Below, piece after piece: positions 1-45,972 of a DNA stretch of 45,972 nucleotides. A program made the translations under genes and the position numbers. Under the pieces are notes generated by a model. That model searched no databases. It saw only the letters and a program-made list of their open reading frames with translations, and had not been told where the DNA came from. Source of the stretch: Synergistaceae bacterium (GTDB taxonomy: Bacteria > Synergistota > Synergistia > Synergistales > Aminobacteriaceae); NCBI GenBank assembly GCA_031272035.1, contig JAISUO010000021.1, positions 1 to 45,972 of the forward strand. The letters are read 5' to 3'. Every line of letters starts with the position of its first letter. The first letter of the stretch is position 1.

Positions 1-1276
1 CGCCTGTGAAATCGCTGGCGTAGGTGATGGAAACTTTGCTGTTGGTGATGTCGCCGGTGTCTTTGTCGATGCTGTAGACGATGTAGTCCACCGTCTTGCC
101 CGCCACGGCGTCCGACACGTTGAAATTCTGGGCTGTACCCAACGCGCCGGCAGCACTGCTCGCCTTGATCTGAACCTGAGCCGTTCCGTTCGCAGCCGCT
201 CCCGTGACGTTGAAAGCAATCTTGGATCCTACTTTTGCGGCTGTTTCAGCAACGGCCGTCAGCGTAAGACCCGTCAGCTCCGAATCAAGGCTTTTGAGAT
301 CCTCAGCGGCGGTAAGATTGCTGTAAATTTTCTCGACGGTCCGACTGGAGCCGTCCACACCGACGATATTGGCAGTAACCTTATACGCCGCGCCTGTAGT
401 GGTACCGTCTCCGGCCAGAACTTCCACCAGAACAGACGCTCCGCCCAGCGTCGAGCTTGTCGTGGAACCGCCCAAAGCATTAAGAACAGGAACTACGGTC
501 GTGGCAGCAGCAGTTGTTGCAGCACCTGCTCCGCCGGCGGCAGCGCTGGTGACGTCATAGTTGACAGTAGTTCCCGGAGTTGTCCCTGCGGTCAGGTTCG
601 CTCCGACGACGCTCGTCACAAGATTGCCGTTAGCGTCGCTGGCGGCAGCGGCCAGCGTGAACGTCTGTGTCTCTTCGTGCTTGATCTTGAAAATATCGGT
701 CTTCTGGACCTCGCCTGAGCCGCTCTTGGCCGTGACCGTGATCTTGTAGTTGCCCTCCGCCGCGGACTTCTGGCCGAACTGGTCCACCGTCCGCAGACCG
801 CCGTTGATGAGGGCCTTTGTGGATGAATCTCCCGCGGACCACAGAACCGCCGCGGAGCCGTCCAGCAGTTTTTTCTTGTTGAACTGCGTGGTGTTGCCGA
901 TTCGGGTGACTTCCTCACGGAGCTGGTCGATTTCAAGCTGGATGTACGCCCGATCCTGCTGGGTCAGCGTGTCGTTGGCGGCCTGAACCGAAAGCTCGCG
1001 CATACGCTGGAGGATGCTGTGGGTTTCGCTGAGAGCGCCCTCCGCCGTCTGAATCATGGAAATGCCGTCCTGAGAGTTGGAGACTGCGCGGTCCAAACCA
1101 CGAATCTGGGCCCGCATTTTTTCGGAAATCGCAAGGCCAGCCGCGTCGTCCGCAGCCGAGTTGATCCGAAGACCCGTTGAAAGTTTTTGAATTGACTTCT
1201 GAAGAGCGCTGTTGGTCGCGCTCAGCGCATTGTAGGACTGAAGAGCAGGAATATTGTGATTGACAACCATAGCCAT
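1..1276 (-). CDS. fliC: Flagellin, 5' part (runs off left edge)
   Basis: Flagellin is the secreted subunit of the flagellar filament. Translation from the ATG at 1276 begins MAMVVNHNIPALQSYN and continues with the conserved D0/D1 helical region (LSTGLRINSAADDAAGLAIS, then MRAQIRGL, and RELSVQAANDTLTQQD near residue 100). After about residue 150 the sequence becomes an Ala/Thr/Gly/Val-rich variable region, as expected for the surface-exposed D2/D3 domains. The conserved C-terminal D1/D0 helices are not in the window, so the gene is longer than the 425 codons seen. The start is set by a GGGAGG ribosome site about 9 bases upstream. The upstream region holds a CsrA-like hairpin and a weak sigma-28-like promoter, both fitting a flagellin. 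The family call is very secure; which of several possible flagellin paralogues it is cannot be told. Confidence 0.95.
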   Translation of the reverse strand, partial: MAMVVNHNIPALQSYNALSATNSALQKSIQKLSTGLRINSAADDAAGLAISEKMRAQIRGLDRAVSNSQDGISMIQTAEGALSETHSILQRMRELSVQAANDTLTQQDRAYIQLEIDQLREEVTRIGNTTQFNKKKLLDGSAAVLWSAGDSSTKALINGGLRTVDQFGQKSAAEGNYKITVTAKSGSGEVQKTDIFKIKHEETQTFTLAAAASDANGNLVTSVVGANLTAGTTPGTTVNYDVTSAAAGGAGAATTAAATTVVPVLNALGGSTTSSTLGGASVLVEVLAGDGTTTGAAYKVTANIVGVDGSSRTVEKIYSNLTAAEDLKSLDSELTGLTLTAVAETAAKVGSKIAFNVTGAAANGTAQVQIKASSAAGALGTAQNFNVSDAVAGKTVDYIVYSIDKDTGDITNSKVSITYASDFTG

Positions 1277-1337
1277 TATGAGTTACCTCCCTGAGTTGGG
1301 ACACCGGTATCCATACCGTTTCCCCTTTTTACGTTCC

Positions 1338-1355
1338 GTAAATATCCCTATTTAC
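1338..1355 (-). promoter_or_regulatory. Hairpin with GGGA loop in the flagellin leader (possible CsrA site)
   Basis: On the minus strand the leader reads GTAAATA-GGGA-TATTTAC, a perfect 7-bp stem closing a GGGA loop. A second GGA lies in the ribosome site GGGAGG at 1286-1291. CsrA binds GGA in hairpin loops and typically pairs one upstream hairpin with a site over the ribosome site. The B. subtilis flagellin leader has this arrangement. The structure is seen; the CsrA role is inferred. Confidence 0.5.
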
Positions 1356-1377
1356 AGGAACCGATCCTTATAAAACA

Positions 1378-1405
1378 ATATAGCCGCTGTTTTCACACAA
1401 TCTTA
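1378..1405 (-). promoter_or_regulatory. Possible sigma-28-like promoter of flagellin
   Basis: On the minus strand TAAG (1405-1402) is followed after 16 bases by GGCTATAT (1385-1378). The flagellar sigma-28 consensus is TAAA-N15-GCCGATAT, so the -10 matches six of eight positions and the spacing is one base long. It would give a leader of about 95 bases containing the hairpin. The rest of the 464-base gap from 1277 to 1740 is AT-rich, and I see no other gene or clear signal in it. Confidence 0.3.
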
Positions 1406-1740
1406 AAAATCGCTTCCACTCACAAACAAATTTCCAAAACACTTTTTTTATTTCCTGACCATTACCATCTCCCTGTTTGCCCATTTTTCGACGTAACACA
1501 ATATGGTTGAGTTACATCGATTTTCGAAAAAACGCGCCCTTTCGGACACACACATACACCTTGCCGTGATTCTACAAATAACTAGTATTTCATGTATATA
1601 TTTTTAGCACGAGATTCTTTGTCTGTCAATTTAAAAAAATTGATACAATGCAAAAAAATGTAAAGCAAAAAGTGAAGCATCATATAAAAACGCGATATGA
1701 GAGGGACGGCAGACCGCACACAAAACCGGTTTCGTTTTCG

Positions 1741-2220
1741 TCAGGCGCGCTTTTTTTCCAGGTCCAGCAGATAGCGTTTGAGGGGAAGTCCTCCTCCGTA
1801 GCCGGTCAGGCTGCCATCCCAACCGACCACCCGATGACAGGGAACGACGATTGCGACGGGGTTGTTGTGATTGGCCATGCCCACCGCGCGGCAGGCCTTC
1901 GGTTTTCCGATCTGAGCGGCAATCTCCCCGTAACTGCGGGTCTCACCGGCGGGGATGGTTTGCAGAGCCTTCCACACGGAGACCTGAAAATCCGTACCCT
2001 GCAACATCAGGGGCAGGTCAAATTTCACGCGTTTGCCCTCAAGATACTCCCTGATCTGCTCCGCCGCTTTTTTGATCAGCGGGGTTTCCTGAACCCTGAA
2101 ACCCTTCGAGGCTTCCTTACGTTTCTCATGACAAAAAAACACCTGAGCGATGGCGTTATTCTCCTCTGCAATTCCCACCATTCCCACAACGGGATAATCA
2201 TAAAAAAATACGCTTTTCAT
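1741..2220 (-). CDS. ogt: Methylated-DNA--protein-cysteine S-methyltransferase
   Basis: This DNA repair protein takes the methyl (alkyl) group from O6-alkylguanine onto its own cysteine in a single-use reaction. The 159-residue length is normal for the Ogt/AdaB type without an Ada regulatory domain. The C-terminal domain is complete: a winged-helix DNA-binding stretch (FQVSVWKALQTIPAGETRSY), the NHNNP segment, and the active-site motif PCHRVVG with the acceptor Cys at residue 128. The N-terminal domain is short and divergent, as is usual. The ATG at 2220 has a strong GGGGGAGG site five bases upstream. The gene stands alone, facing away from the next gene. A perfect 17-bp palindrome at 2254-2270 lies in its upstream region. 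Confidence 0.93.
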   Translation of the reverse strand: MKSVFFYDYPVVGMVGIAEENNAIAQVFFCHEKRKEASKGFRVQETPLIKKAAEQIREYLEGKRVKFDLPLMLQGTDFQVSVWKALQTIPAGETRSYGEIAAQIGKPKACRAVGMANHNNPVAIVVPCHRVVGWDGSLTGYGGGLPLKRYLLDLEKKRA

Positions 2221-2253
2221 GACAGCCTCCCCCGTTCAGCTTTATACCAATTT

Positions 2254-2270
2254 GAAAATAAATTATTTTC
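2254..2270. promoter_or_regulatory. 17-bp palindrome upstream of ogt (operator candidate)
   Basis: GAAAATAA-A-TTATTTTC is a perfect inverted repeat with 8-bp arms and a one-base centre. On the minus strand it lies just upstream of a TATAAA -10-like element (2247-2242), where a repressor could block the ogt promoter. No regulator can be named from the sequence. Confidence 0.4.
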
Positions 2271-2485
2271 TGCATTGTAACAGTTTTTTAAGATACCGGC
2301 AGCGACCGGCTCAGGATTTGCGCATTTGCGAAAAACAGGGCCGATCAGACCGTCGTATAATGAAAGAATGAAAAAATGAAGGTCGGGCGATTTGTCCAAA
2401 AGATTTGTCGCCCGTGAAAAGCCAGGGCGGACGGAGGGGTTCCGAGCGGCTGGCGCGATTGAATAATCTTCGGGGAGGAATGAAC

Positions 2486-3025
2486 ATGGCAGAAAACATG
2501 ACAGGCATGACGGGATTGAACGAAACGCAACTGAAGGCTCTGATCGAAAAAGCGACGGGACTGGCTTACCGATACGAGCAGACTCACGGCGGATGCGCCC
2601 AGGTCGTGCTGGCGGCCATCAGGGAAACTCTGGGAAAAATCGGAGACGACGTGTTTCAGGCCGCAACGGGACTGGCGGGAGGCGCAGGACGCACCGGCCA
2701 CGCCTGCGGGGCGCTCACGGGAGGCATCATGGCCCTCTCCTGCTTCTGGGGCAGGCCCTGGGATGATTTTGCGGACCCCGGAAAGCGACGAACGCGATGC
2801 CTGGAGATGAGCAAACGGCTCGTCGAAAAATTTCAGGGCCAGTACGACTCGGCGGACTGCCACGGCATCCATCGAAAAATTCTGGGACGCGCCTACAATT
2901 TGAGCGACCCCCAGGAATTTGAGCAGTTCGTGAAGGCCGGAGGGCACGACGACAAATGCCCGTCGGTCTGCGCCAACTCCGTTCGCTGGCTCATCGAAAT
3001 TCTGGCCTCGGAAGGTCTGATTTAA
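2486..3025 (+). CDS. C_GCAxxG_C_C family redox-type protein
   Basis: A 179-residue soluble protein of the family named for its C-GCAxxG-C-C pattern. Visible elements are GGCAQVVLAAI near residue 38, GLAGGAGRTGHACGALTGG in the middle, a lone Cys in MALSCFWG, CHGIHRKILG, and the final KCPSVCANSV pair. The spaced cysteines suggest metal or redox chemistry, but the biochemical role of the family is not established. The ATG at 2486 is chosen because GGGGAGGA ends six bases upstream; an in-frame ATG at 2480 directly abuts that site. A TATAAT (2354-2359) lies upstream. The next gene, 79 bases downstream on the same strand, is a CoA-disulfide reductase, so a shared thiol-redox role is plausible. Confidence 0.82.
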   Translation: MAENMTGMTGLNETQLKALIEKATGLAYRYEQTHGGCAQVVLAAIRETLGKIGDDVFQAATGLAGGAGRTGHACGALTGGIMALSCFWGRPWDDFADPGKRRTRCLEMSKRLVEKFQGQYDSADCHGIHRKILGRAYNLSDPQEFEQFVKAGGHDDKCPSVCANSVRWLIEILASEGLI

Positions 3026-3052
3026 GAAGACATAATAAATATGAAAAGATCG

Positions 3053-3092
3053 GATCTGTAAGGTCTGATCTGAAAGGTCTAATTCTGAAAGG
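3053..3092 (+). repeat. 14-bp tandem repeat before the CoA-disulfide reductase gene
   Basis: GATCTGTAAGGTCT (3053-3066) is followed directly by GATCTGAAAGGTCT (3067-3080) and a degenerate third copy. The last copy supplies the AAAGGAAG ribosome site of the next gene. GGTCTGAT also occurs at 3014-3021, at the end of the preceding coding sequence. Confidence 0.8.
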
Positions 3093-3104
3093 AAGAGAAA
3101 TTTA

Positions 3105-4796
3105 ATGAAAGTTGTCATCGTCGGAGGGGTCGCCTGCGGAGCCAAAACCGCCGCCCGACTTTCCCGAATTTGTCCGAAAGCGGAAATCACCCTGCTGGAG
3201 CGGGGAAATGACCTCAGCTATTCCAACTGCGGATTCCCGTTCTATCTCGGCGGAGAGATCAAAAATCGGGATAAACTGACTCACATGGGATTCGGGCCGG
3301 AACGGGACGCGTTTTACTTCGAAAATTACGCCTTTACGAAGGCTCTGACGGGTCACGAGGTCACGTCGATCGACAGAGCCAAAAAGGAGGTGACGGCCAA
3401 AGTCGCCGGGACAGATGCCCTTCGGGTTTTTCCCTACGACAAACTGGTTCTCGCCACGGGAGCCTCCCCCATCCGTCCCGCCGTCCCCGGGCTGGAGCTG
3501 AAAAACGTTTTTAACCTCTGGACGCTTCGGGATACCATAGCCATTTACGAGGCGCTGAGTTCCGGAAACCCTCGAAAGGCCGTCGTCGTCGGCGCCGGAC
3601 TTGTGGGAATGGAGACGGCGGAAGCCCTGACCCATCGAGGAATCCAGGTTTCCCTGATCGACGCCCTCCCCCGCCCGCTGTTCGCCGTCGCGGGAGAAGA
3701 ATTTGGAGCGATGCTGTCAGCTCATCTGCAAAAGAAGGGCATCGTCTTTTACGGCGGGGAGTCCCTCAAATCTCTCGAAGGCGACGAGGTCGTCCGCAGG
3801 GTGACCACCGACCGTCGGGAAATCGAAGCGGATCTGGTCGTGCTCTCCATTGGGGTTCGTCCCAACCTGGAGCTGGCCCGAAACGCCGGACTCGCCCTGG
3901 GCGCGAAGGCGATTCGGGTCGACGAATTTCAGCGGACCTCGGACCCGGACATCTACGCGGGCGGGGACTGTGTGGAGAGCCTGAACATCCTGACGGGCAA
4001 ACCCGTCTGGCAGCCGATGGGCTCTGCGGCCAACCGGCAGGGGCGCGTCATCGCGGATCATATCGCCGGACTGAAGTCCTCTTTTGGAGGGGTGGAAGGC
4101 ACGGCCATCGCCCGGGTGTTCGACTGGAGCATCGGCAAAACCGGACTGACCGCCGAGGCGGCCCGGGAAGCGGGATTCTCCCCGGTCGAAATTCTGACGT
4201 CCAACCCCGATCTGCCCGGCTTCATGCCCGAAAACTCGATGCTCTTCCTTCGCCTGGTGGCGGACGCCGCCACCCGACGCGTCCTTGGAGCCCAAATCGC
4301 TGGCCCCGGCCGGGCCGACAAGCGTCTGGACGTGATCGCCACGGCCCTCAAGGGGCAACTGACCGTAGACGACCTCGCCGACACGGATCTGGCCTACGCC
4401 CCGCCTTTTTCATCGGCTCTGGACCCCGTCACTCACGCCGCCAACGCCCTGCGCAACAAAATGGACGGCCTGATGAAAAGCTGCAGTCCGTCGGAATTGA
4501 AAGCCAAAGCGGAAAGAGGCGACAATTTTCTTATTTTGGACGTGCGAAACGAAAAAGAGCTGAAACAGTTTGGAACGCTGCCCTGGGAGGTGCTTCACAT
4601 CCCTCTGGCGGACCTGAAGGAAAAAGGGAAAAAGCGCGGTTCCATTCCAAAATCCCGGGAAATCATCATCGTTTGCAGAGCCGGAGTGCGGGCCTGGAGC
4701 GCCTGCGCCACCCTTCTGCGCTACGGATACACCCGCCTCGCCGTACTGGAAGGAGGTATGTCCGCCTGGCCCTGGGAAACCCGTCCTCATCCGTAA
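3105..4796 (+). CDS. CoA-disulfide reductase-like flavoprotein fused to rhodanese
   Basis: A 563-residue FAD/NAD(P)H oxidoreductase of the pyridine nucleotide-disulfide family with a C-terminal rhodanese domain. The N-terminus has an FAD-binding start (VVIVGGVACGAKTAARL) and SYSNCGFPFYLGG, whose Cys42 matches the redox cysteine of CoA-disulfide reductases. The NAD fold is VVVGAGLVGMETAEAL and the second FAD motif is DIYAGGDCVE. Residues about 460-563 are rhodanese (FLILDVRNEKE, then VCRAGVRAW with Cys524, and LEGGMSAWP). Such fusions reduce CoA disulfide or persulfide and handle sulfane sulfur in the cytoplasm. The ATG at 3105 follows AAAGGAAG. It probably belongs with the C_GCAxxG gene upstream. 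Reduction of polysulfide or CoA-persulfide is an alternative main activity. Confidence 0.9.
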   Translation: MKVVIVGGVACGAKTAARLSRICPKAEITLLERGNDLSYSNCGFPFYLGGEIKNRDKLTHMGFGPERDAFYFENYAFTKALTGHEVTSIDRAKKEVTAKVAGTDALRVFPYDKLVLATGASPIRPAVPGLELKNVFNLWTLRDTIAIYEALSSGNPRKAVVVGAGLVGMETAEALTHRGIQVSLIDALPRPLFAVAGEEFGAMLSAHLQKKGIVFYGGESLKSLEGDEVVRRVTTDRREIEADLVVLSIGVRPNLELARNAGLALGAKAIRVDEFQRTSDPDIYAGGDCVESLNILTGKPVWQPMGSAANRQGRVIADHIAGLKSSFGGVEGTAIARVFDWSIGKTGLTAEAAREAGFSPVEILTSNPDLPGFMPENSMLFLRLVADAATRRVLGAQIAGPGRADKRLDVIATALKGQLTVDDLADTDLAYAPPFSSALDPVTHAANALRNKMDGLMKSCSPSELKAKAERGDNFLILDVRNEKELKQFGTLPWEVLHIPLADLKEKGKKRGSIPKSREIIIVCRAGVRAWSACATLLRYGYTRLAVLEGGMSAWPWETRPHP

Positions 4797-4855
4797 TTTT
4801 AAAAATTCGGCATAGAATTTGAAGGCATGATCCGGAAAGGAAGGAAAATAATAAA

Positions 4856-5821
4856 ATGGTTGCATTAAAAGATATTTACGAAGCCCGAGAGCGCATTTCT
4901 CCGTTTATCCACCGGACTACGCCGGAGCGCTCCGCCACGCTTTCCAAAATGAGCGGATTCGACGTGTGGCTCAAGCCTGAATGCAGGCAGCGCACCGGTT
5001 CTTTTAAAATACGAGGCGCGCTGAACCGCATTTTGTCTCTTTCCCCGGAAGAAGGAAAACGCGGAATCGTGACGGGTTCTTCGGGAAACCACGGGCAGGC
5101 CGTGGCCTGCGCGGCTCAGCTGAAGGGGTACTCCGCTTCCATCATCATGCCGGAGGACGCCTCCTCGGCAAAAATCGCGGCGGTGAAGGGCTACGGAGCG
5201 CAGGTGATTTTCCGCGGCACCCGTTCCGACGAGCGTCTGGAGCTGGCCCACAAAATGAGAGACGAACAGGGAATGACGCTGGTCCATCCCTACGACGACC
5301 CTTATGTCATGGCCGGTCAGGGAACGGTGGGGCTGGAAATTCTGGAGGACATCGACAACGTGGCGGCCGTTCTGGTTCCCACGGGGGGAGGCGGTTTGAT
5401 TTCGGGCATCGCCACGGCGGTCAAGGAGCTGAACCCAAAGGTCAAAGTCTTCGGCGTGGAGCCCACCGGAAGCGACAGCACCGGACGCTCCTTCCGGGCG
5501 GGAAAACGGACGAGGCTCGACGTTATCGATACCATCGCGGACGGAATCCGCACAACGATCCCCGGTGAACTGACCTTTCCCGTGGTGCAAAAATATGTGG
5601 ACGACATGCTGCTGGTGACGGAGGAGGCTATTGCCGAGGCCCTGAGGCTGATCCTTGAGCGCTGCAAAATTCTGGCGGAACCCACCGGAACGGTAACAAC
5701 GGCGGCCGTGCTGACACCGGGAGTTCTGCCGGACTCCCTGAAGGGCAAAAGGGTCGTTCCTCTGGTCAGCGGGGGCAATATCGCCCTCTCTCAACTGGCG
5801 GATCTGATCATACAAAGCTGA
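4856..5821 (+). CDS. tdcB: Threonine/serine dehydratase, catabolic type
   Basis: A PLP enzyme that deaminates threonine to 2-oxobutyrate and ammonia (or serine to pyruvate). The 321-residue chain is a fold-type II catalytic domain with no C-terminal ACT regulatory domain, which points to the catabolic rather than the isoleucine-biosynthetic enzyme. PLP-binding Lys51 sits in RTGSFKIRGA, the substrate loop is SSGNHGQA, and the phosphate-binding glycine loop is PTGGGGLISGIA. The ATG at 4856 has GGAAAGGAAGG upstream. It lies 59 bases after the CoA-disulfide reductase gene. It would feed 2-oxobutyrate or pyruvate into energy metabolism of an amino-acid fermenter. A specialised serine or beta-hydroxyaspartate dehydratase of the same fold cannot be excluded. 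Confidence 0.87.
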   Translation: MVALKDIYEARERISPFIHRTTPERSATLSKMSGFDVWLKPECRQRTGSFKIRGALNRILSLSPEEGKRGIVTGSSGNHGQAVACAAQLKGYSASIIMPEDASSAKIAAVKGYGAQVIFRGTRSDERLELAHKMRDEQGMTLVHPYDDPYVMAGQGTVGLEILEDIDNVAAVLVPTGGGGLISGIATAVKELNPKVKVFGVEPTGSDSTGRSFRAGKRTRLDVIDTIADGIRTTIPGELTFPVVQKYVDDMLLVTEEAIAEALRLILERCKILAEPTGTVTTAAVLTPGVLPDSLKGKRVVPLVSGGNIALSQLADLIIQS

Positions 5822-5881
5822 AGAAAAACCGCGGTGGATTGCGTAATCGTGTGCCGGAGCCGCTGGCTCTGAATTCTGGCA

Positions 5882-8518
5882 TTATCCCTTCGGCTGATCG
5901 TCGGCGGACTCCGGCTTCCAGATCGCGTAAATGCCCTTGCGCCGCTGGAAAGCTTCCTCGCCGCCCTCCATAATGCTGACGATCTCCTGCTGAATGGCCG
6001 GAGTGTCTATACTGCCGCCCTCCACGCGAATGGTCTCCTCCTGGCAGGAGCAGACGAAAACCTTTTCCGCGTCCCCCAGAACGGGGATATTCGCGTTGTG
6101 GGTGGCAAAAATGAACTGTTTTTTCGGTTTCAGGCTGCAAACCAGCTTGATCACGTCTTCGTAGATCGTCTGGTTGTCCAGGTCGTCCTCCGGCTGGTCG
6201 ATGATGATCACGTCGTTGTCCTGCCGGTCCAGCACGAAAAGGATCAGGGCGGAGGCCCGCTGCCCAAGAGAATGCTGCTTCAGCTCTCTGCCCTGATGCT
6301 CGATGGTGAAGGTATTGGGAACCTGCCAGGTCAGAAGATCTCCCAGGTTTTTCATGAACTGTTTTTCGAACACGTTCCAGGAGGATCCCAAAATCGCCTT
6401 TGCCTCCTCCAGCCCCCGATACATGAGGCAGAAATCCGGAAACACCTCCGCCAGGTTCCTGAGCAGGGAGTCCCGCAGATCTCCGTCCCGAAAAAGCTGC
6501 CTCATGCGCTCCAGAAAAGCGGCCCGGTCGGTTCGGAACGACGCGCGAATTTTCAGGCTCGGATATTTTCCGCCGATTTTATCCAGTTCCGCTTCGATCG
6601 CCTCAAACTCCTCGAACCACAGGGCGTTCAGTTTTTCCAGCTCATTCTCCAGGGCCGTCCTCAGGGCGCGATACTCGCTGTCCTCACGGTCAAGGTTCTC
6701 CAAAGCCTGCTCCGTTTCATCCACGGTGCGGCGAATGGCGCGAAATTCCTCAAGCTGAACGGAGCGAATGCCCTGCGCCTGCAAATCCAGGGTGATCTTC
6801 CGCTCCAGCACCGCAAACTCCTCCTTGAATTGCTCCTGTATGCGGACAAAACCTTTCGTCTGCTCCTGCAGGGCTCCGGCGAGTTCCGTACTGTCGGACA
6901 GGGCCCTTCGGATTTTTTCGAAATTTCCCACGATCTGTTCGTAGACCTCGAAAAACGATTTGAAGAAGGGGGCGTTCTGCTTCGAAACGTAGTTGCGGTG
7001 TTTCTCCAGTTCTCCCTCCTGCCGCCGGACAAAGGCGTTCAGCTCTCCGAGGCAGGTCTTCAGCGTCTCCGTCACCTGGGCGCAGGTTCGGCCATCCGTT
7101 TCAAAATCGATCTGCTTTTGCAGCCTTTCCTCTATGCCGGACTCCCGATAAAAGGCCAGGCGCTGAGTCGCATCCCTCAGCCGCGCGTCCAGCTCTTTTC
7201 TCCGTTCGGCAATATCCGAAAACCGGTTCAGAGTTTCCACCAGCTCCCGAATTTTCTGCTTTCGCTCCTCCACGCGGGAACGCAGTGAAACGTTCTTTTC
7301 CCCCAGAATTTTCTCCACCAGATCTCTTTCGAAGCCCTCTCCCACGCTGGAAAGGTCCTTCTGGCCAAAATAAAGGGGCCGGTGCAGAATTTCCTTCCTT
7401 ATAGAAACGCCCGGCTGAAGAACCCCCGCGATGTAAACGTCCGGAACCTCCCGAAGAATACGGCTCAGTTCGTAAGGGTTGCCCTCCCGGTCTCTGGCGC
7501 GGATCGTCACCTTGCCGCCGCTGCCCAGAACATATTCCACCAGACGCCCCTTGTACTCTTTGTCAGGAGCCCTATCGCTGCAGGGAATATCCAAAGCGTA
7601 ACGAAGAATCTCCAGAATGGCGGATTTGCCGCTGCCCCGTATTCCTATCAGGGCGTTCAGCTCCGACGCGAAGGAAAGGGAGACGCCGTCCAGCATTCCT
7701 CCTTCGAACACGACGCTCTCAATCCAGGACGCCTCGTGTTCGCGGGGTTTTGAGTCCACGCGGTCCCCCTGTTCCACCAGGGCATATCGAACCGCCTCGA
7801 AGGTAAAAGCCCCGATTTTTATATAACAGGCTTCGTTTCGCCCAATCTCCTCGATGCGGGAGGGATGGCTGCCCTGCACTTCCGCGGGGTAGCGCGAGTC
7901 CGGTATTTCTTTCAGATTTTTGCGGCGTTCCTCGTTTCGGACTCCGGTAAAAGCCGCCGCCCGCCTCTGAAAAAGCCCATGCCGCATGTACCGCGCGAGA
8001 GTCTCCCCGTCCGTCTCCCGCCACAGGCCGGAAAGTTCCTCCACATCGGGGAAAACGATGAAAAAATCCCGCCGGTACTCCTCCAGCAGTTCGATGAGGT
8101 CGAGAAGCCCTTCGCCGGTGCTGGCGTCCGGGCTTTTTTCAAGAAGGGTGACGTCCAGAAAAGAGGAAACGTAATCGCTGGCTCGAATCCAGTCCTCGCT
8201 GAACACGACGATGACCCGAACCCCGTTTTCCCCCTCGTTCAGCAGCAGCTCCACGCCGGGCAGCAGAAAGATTTCCTCCGCGAGAGCGCGATCTCTCAGG
8301 GCCCGAAACTCCCCGAGGTTCAGGATATTCCGGTTGGCGACGACGCCTGTGCGTATCCCCGCCGTCTTCAGCGCGCCGACGTAATTTTCGATAAACGCCG
8401 CTTCGACGTCGGCGTCCCCTCCCTCCGGCGCGTCGTATTGAAAACCGACGTTCGTTCGGGTATGCAATACGAAATCCGCCCTCAGCCACGCGCTCCCATG
8501 TCTGAAAATCTCCTGCAT
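5882..8518 (-). CDS. TrlF-type PHP/SMC-like ATPase with degenerate PHP domain
   Basis: An 878-residue protein with an N-terminal region laid out like a PHP phosphoesterase (residues 1-255) joined to an SMC/RecN-like ABC ATPase. Walker A is GIRGSGKS (residues 292-299). Residues about 400-690 are a long charged coiled coil. A signature HSLGQRASAL and Walker B VIIIDQPEDDLDN precede the H-loop ATHNANIP. The family architecture occurs in DNA-repair and phage-defence contexts, but a function for this branch is not established. The PHP metal ligands appear replaced: ADFVLHTR where DLHIHT is expected, ANRNIL where TDH is expected, and GSHPSRIEEIG in place of GSDAH. I chose ATG 8518, with GGAAGG eight bases upstream, over an AT-rich extension to 8587. 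A GTATAAT (8593-8587, minus) is a likely -10. No methylase or nuclease partner gene lies alongside. Confidence 0.83.
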   Translation of the reverse strand: MQEIFRHGSAWLRADFVLHTRTNVGFQYDAPEGGDADVEAAFIENYVGALKTAGIRTGVVANRNILNLGEFRALRDRALAEEIFLLPGVELLLNEGENGVRVIVVFSEDWIRASDYVSSFLDVTLLEKSPDASTGEGLLDLIELLEEYRRDFFIVFPDVEELSGLWRETDGETLARYMRHGLFQRRAAAFTGVRNEERRKNLKEIPDSRYPAEVQGSHPSRIEEIGRNEACYIKIGAFTFEAVRYALVEQGDRVDSKPREHEASWIESVVFEGGMLDGVSLSFASELNALIGIRGSGKSAILEILRYALDIPCSDRAPDKEYKGRLVEYVLGSGGKVTIRARDREGNPYELSRILREVPDVYIAGVLQPGVSIRKEILHRPLYFGQKDLSSVGEGFERDLVEKILGEKNVSLRSRVEERKQKIRELVETLNRFSDIAERRKELDARLRDATQRLAFYRESGIEERLQKQIDFETDGRTCAQVTETLKTCLGELNAFVRRQEGELEKHRNYVSKQNAPFFKSFFEVYEQIVGNFEKIRRALSDSTELAGALQEQTKGFVRIQEQFKEEFAVLERKITLDLQAQGIRSVQLEEFRAIRRTVDETEQALENLDREDSEYRALRTALENELEKLNALWFEEFEAIEAELDKIGGKYPSLKIRASFRTDRAAFLERMRQLFRDGDLRDSLLRNLAEVFPDFCLMYRGLEEAKAILGSSWNVFEKQFMKNLGDLLTWQVPNTFTIEHQGRELKQHSLGQRASALILFVLDRQDNDVIIIDQPEDDLDNQTIYEDVIKLVCSLKPKKQFIFATHNANIPVLGDAEKVFVCSCQEETIRVEGGSIDTPAIQQEIVSIMEGGEEAFQRRKGIYAIWKPESADDQPKG

Positions 8519-8696
8519 ATCCAAACCCTTCCTTTCGCGGCAACTCTCCGGAGAGATTAAATTTAACAATATATAAAAAATAATCAATTATACATTCACT
8601 TGACTCGTTCAGAGTTTAACACAGAAAAACGGGTAAAAAACAGAAAAATAGGGTAAAATTATAAAGAAAGGGTGTATACACAGGAGGAGGATCTTC

Positions 8697-10718
8697 ATGC
8701 AATCTCGTCCATCCGGCCTGAAAATTTCAACGGCCGCCGTATTCGTCCTCACCGGCCTGTTCCTGACGGTGCAGGCGTGGGCATTTCCTGCTGTGGATTC
8801 CGTGGAAAACATCAGCGGCCCGTTCATGGAAAGCCTGAACATTCGGGCGTCTGTTCGCAATCGGGGCATCGTGTCGGTGGAGGAGACGATGGTCGTCGTC
8901 TTCGGCGCCGAACCGCTGGAAAGCGACCTGACCCGAGGGATTTCCGGGCGCTACGCCGAAAGGAGCAGGGAAAAGTATAAAACGGGCTTCGTCCTGCTGG
9001 ACGCCACGCTGGACGGGAACCCGACAAAAATGTCCATACGCCGCAGCCCCGAAAGCCTGCGTCTGACTCTGGCGGAGAAGGGAAGCCTCTTCACCCCCGG
9101 CCCTCATATTTTTCACCTGAAATATGAACTGAGCAACATGGTGATTTTTCACACCGGAGAACACCAAAAACCCGAGTACCAGGTTCCGGACGAAGACACG
9201 CCGGACCGAGACTCGCTGGTATGGCGGGTGGTGCGGGATAGTTCCTGTCCCATACAAAGCGTAACCATCGATATTTCACTTCCCGACGGGCAGGCCGCTT
9301 CGGGCTCGTCCTCGCCCGACAGAAGCCTTTTCAGCGCTTTCGGCGGACAGGTGGGAGATCTGCCCCTGGGGGACGGTCTGGAAGCCGACGACTCCGGACG
9401 TCTCTCGACTCTTTCGCCGCTGGATACGGGAAAATCTCTCACCCTTTATATGTCCTGGGAGTCGGGGCTCGTGAAGGAAAACATTTCTTCCGGCTCCGAG
9501 TGGCGTCTGTGGGATTTGGTTGTTTTTGCGTCGCTCCTCTGTTACTACCTTTTCGTGTGGCTGCGCTATGGGCGGCTTTCCCGCCCCGATCCCGCAAATC
9601 TGAGCACGACGCCGCCGGAGGGTTTTTCTCCGGGGTTTTTGCGTACTCTGAGGGATCTGCGTCCGGACTCCAGGGCATTGACGGCGGAAATACTGAACCT
9701 GGCCGTCAGGGGATACATTCATCTGGACGATGTGGTGAGTGAAGCCGAAGAAAATCCAGAGGAGGAAATTTCGGAGGAAGCTCAGGAAAAAACCCCGCCG
9801 GAGGCCTCCGCCCGCTACTCCTCGCTGGAACAGATGATGAAGCGCAGATACCGTCTTCAACGGTCTTCCCGCTTCGAAAGCCCCCCGACTCCCACGGAAC
9901 AGCTTCTGCTTCACAATTTATTCGCGGGAGAGGGCGAAAACGAAATCATCCTCGACGAAAGCGCCGCGGAACGTCTGCAAACCACCTTCCGGGCACTTGC
10001 GAGAAGTTTCGCCGTGCGGGGCCGGCTGTTTCTCTTTCAGCATACGAAGTTTTGGACGGCGGGGATTTTCGCCTTCGAAGCCTATACGGCCTTCGTCATG
10101 TTTTTTGTTCTTTCTCAGGGAGTACGTGGCATCGAGCCCGACAGCACCCACGCTCTGGCCTTCATGGCCCCGCTGTTTCTGCTGGCCCCTTTTTCCAGCG
10201 AGGAAAACACGGGGGAGCGCAATACTGTCATGTTTATTCTGCGCACCTGCATTCCTCTTTTCTTTTGCGCCGTCTCTCTGGTGCTCCTGAAGCAGCAGGA
10301 GGAGAGCCTCGGCGCCATCGCCGCTCTCGTGGGAAGTATCGCCGTGATTGGACTGTTCTGGAAATTTATGCCCGTTCGATCCGAAAAAGGGCTTCGGATT
10401 CTGAGCCAAATCGAGGGATTCCAACTGGGACTGGGCAGCCGTTCAGAGCTGAAGGAGGAGGACACCGTAGAAAAATTTGAATCCCTCTTTCCTTACGCTT
10501 GCGCTCTCGACCGGGAACAGGCTATGATTACGCGTTACGGTCCGCTTATCGCCCGTCTGCGTCACCGTGCCCGGTGGCATACCTCCGGGCTCCGCGGGCC
10601 CGCGATCATCAGAGAGGGTGCGGAATATTTCACTCTTATTTATGAACTGGGGGAAGTTATTCGTTCGATTTTGTCTCAAAAACCCAATAAAAAATTAAAG
10701 GAGCGTTATCCAAAATGA
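8697..10718 (+). CDS. DUF2207 membrane protein
   Basis: A 673-residue protein of unknown function. Residues 1-29 form a signal peptide or first membrane anchor, followed by an extracytoplasmic domain to about residue 265. A transmembrane segment (VVFASLLCYYLFVWL) follows. The cytoplasmic part has the family hallmark PPEGFSPGFLRTL, then an acidic linker. Three to four hydrophobic segments lie between about residues 445 and 560. The end (RSELKEEDTVEKFESLFPYA, then CALDRE) matches the typical DUF2207 C-terminus. The ATG at 8697 follows AGGAGGAGG. It overlaps the next gene, a membrane-tethered thioredoxin, by four bases (ATGA), which implies coupled translation and perhaps a shared envelope role. 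Confidence 0.88.
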   Translation: MQSRPSGLKISTAAVFVLTGLFLTVQAWAFPAVDSVENISGPFMESLNIRASVRNRGIVSVEETMVVVFGAEPLESDLTRGISGRYAERSREKYKTGFVLLDATLDGNPTKMSIRRSPESLRLTLAEKGSLFTPGPHIFHLKYELSNMVIFHTGEHQKPEYQVPDEDTPDRDSLVWRVVRDSSCPIQSVTIDISLPDGQAASGSSSPDRSLFSAFGGQVGDLPLGDGLEADDSGRLSTLSPLDTGKSLTLYMSWESGLVKENISSGSEWRLWDLVVFASLLCYYLFVWLRYGRLSRPDPANLSTTPPEGFSPGFLRTLRDLRPDSRALTAEILNLAVRGYIHLDDVVSEAEENPEEEISEEAQEKTPPEASARYSSLEQMMKRRYRLQRSSRFESPPTPTEQLLLHNLFAGEGENEIILDESAAERLQTTFRALARSFAVRGRLFLFQHTKFWTAGIFAFEAYTAFVMFFVLSQGVRGIEPDSTHALAFMAPLFLLAPFSSEENTGERNTVMFILRTCIPLFFCAVSLVLLKQQEESLGAIAALVGSIAVIGLFWKFMPVRSEKGLRILSQIEGFQLGLGSRSELKEEDTVEKFESLFPYACALDREQAMITRYGPLIARLRHRARWHTSGLRGPAIIREGAEYFTLIYELGEVIRSILSQKPNKKLKERYPK

Positions 10719-11068
10719 ATATTCTGTCGATCGTTTTATTTTTGCTGATCCCGCTTTTTGTGGCGACAAGACGCGCCGAGGCCGAGACGCTGCCAACGCT
10801 GAAGGTGCTCTCGACGCCGAACTGTCCGGCCTGTATGCAGATGGCCCGCGTTCTGGACGTCCTGAACGAAAAATACGCGGGGAAAATTCAGGGAGAAAAA
10901 GTGAACCTCATGGAGCATCGAGACCTGGCCCAGCAGTACAAGGTTCGCTATGTTCCTCACCTGCTTTTCTGCGACGCCACGGGCAGCGTCGTAAAGGAAA
11001 AAGTGGGTTACATCCCTCTCGACGAGGTGCTGACGACTTTCAGGGAGGCGGGAGTTTCCGTCGATTGA
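10715..11068 (+). CDS. Membrane-anchored thioredoxin-like protein
   Basis: A 117-residue protein: a hydrophobic N-terminal segment (residues 2-18) that should export or anchor it, then a thioredoxin fold. The redox motif is STPNCPACMQM with the CPAC pair, and the cis-proline loop is VRYVPHLLF. It would catalyse dithiol-disulfide exchange or reduction on the outer face of the membrane. The start ATG overlaps the stop of the DUF2207 gene by four bases, so the two are one translational unit. Which proteins it acts on is unknown; the DUF2207 partner is the obvious candidate. No terminator is visible directly after it; the tRNA-Asn promoter begins 30 bases downstream. Confidence 0.85.
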   Translation: MNILSIVLFLLIPLFVATRRAEAETLPTLKVLSTPNCPACMQMARVLDVLNEKYAGKIQGEKVNLMEHRDLAQQYKVRYVPHLLFCDATGSVVKEKVGYIPLDEVLTTFREAGVSVD

Positions 11069-11097
11069 GCAGAACAGGGCAACCCGCCCAAAGAGGC

Positions 11098-11127
11098 TTG
11101 ACATGAACGAGTTTCATGGTGTATAGT
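11098..11127 (+). promoter_or_regulatory. Sigma-70 promoter of tRNA-Asn
   Basis: TTGACA (11098-11103) and TATAGT (11122-11127) are separated by 18 bases and lie 38 bases before the mature tRNA. The match is close to consensus and the position is right for a stable RNA gene. Confidence 0.75.
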
Positions 11128-11165
11128 ACCTGCTGTTCAGAGGTTTTGGCCTCAACTTAAAATGT

Positions 11166-11241
11166 TCCACGATAGCTCAATCGGCAGAGCGGGTGGCTGT
11201 TAACCACTAGGTTCCAGGTTCGAGTCCTGGTCGTGGAGCCA
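11166..11241 (+). tRNA. tRNA-Asn (GTT anticodon)
   Basis: The 76-base sequence folds as a canonical cloverleaf. Acceptor arms TCCACGA (11166-11172) and TCGTGGA (11231-11237) pair perfectly. The D-arm is GCTCAATCGGCAGAGC. The anticodon stem GTGG/CCAC encloses CTGTTAA with anticodon GTT, and the T-loop is GGTTCGAGTCC. The CCA end is encoded (11239-11241). It has its own promoter and an intrinsic terminator 28 bases downstream. A truncated toxin gene on the opposite strand ends 18 bases beyond its 3' end. Confidence 0.98.
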
Positions 11242-11258
11242 GAAAAAAAGCATAAGTT

Positions 11259-11444
11259 CTATATAAAGAAAACCCCGGGAAAAACCGGGGTTTTTCGTTT
11301 TGTGATCGGACAGACAACGGGCATTGACGTCGCTCCGTTGAAAGTGTCATTGCTGACGACCAGGGCGGGACGCGTTTTTTTCGGCTCATGCCCCCGCGTT
11401 GGGTCGAAAGACACCTCAACGATGTCTCCCTGCCTGAAAGACAA
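11259..11444 (-). pseudogene. mazF: MazF/PemK-type toxin, C-terminally truncated
   Basis: The 61 codons match the first half of MazF/PemK endoribonucleases, which cut mRNA: RQGDIVEVSFDPTRGHEP, then KKTRPALVVSN, and VVCPITKRK. The catalytic Arg (TRPAL) and Thr (CPIT) positions are present. Complete family members have about 110 residues; here homology stops after CPITKRK. The last ten codons are translated from the tRNA-Asn terminator hairpin, ending in TAG. The strands needed for the dimer core and RNA binding are missing, so it is most likely inactive. The start is TTG at 11444, directly after the mazE stop, giving a normal mazE-mazF order. A functional mini-toxin is unlikely but not excluded. 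Confidence 0.8.
11269..11300 (+). terminator. Intrinsic terminator of tRNA-Asn
   Basis: AAAACCCCGG (11269-11278) and CCGGGGTTTT (11285-11294) form a perfect 10-bp stem with a six-base loop, followed by T-rich TCGTTT. On the minus strand the same bases form the last codons of the truncated MazF frame. The core CCGGGGTTTTTCGTTTT recurs in the terminator at 45836-45852. Confidence 0.9.
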
Positions 11445-11693
11445 TTACCACATCTCCCTGCCGACCGGCTGACCCCAGTCATATTCCGGCTCAGGCGTAC
11501 CGGAACCCTTCCAGGCTTCAAGCCTGGCCTGCAGCGTGTACTGTTCATTCGCGCTCGTAATCACCAGCCTGTTTTGTTCCATAGCAAGGAAAACCTTGTC
11601 CCCCACAGATATTCCAAGCTGACGGCAGAATGCGTCCGGCAGACGTATTCCCTGCGCGTTTCCCCACTTGCTGACAGTCACTGCTTTTGCCAT
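11445..11693 (-). CDS. mazE: MazE/AbrB-type antitoxin
   Basis: An 82-residue protein with the swapped-hairpin AbrB/MazE DNA-binding fold at its N-terminus (AVTVSKWGNAQGIRLP, then LGISVGDKV). The acidic, Trp-containing C-terminal tail (EPEYDWGQPVGREMW) is the part that normally wraps around MazF. Its usual roles are neutralising the toxin and repressing its own promoter. ATG 11693 lies eight bases after GGGAG; an ATG at 11699 and a GTG at 11702 are alternatives. The toxin gene follows with no gap but is truncated, so this antitoxin may be a remnant kept for regulation or for cross-neutralising another toxin. Confidence 0.85.
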   Translation of the reverse strand: MAKAVTVSKWGNAQGIRLPDAFCRQLGISVGDKVFLAMEQNRLVITSANEQYTLQARLEAWKGSGTPEPEYDWGQPVGREMW

Positions 11694-11714
11694 TCGCATC
11701 ACTCCCTGACGATG

Positions 11715-11753
11715 TATACATTGTATATTTCATCCGTCACAGAGATTTGTCAA
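11715..11753 (-). promoter_or_regulatory. mazE promoter region with operator-like inverted repeat
   Basis: On the minus strand TTGACA (11753-11748) is a consensus -35. Downstream, TATACA-T-TGTATA (11715-11727) is a perfect inverted repeat with 6-bp arms in the -10/+1 zone, as expected for autorepression by a MazE-family protein. The -10 itself is poorly defined. A 12-bp palindrome, ATCTGCGCAGAT (11759-11770), lies just upstream. Confidence 0.5.
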
Positions 11754-11785
11754 GGATCATCTGCGCAGATACAAACCCCGTCCCG

Positions 11786-13015
11786 TTACCCCGCGGAGGC
11801 CTGGGCGAAGTCGGCGATGAGGTCCTCCGTGTCCTCCAGACCGACGCTGACGCGGATCAGATCGTCGTACACTCCCGCGGCTCGCTTCTGCTCTTCCGTG
11901 GAATGAGCGTATATCGTCGATTCCGGATGAATGACCAGCGTGCGGACGTCTCCCACGTTCGTGGCGATGCGCGCGAATTTCAGGCCGTCGATCAGTTTGA
12001 ACGCCCGCTCCCTGGACCCCGCCCTCAGCGTCAGCAAAGCGCCGCCCTGCCCGTTTTTCATCTGAGCGTCGATGTTGCTTTTGTAAGGGCTGCCCTCCAG
12101 CCCCGGATAATTTACGCAGATGATATTCGGATTGTGTCTGAGGGATTCGGCCAGAACCCTCGCGTTGTGACACAGCCGCTCCATCCTCAGCCCCAGGGTT
12201 TCGAGACCCAGACAGTTGAGCCAGGCGTTTTGCGGAGACATGCAGGGCCCGAAGTTGCGCCAGATGTCCTGCCTCAGTCGGGCTGTAAGAGCCAGTTTTC
12301 CCATTTTACGGTATTTTTGAAGGACGGGAAACCTGTCGAAATCCCAGCTGAACTTCCCTCCGTCGACGATCACGCCGCCGATGGCGCTCCCGTTTCCGTT
12401 GATGTACTTGGAGGAGGAATGAACCACCACGTCCGCGCCGTGCTCCAGCGGGCGAATCAGCGCGGGGGTGGCCGTGGTGCTGTCGATGACCAGAGGAACG
12501 CCGTGACGTCCGGCGACCTCCGAGAGTTCCCGAATGTTGATCACGTTGAGCCCGGGGTTGCCGATCAGCTCCGCGAAAATGACTTTTGTGTTTTCCGTCA
12601 CCTGGGCTTCGACGGCCTCGGCGCTCATCTCTTCGACAAAACGGGCGCGGATGTCAAAATGCGCGAAATCGTCGAGAAGGTCCAGCGTTCCGCCAAAAAG
12701 GGCGCTGCCGCTGATGATTTCATCGCCGCTCCGCAAAAGGGCCAGAAGCGTCATGGAGATGGCCGCAACACCGGAAGCACAGGCCACAGCGCCCCTCCCG
12801 CCCTCAAGAAAGGCGATGCGACGCTCGAAGGCGTCCACCGTCGGGTTGCCGATCCGCGTGTAGGCAAAACCGGGAGCCCTGTTGTCAAACACCCGCTGCA
12901 GCACTTCCGCGGATTCGTGATCGAAGGCGGAGTTTTGATAAATGGGCGGAAGCGTCGCCCCTGTCCCGTCAAAGGCGTCTTTACATCCGTGCAGCAGGAG
13001 AGTGTTGAATTTCAT
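11786..13015 (-). CDS. metY: O-acetylhomoserine sulfhydrylase MetY (carrier-dependent type)
   Basis: A 409-residue fold-type I PLP enzyme of the Cys/Met metabolism family. It contains YTRIGNPTVDAFERRIAFLE, the PLP-stacking segment, and the PLP lysine in HSSSKYINGNGSAIGG. MetY replaces the acetyl group of O-acetylhomoserine with sulfur to give homocysteine. Beside the sulfur-carrier, adenylyltransferase and JAMM-protease genes, the sulfur donor is probably the carrier thiocarboxylate, as shown for MetY of Wolinella succinogenes. ATG 13015 has GAAGGAGGAAAG upstream. A Met-rich leader and terminator lie directly upstream, so expression is probably set by methionine supply. A second, distinct family member is at 39333-40541. 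Confidence 0.9.
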   Translation of the reverse strand: MKFNTLLLHGCKDAFDGTGATLPPIYQNSAFDHESAEVLQRVFDNRAPGFAYTRIGNPTVDAFERRIAFLEGGRGAVACASGVAAISMTLLALLRSGDEIISGSALFGGTLDLLDDFAHFDIRARFVEEMSAEAVEAQVTENTKVIFAELIGNPGLNVINIRELSEVAGRHGVPLVIDSTTATPALIRPLEHGADVVVHSSSKYINGNGSAIGGVIVDGGKFSWDFDRFPVLQKYRKMGKLALTARLRQDIWRNFGPCMSPQNAWLNCLGLETLGLRMERLCHNARVLAESLRHNPNIICVNYPGLEGSPYKSNIDAQMKNGQGGALLTLRAGSRERAFKLIDGLKFARIATNVGDVRTLVIHPESTIYAHSTEEQKRAAGVYDDLIRVSVGLEDTEDLIADFAQASAG

Positions 13016-13055
13016 GGCGCTCTTTCCTCCTTCGTTTCTCTATTTACATTTACAC

Positions 13056-13086
13056 AAAAAAAGGACCCCCGCGCAAACAGGGATCC
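13056..13086 (-). terminator. Attenuator terminator upstream of metY
   Basis: On the minus strand GGATCCCTG (13086-13078) pairs with CGGGGGTCC (13071-13063) over nine positions including two G-T wobbles, with a TTTGCG loop, then seven T (13062-13056). Its 5' arm can pair instead with GGGGATCTC (13144-13136) inside the leader reading frame, a mutually exclusive antiterminator. It lies 41 bases before the metY start. Confidence 0.8.
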
Positions 13087-13112
13087 CTCGCTCTCAGGCC
13101 AGACACAGCTCC

Positions 13113-13193
13113 TCAGGAGCCGGCTTCCTCAGGCGGAGATCCCCGATAGCGACGCATCATCATGTGCATAAAGGAAATAAATCTGCAGTACAT
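13113..13193 (-). CDS. Met-rich leader peptide of the metY attenuator
   Basis: A 26-codon frame starts at ATG 13193, nine bases after a strong GGGAGG site, and ends at TGA (13115-13113). The peptide begins MYCRFISF, continues MHMMMRRY and ends with SPPEEAGS. Five of 26 codons are Met, four of them within five codons (positions 9, 11, 12, 13). An antiterminator arm lies in the codons just after the Met cluster, and the terminator follows 27 bases after the stop. This is the layout of ribosome-stalling attenuation: low charged Met-tRNA would stall the ribosome, leave the antiterminator free and let metY be transcribed. Translation and stalling are inferred. The motif CCTGAGG occurs twice around its end and again, slightly changed, before the terminator. 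Confidence 0.75.
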   Translation of the reverse strand: MYCRFISFMHMMMRRYRGSPPEEAGS

Positions 13194-13210
13194 GAACCCT
13201 GTCCTCCCTT

Positions 13211-13639
13211 CTATTCTATCGTCAGTTCCTCCGGAGAGACGATTCCTTTTTCAATATGAAACGCCTTGAGCACCGGAGACTCTTCCGCCAGAGAAAGAAT
13301 GAGATAGCTGGCGGAGGGGTCGCCGGCAAGCCGGATGTCCTCCTCCGAAGGGCGGGCCGGCGATTCGGGGTGGGAGTGGAAGTTCCCCAGAGGGACAAGA
13401 CCGGCGGCGCGCATATCCTTCACGGCCCGAAGCTGCTCGCGCGGATCGATGGAGAAATGCTCGCGGCTCCCGTCGATATTGGTCATGAAATACACCTTTT
13501 CGATAATTCTGAGGTTCTCTTCGACACGTCCGGCAATGAGCCCGCAGACCTCGTTGGGCAATCCCTCCTTCGCGCGGGTCGTCAGGGCTTCGAAGTCGGA
13601 CTTTTTGATTCTCACCCCGTACGGAACCAGGGAACTCAC
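13211..13639 (-). CDS. hcyD: JAMM/Mov34 metalloprotease for the sulfur carrier (HcyD-like)
   Basis: A 142-residue MPN+/JAB1 zinc protease. The JAMM motif is complete: Glu in GLPNEVCGL, and HSHPESPARPSEED, fitting HxH-x10-D. In the Wolinella pathway HcyD first removes the residue after the carrier's Gly-Gly and later frees homocysteine from the carrier. The start is GTG 13639, overlapping the stop of the E1-like gene by four bases (GTGA), with GAGG eight bases upstream. The same frame is open far upstream through the E1-like gene, but that stretch is not homologous and only reflects base composition. The leader of metY begins 17 bases after this gene. Mec-type proteases of cysteine synthesis are close relatives; the metY linkage favours the homocysteine role. 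Confidence 0.87.
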   Translation of the reverse strand: MSSLVPYGVRIKKSDFEALTTRAKEGLPNEVCGLIAGRVEENLRIIEKVYFMTNIDGSREHFSIDPREQLRAVKDMRAAGLVPLGNFHSHPESPARPSEEDIRLAGDPSASYLILSLAEESPVLKAFHIEKGIVSPEELTIE

Positions 13640-14445
13640 AGAACAGCCTCGCAGACCGCGGGGGCGTAATCGAAGGGTTTTACAATGGAAGGATGTTCGC
13701 CGCACACGGCACAGTCGCTCTTTCTGGCGGGAAGCGCGATTTTTCGGAAATCCATCGTCAGAGCGTTGCAGGTCAGCAGCGAGCCCGTCAGCAGTTTTCC
13801 CACCCGGGCAAGATATTTTATGGCCTCCATCGCCTGCAGGCTGCCGATAATGCCTCCCATGGCGCCAACAACCCCCGCCTGCTGGCAGGTCGGAACCGCG
13901 TCGGGAGGCGGAGGGCTGTCGAAAACGCACCGGTAACAGGGCCCTTCGCCGGGAACGTACGTCATGAGCTGTCCCTGAAAACGAATGATACCGGCGTGGG
14001 AGAAGGCCTTTCCCGCAATCACGCAGGCGTCGTTGATGAGAAACTTCGCCGGAAAATTGTCGCTGCCGTCGATGATGAAATCGTAGTCCGCGATCAGATC
14101 GAGAACGTTCTCCGCAAGAGCCATCGTCCGGTAAGTATGTACTTTGACCTCCGGATTGATGGCCTCCAGACTGTCCCGTGCCGAGTCCACCTTGGGCCTG
14201 CCCACATCGGCCGTGGTGTGGAGAATCTGCCGCTGGAGGTTGGAAAGGTCCACCTCGTCCGCGTCGGCAATTCCGATGACCCCCACTCCGGCGGCGGCCA
14301 GATAAAGGGCGGCGGGCGAACCCAGCCCTCCCGCGCCGATAATGAGCACACGACCCTCCATCAGGCGTTTTTGACCCTTCACTCCAATTTCCTGAAGGAT
14401 GATGTGCCTGGAATAGCGGGTCATCTGCTCGTTTGAAAAAGCCAT
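13636..14445 (-). CDS. hcyF: E1-like sulfur-carrier adenylyltransferase (HcyF/MoeB/ThiF family)
   Basis: A 269-residue enzyme that adenylates the C-terminal glycine of a ubiquitin-like sulfur carrier with ATP. It has the nucleotide fold GAGGLGSPAALYLAAAGVGV, then ADADEVDLSNLQRQILH, the catalytic Asp region IDGSDNFPAKFLIND, and two zinc CxxC pairs (CYRC and CAVC). There is no rhodanese domain, so sulfur must arrive from outside, probably sulfide from the sulfite reductase at the head of the operon. The ATG shares its A with the carrier gene's stop (TGATG), indicating tight coupling. General family membership is certain; the assignment to homocysteine synthesis rests on the operon. Confidence 0.9.
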   Translation of the reverse strand: MAFSNEQMTRYSRHIILQEIGVKGQKRLMEGRVLIIGAGGLGSPAALYLAAAGVGVIGIADADEVDLSNLQRQILHTTADVGRPKVDSARDSLEAINPEVKVHTYRTMALAENVLDLIADYDFIIDGSDNFPAKFLINDACVIAGKAFSHAGIIRFQGQLMTYVPGEGPCYRCVFDSPPPPDAVPTCQQAGVVGAMGGIIGSLQAMEAIKYLARVGKLLTGSLLTCNALTMDFRKIALPARKSDCAVCGEHPSIVKPFDYAPAVCEAVL

Positions 14446-14651
14446 CAGAACCCTCCGCCCATAAAGTAAAGAAACTCCACGCTGTCGTTTTCCTGCAGGA
14501 GCGTCGTCTCAAAGGTTTCGCGTTTGATGAACTCGTCGTTGATGGCAACCGTGACGTACAGCGGCATTTCAACGTTCTCCGAGTCCAGCAGATTCGCCAC
14601 CGTAACGCCCGACGGATATTCTTTCTGGATTCCCGCAACAGTCAGAACCAT
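14445..14651 (-). CDS. hcyS: ThiS/MoaD-like sulfur carrier ending GGGF (HcyS-like)
   Basis: A 68-residue beta-grasp protein of ThiS/MoaD size and pattern (VTVANLL, YVTVAINDEFIKR, LLQENDSVEFLY). It ends MGGGF rather than with a free Gly-Gly. Carriers with an extra C-terminal residue need proteolytic trimming before adenylation: in Wolinella HcyS the extra residue is Ala and HcyD removes it. Here the JAMM protease gene lies two genes downstream, so removal of Phe is expected. The thiocarboxylate would then donate sulfur to O-acetylhomoserine through MetY. The gene is tightly linked to the E1-like gene (one-base overlap). The start ATG 14651 follows GGGAAGAAGAAA. Confidence 0.88.
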   Translation of the reverse strand: MVLTVAGIQKEYPSGVTVANLLDSENVEMPLYVTVAINDEFIKRETFETTLLQENDSVEFLYFMGGGF

Positions 14652-14678
14652 TTTCTTCTTCCCTGCCCTCTTTCGAAA

Positions 14679-14918
14679 TTACGCCTTCCGCACGATCAGA
14701 CTCCAGGTCGTGTCCCCGTTGTCCAGCAGCTTCAGAATCTGATGCCCTTCGTCCTTAATGCTGCGCGGCACGTTCTGCACCGGTTCGCCGTCGTTCATTC
14801 GAATGGAAAGCACCTGTCCGGCCTCCAGCTCTTCAAGGGCCACTTTCGCTTTGACGAAGGTCACCGGACAAACCACGTCGGTGATGTCGACGGTGTCGTC
14901 TACGACGTAATCAGCCAT
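14679..14918 (-). CDS. TusA/SirA-like sulfur-transfer protein
   Basis: A 79-residue protein with the two-layer TusA fold. The sulfur-carrying cysteine is Cys17 in DVVCPVTFVKAKVALEEL. The usual CPxP motif reads CPVT, so the second proline is missing. It starts inside the end of the sulfite reductase gene (8-base overlap) and precedes the carrier gene by 27 bases. TusA proteins pass persulfide sulfur between partners. In this operon it could hold sulfide-derived or cysteine-derived sulfur for the carrier, or assist the reductase. The C-terminal half (about residues 45-79) is longer and more polar than in short TusA proteins. Confidence 0.82.
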   Translation of the reverse strand: MADYVVDDTVDITDVVCPVTFVKAKVALEELEAGQVLSIRMNDGEPVQNVPRSIKDEGHQILKLLDNGDTTWSLIVRKA

Positions 14919-15774
14919 GATACGCCTTCTCCATCGCCGCTCTGAACAGATCCCATCCGACGCGATCCACCGCCACCCGAAAACGCTCGCCGGGTTTTGC
15001 GTGTTCCGTGAAAAAGTCCAGGGCCGCGTCGGCAACGCGGAAAAGCATTTTTTTATCTTTGACAATCGGGAAAATTTCGTTGCCCTTCGTGATCAGGTTG
15101 CCGAAGGTCCCTCCGAAGGAGAGAATGTAGCCCGGCTCGCCCTTCCAGGCGTCCGTGGGGCAGGATTTGACGCATCTTCCGCAGTTGTTGCAGCGCGTTT
15201 CGTCAAGAACGACGCGGTCGTCGGAGAGGGAAAGGGCGTTTGTGCGGCAGGCCTTCACGCAGACCCCGCAGAGCGTGCAGGGCTCTTTTTCCCAGTGAAT
15301 CAGATAGCCTCCCTTGACGCCGAGGTCGTTTTCCTCCGACTTCAGGCAGTTATTCTGGCAGCCGGTCACGCCGAATTTAAATTTATGGGGCAGTTCTCTT
15401 CCGAAATACCGCTCGGATATTTCCACGGCCAGCTGGTAGGTGTCGATACATCCGCTGGGACATATCTGGCTGCCCTGACAGGCGGTTACGGTGCGGACCC
15501 GCGGGCCGCAGACTCCCGTGGAGACTCCCCCCTCCAGCAGCTCCGACCGGACGGCTTCGATGTCTCCCAGTTTCATGAAGGGGATCTCGACCCCCTGACG
15601 CGAAGTCAGATGCACGTGTCCGTCGCCGTATTTTTTCGACACGCCGGCAATCGTCACAAGCTGCTCCGCGGTCAGGTTCCCCCCGATCACCTTAAGCCGC
15701 AGAGAAAAATTGTCCTTTTGCCTCTGGCGCATGAAGCCGCCGTTTTTCAGCGCCTTGTAGTCCACCCCTGCCAT
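14911..15774 (-). CDS. Siroheme/4Fe-4S sulfite reductase with ferredoxin domain
   Basis: A 287-residue single-chain reductase of the sulfite/nitrite reductase superfamily. It has an N-terminal ferredoxin-like half (VHLTSRQGVEIPFMK) and the siroheme-4Fe4S ligand set CQGSQIC with CQNNC (C-x5-C and C-x3-C). An inserted pair of 4Fe-4S ferredoxin motifs follows (CTLCGVCVKAC and CNNCGRCVKSC). It should reduce sulfite to sulfide using electrons from its own clusters. It is the first gene of the minus-strand operon and would provide sulfide for carrier thiocarboxylation. ATG 15774, with AAAGGGG ten bases upstream, is preferred over an ATG at 15825, which has only a weak site. It resembles AsrC and short Dsr-like reductases; an assimilatory role is inferred from context. 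Confidence 0.85.
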   Translation of the reverse strand: MAGVDYKALKNGGFMRQRQKDNFSLRLKVIGGNLTAEQLVTIAGVSKKYGDGHVHLTSRQGVEIPFMKLGDIEAVRSELLEGGVSTGVCGPRVRTVTACQGSQICPSGCIDTYQLAVEISERYFGRELPHKFKFGVTGCQNNCLKSEENDLGVKGGYLIHWEKEPCTLCGVCVKACRTNALSLSDDRVVLDETRCNNCGRCVKSCPTDAWKGEPGYILSFGGTFGNLITKGNEIFPIVKDKKMLFRVADAALDFFTEHAKPGERFRVAVDRVGWDLFRAAMEKAYHG

Positions 15775-15870
15775 ATGAAATTTTCCCCTTTCGGCCCGCT
15801 GGAGCTTCCTGCCCGAACAGCTCATACAAAAACGGAAGCTTCATCTTCACCGTTCAACAGCTTTTTTATA

Positions 15871-15901
15871 ATATAGTTTTTAAATAAGAATTATATAGTT
15901 T
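15871..15901. promoter_or_regulatory. Paired ATATAGTTT direct repeats upstream of the sulfur operon
   Basis: ATATAGTTT occurs at 15871-15879 and 15893-15901, a centre spacing of 22 bp (two helical turns) in a very AT-rich stretch upstream of the sulfite reductase start. A regulator binding one DNA face could use such a pair. No factor can be named. The rest of the 384-base gap 15775-16158 holds the tandem repeats and promoter listed next. Confidence 0.35.
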
Positions 15902-15956
15902 AATATATCATCGTTTCGCGCGATGTCAAGACGAAGACGCCGCCCCTGGATTCGCA

Positions 15957-15976
15957 GGTAAAAAAAGGTAAAAAAA
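15957..15976 (+). repeat. 10-bp perfect tandem duplication
   Basis: GGTAAAAAAA is repeated twice head to tail in the gap between the sulfur operon and the TRAP operon. Confidence 0.8.
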
Positions 15977-15994
15977 GAGCGCATAATCAACGAT

Positions 15995-16025
15995 TTGGCC
16001 GTGTTCAGGAAGTTTGGGATATAAT
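15995..16025 (+). promoter_or_regulatory. Probable promoter of the TRAP operon
   Basis: A perfect TATAAT (16020-16025) with a weak -35 TTGGCC (15995-16000) at 19-base spacing lies about 135 bases before dctP. An AAGGAGG site (16035-16041) follows soon after but has no standard start codon in range. Confidence 0.45.
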
Positions 16026-16105
16026 TGCATTTGGAAGGAGGCGTTTGGCCTGACGGTTATTTTACAGGCGGGCGGATTGGCTGTGCGGTTCAGTGTCTGT
16101 GGAAG

Positions 16106-16140
16106 TTATCAAATGAAATTATCAAATGAATGAAATTACC
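16106..16140 (+). repeat. Tandem repeat in the dctP leader
   Basis: TTATCAAATGAAA (16106-16118) is followed by TTATCAAATGAATGAAA (16119-16135) and a third, partial copy (TTACCAAAGG) that provides the ribosome site of dctP. Confidence 0.8.
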
Positions 16141-16158
16141 AAAGGGGGCAGAGCGTCA

Positions 16159-17151
16159 ATGAAACGAGTGACATTTGTATTTGCAATCGCGGCAGTTTTG
16201 GCTTTGTTGTTTTGTCCCGCGGCGTTCGCCGCGGACTACACGATCAGGGTAGGATCCATCAACTCCGAGGCGCATCCGGACCTCGTCGCGATGCAGGAAG
16301 TGTTTGTGCCCCGCGTCGAGAAGGAATCCGGCGGAAAGATAAAAGTCGAACTTTATCCCAACGGACAGCTCGGCGGCGACCGCGAAATGTCCGAGTCGGT
16401 ACAGCTGGGCACGCTTCAGATAGCCATTCCGGCGAGCTCTCCCCTGGCCGGTTTTGACAAGAGAATTCAGGTTCTCGACCTTCCGTATCTTTTCACGAGC
16501 CGCGAAGCCGCGTTTAAGGCTTTGGACGGCGAACTCGGAAACAAACTCAACGAGTACATAGCGGAAAAAGGTCTGCTGAACCTGGGCTATCAGGAAAACG
16601 GAATGCGCCACGTCACCAACAACAAAGGCCCCGTGAAGTCGCCCGCCGACCTCAAGGGGCTGAAAATCCGCACGATGGAAAACCCGATGCACCTGGCGTA
16701 CTTCAAAGAACTGGGCGCCAACCCGACCCCGATGGCGTGGGGCGAACTTTACACCGCGCTTCAGCAGGGAGTCGTCGACGCGCAGGAGAACCCCTACGCG
16801 ATGATAGTCGAGGGCAAATTCAACGAAGTTCAAAAGTACGCGTCGGAAACGGGCCACGTGTTTTCCGTCACGCTTCTTCTGACGAACAAAAAGTTCATCG
16901 AAGGGCTTCCGGCGGACCTGCGCGAAATCGTGGTTAAAGCCGCGAAGGACACCGCGATCAAACAGCGCGAGCTGATCGCCGCCGAGGAAAGCTCGTACAA
17001 GGAGCAGCTCGAAAAGGCCGGTATGCAGACGAACGAGCTCTCCGCGGCGGAGAAGAAGCTTTTCGTCGAGGCGGCGCAAAAAGTTTACGCGCAATTCGAG
17101 GGAGAACTGGGCAAAGAGATTATGGATCTGGTGAGGAACTCTCAGAAGTAA
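16159..17151 (+). CDS. dctP: TRAP transporter substrate-binding protein
   Basis: A 330-residue periplasmic binding protein of the DctP family. The signal peptide (residues 1-23) ends CPAAFAAD. The family pattern is clear: VELYPNGQLGGDREMSESVQ, then DLKGLKIRTMENPMHLAYF, including the Arg that usually holds a substrate carboxylate, and ALQQGVVDAQENPYAMI. It delivers an organic acid to the DctQM permease encoded next. Neighbouring mannonate dehydratase and dehydrogenase genes suggest a hexuronate or hexonate ligand. ATG 16159 is chosen for its AAAGGGGG site ten bases upstream. A strong hairpin follows the gene. Ile ATA codons are more frequent here than in most neighbours. Confidence 0.93.
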   Translation: MKRVTFVFAIAAVLALLFCPAAFAADYTIRVGSINSEAHPDLVAMQEVFVPRVEKESGGKIKVELYPNGQLGGDREMSESVQLGTLQIAIPASSPLAGFDKRIQVLDLPYLFTSREAAFKALDGELGNKLNEYIAEKGLLNLGYQENGMRHVTNNKGPVKSPADLKGLKIRTMENPMHLAYFKELGANPTPMAWGELYTALQQGVVDAQENPYAMIVEGKFNEVQKYASETGHVFSVTLLLTNKKFIEGLPADLREIVVKAAKDTAIKQRELIAAEESSYKEQLEKAGMQTNELSAAEKKLFVEAAQKVYAQFEGELGKEIMDLVRNSQK

Positions 17152-17165
17152 AATTTTGATTTTTG

Positions 17166-17204
17166 CCGTCGGGACGCGCTCACTTCCGCCGTCCCGACGG
17201 TTTT
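17166..17204 (+). terminator. Intercistronic hairpin between dctP and dctQ
   Basis: CCGTCGGGACG (17166-17176) and CGTCCCGACGG (17190-17200) form a perfect 11-bp stem followed by TTTTGAGTTTT. Within an operon such a hairpin usually ends part of the transcripts or protects the upstream mRNA, so that the binding protein is made in excess over the permease. Confidence 0.75.
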
Positions 17205-17226
17205 GAGTTTTGAGGAGGTCCGTCAG

Positions 17227-17703
17227 ATGACCCTGAAAAAGTTCATCAACAACTTCGAGGAGTATTTTGTGGTGTGGAGTCTGGCGATTATGACCGCTTT
17301 GGTTTTCGTCCAGGTTGTCATGAGGTACATCTTTCATAATTCCCTGTCGTGGAGCGAGGAGCTGGCGCGTTATATCTTTCTCTGGCTTTCGTGGACAGGC
17401 GCGAGTTACGCGGTCAGGGAGCGCACGCATTTCCGCGTCGAGATGCTGGCGAACGTTTTGAAGGGCCGCTCCCGAAAAATTTTCGAACTCGTCATTTTGT
17501 TCGTGTGGTTTTTGTTCAGCTTTTTCCTCACATGGTACGGCACGGCGCTGGTGATATTTCTCATGGACACCGGGCAGGTCTCCGCGGCAATGCGGCTGCC
17601 GATGTCGCTTACCTACGCTTCCGTTCCGGTCGGCTGCGGTCTCATGTGCATACGGCTCATCATCGAAATACAAAAAATAATAAAAGGTGGCGTTGAGGCA
17701 TGA
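17227..17703 (+). CDS. dctQ: TRAP transporter small permease subunit
   Basis: A 158-residue integral membrane protein with four predicted membrane helices (YFVVWSLAIMTALVFVQVV, then the SWSEELARYIFLWLSWTGA motif typical of DctQ, FELVILFVWFLFSFFLTWY, and MSLTYASVPVGCGLMCI). It pairs with the large subunit to form the Na+-driven importer. ATG 17227 has GAGGAGG eight bases upstream. Its stop overlaps the dctM start (ATGA). Confidence 0.92.
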   Translation: MTLKKFINNFEEYFVVWSLAIMTALVFVQVVMRYIFHNSLSWSEELARYIFLWLSWTGASYAVRERTHFRVEMLANVLKGRSRKIFELVILFVWFLFSFFLTWYGTALVIFLMDTGQVSAAMRLPMSLTYASVPVGCGLMCIRLIIEIQKIIKGGVEA

Positions 17704-18986
17704 GCGGTTCCGTACTTCTTTTTATAATTCTCATCGTGGGCATCGCCCTCAGCGTCCCGATAGGAATCACGCTGGGGATCGCCACGGCGATCTGTCTCTG
17801 GCTCACCAACCCGGACATATCCCTCATGCTGATCGCGCAAAAATCCGCGACGGGTTTGGACTCGTTCCCGCTGCTGGCGATTCCGTTTTTTATACTCGCG
17901 GGCGCCCTGATGTGCAACGGCGGAATTTCCCGCCGCATCGTGAACCTCGCGGACAGCCTCGTGGGTTTTATCACAGGCGGGCTTTCGATGGTGACGGTTC
18001 TGGCCTGCATGTTTTACGCGGCGATCTCGGGTTCCGGCCCGGCCACCGTTTCCGCGATAGGTTCTTTTATGATTCCCTCCATGAAGGAGCGCAAATACGA
18101 CGCGCCTTTTGCCGCGGCGATCACCGCTTCGGCGGGAACCATCGGCGTGATTATCCCGCCGAGCATCCCGTTTGTGATTTACAGTATCGTGGCGCAGTGT
18201 TCCATCGGCGACATGTTCATAGCGGGGGTCGTCCCGGGGATAATAATCGGCATCGCGCTGATGCTGGTCTGCTGGGTCACGGCGAAAAAACACAACTACC
18301 TCAGCTCGACGGAACGCCCGACGCTGCGTAAAGTCTGGACAGCGTTTATCGACGCGATATGGGCGCTCATGGTGCCGGTGATCATCCTGGGCGGGATTTA
18401 CGGCGGAATTTTCACTCCGACGGAAGCGGCCGTCGTCGCCGTGGTTTATTCGATAATAATCGGCAAGTTCGTTTACAGGGAGCTGGACGCGAAAATTCTC
18501 TACGAGTGCCTGAGGAGCGCCGGCCTGATAAACGGCGCGACGCAGTTCATGATCGGACTGTCGATGGCCTTCGCCAGCTATCTCGCGATGGCGCAGATCC
18601 CGGGGCAGATTGCCAGATGGCTCACGAACCTCTCCGACAACCCCTACGTGGTGTTTTTCGCGATAAATGTTTTCCTGCTCATCCTCGGCTGTTTCGTGGA
18701 CAACATTCCGGCCGTGATAATCCTCACGCCCATTCTGCTTCCGATAGTGAAAAATCTCGGCATGAGCCCGATACACTTCGGCCTCATCATCACGGTCAAC
18801 CTTGCCATAGGCTTTATCTCTCCGCCCTACGGCATAAACCTTTTCGTCGCGTCGGCGATTTCCGGCGAGAGCATAGAAAGAATCTCCGTCGCGATAATCC
18901 CGTCGTTCCTCGCGATGGTGGCCTGCCTGCTGCTCTTTACGTACTTTCCGGTCCTCACGATGGGCCTCGTCCAACTGATAAAGTAG
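17700..18986 (+). CDS. dctM: TRAP transporter large permease subunit
   Basis: A 428-residue transport subunit of normal DctM length, with about 12 hydrophobic segments. Family landmarks include SGSGPATVSAIGSFMIP, ASAGTIGVIIPPSIPFVIY, FTPTEAAVVAVVYS and ISPPYGINLFVAS. It moves the DctP-delivered organic acid inward with Na+. Translation is coupled to dctQ by a four-base overlap. Isoleucine is often encoded by ATA, including ATA-ATA runs, unlike the adjacent dehydrogenase gene. This suggests that the dctPQM block has a different history from its flanks. Confidence 0.95.
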   Translation: MSGSVLLFIILIVGIALSVPIGITLGIATAICLWLTNPDISLMLIAQKSATGLDSFPLLAIPFFILAGALMCNGGISRRIVNLADSLVGFITGGLSMVTVLACMFYAAISGSGPATVSAIGSFMIPSMKERKYDAPFAAAITASAGTIGVIIPPSIPFVIYSIVAQCSIGDMFIAGVVPGIIIGIALMLVCWVTAKKHNYLSSTERPTLRKVWTAFIDAIWALMVPVIILGGIYGGIFTPTEAAVVAVVYSIIIGKFVYRELDAKILYECLRSAGLINGATQFMIGLSMAFASYLAMAQIPGQIARWLTNLSDNPYVVFFAINVFLLILGCFVDNIPAVIILTPILLPIVKNLGMSPIHFGLIITVNLAIGFISPPYGINLFVASAISGESIERISVAIIPSFLAMVACLLLFTYFPVLTMGLVQLIK

Positions 18987-19131
18987 CGGCAAAGGGGGGC
19001 TCGTCCACAGGTTCATCATCATATTTTTATCAAATGCCTTTTCTTTACAGTATCTTGATGAGACACAATCCGGCGGAAATGATAGAATAGAAGAACTAAA
19101 AAGTGGATCTCGAAAAATCTGTAAGACAAAA

Positions 19132-19149
19132 TTTATAAGATTTATAAGA
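19132..19149 (+). repeat. 9-bp perfect tandem duplication
   Basis: TTTATAAGA is repeated head to tail, 47 bases before the dehydrogenase start. The remainder of the gap 18987-19195 shows no gene. Confidence 0.75.
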
Positions 19150-19195
19150 TATGAAAATCATTCCGTTCAGGACAAAATGAAGGAGGCAAACCGGC

Positions 19196-20212
19196 TTGAA
19201 AGCCATTTACGTCAAAGAGCCCCACAGTCTCGAAATCGTGGACCTGAAGAACCCCTCCGCCGGGCCCGGTGAGGTGCTGGTGCGCGTACACGCGGCCGGA
19301 ATCTGCGGTTCGGACATGCACATCTATCACGGAACGAACCCGCTGGCGAAGTATCCCCGCATCATCGGACACGAGTTCGCCGGAGAAGTCGCCGCTCTGG
19401 GCGAGGGCGTCCAGGGGCTCCGAATCGGCGACCACGTGGCGGTGGACCCCGTAACCAGCTGCGGCGCGTGCTACCCCTGTTCCGTGGGGCGTCACAACGT
19501 CTGCGCGAAGCTGGCGGTTTTCGGAGTTCACCGGGACGGCGGCATGACGGAGTACGTCGCCGTTCCCGCCGCCAACGCCCACGTCGTCCCGAAGGAATGG
19601 TCCTGGGAAAAAGCCGCTCTGGTGGAGCCCTTTTCCATCGCGGCCAACGTCCTCTCCCGCACCGACTGCACCGCAAAGGATCGGGTGCTGGTCATGGGAG
19701 CGGGCCCCATCGGGCTGACCGTCCTGATGAGCGCCACCCTTCTGGGGGCCAGGGTCGCCGTGGCGGACATTCTGGATTCCCGGCTGGAAGTCGCGAAACA
19801 GCTTGGAGCGGAGGTCGTCGTCAACAGCAAAACGTCGAAACTGGAGGACGAAATGCTCCAATGGACCAAAGGCGACGGCGTTCCCCTGATCGTCGACGCG
19901 GTCTGTCTTCCTCAGCTTTTCCCGTCCCTCCTGCAAATGGCGTCTGCCGCGGGGAGAGTCGCCCATCTCGGTTTTTCCGAAACCCCCATGTCCATCGTTC
20001 CCCTTGAAATAACGAAAAAAGAGCTTTCCATTCTTGGATCGCGTCTGAATTGCGGCATGTTCCCCCGGGTCATCGAATGGTTCGGCAAAGGGCTGCCCGC
20101 CGAAAAACTGATTTCCCACACATTTCCTTTTGCGAAGGCCGCGGAAGCGTTCCGTCTGATTGAGGAAAAACCGCTTGAAACCTGTAAAGTGGTATTAACT
20201 TTTCAGGGTTGA
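19196..20212 (+). CDS. Zinc-dependent medium-chain alcohol dehydrogenase
   Basis: A 338-residue MDR dehydrogenase. Catalytic zinc ligands are in GICGSDMHIYHG and GHEFAGEV. The structural-zinc loop is CGACYPCSVGRHNVC, and the NAD(P) fold is VMGAGPIGLTVLMSA. Sequence flavour is that of sugar-acid and threonine dehydrogenases such as L-galactonate or L-gulonate 5-dehydrogenase. Between TRAP transport and mannonate dehydratase genes, oxidation of a hexonate to a keto-acid is the best guess. The start is TTG 19196, with AAGGAGG nine bases upstream and no better ATG nearby. It lies 31 bases before the second dctP, so the two are probably co-transcribed. Confidence 0.85.
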   Translation: MKAIYVKEPHSLEIVDLKNPSAGPGEVLVRVHAAGICGSDMHIYHGTNPLAKYPRIIGHEFAGEVAALGEGVQGLRIGDHVAVDPVTSCGACYPCSVGRHNVCAKLAVFGVHRDGGMTEYVAVPAANAHVVPKEWSWEKAALVEPFSIAANVLSRTDCTAKDRVLVMGAGPIGLTVLMSATLLGARVAVADILDSRLEVAKQLGAEVVVNSKTSKLEDEMLQWTKGDGVPLIVDAVCLPQLFPSLLQMASAAGRVAHLGFSETPMSIVPLEITKKELSILGSRLNCGMFPRVIEWFGKGLPAEKLISHTFPFAKAAEAFRLIEEKPLETCKVVLTFQG

Positions 20213-20243
20213 CGCCCTGAAAAATTTAAAGGAGGCGGTAATT

Positions 20244-21227
20244 GTGAGAAAAGGATTCACTGCAGTACTGGCGCTTGCGTTGTTGTTCGTATTTGCGGGG
20301 ATGGCCTCCGCCGCTCCGGAGTATACCCTGAAGCTGGGGCACCTGGCCAATGAAGATCACTCCTGGCACAAGGGGTCCGTGAAGTTCGCCGAAGAAGTGG
20401 AGAAACTTTCCGGCGGACGCATCGTCTGCCAGGTATTCCCCAACGAACAGATCGGCAACGAAGTGGACAACATTCAGGCCATCCACACGGGGATCGCTCA
20501 CATGGTCATCACGGGTGAATCCATGCAGAACTGGGCTCCCACCTGCGCTCTCATCGGAGTGCCCTACATGATCCGGGACGACGATCACCGGACGAAGATC
20601 CTGACGGGCGAAATCGGCAAGGCCATCGAGAAGGAAGTCATCGAGAAGGTAAAACTGCGTCCCATTTCCACATTCCTCCGCGCTCCCCGCAACCTGACCA
20701 GCAACCGTCCCATCGCGAAGCCCGGCGACCTGAACGGGTTCAAAATCCGCGTCCCGAACGTTCCCCTGTTCGTGAAGGTGTGGGAGTCCTTCGGAGCCAA
20801 ACCGACGCCGATGGCCTTCTCCGAAATTTTCACATCCCTGCAGCAGAACGTCATCGACGGACAGGAAAACCCTCTTGACCTGATCCGCAGCGGTTCTCTC
20901 TACGAAGTCCAGAAGTACGTCAACCTGACGGAGCACGTATACGGCTGGATTTATCTCACAATCGGAGAGGAATTCTTCCAGAAGCTGCCCGCCGACCTTC
21001 AGAAGGCCGTTCTCGACGCGGGAAAAGCGGCGGAAGCTCACGAGCGTGAAATCTTCCTGGCCGACGTCGCCGCCAATGAGAAGTTCCTGAAAGACCACGG
21101 AATGGAGTTCGTGACGGTGGACAAGGCCGCTTTCATCGCCCTGGCCGCCCCCTCCGTGGAGGAGTTTCTGAAATCGAAACCGGCAGAGGTACTGGAACTT
21201 TACAAAAAGAGCGTTAATCTGAAGTAA
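20244..21227 (+). CDS. dctP: Orphan TRAP substrate-binding protein
   Basis: A 327-residue DctP-family protein with a signal peptide ending MASAAPEY. It shows the expected features: VFPNEQIGNEVDNIQA, LNGFKIRVPNVPLFVKVW with the carboxylate-binding Arg, and QQNVIDGQENPLDLI. The start is GTG 20244, after AAAGGAGGCGG. No permease genes follow; the next gene is mannonate dehydratase. It may therefore work with the DctQM encoded 1.3 kb upstream or with a permease elsewhere, or act as a sensor. It is clearly divergent from the first DctP and lacks that operon's ATA-rich codon use. Confidence 0.92.
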   Translation: MRKGFTAVLALALLFVFAGMASAAPEYTLKLGHLANEDHSWHKGSVKFAEEVEKLSGGRIVCQVFPNEQIGNEVDNIQAIHTGIAHMVITGESMQNWAPTCALIGVPYMIRDDDHRTKILTGEIGKAIEKEVIEKVKLRPISTFLRAPRNLTSNRPIAKPGDLNGFKIRVPNVPLFVKVWESFGAKPTPMAFSEIFTSLQQNVIDGQENPLDLIRSGSLYEVQKYVNLTEHVYGWIYLTIGEEFFQKLPADLQKAVLDAGKAAEAHEREIFLADVAANEKFLKDHGMEFVTVDKAAFIALAAPSVEEFLKSKPAEVLELYKKSVNLK

Positions 21228-21240
21228 GATTTGAAGTAAG
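21217..21240 (+). repeat. 12-bp tandem duplication covering the dctP stop codon
   Basis: ATCTGAAGTAAG (21217-21228) is followed by ATTTGAAGTAAG (21229-21240). The first copy contains the TAA stop of the orphan dctP. Confidence 0.8.
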
Positions 21241-21282
21241 GAATCAATCTGAAAAAAGAACTAAAATTCGGCAATAAATACA

Positions 21283-21369
21283 ATCCGGGGGACGCGCAAA
21301 CGACGAACCGGCAACCGCGGGCTGTGTAATTCGCGGGGACTCCGTGTCGGCGGAATCTCGCCCCCGGAT
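21283..21369 (+). ncRNA. Structured 5' leader of the mannonate dehydratase gene
   Basis: ATCCGGGGG (21283-21291) and CCCCCGGAT (21361-21369) are a perfect 9-bp closing helix around 69 bases. Inside, CGACG (21301-21305) can pair with TGTCG (21345-21349), CGG (21309-21311) with CCG (21342-21344), and CCGCG (21315-21319) with CGCGG (21332-21336). It ends ten bases before the GAGGTG ribosome site. No T-run follows, so any regulation would act on translation or RNA stability. I do not recognise a known riboswitch class. Confidence 0.5.
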
Positions 21370-21391
21370 GTATATTTTGAGGTGAATTCTT

Positions 21392-22498
21392 ATGAATCTT
21401 GCAATGGTGTTTTATCGCCACCAGTTGACCCGGGAGAACTTTCAATACGCGAAGCAGTTGGGCTGTACCCACCTTGTCATTCATCTGGTGGACTATTTTC
21501 ATAAGGAAACGCCATCGGCCGCCGTCACCACGGACAACCAGCCGGTGGGGGACGAAGACGGATGGGGCGTGACGCGCAATCGGACGGTCTGGACCAAAGA
21601 TGAACTCCTGGCCATCCGGCGTCAGGTCGAGGAGGAAGGGCTGAAATTCGAGGCCATCGAAAACTTCGATCCCGGTTTCTGGTACGACATTCTGCTGGAC
21701 GGGCCCGAGAAGCAGAAGCAAATGGAGCAGCTGAAACAACTCGTTCGAAACATGGGAGCGGCGGGAATACCCATAATCGGCTACAACTTCAGCCTGGCGG
21801 GCGTCGCGGGTCGTGTGACGGGCAACTTCGCCAGAGGCGGAGCCGAGTCCGTCGGCGCGGACGGAAACGTCGAACGCCCGCTTCCGAAGGGCATGGTCTG
21901 GAACATGTTCTACGACCCCGACGCCCACAGCAGGGATCCCGCAGCCGTCAACGAGGCGACCCGAATCTCTCACGACGAACTGTGGGAACGGTTTTCATGG
22001 TTTATTCAGGAACTTGTCCCCGTGGCGGAGGAATCCAACGTGAAGCTGGCCGCCCACCCCGACGATCCTCCCTTCGCCTTTGTGAGGGGAACGCCGCGCC
22101 TCGTGTGGCGCCCGGAGCTCTATCAGAAACTTCTGGACGTTCGTTCCAGTCACTGCAACGCCCTCGAACTGTGCGTCGGCACTCTGGCGGAAATGAACGG
22201 CTGCAATTATTACGACGCCATCGAAAGCTACGCCTCCCAGAACGCCATTGCCTACGTCCACCTCCGGAACGTCCGGGGACGCATTCCCACCTACCACGAA
22301 ACGTTCATCGACGAAGGCGACATCGACGTCTATCGGGTTCTGGAGATTCTCCACCGCAACGACTTCAGAGGCGTCATCATTCCGGACCACTCCCCTCTCG
22401 TGGCCTCTCCGTCCCCCTGGCACACGGGAATGGCCTACGCTTTGGGGTACATCCGGGCGATGATGCAGCGAGTGGAACACGACGCGCGAATAATCTGA
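21392..22498 (+). CDS. uxuA: Mannonate dehydratase
   Basis: A 368-residue TIM-barrel enzyme that dehydrates D-mannonate to 2-keto-3-deoxygluconate in glucuronate breakdown. UxuA features include GIPIIGYNFS near residue 128, the metal-binding regions LAAHPDDPPF and LELCVGTLAEM, YVHLRNVRG, FIDEGDIDVYRVLE and IIPDHSP. Length fits the family (about 350-400). ATG 21392 is seven bases after GAGGTG. It is the last gene of the sugar-acid block and is preceded by a structured leader. Kinase and aldolase genes for the next steps are not in the window. The 226 bases after it hold no recognisable gene. Confidence 0.92.
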   Translation: MNLAMVFYRHQLTRENFQYAKQLGCTHLVIHLVDYFHKETPSAAVTTDNQPVGDEDGWGVTRNRTVWTKDELLAIRRQVEEEGLKFEAIENFDPGFWYDILLDGPEKQKQMEQLKQLVRNMGAAGIPIIGYNFSLAGVAGRVTGNFARGGAESVGADGNVERPLPKGMVWNMFYDPDAHSRDPAAVNEATRISHDELWERFSWFIQELVPVAEESNVKLAAHPDDPPFAFVRGTPRLVWRPELYQKLLDVRSSHCNALELCVGTLAEMNGCNYYDAIESYASQNAIAYVHLRNVRGRIPTYHETFIDEGDIDVYRVLEILHRNDFRGVIIPDHSPLVASPSPWHTGMAYALGYIRAMMQRVEHDARII

Positions 22499-22724
22499 CG
22501 AGAAAATTGAAGAACGAAGCGCCGATGCAGAGGTCATGTGCAGAGATCGTGGCCGCAACGGCGCTTTCTCACCAATAACACCTGCCATCCGACCCATTTT
22601 GCGGCGTCATTTCAGAATTATTCCCCTAGGCCTCTATTTCCGGAGAACTGCAGATGTAAAAGCGGCAAATCAGCAGTAACTTATTTTCAGTCATATGGAA
22701 ATAATGTGAAAGGAAGCGATTTTT

Positions 22725-23318
22725 ATGGCAAATTTTGAACCAATATCTGCCGACCGTCCCAAAAACGCGGCCCTCCGCGAGTCCGAGACAATCCGCGTCA
22801 TTATGGGACGACGCAGTATTCGAGTTTTCGAAGCTCGTCCGGTGGAACCGGAAAAAGTCGAAATCCTTTTGGAATGCGCCTTCGCCGCGCCCAGCGCCAT
22901 GAACATCCGGCCCTGTCACTTCATACGCATAGACAGCCGGAAACTTCTGGACGCCATCGGCGCCGCCTCCGAACGCACCCGCATGGTGGGTTCCGCGCCT
23001 CTGGCCATCGCCGTTTGCGTGGACGTGGCAAATTACGAAAAAATCCACCATCTGACGGATGGAACCTGGATGGAGGACGGCGCCTGCGCCATGGAGAACA
23101 TCCTGCTCGCCGCCCGGGCGCTGGGCCTGGAGGGCGCCTGGCTGCAAATCGCCAATCGACCCGAACGGGAAAACGTCGTCCCTCCCCTGCTGGGCCTGCC
23201 GGAGGGGTTCCGGCTTTTCTCCCTGGCCGTTCTGGGATACGGAGCGGAAATCAAGGCGCCTCACAGCGGCGTGACTCCGGATCACCTGCACTGCAACGGC
23301 TGGGAACTCTGCAAATGA
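22725..23318 (+). CDS. Nitroreductase family protein
   Basis: A 197-residue FMN-dependent oxidoreductase. The FMN-contact start is RRSIRVFEARPVEPEKVEIL, followed by APSAMNIRPCHFI. The second FMN region comprises DGACAMENILLAARALGL and GAWL, and a C-terminal CNGWELCK carries two Cys. The family reduces nitro groups, quinones or flavins with NAD(P)H. The natural substrate cannot be told. ATG 22725 has GAAAGGAAG upstream. The racemase-like gene follows after six bases, so the two are co-transcribed. Confidence 0.88.
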   Translation: MANFEPISADRPKNAALRESETIRVIMGRRSIRVFEARPVEPEKVEILLECAFAAPSAMNIRPCHFIRIDSRKLLDAIGAASERTRMVGSAPLAIAVCVDVANYEKIHHLTDGTWMEDGACAMENILLAARALGLEGAWLQIANRPERENVVPPLLGLPEGFRLFSLAVLGYGAEIKAPHSGVTPDHLHCNGWELCK

Positions 23319-23324
23319 AACCGG

Positions 23325-24185
23325 ATGGAAAAAAGCATGAACATGTCGACTGAAAGGACACGAGAAGTCCAGTTTGTGAAACTGAGCCCCACGCAAAACA
23401 TGACGATTCTGGTGGAAACCCCCATGGACCGGAGTCTGTATGGCAGGGTGGGAGCGGCAATTATGGCCTATGAAAACGTTTACGCGGAACAGGTCGGTTT
23501 TCTGGAACGCCCGGCGGGAAACGCGTGGGCAAGGCTGCACATGTCGGGGGGCGAATTTTGCGGCAACGCGACGATGAGCCTGGCCGCCTGGCTGGCCTTT
23601 CAAAAGGGCTATCGGGAGGGCGAAGAGCTGAAAATTCCTCTGGAGGTCTCCGGCGCGGAGGAGATTATGGAGTGCGGGATACGCCCCGCCGGAAGCGGTT
23701 ATTTCGGAACGGTGCGTATGCCGCTCCCGAAAAGCATGGAGGAAATCAGGCTGCCGACGGGTAAAACGGTGAAGACATTCACCGCGGTCCACATGCCAGG
23801 CATCACCCACATCATCGCGCCTCTGAAGGACATGGGAGACGATCCCAGGGGCATGGCGCTGGAGAACGTTCAGAAATGGGGCGAGGCGCTGGAGGCTCCC
23901 GCCTTCGGCATTGTGCTCCACGACGCCGAAGCCTGCCGCATAGAGCCTCTGGTGTGCGTCAGGGAAACGGGCTCTCTCGTCTGGGAACGGGGCTGTGGCA
24001 GCGGGACCGCCGCGCTGGGCGTTTATGAAGCCCTTCGAACCGGCAAAAGCGCCGCTCTGCGGGTGGCCCAGCCTGGAGGCGTCATCGAGGTGAAGGCGGA
24101 CTGTCGCGACGGAGTCATCCAAAACCTCCAAATAACGGGAAGAGTCGATATTGTCGCCCGGGGAACCGCGTTTATACCCGATTAA
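23325..24185 (+). CDS. CntK-like amino-acid racemase (DapF fold)
   Basis: A 286-residue two-cysteine, cofactor-independent racemase. Catalytic cysteines are Cys79 in MSGGEFCGNATMS and Cys224 in WERGCGSGTAALGVYEA. Beyond the general diaminopimelate epimerase fold, SPTQNMTILV, AEQVGFLE and VAQPGGVIEV match the histidine racemase CntK of staphylopine synthesis, not DapF itself. Inversion of histidine or a similar amino acid is therefore the leading guess. No nicotianamine-synthase-like gene is nearby, so staphylopine production is not implied. ATG codons at 23337 and 23343 are alternative starts. A YuiF-type permease, suggested to carry histidine in Bacillus, is encoded convergently right after it. 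Confidence 0.82.
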   Translation: MEKSMNMSTERTREVQFVKLSPTQNMTILVETPMDRSLYGRVGAAIMAYENVYAEQVGFLERPAGNAWARLHMSGGEFCGNATMSLAAWLAFQKGYREGEELKIPLEVSGAEEIMECGIRPAGSGYFGTVRMPLPKSMEEIRLPTGKTVKTFTAVHMPGITHIIAPLKDMGDDPRGMALENVQKWGEALEAPAFGIVLHDAEACRIEPLVCVRETGSLVWERGCGSGTAALGVYEALRTGKSAALRVAQPGGVIEVKADCRDGVIQNLQITGRVDIVARGTAFIPD

Positions 24186-24299
24186 AGTAAAGACCCGACA
24201 ATTCAAACAGGAAAAAGAAAAACGGTAACGGAGAATCGAGTTTTCCCCGTTACCGTTTTTATTGAATTGAATTTCAGCCCTTCGGAGGTCTTTACTTTA
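24183..24299. terminator. Nested bidirectional terminator between convergent genes
   Basis: The inner stem pairs AAAAACGGTAACGG (24218-24231) with CCGTTACCGTTTTT (24247-24260), a 14-bp arm with A/T tails that works in both directions. An outer pair, TAAAGTAAAGACC (24183-24195) and GGTCTTTACTTTA (24287-24299), is a perfect 13-bp inverted repeat that includes the stop codons of both flanking genes. Confidence 0.88.
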
Positions 24300-25604
24300 G
24301 TACAGCAGCATGGCCCCGATCATGGCAAAAATAATGAGAGGGATATTGTAATGCAGGAAGGTCGGCACACAGGTATCCCAGATGTGATTGTGCTGTCCGT
24401 CCGCGTTGAGTCCCGATGTGGGGCCAAGGGTGGAGTCGGAAGCGGGAGATCCCGCGTCTCCCAGAGCCGCGGCCGCGGCCAGAAGGCAGGCGGTGGCTCC
24501 AACGCTGAAGCCCAGTTGCGTGGCCAGAGGGCAATAAATCGCGGCTACAACGGGAATCGTTCCGAAGGAAGTTCCAATGCCCATCGTCACCAGAAGCCCG
24601 ATCAGAAGCATCAGGAAGGCTCCCCAGGCCTGACTGCCTCCCACCATGTTCACGACGGCCGCAACCAGCTCGTCGACGCCTTTCGTTTCACGAATGACCG
24701 TGCCGTACCCGGCCGCAACCAGCATGATCATGGCGATGAGGCCCATGAGCTTGATCCCTCCGGCCACGGAGGAGTCGAGTTCCTTCCAGTGAATCGCTCC
24801 CGTCACCGTCATCAGAAGAAGCGCGGCCAGAGCGCCGAGGGGCAGAGAACTGGTGAGCAGCTGCACCCCGAAGGCCACAAATACCGCGGCCAGCGTCGCC
24901 AGGTGCTTCAGGTTCAGGTGATCCGTCACCGCGTGAGTTTCATCCAGGCCGGCAATTTCGCGATTCTCATAGGACCGGGGTCGGGCATAGGAAAGGAAAA
25001 TGGCGCACAGCAGACCAAAGATCATCCCGCCTCCAAGAATCCAGGTGTAATGCCACATGTTGGCCTTGTCGATGGTCAGGCCATTGTTGCCCATCTCCGC
25101 GGCCAGAATGCCGTGGAAAATCATGCCGAAGCCAAAAGGCAGAGCGATATAGGGCGCTTTCAGTCCGAAGGTCAGAGAACAGGCCACCGCTCTGCGGTCG
25201 ATTTTGAGCTGATTGAAAAGCTCCAGCATGGGGGGAATGAGGATGGGAATGAACGCGATGTGGATGGGGATCAGGTTCTGGGAGAGACAGGCCACCGCCG
25301 CCAGAAGAAGCAGCAGGAAAAATTTGCGTCCCCGCACGATTTCCGTCAGGCGCCTGCAGGCCAGATGAGGCAGTCCGGTGGTACTGATGGCCACGGCCAG
25401 GGTCCCCAGCAAAACGTAACTGAGGGCGGTCTCGGAATTTCCTCCCATTCCGCCGATCAGAACCTCGATCGTGCGGGCCAGAGGCATACCCGCGGCCCAG
25501 CCGGCCACCAGCGCGGAAAACAAAAGAGCCAGAAGAACATTGAGGTTGAACAAACACAGCAAAATCATCACTACAACGGAAAGAACTACAGGATTCATCA
25601 ACAA
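24297..25604 (-). CDS. YuiF-like Na+/H+ antiporter-family amino-acid permease
   Basis: An integral membrane protein of about 435 residues with 11-12 hydrophobic segments in the NhaC/YuiF group. Typical elements are SYVLLGTLAVAISTTGLPHL, IPIHIAFIPILIPPML, the polar loop GDAGSPASDSTLGPTSGLN with NADGQHNHIWDTCVPTF, and a C-terminal helix. B. subtilis YuiF has been proposed to transport histidine; transport of an amino acid with Na+ or H+ is the likely role. The start is uncertain: ATG 25598 is 14 bases after AGGAG, whereas TTG 25604 is at the usual distance of eight. It is convergent with the racemase gene, which strengthens a link to histidine or a related amino acid. Confidence 0.83.
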   Translation of the reverse strand: MLMNPVVLSVVVMILLCLFNLNVLLALLFSALVAGWAAGMPLARTIEVLIGGMGGNSETALSYVLLGTLAVAISTTGLPHLACRRLTEIVRGRKFFLLLLLAAVACLSQNLIPIHIAFIPILIPPMLELFNQLKIDRRAVACSLTFGLKAPYIALPFGFGMIFHGILAAEMGNNGLTIDKANMWHYTWILGGGMIFGLLCAIFLSYARPRSYENREIAGLDETHAVTDHLNLKHLATLAAVFVAFGVQLLTSSLPLGALAALLLMTVTGAIHWKELDSSVAGGIKLMGLIAMIMLVAAGYGTVIRETKGVDELVAAVVNMVGGSQAWGAFLMLLIGLLVTMGIGTSFGTIPVVAAIYCPLATQLGFSVGATACLLAAAAALGDAGSPASDSTLGPTSGLNADGQHNHIWDTCVPTFLHYNIPLIIFAMIGAMLLY

Positions 25605-25630
25605 GATAGCAACTCCTGCCTTTCTGTAAT

Positions 25631-25691
25631 GTATAGAACACATAGAACAGAGAACTGTTCCATTAAAACCCCATTAAACCCCATAAAACCC
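25631..25691 (-). repeat. Short tandem repeats upstream of the YuiF-like gene
   Basis: ATAGAACAC and ATAGAACAG (25633-25650) are adjacent copies. Further on are CATTAAAACCC, CATTAAACCC and CATAAAACCC (25661-25691), three near-identical 10-11 bp units. The following bases to about 25999 are AT-rich, with no gene visible. Confidence 0.75.
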
Positions 25692-25999
25692 GATCCCGCC
25701 GCTGCCTTTCATCTACACGCGATTTCCCGAACATGAAAAGATGAAATCATGCAGGACAAAACTATTTTTTTAGTATAGTATAAATTTTCCCATATTGCTA
25801 TTCAGCAAAGATACTTAATTTTTCAAAGCCATTAGAACATAACAGCTAATCATTGTAATATTTTATTGCACTAAATTAATTTATAAAAACGTAACAAAAC
25901 GGGATAATAAAACAGGAGAGACGATTGGACTTTTCTCTCCTGCTTTTGGACAACCTGAGCGGCGAAAGCGGTAACTTACGCGAAGCCCGCGGTTCGAGC

Positions 26000-26103
26000 C
26001 TCTGATTTCAGGTTTGACTTCAAATTTGACTTCAACTCTGTTTTCAATCTAATTTTCAATCTGATTTCAATATCTGATTTCAAATGAATGTTTCAAATGA
26101 ATG
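26000..26103 (-). repeat. Array of about seven 12-bp units after an MBL gene
   Basis: Units resembling TCTGATTTCAA (plus strand) run head to tail with 11-13 bp period from 26000 to 26083, each differing by one to four bases. TTTCAAATGAATG is then duplicated perfectly (26078-26090 and 26091-26103). The array abuts the stop codon of the MBL gene. There are no unique spacers, so this is not a CRISPR array. Confidence 0.85.
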
Positions 26104-27054
26104 TCAATCGCTTCGTTTGCAGCGCCACAGCAGGCGGCAGTTCTCCACGAAGGGCTCCACCCTGTCCTGTTCCGACAGATACGTCAAATGGGCGGAGATG
26201 GAGGTCAGATTAAGCAGCAGATGTAAAGCGTCCATCTCCAGGCCGTTGGCAACTCCGATCCGGGACAAAATTTCCTCCCGGGTCAGAGGCGTTTCAGCCT
26301 CCTTCAGAGTTCGCTCCACGGCATCGCTGATCCAGGCCAGCCCTTCTCGATTCTGCCGGACCAGTTCATGAATGTCCGACGTGACCGGCGCGTGGCAGGG
26401 TACGAACCACCTCGCCTCCGCGGCCTCGATGCGGTCCAGCGTCTTATAGGCGCTCGTCACGTCGAGCATCACGCAAAAACGATATTTGAGAAGAATCGCC
26501 GGTTCGAACAGCGCGTCCGCCAGAAAAAAAACGCCATCCGGAGTCTTTACGCCGATCATGTCGAGAAAATGTCCCGGAAGAGGCGTCGCCGTCAGCTCCG
26601 TGTCCATAATCGAATAGTCGGTATCCAGGGCCTCGCTCATGGAGGACTTCGAGATGGGAACCGCTTTGGCCTCTCCGATAAACGTCACCCGCGAAGGCTG
26701 AGCCTCGCTGAACTTCCCCCGAATCGCCCTGAAGGGCCAGGCCGACCAGAGCAGCAACGGTTCGAGAGAGGTGTGCTCCGTCAGCATTCCCTCGATGCGG
26801 GTGGTCCAGACCTCGCAGTTTGTGCGTTTTTGAATGAAGGCGTTTCCCCCGATGTGGTCGGCGTTGGAGTGGGTATTGACGATGGCCCGAAGAGGAATCC
26901 CCCGTTTTTCGTTCAGCAGTCTCAGAATTTTTCGTCCGTGGTCCTCGTCCAGACCGGTGTCGATCAGGTAACCCTGGCCTTTTTCCTCGTAATAACCGAT
27001 ATTTACTCGTCCTGGTATGTACCAGGTACGCTCTCCAAGCTGTATCAGTTCCAT
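26104..27054 (-). CDS. MBL-fold metallo-hydrolase
   Basis: A 316-residue metallo-beta-lactamase-fold protein. The metal motif reads THSNADHIGGNAFI, so the second His of the usual HxHxDH is Asn. Other ligands appear in PLPGHFLD, FLADALFEP and PCHAPV. Residues about 245-316 are a helical C-terminal extension resembling a winged helix. Function is unknown; hydrolysis of a thioester, ester or phosphodiester is typical of the fold. ATG 27054 has AAGGTG six bases upstream and starts five bases after the rlmD stop, so it is the last gene of the HAD-rlmD-MBL operon. A tandem-repeat array begins right after its stop. Confidence 0.82.
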   Translation of the reverse strand: MELIQLGERTWYIPGRVNIGYYEEKGQGYLIDTGLDEDHGRKILRLLNEKRGIPLRAIVNTHSNADHIGGNAFIQKRTNCEVWTTRIEGMLTEHTSLEPLLLWSAWPFRAIRGKFSEAQPSRVTFIGEAKAVPISKSSMSEALDTDYSIMDTELTATPLPGHFLDMIGVKTPDGVFFLADALFEPAILLKYRFCVMLDVTSAYKTLDRIEAAEARWFVPCHAPVTSDIHELVRQNREGLAWISDAVERTLKEAETPLTREEILSRIGVANGLEMDALHLLLNLTSISAHLTYLSEQDRVEPFVENCRLLWRCKRSD

Positions 27055-27059
27055 AAAAA

Positions 27060-28397
27060 TCACCTTCTCCGTTCCAGCAGCACAACCGTTTCCACGTGAA
27101 CCGTCTGCGGAAACATGTCGAACGCTCGTATGGATTTCACCGTATATTTTGTCTTCTTTTCGCCATCGGTCAGAATTTTGAGATCCCGGGCCAGGGTCGA
27201 GGGATTGCAGGAAACATACACAATCCGTTCCGGAGCAAACTCCCCTGTTTTGTCCAGAACCCGACGTTCACATCCGCTTCGGGGCGGATCCAGCACCACC
27301 GAATCATACTCTCCCGTCAGGTCCGTCATCACATCCTCCGCCCTGCCGCAGAGGGCTCGAACGTTACCGATGCCGTTGTCCTCCAGATTTTTCTTCATCA
27401 GTCCCACCGCGCCGCGCCATTCCTCCACGGCGGTCACAAAACCGACCTCAGAGAGATAGCAGGTCATGGACCCCACCCCGCTGTAAAGCTCCAGCGTTTT
27501 TCCGGCGGCAAGTCCCTGTACGTGGCGATACAGGCGAATCGACTGGTCCGTGTTGACCTGGAAGAAGGACTCCGTATCGTACCTGAGCGTCCAGCCGTCC
27601 AGACGTTCCGAGATCAGGCCGTCTCCCCGGAGCACCTCCGTCCGCTCCCCCAAAATCACGTTTCCGGGACGCAGGTTGTGATTCAGCGTCAGGGTGGTCA
27701 CATTTTTCAAAATACCGCTCAAACTCGCTATTTTCTTCATTTTCGCGGTGTCCAGCCGGCTGCCGACCACCAGAGAAAACAGCGTTTCGCCGGTATGGAG
27801 TCCGGCCCGCAGAACGATATGCCTCAGAGTCCCCTTCATTTCCCGATCGCTCCAGGCGTCCATGCCCAGCTTCGGCAACTCCCTCTGAAGAACTCCGAAA
27901 TGCCGGTTCAGCGGCGCGGCGTTCACAGGACAGCTTTCCAGCTGCACCAGGCGATGACTGCCAGCCTGATAAAATCCCGCCACGGGTTTGCCCCGAATCT
28001 TTCGCACGGGAAAGGAGGCCTTGTTGCGATAACCCCAGATCTGAGGGCTCGGTGCGCATTCCAGCCCGGAAAACCCCTCCTCTCGAAGATCGAACCCTCC
28101 GATACGGGCCAGCGCGTCCCGAACCAGGCCAGCCTTGAGCTCCGTCTGAAGGCCGTATTCGGCGTGCTGCAGCTGACAGCTTCCACAGCTCTCGAACACG
28201 GGACAGGCGGGAGCGATTCTGCGGGGGTGAGCTTCCTTCAGAGCCACCAGGCGCGCCACGGCAAAATCCTTTTTCCGGACGACGACCTCCGCCTCCACTG
28301 TTTCTTCCGGCAGGGCCCCCGGCACAAACACGACCCCCTCTTCCGTACGGGCAATACCGCTGCCGTCACTGGACATTTTTTCGATTTTGAGTTCCAT
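27060..28397 (-). CDS. rlmD: 23S rRNA (uracil-C5)-methyltransferase, RlmD/RumA family
   Basis: A 445-residue SAM-dependent RNA methyltransferase. A short TRAM domain (residues 1-55) precedes a 4Fe-4S cluster site CPVFESCGSC (C-x5-C-x2-C) with a fourth Cys in LESCPVNA. The catalytic domain shows LELYSGVGSMTCYLSE (SAM), VVLDPPRSGCERRVLD, and the nucleophilic Cys in YVSCNPSTLARDL. It methylates C5 of a uracil in 23S rRNA; whether U1939 or U747 cannot be told, since Gram-positive-type relatives can do both. ATG 28397 has a somewhat distant AGGAG site. It lies 39 bases after the HAD gene. Confidence 0.92.
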   Translation of the reverse strand: MELKIEKMSSDGSGIARTEEGVVFVPGALPEETVEAEVVVRKKDFAVARLVALKEAHPRRIAPACPVFESCGSCQLQHAEYGLQTELKAGLVRDALARIGGFDLREEGFSGLECAPSPQIWGYRNKASFPVRKIRGKPVAGFYQAGSHRLVQLESCPVNAAPLNRHFGVLQRELPKLGMDAWSDREMKGTLRHIVLRAGLHTGETLFSLVVGSRLDTAKMKKIASLSGILKNVTTLTLNHNLRPGNVILGERTEVLRGDGLISERLDGWTLRYDTESFFQVNTDQSIRLYRHVQGLAAGKTLELYSGVGSMTCYLSEVGFVTAVEEWRGAVGLMKKNLEDNGIGNVRALCGRAEDVMTDLTGEYDSVVLDPPRSGCERRVLDKTGEFAPERIVYVSCNPSTLARDLKILTDGEKKTKYTVKSIRAFDMFPQTVHVETVVLLERRR

Positions 28398-28436
28398 GGC
28401 TGTTTTGATTTCTCCTGGTCAGCGCGCAATATAAAA

Positions 28437-29291
28437 TCAGCGCAAAATATATTTTCGAAAGGCCACGGCGACCCCGTCGCAGTCGTTGGACTCCGTGACA
28501 AAATCCGCCATGGCTTTGGCTTCTTCGCAGGCGTTGCCCATGGCCACCGCAAGTCCCGCCTCCGCAAACATCGGAGTATCGTTCAGGTAGTCGCCGAAAA
28601 CGCAGATTTCCTCCTTCGGGATATTCATCAGACGGGCGAGCTGACGAAGGCCATAGCCCTTGTCCACGCCCGAAGCCATAATATCGACCAGAAGCGGGTC
28701 GGAGGAGGTGGCGGCAAGTTCTTTTTTCCCGCTCAGAAATTTCCGGATACGGGCCTTCTCCTCCTCGTTCGAGCGATAAATCAGAACCTTGTGAATGGGG
28801 ATCTCCAGCGCGTTTTTGTGCCCGTCGTCGAAAAACTGCAGCGGCGTTTCCTCCACGCCCGCCTCGAAGGCGATTTTATTGTAATTGATGAAACGTTCGA
28901 TGCACTTCCCCTCCCGTGAAAAAAATCCCCCCTGGGGCCCCAGCGCGCAGTAGTCGAGCTTCCAGGCGGCGCAGAAGGCGAAGAGGCTTTCCGCGTCCTC
29001 CACGGGAAGGGGTCTGCAGTGAAGAACCTCGTTTTTCAGAGGGTCCACGACCGCCGCGCCGTTGCCGGAGATGAAGGGGATGTCCAGCTCCAGCCGTTTC
29101 ACGTAGGCGGCAAGCATGAGGTAAAGCCGTCCGGAGCAAATCGTGGTGGCAATCCCCTGCCGCCGGCCCAGGCGAATTGCCTCCATGGCGGGCTCCGAAA
29201 TTTTTTTCCCGCTGTCCAGCAGGGTTCCGTCCATATCGCAGACCACGAGGCGAATCCCTTTTCCCGCGGCCTTCCGTTCCTCTTCCGTCAT
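28437..29291 (-). CDS. Cof-type HAD hydrolase
   Basis: A 284-residue HAD-superfamily phosphatase of the Cof/YbiV kind, acting on small phosphorylated metabolites such as sugar phosphates or flavin phosphates. Motif I is VVCDMDGTLLDSGKKIS with the nucleophile Asp, motif II is TTICSGRLY, a type IIB cap occupies about residues 85-190, and motifs III/IV are DKGYGLRQLA and FGDYLNDTPMFAEAG. ATG 29291 is six bases after GGGGAGG. It is the first gene of a three-gene minus-strand operon with rlmD and the MBL gene. Confidence 0.9.
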   Translation of the reverse strand: MTEEERKAAGKGIRLVVCDMDGTLLDSGKKISEPAMEAIRLGRRQGIATTICSGRLYLMLAAYVKRLELDIPFISGNGAAVVDPLKNEVLHCRPLPVEDAESLFAFCAAWKLDYCALGPQGGFFSREGKCIERFINYNKIAFEAGVEETPLQFFDDGHKNALEIPIHKVLIYRSNEEEKARIRKFLSGKKELAATSSDPLLVDIMASGVDKGYGLRQLARLMNIPKEEICVFGDYLNDTPMFAEAGLAVAMGNACEEAKAMADFVTESNDCDGVAVAFRKYILR

Positions 29292-29365
29292 TGAGAGCCT
29301 CCCCAAAAAATCTTTTCAGCCTCCAAGTATACCTGAAGACGGCATAACCTGCCCGAAAGCCGTGC

Positions 29366-29371
29366 TAAAAT
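29366..29371 (+). promoter_or_regulatory. Extended -10 element before the acetyltransferase
   Basis: TGC-TAAAAT (TG at 29363-29364, hexamer 29366-29371) is an extended -10 promoter element 46 bases before the start codon, in the divergent gap after the HAD gene. No good -35 is visible. Confidence 0.35.
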
Positions 29372-29417
29372 TACGAACATCCGCAAAGTCATACATCTTT
29401 TAAAGGAAGTGAAAGGC

Positions 29418-29930
29418 ATGGACAAAGAGATGGATGTGGTTCTTCGAGCCATGACCCCGGAGGACTGGCCCCAGGTGGCCGAGATCTACCGGCAGGGCAT
29501 CGAGACGGGGCTCTCCACTCTGGAGGCGGAAGTTCCCCCCTACGAAAAATGGAACCAGGCGCATATCGAAGGATGCCGCATCGTCGCTCTGATCGATGGG
29601 GAAATCGTGGGATGGGTCGTCCTCTCTCCTGTCAGCGGACGACGGGTCTACGCCGGAGTTGCGGAGGTCAGCATCTACGTCTCCGAAAGGCATCGAGGAC
29701 GAAAAATAGGAGAAATTTTGCTGAAGGCCCTGATCGAGGCCTCGGAGGAAGCGGGGTTCTGGACCCTCCAGTCCGGCATACAGGACGCCAACGCCCCCAG
29801 CATCGCCCTGCACCACAAATGCGGGTTCAGGACTGTGGGGTTTCGGGAACGCCTTGGCCGCGACAAAAACGGGAGGTGGTGGAATCTCCTTCTGCTGGAG
29901 CGCCGCAGCGCAAAAAACGGGATGGAATGA
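29418..29930 (+). CDS. GNAT acetyltransferase, phosphinothricin N-acetyltransferase-like
   Basis: A 170-residue acetyl-CoA-dependent N-acetyltransferase. It shows the Pat/Bar pattern: MTPEDWPQVAEIYRQGI, TGLSTLEAEVPPYEKW, the acetyl-CoA loop ERHRGRKIGEILL, and APSIALHHKCGFRTVG then RWWNLLLLERR. Bacterial members often acetylate methionine sulfone or sulfoximine and other amino-acid analogues. ATG 29418 is nine bases after AAAGGAAG; a GTG at 29409 touches that site. It ends 18 bases before the convergent ATPase gene. Confidence 0.88.
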   Translation: MDKEMDVVLRAMTPEDWPQVAEIYRQGIETGLSTLEAEVPPYEKWNQAHIEGCRIVALIDGEIVGWVVLSPVSGRRVYAGVAEVSIYVSERHRGRKIGEILLKALIEASEEAGFWTLQSGIQDANAPSIALHHKCGFRTVGFRERLGRDKNGRWWNLLLLERRSAKNGME

Positions 29931-29948
29931 GTGACGGAACAGAAAAAG

Positions 29949-32060
29949 TCAGTGAAAAAGTGGAACGTCCTTCCGGTCTGACCGGGGCGGAACAACTCTG
30001 AGCGTCACGGGAGCGGTTTCTCCGGAACGCATCAAAAATTCTCCCGTCTTCAGGTGAGGAATCGTCCCGGAAGGCCCTCCCCACCCCTGGACCCTGGCTT
30101 CTATCTTCGACAGGATTCGGGGAACTCCGGCCCGGCCCAGAAAAAAAGTGCCGACCTTCATGGAGAGGAACGCGTCCACGTCGTCTGGACGCCGGGAGGA
30201 GAAAAGAATCCCCAGCCCCAGCCGCTTCGCCCGCTCCATCAGAAGGGACAGACCGTCGCCGTCCATCGGGGTCCCTCCTGAAAAAGCAAAGCCGTAAGCG
30301 TCGTCTATAGCCAGCAGCACTTTCAGGCGAGCCGGAGAAACGTTGTCCCCCGACAGGGGAAAAGGCATCAAAGAGGTCAACAGGGATTTCAGCAATCGAT
30401 CGGCCAGCGTTTTCTTTTCTCCGGGCAGCAGTCCGCCGAAATTCACGGCGAAAATACGCGCTTTTCCCTCAAGCACCCTTTCCATCTCGGAGGCGAGGTC
30501 CGTCTCCTGAGGGCCTGACAAATCCAAAGAGACGACCGGCTCTCCGGCGGGACGGGAACCTGCCGATTCCTCCAGCAGAACGGAGGGGATTCCAAAGGCC
30601 ACGCTTTCTTCAAGAATCCGGCGCAGGAGCGTCGTCTTCCCGGCTCCGCCGTCCGCGAGAAGAACCCCATGGAGGCGAAGGTCCTGCACAGGCAGAACCA
30701 CAGGGGCAATTTGTCCGGGCATGCTGCTGGAATAGCCCAAAACGATTTCCTCCCGTCGGGGTTCCACCTCGATGATCTCGTCAAAATGGAGAGCCGCCGC
30801 AGGCCGCCCCTCCGAATGAGGCTCAGGGGAGAAAAAACCCGCCGAAGAAAAATCCTCGAAGGAAGCAAGCTCGGTCACCTCGCCGCGCCTCAAACACTGA
30901 TCCCGATGACGGGCACAGAGCGTCAAAAGTTCCCGCGGGGACAGAGAGCAGCCGATGAAGGCCTCCGGTCTGAAGGGCCACACCGACCAGGGCGCGGAAA
31001 AACCTTCCCGGTGAAAAGTCTCGTCGAGACGGCTGGCGATCAACATCTGCGCCACCATCGCATCGGAGAGAGGATTCAACGTTTCCCGATCGGAAAAGCA
31101 GTCAGGGGTATTCTCCCCGTCCGGCCGAAAATCCTCCGGCGCGGACACAATCGCGAAGACCCCCTCCACATCGCCGACGACACGGGCCAGTTCCTTCCGC
31201 AGCTCTCCCGCCGCGGACAAACCGCTCTTCATGACCTCGTCCGTCTGATCCACCGCCAGAAGCACAGGGCCCCGTAAGGTCAGGAGCTGGATCAGAGCGG
31301 CGAAAAGTTCGCGGAAATCTCTTTGACATTCTCTCAAAGAAAGGTGTTTTCTTTCCGGAACGCTCCACTCCGAGGTATTCTGTCCCGGGCCTTCCGCCGT
31401 CGCCTTTCCGTCGTTTTTCTCCTCGTCCTTCCGCAACCACCTCCAGGCCAGGTCGGAGCGTTCGTCGGAGCAGTTCAGGGCGAAGAGCGCCAGCAAAAGC
31501 CCCCGCAGGCCGCCGGGCAAAACGCGGCGCTCCTTTTTGAGCTCTCCGCAGATTTTGCTCACGTCCCGCTCAAGCCACTCCGACCCGCTGCTTTCGAGAA
31601 GACGGAGGTAGGCGCGGCACGCTTCCTCTTCTTTTCCCAAAAAGCTCAGGAGCTTGAGAAGCAGAAGCCGATACTGCGGTTCTCCCCGAGGGCCCGCTCT
31701 GCGCAGAGAATCCAGAGTCCCTTCCAGCAGCATCCGCCCCGCGCCCGCACCGTCCGTCGGCCTCAGGTTCCGAAGGTCGATCCAGAGAAATGACGCGCCG
31801 TGAAATTCCGGTCTTCTGAAAATTTCCTCCCGGAGGCTTCCCAGCAGGTGCGTCCTGCCCGACCCGGAGGCTCCTAAAAGAAGGCAGGCCAACGACGATG
31901 CGCCGGCCTGCAGTTTCGACAGACGTGAGAGCAGCCGATCCCGTACGTCGCGATGAAGCGCCTCGACGTGAAAGAAAGGCAAACTCCATACTTCATTCAC
32001 CCGGGTTGTGGAGTCGAAGTTGACTGACGCCAGGATGTCCGGTTCACGGGTGTTTTTCAC
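29949..32060 (-). CDS. Double P-loop ATPase: AAA/STAND-like plus HerA-like domains
   Basis: A 703-residue protein with two nucleotide-binding domains, not recognised as a named family. Domain 1 (about residues 35-400) has Walker A LLLGASGSGRTHLL and Walker B PVLLAVDQTDEV, with a variable polar insertion in between. Domain 2 (about 440-690) has LGYSSSMPGQIAPVVLPVQD, Walker A LLADGGAGKTTLL, Walker B LLAIDDAYGF, and RAKRLGLGILFSSRRPDDVD. That layout is like HerA/FtsK-type pumps. The start is GTG 32060 with only a weak ribosome site, 20 bases after a transporter gene. DNA or protein translocation is possible, including a defence role. No nuclease, methylase or secretion partner is adjacent. Confidence 0.72.
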   Translation of the reverse strand: MKNTREPDILASVNFDSTTRVNEVWSLPFFHVEALHRDVRDRLLSRLSKLQAGASSLACLLLGASGSGRTHLLGSLREEIFRRPEFHGASFLWIDLRNLRPTDGAGAGRMLLEGTLDSLRRAGPRGEPQYRLLLLKLLSFLGKEEEACRAYLRLLESSGSEWLERDVSKICGELKKERRVLPGGLRGLLLALFALNCSDERSDLAWRWLRKDEEKNDGKATAEGPGQNTSEWSVPERKHLSLRECQRDFRELFAALIQLLTLRGPVLLAVDQTDEVMKSGLSAAGELRKELARVVGDVEGVFAIVSAPEDFRPDGENTPDCFSDRETLNPLSDAMVAQMLIASRLDETFHREGFSAPWSVWPFRPEAFIGCSLSPRELLTLCARHRDQCLRRGEVTELASFEDFSSAGFFSPEPHSEGRPAAALHFDEIIEVEPRREEIVLGYSSSMPGQIAPVVLPVQDLRLHGVLLADGGAGKTTLLRRILEESVAFGIPSVLLEESAGSRPAGEPVVSLDLSGPQETDLASEMERVLEGKARIFAVNFGGLLPGEKKTLADRLLKSLLTSLMPFPLSGDNVSPARLKVLLAIDDAYGFAFSGGTPMDGDGLSLLMERAKRLGLGILFSSRRPDDVDAFLSMKVGTFFLGRAGVPRILSKIEARVQGWGGPSGTIPHLKTGEFLMRSGETAPVTLRVVPPRSDRKDVPLFH

Positions 32061-32080
32061 GGGTCAATTCTCACGAACCG

Positions 32081-33328
32081 CTATGATTTTTTCGCGTCGA
32101 AGGTTCCTTTGTCCAGCGTTTTGAGCACGGAGGCCGTCGTCACCATTCCCACCGTATCGCCCGTGACGTTCAGCATGGTGTTGGGCATGTCGATCAGCCT
32201 GTAAATGCCCGCAACCCAGGGGACGATGGTCAGGGGCAGCCCCATGCTCTGCATCATAATGGCCGACATCATGATGCCGCCGCCGGGAACGCCGGCAACT
32301 CCGGCCGCCATGATAATTCCCAAAAGACAGATGATCGCCAGCTGCGCCGGTCCAAAGTGAATGCCGTAGATCTGAGCCGCGAAAATAGCGTAGATGGGCA
32401 TCTCCGCGCAGCAGGCCTGCATGTTGATGGTCGCAGCGGGAGGCGCCAGAAGGTTGACAATATCCTCAGGCACGCCGGCGCGCTCTTTGGTGCATTTCAT
32501 GGTGAGCGGCAGGGTCGCGCTGGAGCTGCAGGTGGAAAACGCCAGCACCATCGCGGGATAAATATTGATGTAATGCTGCAGAGGACTGACCTTCGCGAAG
32601 ACCTTCAGCAAAATCGGGAAGACAATGAGAATCAGCGTCGCATAGGCCACATACTGGGTGAGCAGCATCTTGCCGAGCCCCGTGAGCACCTCGTGCCCCA
32701 GCGTGCCGGTCACATCCGCCATCAGACAGAAGACGCCGATGGGGGCGAATCCCATAACGATCTCGACGATCCGGCTGATCAGCGTGTTGGCGTACTCGAA
32801 AAAGCGGGCCAGAGTACCGCGGATTTCGTCGTTCTTCTTCAGCGTCGCGATGGCGATGCCCACAAAGAGGGCGAACACGATGACCTGCAGGATGTTGAAC
32901 TGGGCGAACGAGGCGCTCACGTTGTCGGGGAACCACTTCACGAGGCTGTCGACGATGCTGACGCCCTCCGTGCTGTACAGCCCCTCCTCAGTGAGCTTGA
33001 TCCCAACGCCGGGCTGGATGATATAGGCCCAGACAATCCCGCAGAGCGCGGCCAGGCCGGAGGCGAACAGCCAGAACATCAGGAAGGTTCCCCCCACCTT
33101 CTTCAGTTTCTGCAAATCGGCGACGCTGGCCACTCCGGAAACGATGGAAAAGAACACCAGCGGCATGATCGTCATCTTCAGAAGGCGAATGAAGATGGTC
33201 CCCAGCGGCGTCGTCACCTGTCCCCACACCTCGTAGCTCCCCTTGAACACATACCCAAGAGCCGCGCCGATCACCATCATGATCAATATTTTTGTAGCCA
33301 GCCCCAATTTCTTTTTACCCTCTGCCAT
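32081..33328 (-). CDS. Dicarboxylate/amino-acid:cation symporter family (atypical binding site)
   Basis: A 415-residue GltP-like transporter with eight helices and two re-entrant loops. HP1 has the serine-rich STCSSSATLPLT, HP2 is GVPGGGIMMSAIMM. Two key motifs are changed. In TM7, NMDGT is NMQAC (residues equivalent to Asp312 and Thr314 of GltPh altered). In TM8, D-x-x-R-TMVNVTGD is DMPNTMLNVTGD, so the Arg that holds the substrate side-chain carboxylate is Asn. Aspartate or glutamate is therefore an unlikely substrate; a neutral amino acid or another acid is more probable. ATG 33328 has AAAGGAGG upstream. It lies between an MBL gene and the double-ATPase gene on the same strand. Confidence 0.9.
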   Translation of the reverse strand: MAEGKKKLGLATKILIMMVIGAALGYVFKGSYEVWGQVTTPLGTIFIRLLKMTIMPLVFFSIVSGVASVADLQKLKKVGGTFLMFWLFASGLAALCGIVWAYIIQPGVGIKLTEEGLYSTEGVSIVDSLVKWFPDNVSASFAQFNILQVIVFALFVGIAIATLKKNDEIRGTLARFFEYANTLISRIVEIVMGFAPIGVFCLMADVTGTLGHEVLTGLGKMLLTQYVAYATLILIVFPILLKVFAKVSPLQHYINIYPAMVLAFSTCSSSATLPLTMKCTKERAGVPEDIVNLLAPPAATINMQACCAEMPIYAIFAAQIYGIHFGPAQLAIICLLGIIMAAGVAGVPGGGIMMSAIMMQSMGLPLTIVPWVAGIYRLIDMPNTMLNVTGDTVGMVTTASVLKTLDKGTFDAKKS

Positions 33329-33375
33329 AAAAACAACCTCCTTTGGTGAATAAAATTTTGTATTAATTTATTGTC

Positions 33376-34233
33376 TCATGCTCCCGCGTACCGATACCCC
33401 GTGGACAGGGGAAACAACCGGTCTCCGAGGAGGGTCTTCAGCCGCTCATAGGGTTCCGCCCCAGTGCAGTGTCCCGTGTGAAATCGCGCGCCGGTCTCCA
33501 GAAGGTAACGCCCGATGGCGTCGAGGGTATCGGGATCTTCTCCCTCGCCGGTCAGGGGATTGCTCAGGTGGAACCCGCCGATGACCTCATCCGGAAAGGC
33601 CCCCCGAATCTCCCGAAAACGCTCCAGAATGTTGACGATTCCGGCGTGAGCGCAGCCCGTGAAAAGGTATGTCTTTCCATTTTCTTCCAGTATCAGGTTC
33701 TGTTCGTGGGAAAAACAGTCGGGGCTGAAGGCGTCGGCTTCGAAGTCGTCGGATTTGGAGGAATCCTTCGTCTTTTCGTAAAGGCAGTCGTTGACCCTGG
33801 GGTTCCACTTCGTTCCGTGGACGTCGGAGAACAGTTCGAGCCCTTTGCCGATTTTCAGGTGACGGTCGGCGAAAACGAGGCGGCTTTCTCCCGCGAAATC
33901 CTGGTTCAGCCCCGCGTACTCCATGACCCCGCTGGTCCGGAGGACGCAGTAGTGTCCAAAAGCGCCGCGGCTCACGTAAACCGGAGCCGACGGATTGATT
34001 TCCAGAAACGCGCCGAGCCCTCCGCCGTGGTCGGAATGACCATGAGAGACGATCGCCAGTTCCGCCTTCGACACGTCCAGCCCCAGTTTCTCCGCGTTTT
34101 TCGCGAAAAGCCCGCTTCCTCCCATGTCAAACAGAAGGGCGCGCCCACAGGTTTCGATGTACAGGGAAAGTCCGTGTTCCCACTCCAGGTCTTCCGAAAT
34201 GGACGTATTTTCAACCAAAACGGTTACGATCAT
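33376..34233 (-). CDS. MBL-fold hydrolase, dihydropterin-phosphate-synthase-like group
   Basis: A 285-residue metallo-beta-lactamase-fold protein with a complete metal motif, SHGHSDHGGGL, plus FTGCAHAGIVNI and IGGFHLSNPL. HTGHCTGAEPYERL is the usual C-terminal motif of the group annotated as ribofuranosylaminobenzene 5'-phosphate synthase-like. Members are widespread in anaerobes and their substrates are mostly unknown. The likely start is ATG 34233, and GTATAAT (34277-34271, minus) is a candidate -10. It precedes the symporter gene by 47 bases and may share its transcript. Confidence 0.85.
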   Translation of the reverse strand: MIVTVLVENTSISEDLEWEHGLSLYIETCGRALLFDMGGSGLFAKNAEKLGLDVSKAELAIVSHGHSDHGGGLGAFLEINPSAPVYVSRGAFGHYCVLRTSGVMEYAGLNQDFAGESRLVFADRHLKIGKGLELFSDVHGTKWNPRVNDCLYEKTKDSSKSDDFEADAFSPDCFSHEQNLILEENGKTYLFTGCAHAGIVNILERFREIRGAFPDEVIGGFHLSNPLTGEGEDPDTLDAIGRYLLETGARFHTGHCTGAEPYERLKTLLGDRLFPLSTGYRYAGA

Positions 34234-34369
34234 TATTTTTGCCCCTCAATTTTATTCAACTCTGTAAAAAATTATACACCTGAGACGCTCCACAAAAGAA
34301 CCCGACGGGCAGAAGCGACGGAATGATTACCTGCTCAAACTTCGCACAGGCAGCAAATGTGACAGAACC

Positions 34370-34398
34370 TTGACAATACGATAACGAACTGTGATAAA
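34370..34398 (+). promoter_or_regulatory. Promoter-like element facing the 3' end of the PIN module
   Basis: TTGACA (34370-34375) and GATAAA (34393-34398) are 17 bases apart. They point toward 34412-35078, whose genes are on the opposite strand, so a transcript would be antisense to them. No plus-strand gene lies in range. Confidence 0.3.
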
Positions 34399-34411
34399 CA
34401 GAGGGCTCTGG

Positions 34412-34600
34412 TTACGCTCTCACTCGGTTTGGCTTTCCGGCTTTCAGATTGTTGAGAATAGCCAACCCTTTCAAGTAGTCCTGACGCGCCTCTTTCTCGT
34501 AGGCTTCGTCGCCGATTTCAAGTCGGCGATAGTAGGCATAGTCGCGGATTTTGCGAATGTCTTCCAATGTGTAATCTTTGGAGATTTTAAGCGTCGTCAT
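34412..34600 (-). CDS. Small protein paired with the PIN-domain gene
   Basis: A 62-residue charged, mostly helical protein (KISKDYTLEDIRKIRDYAYY, then EIGDEAYEKEARQ). It matches no family I can name with certainty. It begins 14 bases before the PIN-domain stop, so translation is coupled. As the small partner of a PIN protein it is a plausible antitoxin, but the order (toxin first) is the reverse of usual vapBC, and no DNA-binding motif is obvious. Confidence 0.68.
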   Translation of the reverse strand: MTTLKISKDYTLEDIRKIRDYAYYRRLEIGDEAYEKEARQDYLKGLAILNNLKAGKPNRVRA

Positions 34601-35078
34601 CGTCAGACGCCTCCTTTTTGACGAGCATTGACGGCGGTATAATCAGTATCGGCTTCCGCATCAGGTCAAACGTCAGAAGCCGAATTCCCTCGTTGGTATC
34701 TACGTTTGCCAGGTGATTCATATTCCAGGTCAGCAGATAGTCACACTCGGCCGCGAGCGCGTGGGCGATGTGTCTGGCATCTTCAATACTTTTTGGCGGC
34801 AAAATCTTTCGTTGTATTATTCTGTCCGCGAGAGCGTAGACTTCGTCGGTCTTATCGAGGAGCGTGTATTCGATGTCGGAAATGTAACCGAACAGCGTCG
34901 CCGCTTTTTCGTGGTCACTCTTGCTAAGCTCACGGATCACGACCTCGGAGATGTACACATCGTACTTCTCAATATCGCGCCAGAATTGGCGCGTGTACTC
35001 AAATTCGCTCCTTTTCCCGGGTTGGTCCAAGTGGCTGATTGCGCTTGTGTCGAGATAGATTTTGAATTTACGGGGCAT
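34587..35078 (-). CDS. PIN-domain protein, VapC-like toxin candidate
   Basis: A 163-residue PIN-fold protein. Acidic active-site residues appear in order: Asp in KIYLDTSAISHLD, Glu in SEVVIRELSKSD, Asp in SIEDARHIAHALAAECD, and a final polar site in LLTWNMNHLAN. PIN toxins cleave RNA using Mg2+. A C-terminal extension (about residues 135-163) ends in an acidic DDDD stretch. ATG 35078 has GGAGGTGAC upstream. A 62-residue gene overlaps its 3' end. The length is slightly above the common 130-150. A toxin-antitoxin role is inferred from pairing and size. Confidence 0.8.
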   Translation of the reverse strand: MPRKFKIYLDTSAISHLDQPGKRSEFEYTRQFWRDIEKYDVYISEVVIRELSKSDHEKAATLFGYISDIEYTLLDKTDEVYALADRIIQRKILPPKSIEDARHIAHALAAECDYLLTWNMNHLANVDTNEGIRLLTFDLMRKPILIIPPSMLVKKEASDDDDA

Positions 35079-35111
35079 AATGTCACCTCCATTTCACTGA
35101 CCATTGTACTA

Positions 35112-35141
35112 CTTGTTTTTTCTTGTTTTTTCTCGTTTTCT
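35112..35141 (-). repeat. 10-bp tandem repeat upstream of the PIN gene
   Basis: CTTGTTTTTT is repeated perfectly (35112-35121 and 35122-35131), followed by a diverged CTCGTTTTCT copy, about 35 bases before the PIN start. Confidence 0.8.
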
Positions 35142-35224
35142 GTCTGACTTATGGGGAACATTATAAAAAAAGCCCTGACGTTTGCGGCGAACCCATTATG
35201 TTCACAAATTTGTAACAAATCGAT

Positions 35225-35259
35225 AACGCGGGTGTGACAACTTCAGGCCCGCGTTTTTA
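35225..35259 (+). terminator. Terminator-like hairpin in the VWA gene leader
   Basis: AACGCGGG (35225-35232) and CCCGCGTT (35248-35255) form a perfect 8-bp stem with a 15-base loop, followed by a T-run. No plus-strand gene lies upstream, and the VWA ribosome site begins 13 bases later. It may be an attenuator in that gene's leader. Overlapping palindromes ACAAATTTGT (35204-35213) and TTTGTAACAAA lie just before it. Confidence 0.6.
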
Positions 35260-35283
35260 TATTCTCTTTGTCAGGAGGTGACG

Positions 35284-35313
35284 TCAATGTCACGTAAATC
35301 AATATCACGTAAA
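35284..35313 (+). repeat. 15-bp tandem duplication over the VWA start codon
   Basis: TCAATGTCACGTAAA (35284-35298) is followed directly by TCAATATCACGTAAA (35299-35313). The first copy contains the ATG; in the second this triplet is ATA. The protein therefore starts with a repeated SRK(S/V)-like peptide. Confidence 0.9.
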
Positions 35314-36675
35314 GTTGAAGGAACATCGATCGTATTACTGGCTGTGGCGGTATTGCTGTTTGGAAGCGCCGGTTCGCTTTTCGCGGAAACTCCGGCCGTC
35401 GTCCTGGAGGTTGGCGCGGACACGCCGGTTGTCATGGCGCGTTCGGAGTCAGATTCAGAAAAAACCTCGATCGTGACCGTGAGAGCGCTCCTGCGTCCGG
35501 AGAAAAAAGGCTCCCGTTCCCGTCCGCCCCTTGCGGTGGCCGTCGTGATCGACAAGTCGGGGTCCATGGGGTCCGGCGGCAAGATGCGGAACGCGAAGCT
35601 GGGCGCTCTCGAAGCGCTGCGGCTGCTGGACGAAAGAGACAGGGCGGCTCTGGTGATCTATGACTCCTCCGCCAGAGTGCTCGTCCCTGCCAGACCGGCC
35701 GGGGATATGCGACGCTTCGAAAGAGCTCTGTCCCGCGTGCAGGCTGACGGCAACACGGCCCTTTGGAGCGGGGTCAGCCTCGGCATCGAAGAAATCGTCT
35801 CCCTGACGGAGGATGGCTATGTGCCCCGGATCGTCCTTCTGTCCGACGGGCTCGCCAACGTGGGCCCATCTTCTCCCAGGGACCTGGCTCGCCTCGGGCG
35901 CTCGGCCGCGGAGCAGGAGGTGACGATAACGACGATCGGTCTGGGCCTCGACTACGATGAGGATCTGATGACGGCGCTGGCATCCGAAAGCGGGGGCAAC
36001 GCCTATTTCGCAAAGGATCCGGCCTCTCTGGCCGACATTTTCAAACGCGACATGAAGGACGCCGTGGCGCTCACCGGGCGGCGGCTGAAGGTGACGTTTT
36101 CCTGCGAAGGCGGAACGAAACCCGTCAGACTCGTGGGACGCTCAGGCAGGACCAGCGGCGCTATAATAGAAACAGAAATCGAAAATTTGTATGGAAATGA
36201 AAAATATGCCCTGTTCGAACTGGAAATTCCAAAGGGCGAGGACGGCACGAGGTTCCGGGCGGGAACGATGAGCGTCGAGTACATCGATGCGGCAAGCGGC
36301 GCGCCCATTACCCTGAAGGCTCCTCTGGAAATCGCCTGTACAGCGAAAATGGAGGAAGTGGCGCAAAAGCGTGATTCGGATATTGCCTCTCAGGTCGAGA
36401 TGGCCAAAAACGCGGAAATACGCGATGAGGCCGTGAGGCTGGCGGATGCGGGACAGGCGCAGGCCGCGGCGGATTTGTTGAGGGAGAGGTCGCAGTATCT
36501 TTCCGAGATGGCCCCGACGGCCGCGGCCCCCGAGGCGATGCGGGAAGAAATATCGGATTTCGAAGGAATGGCGTTGTACATGACGGAGAACGGAACGATG
36601 TCGAACGAACAGCGCAAGGCGACTCGCAACAAGGCTTACAGAACGAAAAATCAGCAGTCGGGAGAAGATGATTAA
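35287..36675 (+). CDS. Secreted von Willebrand factor A (VWA) domain protein
   Basis: A 462-residue protein with an N-terminal signal sequence (about residues 1-33, ending LFAETPA) and a VWA domain at about residues 80-250. The MIDAS metal site is DKSGSMGSGGK, with the later parts ADGNTALWSG and LLSDGLANVG. A beta-rich region and a helical C-terminal segment with Ala/Glu-rich repeats follow. VWA proteins of this sort bind partner proteins in a metal-dependent way outside the membrane. ATG 35287 is nine bases after AGGAGG. Its end overlaps the sensor kinase gene by eight bases, so it probably serves as, or reports to, the input of that kinase. Confidence 0.87.
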   Translation: MSRKSISRKVEGTSIVLLAVAVLLFGSAGSLFAETPAVVLEVGADTPVVMARSESDSEKTSIVTVRALLRPEKKGSRSRPPLAVAVVIDKSGSMGSGGKMRNAKLGALEALRLLDERDRAALVIYDSSARVLVPARPAGDMRRFERALSRVQADGNTALWSGVSLGIEEIVSLTEDGYVPRIVLLSDGLANVGPSSPRDLARLGRSAAEQEVTITTIGLGLDYDEDLMTALASESGGNAYFAKDPASLADIFKRDMKDAVALTGRRLKVTFSCEGGTKPVRLVGRSGRTSGAIIETEIENLYGNEKYALFELEIPKGEDGTRFRAGTMSVEYIDAASGAPITLKAPLEIACTAKMEEVAQKRDSDIASQVEMAKNAEIRDEAVRLADAGQAQAAADLLRERSQYLSEMAPTAAAPEAMREEISDFEGMALYMTENGTMSNEQRKATRNKAYRTKNQQSGEDD

Positions 36676-38560
36676 ACGGGCTCGTACGCTTCTCGCGGTG
36701 TTTGTACTGGCGGTGCTCCTGCCGAGCATCGCCCTCAGCATGCTTGCGCTCAGAGCGGCCGAACGCGAATCGGCCTATGTGGAACGTCGTCTGGAAGGAG
36801 CGATCGCGGCGGAGGTCGACCTGGCGGTACAGGCGGTGGAACGTCTGATTGAAAGCGTCCACGACTCTCTGGCCCGGGAGGCGGGCTCGGTCCCGTCTCC
36901 AACGACGCCGGAGAAATGGAGAGCTTCCAACCCCTTCGTGAAGGTCGTGTTCGCGCAAAAAAACGGGCGCCTCGAAGTGTGGGGAGAAAACTCCCCGGAG
37001 GAACGGCTTTTCAGGGAGGACTTTCAGGCTTTTCTCAACCGGGACGCGCGCCTGCCCGTTTACGACCTCGTGACCCGCGTCTACAGAACGATCCCGGCGG
37101 ATTTTTCAGGTGGAGTACAAACTGGAATGCAAACGAATGAGAGGCAGACGAAATACCGGAGCAGCTCCGGAATACTCCGGCAGAAAACCGAGAGCAGAAT
37201 GGCTCTGAGCGCCGAAACCCGGGAAAAGGTCTTCGAACAGGCCTCCCAGGAGGGGTTCGAAATCCTGCGGAGAAATGTGATTCCCCGCGTCCAAAGCGAG
37301 GCTGGCGCAGTTCCAGCGGCCCCGGCGGCGGCCTCTCCCAAAATTCCCGCATCTTCGATGGCTCACAAGATGGACGACGCCGCCGTTCGATCGAGAACGG
37401 TTTCGAAGAATCGATCTTTCGAAGAGCTTCGCGGGGAGTCGGAAGGCGGGCTACTGCCCTATTTATCGGCGGAGGGTCTGGAGGTGCTCTTCTGGAAACA
37501 GGCCGAGGACGGAGGGGCGGTCGGCTGCACTCTTCGCATGGACGAGTTTCGGGACAGAGTCGCCGCCGGGATCTCGAACATTTTATCGGATGTCCGCATT
37601 TTGACGATACTGGACGAGAACGGAACCCCCCTCGTCACCCCCGACAGAAGCGACGGCGCGCCCGCTGTGGACTGGAGCAGGCCCTTCGTCGCCAGAGAAA
37701 TATCTCCGACCCTGCCCCGCTGGGAGGCGGGAGCGTGGCTTCTCGACCCGCGGATGTTCGCCGCCCGCGCCGACTACGTCAAAACGGTGGTCTGGGTTCT
37801 GGTGGCAATTCTTTTTTCCGTCATCATCGCGGGAAGCCTGGCCGCGATACGCATGATGTCTTACGAAATGCGGGTGGCCTCCCAGAAAACCACGTTTGTG
37901 GCAAACGTCTCCCACGAACTGAAAACGCCCCTCACGTCCATAAAACTTTACGCCGAACTGCTTCTTTCCGGACGGCAGACGAACGAGGAGCGCAAACGCG
38001 AGTACCTTCGCACGATGATGTCCGAGTCCGACCGTCTGGCGCACCTGGTGGACAACGTGCTGTCTTTTTCCAGACGAGGCGGTGAGAAATTCCAAACGGA
38101 GCTCGTCTCGCTCTCCCATATTGCCAGGGAAACGACGGACCAGCTGGGCCCTCACATGTCCAAACTGGGGTTCACGGTGTCTTTGACCGCGCAGGAGGAC
38201 GTCTGCGTTCAGGGAAATCCCGCGGCATTGAAGCAGGTCATCATGAACCTGCTCTCCAACGCTGAAAAATACTCGGGAGAGCACAGGGAAATCGAGGTTC
38301 GATGCCGCTCGAAAAACGGTTTTGCCCTCTGTGAGGTGGCCGACCGGGGAATCGGGGTTCCCCGGGGGATGGAGGAGAAAATTTTTCAGGAGTTCGTCCG
38401 GGGAGACGACACGCTCACGGCTCCCCGAAGCGGGACGGGGCTGGGCCTTTCCATTGCCCGAGACATTGCCCGGCGGCACGGCGGCGACGTCCAATACGCC
38501 CCGAGAGACGGAGGAGGAAGTGTTTTTTGTCTGGTTCTGCCGGAGGTGAGAAAATCCTGA
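36668..38560 (+). CDS. Membrane sensor histidine kinase
   Basis: A 630-residue two-component kinase. One membrane helix (residues about 7-28) and a second (about 372-394) flank a large extracytoplasmic sensor region of some 340 residues with no recognised domain and a Ser/Ala-rich middle. The cytoplasmic part has the HisKA box FVANVSHELKTPLTSIK with phospho-acceptor His416 and the ATPase boxes NLLSNAEKYS, VADRGIGVPRG and GTGLGLSIARDIARRHGG. It overlaps the VWA gene upstream and the regulator gene downstream, forming one operon. It should phosphorylate the PhoB-like regulator. The signal sensed is unknown; the VWA partner suggests an envelope cue. Confidence 0.92.
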   Translation: MIKRARTLLAVFVLAVLLPSIALSMLALRAAERESAYVERRLEGAIAAEVDLAVQAVERLIESVHDSLAREAGSVPSPTTPEKWRASNPFVKVVFAQKNGRLEVWGENSPEERLFREDFQAFLNRDARLPVYDLVTRVYRTIPADFSGGVQTGMQTNERQTKYRSSSGILRQKTESRMALSAETREKVFEQASQEGFEILRRNVIPRVQSEAGAVPAAPAAASPKIPASSMAHKMDDAAVRSRTVSKNRSFEELRGESEGGLLPYLSAEGLEVLFWKQAEDGGAVGCTLRMDEFRDRVAAGISNILSDVRILTILDENGTPLVTPDRSDGAPAVDWSRPFVAREISPTLPRWEAGAWLLDPRMFAARADYVKTVVWVLVAILFSVIIAGSLAAIRMMSYEMRVASQKTTFVANVSHELKTPLTSIKLYAELLLSGRQTNEERKREYLRTMMSESDRLAHLVDNVLSFSRRGGEKFQTELVSLSHIARETTDQLGPHMSKLGFTVSLTAQEDVCVQGNPAALKQVIMNLLSNAEKYSGEHREIEVRCRSKNGFALCEVADRGIGVPRGMEEKIFQEFVRGDDTLTAPRSGTGLGLSIARDIARRHGGDVQYAPRDGGGSVFCLVLPEVRKS

Positions 38561-39285
38561 ACGAAAAAATACTCGCGGCCGAAGACGACCCGGCGATCCT
38601 GGCCGGCGTCTGCGACCTGTTGAAGCTCGAAGGCTACGAAGTTCTGGAGGCCGCAAACGGGGCGGTCGCGCTGGAACTTTACAAAAAATACCGCCCGGAC
38701 CTCGTGATTCTCGACGTCATGATGCCGCTTCTGAGCGGATACGACGTCTGCCGCGCGATCCGCCGCGAGGACGAGCTCACTCCGATTCTGATGCTCACGG
38801 CGAAAGGGGAAGAAGTGGACAAGGTCGTCGGACTCGAACTGGGGGCGGACGATTATATTGTAAAACCCTTCGGCGTATCCGAACTTCTGGCGCGGGTGCG
38901 GTCCGCTCTGCGCAGGGCCGCTTTCAGCAAAAAACACGCCGAAGCCGGCGGCGAACCCGAAGCATCTCTCCTGCGCATTGGGGCCGTCGTGGTCGATTTT
39001 GACGGAATGGTCGTCAGAAAAGAGGGCAAAACCCTTCCGCTTACCCCAAAGGAGACGGAGCTTTTAAAATATTTTACGGCCCATCCCGGCAGAGTTCTTT
39101 CCCGGGAGACCCTGCTGGACGCCATTTGGGGAATCGACGCGGACAGCGACATCACCACGCGCTCGGTGGATACCCACGTGGCCCGTCTGAGACAGAAAAT
39201 AGAGTCGGATTCAAAATCCAGAGTCATCGAAACCGTTCACGGCGCCGGTTATAAATATGTGGAACCCGAAGTTGAGATTTCATAA
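38557..39285 (+). CDS. OmpR/PhoB-type response regulator
   Basis: A 242-residue regulator: receiver domain (ILAAEDDPAIL, phospho-acceptor Asp53 in VILDVMMPLLSG, MLTAKG, DDYIVKPFG) and a C-terminal winged helix (LTPKETELLKYF, SVDTHVARLRQKIE, VHGAGYKY). It should bind DNA once phosphorylated by the kinase just upstream. There is no ATG at the natural N-terminus. CTG 38557 gives the expected NEKILAAEDD start, lies ten bases after GGAGG and overlaps the kinase stop as CTGA. A TTG at 38527, also with a GGAGGAAG site, would add ten residues. CTG initiation is inferred. Confidence 0.9.
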   Translation: MNEKILAAEDDPAILAGVCDLLKLEGYEVLEAANGAVALELYKKYRPDLVILDVMMPLLSGYDVCRAIRREDELTPILMLTAKGEEVDKVVGLELGADDYIVKPFGVSELLARVRSALRRAAFSKKHAEAGGEPEASLLRIGAVVVDFDGMVVRKEGKTLPLTPKETELLKYFTAHPGRVLSRETLLDAIWGIDADSDITTRSVDTHVARLRQKIESDSKSRVIETVHGAGYKYVEPEVEIS

Positions 39286-39310
39286 ATAGATTTCATAAAT
39301 TTTTCATAAA
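39275..39310 (+). repeat. 13-bp tandem duplication over the regulator's stop codon
   Basis: AGATTTCATAAAT is repeated perfectly (39275-39287 and 39288-39300), then a partial TTTTCATAAAC. The first copy includes the TAA stop of the response regulator. Confidence 0.9.
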
Positions 39311-39332
39311 CTTTAAACAGGAAAAGGGGAAA

Positions 39333-40541
39333 ATGATGACTAAGGCGAGTTTCAGGGACATTGGAATGGGAACAAAGGTTGTCTGGGCCGGGGAAAAGGA
39401 GCAGCTCGTGCATCGGGCGACCCAGGTTCCGGTCGTCGTCAGCGTGGCATATGGATACGACGATATGGACGAATGGTATGACGTCTCCGTCGGCAAAAAA
39501 CCCGGCCATATCTACGGCCGAAACACAAATCCCACGGTAAGGGCTTTCGAGGACAAAGTCCGGGCGCTTGAGGGCGCGGAGGCGGCGACGAGCTTTGCAA
39601 CGGGAATGGCGGCCATCAGCAATACCCTGTACACCTTTTTGCGCCCGGGGGATCGCGTGGTGACGATAAAGGATACCTACGGGGGAACCAACAAGATCTT
39701 CACGGAGTTTCTGCCCAGGCTGAACATCGACGTCGCCTTCTGCGACACGGGGAACCACGCGGAGATCGAGGCGGAAATCAAAAAAGGCTGCAAACTTCTG
39801 TATCTTGAGACTCCGACCAACCCCACGGTAAAAATAACGGACATCGCGCGCATGTCGAAAGCCGGAAAAGCCGTCGGAGCCATCGTCGTCGTGGACAACA
39901 CGTTTGCGACGCCTGTATGCCAGAATCCGCTGGCGCTGGGAGCCGATCTCGTGCTTCACAGCGCCACGAAATTCCTCGGCGGGCACGCGGATGTTCTGGG
40001 CGGCGTCGTATGCGGAAACAAAGAGTTTGTGGAGCAGATCTTCCATTACAGGGAGATAAACGGGGCCACGCTGGCGCCCTGGGAGGCTTATCTGCTTTTA
40101 AGAGGAATGAAGACGCTTAAACTCCGCGTTCTGAAGCAGACCGAAAACGCCGCGGCGCTTGCGCGGTTTCTGGAAAAGCAGGAGCTTGTGGAGGCGGTGT
40201 ATTACCCCGGGCTTCCAACCCATGTCCACCATGACGTGGCGAAAAAGCAGATGAGCGCCTTCGGCGGCATGCTCAGTTTTGCCCTGAAGGGCGGCATGGA
40301 CAGCGTAAAAATCCTGCTGCCGCGGCTCAAATACGCAAATCTTGCGGCAAACCTCGGAGCGGTGGAAACGACCTACGGTCCCGCGAGAACGACAAGCCAC
40401 GTGGAATGCACGCCGGAAGAGCGCAGGGCGATGGGGATCCCCGACGGGCTCGTCCGGATCTCCGCCGGCATTGAGGAGGCGGAGGACCTGATCGCCGATC
40501 TGGAAGAGGCCTTTGCCTGTTTGAAAAAGCATATCAAATAA
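39333..40541 (+). CDS. Cystathionine gamma-synthase/lyase family PLP enzyme
   Basis: A 402-residue fold-type I PLP enzyme. It shows IYGRNTNPTVRAFEDKVRALEG, the PLP-stacking Tyr in KDTYGGTNKIF, ETPTNPTVKITDI, VVVDNTFATPVCQNPL, and the PLP lysine in HSATKFLGGHADVLGG. Members make or cleave cystathionine, or eliminate thiols from methionine or homocysteine; which applies here is open. It is unlike the MetY at 11786-13015, and an alternative fate of methionine (gamma-lyase) would suit an amino-acid fermenter. The start is ATG 39333 or 39336, after AAAGGGGAAA. It lies 47 bases after the regulator gene. Confidence 0.88.
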   Translation: MMTKASFRDIGMGTKVVWAGEKEQLVHRATQVPVVVSVAYGYDDMDEWYDVSVGKKPGHIYGRNTNPTVRAFEDKVRALEGAEAATSFATGMAAISNTLYTFLRPGDRVVTIKDTYGGTNKIFTEFLPRLNIDVAFCDTGNHAEIEAEIKKGCKLLYLETPTNPTVKITDIARMSKAGKAVGAIVVVDNTFATPVCQNPLALGADLVLHSATKFLGGHADVLGGVVCGNKEFVEQIFHYREINGATLAPWEAYLLLRGMKTLKLRVLKQTENAAALARFLEKQELVEAVYYPGLPTHVHHDVAKKQMSAFGGMLSFALKGGMDSVKILLPRLKYANLAANLGAVETTYGPARTTSHVECTPEERRAMGIPDGLVRISAGIEEAEDLIADLEEAFACLKKHIK

Positions 40542-40641
40542 TGCCCTGACAGATGAAACGGGGCAAAAATATGTTATCATTTGTGCTATTTCATAAAAAA
40601 CCCGATGCCGCCAGGCCGCAGAGGAAAGGCAGCGAAAATCG

Positions 40642-43600
40642 ATGAAAAAATTTGCGCTTTTTTCATGCCTCAGAATCTCATGCCTCAGAATCCTGATCTG
40701 CCTCACGCTGACGCTGCTCTTCGCGATGCCGGCGGCAGGAGAGTCCCATCGGGAGTTTCTGTCCAGATACAGTCAGGCCCGTTTCGCCGATCTGGGGCAG
40801 ATTTCACTTTCGTCAGCCCGCAAAATTCTCCAGACGAAAGACGGTTACATCTGGATAGCGAGTTATAACGGCCTGATTCGTTTCGACGGAAGAAACACGC
40901 GGATTTATGAAAAAAGCTCCGACACCTTTCCATCGAACAACATCACCACCCTCTGCGAAACGCGGGACGGCACGCTCTGGGCGGGAACCAACGACGCGGG
41001 AGTCGCGCTGCTGCAAAAAGGACAGCTCAAACTTTTCGACACCGGCTCCGGCCTCCCCTCCAACTCGGTTCGAGCCGTCAGGGAAGATCGGGAGGGAAAT
41101 GTCTACGTCGCCACCGTGTCCGGAATCGTGCGCTTCGACACTGATCTTCAAATCGTTCCGATCACCTTCGGAGAAAAGGAGCCGCTCCAGATCGTCGACA
41201 TGGACGTTTCCCCCACAAACGAGCTATGGTGCGCTCTGAGCGACGGCGGGCTGATCGCCGCGAAGAAGGAGGCCGTCACGAGAAAATTCCCCTCCCGTAC
41301 CCTCGTGGGGCTCTCCATCTGCGCGATTTACTGCGCAGAGGACGGTTCCGTTTACGCGGGGTCCGCGGGAGGCAGCGTGGTCCGGTTCGACCCCGCCAGC
41401 CTGGAAGGCCCGGCCATGGGAAATCCAAAGATTATCAACGCGAAAAGCAACGTGAAGATCAACTCCTTTTTCGCGGACAATTCGGGGAAAATATGGGTTT
41501 GCATGGACGCGGGAACGGGCTATATCGAAAACGGGGAATTCCATCCGGTGGACGGTCTTTTGCTCAACGGCCCCATTGAGAGCATGACCGAGGACCACGA
41601 GGGCAATTTATGGTTCACCTCGTCCCGAACCGGAGTCGCTCTTGCGTCGAAAACCCGGTTCAAAAACGAATTTTTCACGGCCGGACTTTCTGAAGAGACC
41701 GTAAACGCCGTGACGCGGCTCGCCGACAGATTATACATCGGTACGGATCACGGTCTCGTCATCATCGACGAATCCGGAGAGAGAATCGAAAACGATCTGA
41801 CGAAAAAACTCGCCGGCATGAGAGTGAGATCCCTGCTGGCGGATAACTCGGAAAACCTCTGGATCTGCACGTATCAGGGCATCGGACTTCTGCGCTTCAG
41901 AGAGGGGTCGGACATGACCGTTCTGACGGAGCAGGAGGGACTGCCGGGCAGCCGGCTGCGCGCTCTGTACCCCTCTGTCGACGGGGGCGTTCTCGTGTGC
42001 AGCGCGGAGGGAATAGCGCTGATCAGCGGAGACCGGCGGCCCGAATTCGATCAAATGCCCGACCAGCTCGCTCAAATGGACTATAAGGTGATCCGGACCT
42101 GGCAGAAGGAGGACGGGCTGACGTACCCCGTGATACTGAACATCCTGCAAACTCCGGATGGAACGATATACGCGGGCAGCGACGGCGGAGGAATCTACGA
42201 AATCCGGGACGACAGAATTTTCAACATCAACGAGAAGGACGGCCTGAGCTCCGGAATCATTCTGCGCATGACTTTCGACGGGGACTACTCCGGCATATGG
42301 ATTTCATCGGGGAACGGCATCGCCTTCGCATCCCTCGACGGCGATAAAAACACGTCGTCCGGGCTGAAAATCCACCGCATTGACAAACTGGGCAGGTACG
42401 CCGACAACGTTTTCGCCATGAGACTGGCGCCTCCGGACAAAATATGGCTGATCGGCTCATCGGGTATTTACATCTGCAGCAGATCCAGCCTGCTTTCGGA
42501 CAAACCCCTCGACATCGACTGCATTCAGGACGGGACGGCATTTCACGTTACGGCCAACTCCTGGAGCTACCTGACCGATGCCGGAAAACTCTACATTCCC
42601 TGTACAGAGGGTCTATACAGCATCGAAGATACAAATGTCTATACGGTGCATCCAAAGCCGAAACTCGCAGTCAACAGTATTTCGCTGGATGACCGGATTC
42701 TGGAAAATCCGGGCAGCACGGTTATGGTCCCCTCCGATGTGCACAAAATCACGGTAGACGTCGCTGTCCTTTCGTATTCTTCGCCCATGAGCAACAGCAT
42801 CACGGCGTATCTGGAGGGTTTCGACAGGAAGTTGGTCCGTCTCGACCGGGAAAGAGGATCGTCCCTGAGCTACACGAACCTCAGAGGCGGAGAGTACCTG
42901 CTGCATCTGAACGGGTTCAGCAAGGACGGGGGCAAAAGCGACGAACTTGTCATTCGTATCGTCAAGGAGCGGGGATTTATGGAAACCCCCGAACCCTGGC
43001 TGCTTGCGGCTCTGCTGGGGGCGGGCCTCTGCATTATGATCGCAAAACTCTACAACGGGGCCAAAATGGTCCGGCAAAACAAGCTGATCAAGGCCGTCAA
43101 CGAGGCCGCTTCTCTTCTGCTGGCGGATTCCGAGGGCGGAAACGCAGTCACGATGGAGCAGGCTCTGGGTTTACTGGCAGCCAGCGTAGGGGCCGACGCC
43201 GCTTCACTCTGGCGCTTTTTCGGCGAAGAAGACGCCAAAAACGCCGAATTGATCGTCGAATGGCAAAGATCGGACCTGAAAGAAGACTCTGTGAAACGTT
43301 CTTCCCGATGCGTCCCCCAGGGCGCCTTCATCCCAAGCTGGAGAGAGAAACAGGACGCCGCGCCGCCGATTTTGACCGTCATTGCGGGCGCGATCGCCCC
43401 TTCCGCCGGTATTCTGCCGGATGACGTCTTTGCAGGGGCAAATTCCATAACGGCCATTCCCCTCACCATCCAGGGGGAATTCTGGGGGTTCGTCTGCTTC
43501 GCGAACTACCGGAACACCCGAACCTGCTCCAGGGCACAGAAAAATATTCTGGCTTCCGGTGGACTGCTTCTCGCGTCGTCCGCCGTACGGGGCGATACGA

Positions 43601-45822
43601 TGAAAAACCTGATTCAGGCGAAAGAAACGGCGCTGGCTGGCACGAAGGCCAAAAGCGATTTCCTTTCCCGCATGAGCCATGAGATACGCACGCCCATGAA
43701 CGCCATCATGGGATTTTCCGAGCTGGTTTTAAGAGAAGAGCTGACGCCCACGGTGTACAACCACGCGGTCAGCATCAGACAGGCGGGAAGCAACCTGCTG
43801 GCCATCGTCAACGACATTCTCGACCTCTCCAGAATCGAATCCGGTCGTTTTGAAATTCAGTTTTCTCCCTATTACCTTTCTTCGGTCATCAACGATGCGG
43901 TGAGCATGGTGCGAACCCGCCTGACGGAGGAATCCATTCGATTTGTGGTGTACGTGGATCCCGAGCTGCCCTACAAGCTCCTTGGAGACGAAACCCGAAT
44001 CCGGCAGGTGTTGGTCAACATTCTCATGAACGCGGTCAAGTACACGAAAAAAGGTTTTGTGGCCCTGTCAGTGGAGGGCCGTCAGAAGAACGACGAAATC
44101 ATCACCCTCATCATGACCGTCGCCGACAGCGGAATAGGCATAAAACCGGAAGATCAGAAAAAACTGTTCAGCGCCTTCACCCGGGTGAACACGGCAGAAA
44201 CCGCGGGGATCGAAGGCACGGGCCTGGGGCTTGCCATAACGAAAAATCTGTGCGAAATGATGGGGGGAACGCTGTCTTTCGAGAGCGAATACGGGCGGGG
44301 ATCCACCTTCGTCATATCCATTCCCCAGACGCTGAACGGGACGGAAAAAATCGCCTCCGTCCACTCTCCGGAGCATCGGGCGGCCCTTGTATTCGAAGCC
44401 CGGGAGCTTTGCGGGGAATACATTCAGCGCTCCTTCAAAAGCCTGGGGATCCCCTGCGTTTGGGTCAAAGACGAGCGCTCCTTCACAAAAGAAATCGAGA
44501 ATCCGTCGCTGCCCTACTCCCACGTATTTCTGTGGCAGGCCATTCTGGAGCGCGCCCTGTCTCTCATGGACAAATACGGACTCAGGGCCATCCCCATCGC
44601 CATGGCGAACTACGAAGTGGAGTCCATTTCCTCCACCGTGGCGACCCTCCCCACACCCATCCACTCCATATCCATCGCGAACGCGATGAACGGCGAGATC
44701 AGCGCCATGCATCGACACCGACTGGACTTTCAGGACGCGGCTCGCTTTACGGCGCCGGAGGCCAGAATTCTGGTGGTGGACGACGTGGCTGCGAATCTGA
44801 CCGTCGCCCGGGGGCTGCTGGCCCCCTTCGAAATGCAGATCGACTGCTGCTCCAACGGTCCGGAAGCTCTGAAGATGGTTCGAAAACATCGATACGACCT
44901 GGTGCTCATGGACCACATGATGCCCGGAATGGACGGAGTCGAAACCGCGAAGCAAATTCGGAGTATGGATGACAGGGATCCTTTTTATCGGGAATTGCCG
45001 ATTATCGCCCTGACGGCCAACGCCGTGGTGGGAATGCGGGAAATGTTCCTGGAAAACGGCATGGACGACTACATCTCTAAACCCATAGAATCCCGAAAGC
45101 TGTACGAATTAATGAATAAATGGATCCCCAGAGAAAAACGGAAAATCTCGGACACGATTCCGGAAATGGCGGAAAATTCGGAGGAAGATGCGGTACTCGC
45201 CGAGCTCGACGCGATCTCCGACCTGGACGTGGCCGACGCGGTTTCGCTGATGGGGAGCGCCGCCAGCTACCTCTCCACTCTCAGGCAAATTCAGGACGAT
45301 CTGAAAACTCTGACCACGGAGATACGCGACCTGGCGGAAAAGGCCGAATGGAAGGACTACGGAATAAAGGCCCATGCGGCAAAGGGAATTTTGGCCACCA
45401 TCGGCGCGAAAAAACTTGCGGAAAAAGCCAGCGTCCTCGAAAAAGCGGCTAAAAACGGAGATTACGAAACCTGCGGGAAAAACACGGATGAGCTCTGCGA
45501 AAAAATGCTGGACCTGAGCGAAGCGATGCTGAAAACCTCCCTCATGGAGGGCGTCGAACCCTCCGTGGCGCGTCAGCGAACCGACGCCGCCACTTTGTCG
45601 GAAGCGGTTCGGCGTCTGGCCGAAGCCTGCGATTCCGGCAATCTCGACCGGGTGCGCGACGCCGCGAAAAACCTGGCCGCGCTGGGATACGACGACGAAA
45701 CGGACGCCATGCTGAACGAGATCGCCGAGCTGGCGGATTCCTTCGACTTCGAAGAAGCTTCGACCCTTTGCGCCCGCCTGCTGGAACTTTTGGACGGAGT
45801 CAGGCAGGATACTGCAAAATAA
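40642..45822 (+). CDS. Propeller-type hybrid histidine kinase
   Basis: A 1726-residue one-protein phosphorelay. After a signal segment (1-33), residues about 45-680 hold 14 propeller-type repeats with motifs such as TKDGYIWIASYNGLIRFDG, enough for two seven-bladed propellers. A Y_Y_Y domain (about 690-775) and a membrane helix (785-803) follow. The inside part has a GAF-like domain (about 810-990), HisKA with His1013 (FLSRMSHEIRTPMNAIMGFS) and an ATPase domain (GTGLGLAITKNL). A degenerate receiver (about 1245-1355) precedes a true receiver with Asp1424 (LVLMDHMMPGMDG). The C-terminus is an HPt domain with His1578 (IKAHAAKGILATIG). No DNA-binding domain is present, so output needs a partner. 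ATG 40642 follows GAGGAAAGG. A terminator overlaps its stop. Confidence 0.93.
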   Translation: MKKFALFSCLRISCLRILICLTLTLLFAMPAAGESHREFLSRYSQARFADLGQISLSSARKILQTKDGYIWIASYNGLIRFDGRNTRIYEKSSDTFPSNNITTLCETRDGTLWAGTNDAGVALLQKGQLKLFDTGSGLPSNSVRAVREDREGNVYVATVSGIVRFDTDLQIVPITFGEKEPLQIVDMDVSPTNELWCALSDGGLIAAKKEAVTRKFPSRTLVGLSICAIYCAEDGSVYAGSAGGSVVRFDPASLEGPAMGNPKIINAKSNVKINSFFADNSGKIWVCMDAGTGYIENGEFHPVDGLLLNGPIESMTEDHEGNLWFTSSRTGVALASKTRFKNEFFTAGLSEETVNAVTRLADRLYIGTDHGLVIIDESGERIENDLTKKLAGMRVRSLLADNSENLWICTYQGIGLLRFREGSDMTVLTEQEGLPGSRLRALYPSVDGGVLVCSAEGIALISGDRRPEFDQMPDQLAQMDYKVIRTWQKEDGLTYPVILNILQTPDGTIYAGSDGGGIYEIRDDRIFNINEKDGLSSGIILRMTFDGDYSGIWISSGNGIAFASLDGDKNTSSGLKIHRIDKLGRYADNVFAMRLAPPDKIWLIGSSGIYICSRSSLLSDKPLDIDCIQDGTAFHVTANSWSYLTDAGKLYIPCTEGLYSIEDTNVYTVHPKPKLAVNSISLDDRILENPGSTVMVPSDVHKITVDVAVLSYSSPMSNSITAYLEGFDRKLVRLDRERGSSLSYTNLRGGEYLLHLNGFSKDGGKSDELVIRIVKERGFMETPEPWLLAALLGAGLCIMIAKLYNGAKMVRQNKLIKAVNEAASLLLADSEGGNAVTMEQALGLLAASVGADAASLWRFFGEEDAKNAELIVEWQRSDLKEDSVKRSSRCVPQGAFIPSWREKQDAAPPILTVIAGAIAPSAGILPDDVFAGANSITAIPLTIQGEFWGFVCFANYRNTRTCSRAQKNILASGGLLLASSAVRGDTMKNLIQAKETALAGTKAKSDFLSRMSHEIRTPMNAIMGFSELVLREELTPTVYNHAVSIRQAGSNLLAIVNDILDLSRIESGRFEIQFSPYYLSSVINDAVSMVRTRLTEESIRFVVYVDPELPYKLLGDETRIRQVLVNILMNAVKYTKKGFVALSVEGRQKNDEIITLIMTVADSGIGIKPEDQKKLFSAFTRVNTAETAGIEGTGLGLAITKNLCEMMGGTLSFESEYGRGSTFVISIPQTLNGTEKIASVHSPEHRAALVFEARELCGEYIQRSFKSLGIPCVWVKDERSFTKEIENPSLPYSHVFLWQAILERALSLMDKYGLRAIPIAMANYEVESISSTVATLPTPIHSISIANAMNGEISAMHRHRLDFQDAARFTAPEARILVVDDVAANLTVARGLLAPFEMQIDCCSNGPEALKMVRKHRYDLVLMDHMMPGMDGVETAKQIRSMDDRDPFYRELPIIALTANAVVGMREMFLENGMDDYISKPIESRKLYELMNKWIPREKRKISDTIPEMAENSEEDAVLAELDAISDLDVADAVSLMGSAASYLSTLRQIQDDLKTLTTEIRDLAEKAEWKDYGIKAHAAKGILATIGAKKLAEKASVLEKAAKNGDYETCGKNTDELCEKMLDLSEAMLKTSLMEGVEPSVARQRTDAATLSEAVRRLAEACDSGNLDRVRDAAKNLAALGYDDETDAMLNEIAELADSFDFEEASTLCARLLELLDGVRQDTAK
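40663..40692 (+). repeat. 15-bp perfect tandem duplication in the kinase signal peptide
   Basis: TCATGCCTCAGAATC is repeated exactly at 40663-40677 and 40678-40692. It adds five codons and gives CLRISCLRI in the protein's N-terminal basic/hydrophobic segment without shifting the frame. Confidence 0.95.
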
Positions 45823-45850
45823 AACCCCGGAGGTTCCGGGGTTTTTCGTT
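45821..45850. terminator. Terminator after the hybrid kinase
   Basis: AAAACCCCGG (45821-45830) and CCGGGGTTTT (45836-45845) pair perfectly around AGGTT, followed by TCGTTTTT. Its A/T symmetry lets it also serve the convergent aldolase gene. The arms are identical to those of the tRNA-Asn terminator at 11269-11294. Confidence 0.92.
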
Positions 45851-45851
45851 T

Positions 45852-45972
45852 TTATTTTTTCTGAGTGTCGCGGTAAAATTCGTAAGCGGATTTGTCGGTG
45901 TAATTTTCGTGGACGACTTTTTCGATCGCCTGGACCATGGCGACAGGATCCTCCGCCTGGAAGATGTTGCGT
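45852..45972 (-). CDS. 3' end of a DeoC/LsrF-type class I aldolase (runs off right edge)
   Basis: Read on the minus strand, the last 39 codons give [20 protein letters not shown], then [19 protein letters not shown] and TAA at 45854-45852. The RNIFQ-x-DP-x-AMV motif is the phosphate-binding C-terminus of DhnA/LsrF-type aldolases, such as class I fructose-bisphosphate aldolase and related thiolase-like enzymes. Most of the gene lies outside the window, so the substrate cannot be judged. Confidence 0.78.

Follow-up and report, generated by a model that had tools for sequence, protein, structure and literature searches.

The window, i.e., the whole stretch of DNA analysed here, is 45,972 nucleotides long and carries on its minus strand a sulfur-assimilation operon including metY. 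The operon starts with a gene for a nitrite/sulfite reductase-like protein with ferredoxin domains (14911..15825; Pfam PF01077 and PF03460), followed by a TusA-family gene (conserved core 14679..14945, within an open frame reaching 15065; PF01206, E 5.7e-18), a ThiS-like, HcyS-like sulfur carrier (14445..14651, read from the sequence, with the family assigned by analogy with the Wolinella Hcy system), a ThiF/MoeB-type, HcyF-like adenylyltransferase or E1 (13636..14445; PF00899, E 1.6e-82), and a JAMM/JAB-domain, HcyD-like protease gene (13211..13669, with an approximate 5' end; assigned by sequence reading, homology and neighbourhood). A short leader ORF comes next, directly downstream of the JAMM gene, and then metY itself (11786..13015, ATG at 13015), which encodes a Cys/Met metabolism PLP enzyme of the O-acetylhomoserine sulfhydrylase family (PF01053, E 3.5e-108; TIGR01326, E 1.8e-124, yet under that model's cut-off). 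Beyond the 3' end of metY there is a tRNA gene on the plus strand (11166-11238; Rfam RF00005). The gene layout of the Wolinella-type Hcy system, that is, MetY beside a C-terminally extended ThiS-like carrier, a ThiF-type E1 and a JAMM protease, is thus present, and we take this operon to represent the thiocarboxylate (Hcy) route to homocysteine, as in the Wolinella system; the chemistry is inferred. The ThiS-like carrier ends with GGGF before its stop codon, and would need C-terminal trimming, which is consistent with the neighbouring JAMM protease, though this is also an inference.

A ribosome-mediated attenuator is expected to have a short ORF with a ribosome-binding site upstream of the gene under control, more control codons for the pathway amino acid than chance would give, an intrinsic terminator before the structural gene, an antiterminator and a terminator that exclude each other, and a geometry in which a stalled ribosome frees the antiterminator while a ribosome at the stop codon does not. 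The first of these features is present at the metY leader. Its Shine-Dalgarno sequence AGGGAGG (13203..13209, minus strand) begins one base past the stop of the JAMM gene, whose end is at 13211, and the leader ORF (13113..13193, minus strand) reads from an ATG at 13193 to a TGA at 13115-13113, with 26 codons before the stop. The encoded peptide is MYCRFISFMHMMMRRYRGSPPEEAGS, and its architecture is common to 102 related leaders. Methionine occupies codons 1, 9 and 11-13, and the single cysteine is Cys3. The sensing codons Met9-His-Met11-Met12-Met13 lie at 13155..13169 (minus strand). Given the Met codon frequency of 2.6% nearby, at least four Met within five consecutive codons would arise by chance with P < 5e-5; actually, only one of the 37 ATG ORFs of 15-40 codons preceded by a Shine-Dalgarno sequence in the window meets this rule, and it is the metY leader. 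The second feature is therefore also present, from this window probability and from the codon-gene match in 86 leaders described below. Just ahead of the leader, nothing resembling a promoter was seen, so that the attenuator must act inside the operon.

The leader RNA can form two competing structures. The antiterminator 5' arm, GGGGATCTCCGCC (13132..13144, minus strand), codes for part of R-G-S-P-P and is conserved across the family, while the 3' arm, GCGAGGGATCCC (13080..13091, minus strand), overlaps the terminator 5' stem. The pairing of GGGGATCTC (13144-13136) with GGGATCCCT (13087-13079) is possible, and the full helix is longer, joining GGGGATCTCCGC (13144-13133) and GCGAGGGATCCC (13091-13080) with a duplex energy of -24.0 kcal/mol. 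Between the two arms, a P2 hairpin, GCTCC-TGA-GGAGC (13108..13120, minus strand), places the stop codon in its loop, as seen in the window fold and supported by the arm-swap test below. The intrinsic terminator, GGATCCCTG-TTTGCG-CGGGGGTCC followed by seven T (13056..13086, minus strand), was identified by sequence reading and a terminator search and is likewise supported by the arm-swap test; its 5' stem (-16.6 kcal/mol) is contained in the GCGAGGGATCCC arm. Thus the window locus has an intrinsic terminator before the structural gene, and the antiterminator and the terminator are mutually exclusive.

We have further folded the window leader under constraint, with a ribosome footprint placed on each codon, and computed the terminator probability at each position. 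Without a ribosome, the antiterminator reaches 0.998 and the terminator 0.003. With the A site at codons 2-11 the terminator probability is at most 0.08 (0.002-0.08 at codons 9-11), codons 12 and 13 bring it to 0.43 and 0.83, respectively, and from codon 14 onward, up to the stop, it stays at ~1.0. That is, the predicted switch-over between the two structures falls at A-site codons 11-14, and the Met codons sit on it. When the terminator 3' arm is treated as not yet transcribed, the antiterminator arm is paired with a probability of 0.999 under a stalled ribosome versus 0.20 under a ribosome at the stop codon. In the folds of the window leader, a stalled ribosome therefore frees the antiterminator and a ribosome at the stop does not. 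Nevertheless, the ribosome at the stop covers the arm only partly, so that termination in the fed state relies on the melting of P2 and on timing. For the relatives, this last feature is only partly met in equilibrium folds: most of them keep the terminator despite the stalled ribosome (mean 0.82 stalled vs 0.93 at the stop). Since the terminator is favoured there in all equilibrium states, the switch in these relatives must be kinetic. The antiterminator fold of the untranslated window RNA matters because methionine starvation also limits initiation with fMet; according to the model, failed fMet initiation would not trigger termination in the window copy.

An earlier note, made from sequence alone, had proposed this leader with its Shine-Dalgarno sequence, Met codons, terminator and alternative helix, and sequence reading and folding have confirmed each of them at the positions it gave. 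Its logic, by which stalling favours the antiterminator and a completed peptide favours the terminator, is supported by the constrained folding and by more than 80 related leaders. It had also suggested that three CCTGAGG-like motifs around the end of the leader add a further RNA signal. This suggestion is rejected, as the motifs are the nested arms of the antiterminator stem (the P1 extension and P2).

The element is not confined to this locus. With 501 bases as the query, a DNA search located a second copy within this genome, and others came from reading metY-like and other loci; in total, this genome holds two further copies, before a second metY-like gene and before an SsuA-like gene. We have built a covariance model (R1) with the antiterminator. 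R1 has matches in 51 of 83 genomes of the family at E <= 0.1, and in 93 of 188 Synergistota genomes at E <= 1e-3; against the family model, the window copy scores 73.3 bits (E = 2.5e-24), being itself one of the six seeds. A degenerate DNA pattern searched over 84,980 species returned 13 stretches, every one titled as a Synergistaceae or Synergistales MAG. About 120 matches were retrieved, and leader frames were picked by Shine-Dalgarno strength, not by codon content, which yielded 102 leaders, 86 of them non-redundant. Several covariance-model matches were dropped by eye as false (L112, L114, L116, L118, L120, L121, L124, L127-L130, L159 and L178), while L126, set aside at first, is probably real, with a Met/Cys leader before a sulfate transporter. 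The constant scaffold consists of an antiterminator arm coding roughly for GS(P/S)PG and then a hairpin around the stop codon. In the R1/R2 definition of the family, these are a GGATCYYCGCC arm, P2 around the stop, and a GGCGRGGATCC terminator stem, with the pathway codons just before the arm, and the window copy meets this definition. In 54 of the 86 leaders the stop codon lies 27 nt past the first G of the arm, within the P2 region. An Rfam scan of the window gave no gathering-level match except the tRNA and nothing meaningful at E <= 1, so that the metY leader has no covariance-model match to a SAM riboswitch of any class or to a T-box; across the window and ~51 related loci, no known leader, T-box or riboswitch overlaps the element. 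As a side observation, in almost all leaders of the family the conserved arm codes for Pro-Pro or Ser-Pro close to the end of the peptide, at its C-terminus (13142-13129 in the window), and an EF-P-dependent slowing just before the leader stop is a possibility.

The conservation of the structures was assessed by swapping arms between leaders (86 of them for P2). Native terminators have a mean energy of -18.3 kcal/mol versus -10.1 kcal/mol when swapped, native antiterminators -19.7 versus -15.2 kcal/mol, and native P2 hairpins -10.1 versus -8.3 kcal/mol, with none of 5000 permutations reaching the native value in any of the three. Because R1 was built with the antiterminator, the antiterminator swap was repeated on the 29 leaders also matched by a sequence-only model, seeds excluded, and the difference persisted (-18.7 vs -16.5, 0/10000). 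In P1, double-sided changes number 29 against 10.2 in shuffled data (0/1000), and the third arm pair changes from A-U to G-C or C-G across gene classes. Inside the close sulfur subset almost no P1 covariation is found, because the core is nearly invariant there; the signal appears only across gene classes. For the terminator, the register varies between copies and a column-wise covariation count is uninformative, hence it was judged by the energy swap instead.

Downstream genes were clustered and then named with NCBIfam and Pfam, and the sensing codons match them throughout the family. Met/Cys codons occur at metY, metX, metQ and cysE, Cys at ssuA, Ile at porC, Leu/Val/Ile at ilvC, and Thr at hom (homoserine dehydrogenase). 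Met/Cys leaders, e.g., MFKHMTSVEARFAMSMMMCMDCGSSPGAIGV, precede O-acetylhomoserine sulfhydrylases, MetX, MetQ and CysE, and also a cystine-type binding protein, SsuA/SsuC-like proteins and JAMM genes; SsuA genes are preceded by Cys leaders (SSCCCRCSRSSPSDTGG), and poly-Ile leaders (NIIIIIINAAPPRRIGV) with the same scaffold lie before gamma subunits of 2-oxoacid:ferredoxin oxidoreductase. Among the 50 non-redundant sulfur-gene leaders, the 14 codons before the arm are 30% Met at MetY and MetQ and 43% Met at MetX; Cys makes up 26% of them at SsuA and 10-18% at metY, metQ and metX. In the 42 nt before the arm of these 50 leaders, ATG triplets are distributed over the three frames as 177 : 2 : 3, i.e., 177 of 182 are in the leader frame. 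The Met+Cys content differs between sulfur-gene and other leaders with a Mann-Whitney p = 2.8e-13, which should be taken as a guide only, as the sequences are not fully independent. In the porC leaders the arm is 2 nt shorter and is read in another frame, and still the frame is open to the same stop. This is a strong argument for a translated ORF in which codon identity is the sensor, though translation is inferred from sequence and there are no expression data.

Poly-Ile leaders were seen at L151, L165, L167, L169, L174, L177, L182, L184, L185, L188, L192, L193, L195, L198-L200, L203 and L204, and why isoleucine should control 2-oxoacid:ferredoxin oxidoreductase remains unexplained. The Thr-rich type is represented by L123 (homoserine dehydrogenase) and the Leu/Val/Ile-rich type by L166, L186 and L191 (ilvC region), all with the same scaffold; leaders before a membrane protein without a family match (L108, L119 and L122) are also among the Thr-rich and Leu/Val/Ile-rich ones with this scaffold.

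Seven Met leaders (L101, L103, L109, L111, L149, L194 and L201) lie directly behind a SAM-I riboswitch, before metQ, metX or metY. At the six loci measured the spacing is 77-115 nt, and a clear riboswitch terminator stands in between at five of them, the one in L101 being weak. Since the SAM-I riboswitch is itself an element of the methionine regulon, this arrangement is independent evidence tying the Met leaders to methionine control. It also raises the possibility of a two-input gate in series, inferred from the arrangement only.

On the other hand, the close metY orthologs in G003 (76%), G020 (74%) and G014 (54%) have no such leader immediately upstream. The gap between the JAMM gene and metY is only 47 nt in G003 and absent in G014, and in G002 the orthologous position is not visible as the contig ends. 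G020 has a CysN-MetY fusion as the last gene of a sulfate-assimilation operon, and the start of that operon bears a Met/Cys leader, MFVMMWRCAGSPLEEPSHERCIS. At L218:7229-9844, CysN (sulfate adenylyltransferase large subunit) and MetY are joined in a single frame; this fusion closes an operon for a sulfate ABC transporter, AprAB and CysD, which begins with a Met/Cys leader. As close metY orthologs lack the leader, the window copy is a lineage-specific placement of a family module inside the operon. The conservation in relatives that the earlier note had named as its check is thus found for the family and not at the orthologous metY position. The element is not peculiar to metY or to thiocarboxylate chemistry: it is a single copy from a family that spans the phylum and senses several different amino acids.

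Overall, the analysis shows how the element is built, that its two helices exclude each other, that the Met codons fall at the computed switch-over, and that codons and gene functions match across the family; leader translation, termination itself and methionine supply as the signal are inferred without wet-lab data. Taken together, in the absence of expression data, we consider it very likely that the element attenuates transcription through the translating ribosome, with charged Met-tRNA as the sensed signal and read-through into metY as the controlled step, and that it belongs to a Synergistota family of interchangeable attenuators with a common RNA scaffold and differing sensing codons. 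With ample methionine, the ribosome would pass Met9-Met13 and reach the stop codon, where it would cover or melt the antiterminator arm together with P2; the terminator at 13086-13056 would then form, and RNA polymerase would halt before metY. When Met-tRNA is short, the ribosome would stall on the Met codons and leave 13144-13132 free to pair with 13091-13080; this pairing would block the terminator, and metY would be transcribed.

It could be argued that the same attenuator responds in effect to cysteine, or to any sulfur amino acid, rather than to methionine. The leader does contain Cys3, many relatives mix Met and Cys codons, and stalling at codon 3 in the window leader would retain the antiterminator as well. 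However, the window leader has one Cys against four internal Met, the Met codons are those at the switch-over, Met dominates before metX, metY and metQ, and SAM riboswitches stand in tandem with Met leaders, which makes a cysteine signal very unlikely. We also give little credence to a ligand-binding riboswitch, responding to, e.g., SAM, homocysteine or sulfide, with an aptamer that contains the ORF by accident. The scaffold sequence is strongly conserved (GGATCYYCGCCYGGAGCGAYCGGCGTNTAG) and could resemble an aptamer, but genes for methionine, cysteine, isoleucine, branched-chain amino acids and threonine use one scaffold in which only the codons differ. Moreover, the Shine-Dalgarno sequence, the frame and the stop position are conserved, the shifted frame of porC stays open to the same stop, and no Rfam riboswitch matches in the window.

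Nascent-chain arrest by the conserved C-terminus, GS(P/S)PG..GV before the stop, perhaps through Pro-Pro and responsive to a metabolite, is similarly improbable. The peptide C-terminus is indeed conserved, with PP or SP. Nevertheless, the conserved residues are exactly those coded by the antiterminator arm and P2, and they vary along with it (APPRRIGV, GPPSGGFGA, RSSPSDTGG); residues specific to each class are found further upstream, and a ribosome arrested close to the stop would sit over the arm and thereby promote termination. Finally, an ordinary terminator of the JAMM gene with a chance ORF and a chance helix has in its favour that the element directly follows an operon gene. This explanation can practically be ruled out by the family score of 73 bits, the two paralogs in the same genome and the codon specificity in 86 non-redundant leaders.

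Leader-peptide attenuation is textbook knowledge, and methionine genes are usually described under SAM riboswitches, T-boxes or repressors. The window element resembles the classical attenuators of Proteobacteria (trp, his, thr, ilv, leu and phe) in its Shine-Dalgarno-led short ORF with control codons for the pathway product, and in the mutually exclusive antiterminator and intrinsic terminator with an arm freed by a stalled ribosome. It differs from them in that the control codons are Met, the antiterminator arm lies within the coding region, the stop codon is in the P2 loop, the untranslated RNA folds as the antiterminator, and the scaffold is common to leaders for several amino acids. In Streptomyces lividans, a Met/Cys-codon leader, metL (MSTTSDRTPATEATTTPGARCMCRRMCAF), has been proposed before metNIQ; it is leaderless, and its authors find no typical Rho-independent terminator (PMC8079986). 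It is alike in placing Met/Cys codons before a methionine import operon, but it belongs to a different phylum and no sequence relation was seen. Cys-codon attenuators include uORFC-8-2 before cysS in Rhodobacterales (PMC8632094) and the Cys leaders without terminators of actinobacterial cys operons (PMC1262725); they share a short upstream ORF with sulfur amino-acid codons as the sensor, and differ in sensing Cys only and in belonging to other phyla. The ilvB-II uORF of Corynebacterium likewise has pathway codons and a P1 antiterminator opposed to a terminator (PMC11109978, PMC10272879), but it serves branched-chain amino acids only and its sequence is unrelated. The SAM-I riboswitch (S-box, RF00162) also controls metX, metY and metQ through a terminator, and is in tandem with the Met leader at the seven loci above; it senses SAM directly through its aptamer, whereas no S-box match is found for the element in the window. 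A published RNA survey of a single Synergistetes genome, that of Thermovirga lienii, presents a different motif in its main text (PMC6429828). In the open-access literature searched, with subscription papers and supplements outside the scope, we came across neither a terminator/antiterminator switch of the Met type nor this phylum-wide scaffold. As far as this search shows, no ribosome attenuator that combines Met codons with a clear terminator/antiterminator pair has been reported. The novelty claimed by the earlier note is thus only partly upheld, given the proposal for S. lividans.

A bolder reading is that Synergistota control their methionine, cysteine, isoleucine, branched-chain and threonine genes through one interchangeable scaffold, exchanging nothing but the sensing codons. 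In this reading, the Met version would work despite the fMet limitation because some copies at least, the window one among them, are read through by default when left untranslated, and the several genomes that stack a copy behind a SAM riboswitch would gate expression on low SAM together with low Met-tRNA. We consider this joint claim more likely than not. The family amounts to a natural experiment, in which the same RNA carries differing sensing codons before genes for differing amino acids. It makes directly testable the codon-to-pathway logic, the stop-codon-in-loop geometry, and the sensing of methionine when initiation itself needs methionine. In addition, it supplies a map of the sulfur and amino-acid regulon for a phylum with few genetic tools, and an RNA family unmatched by Rfam 15.

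Some leaders on this scaffold precede genes of other kinds. At L154, L163 and L171, a Phe-rich leader (SLFFFSFSQ) lies before a family 3 solute-binding protein, and a Phe/Tyr-type leader before a phenylacetate-CoA ligase-like gene. At L098, L100, L147 and L090, Cys/Met leaders with the same scaffold precede a gene for a radical SAM protein whose role is unknown and a CoA ligase-like gene; both are candidate additions to the sulfur regulon.
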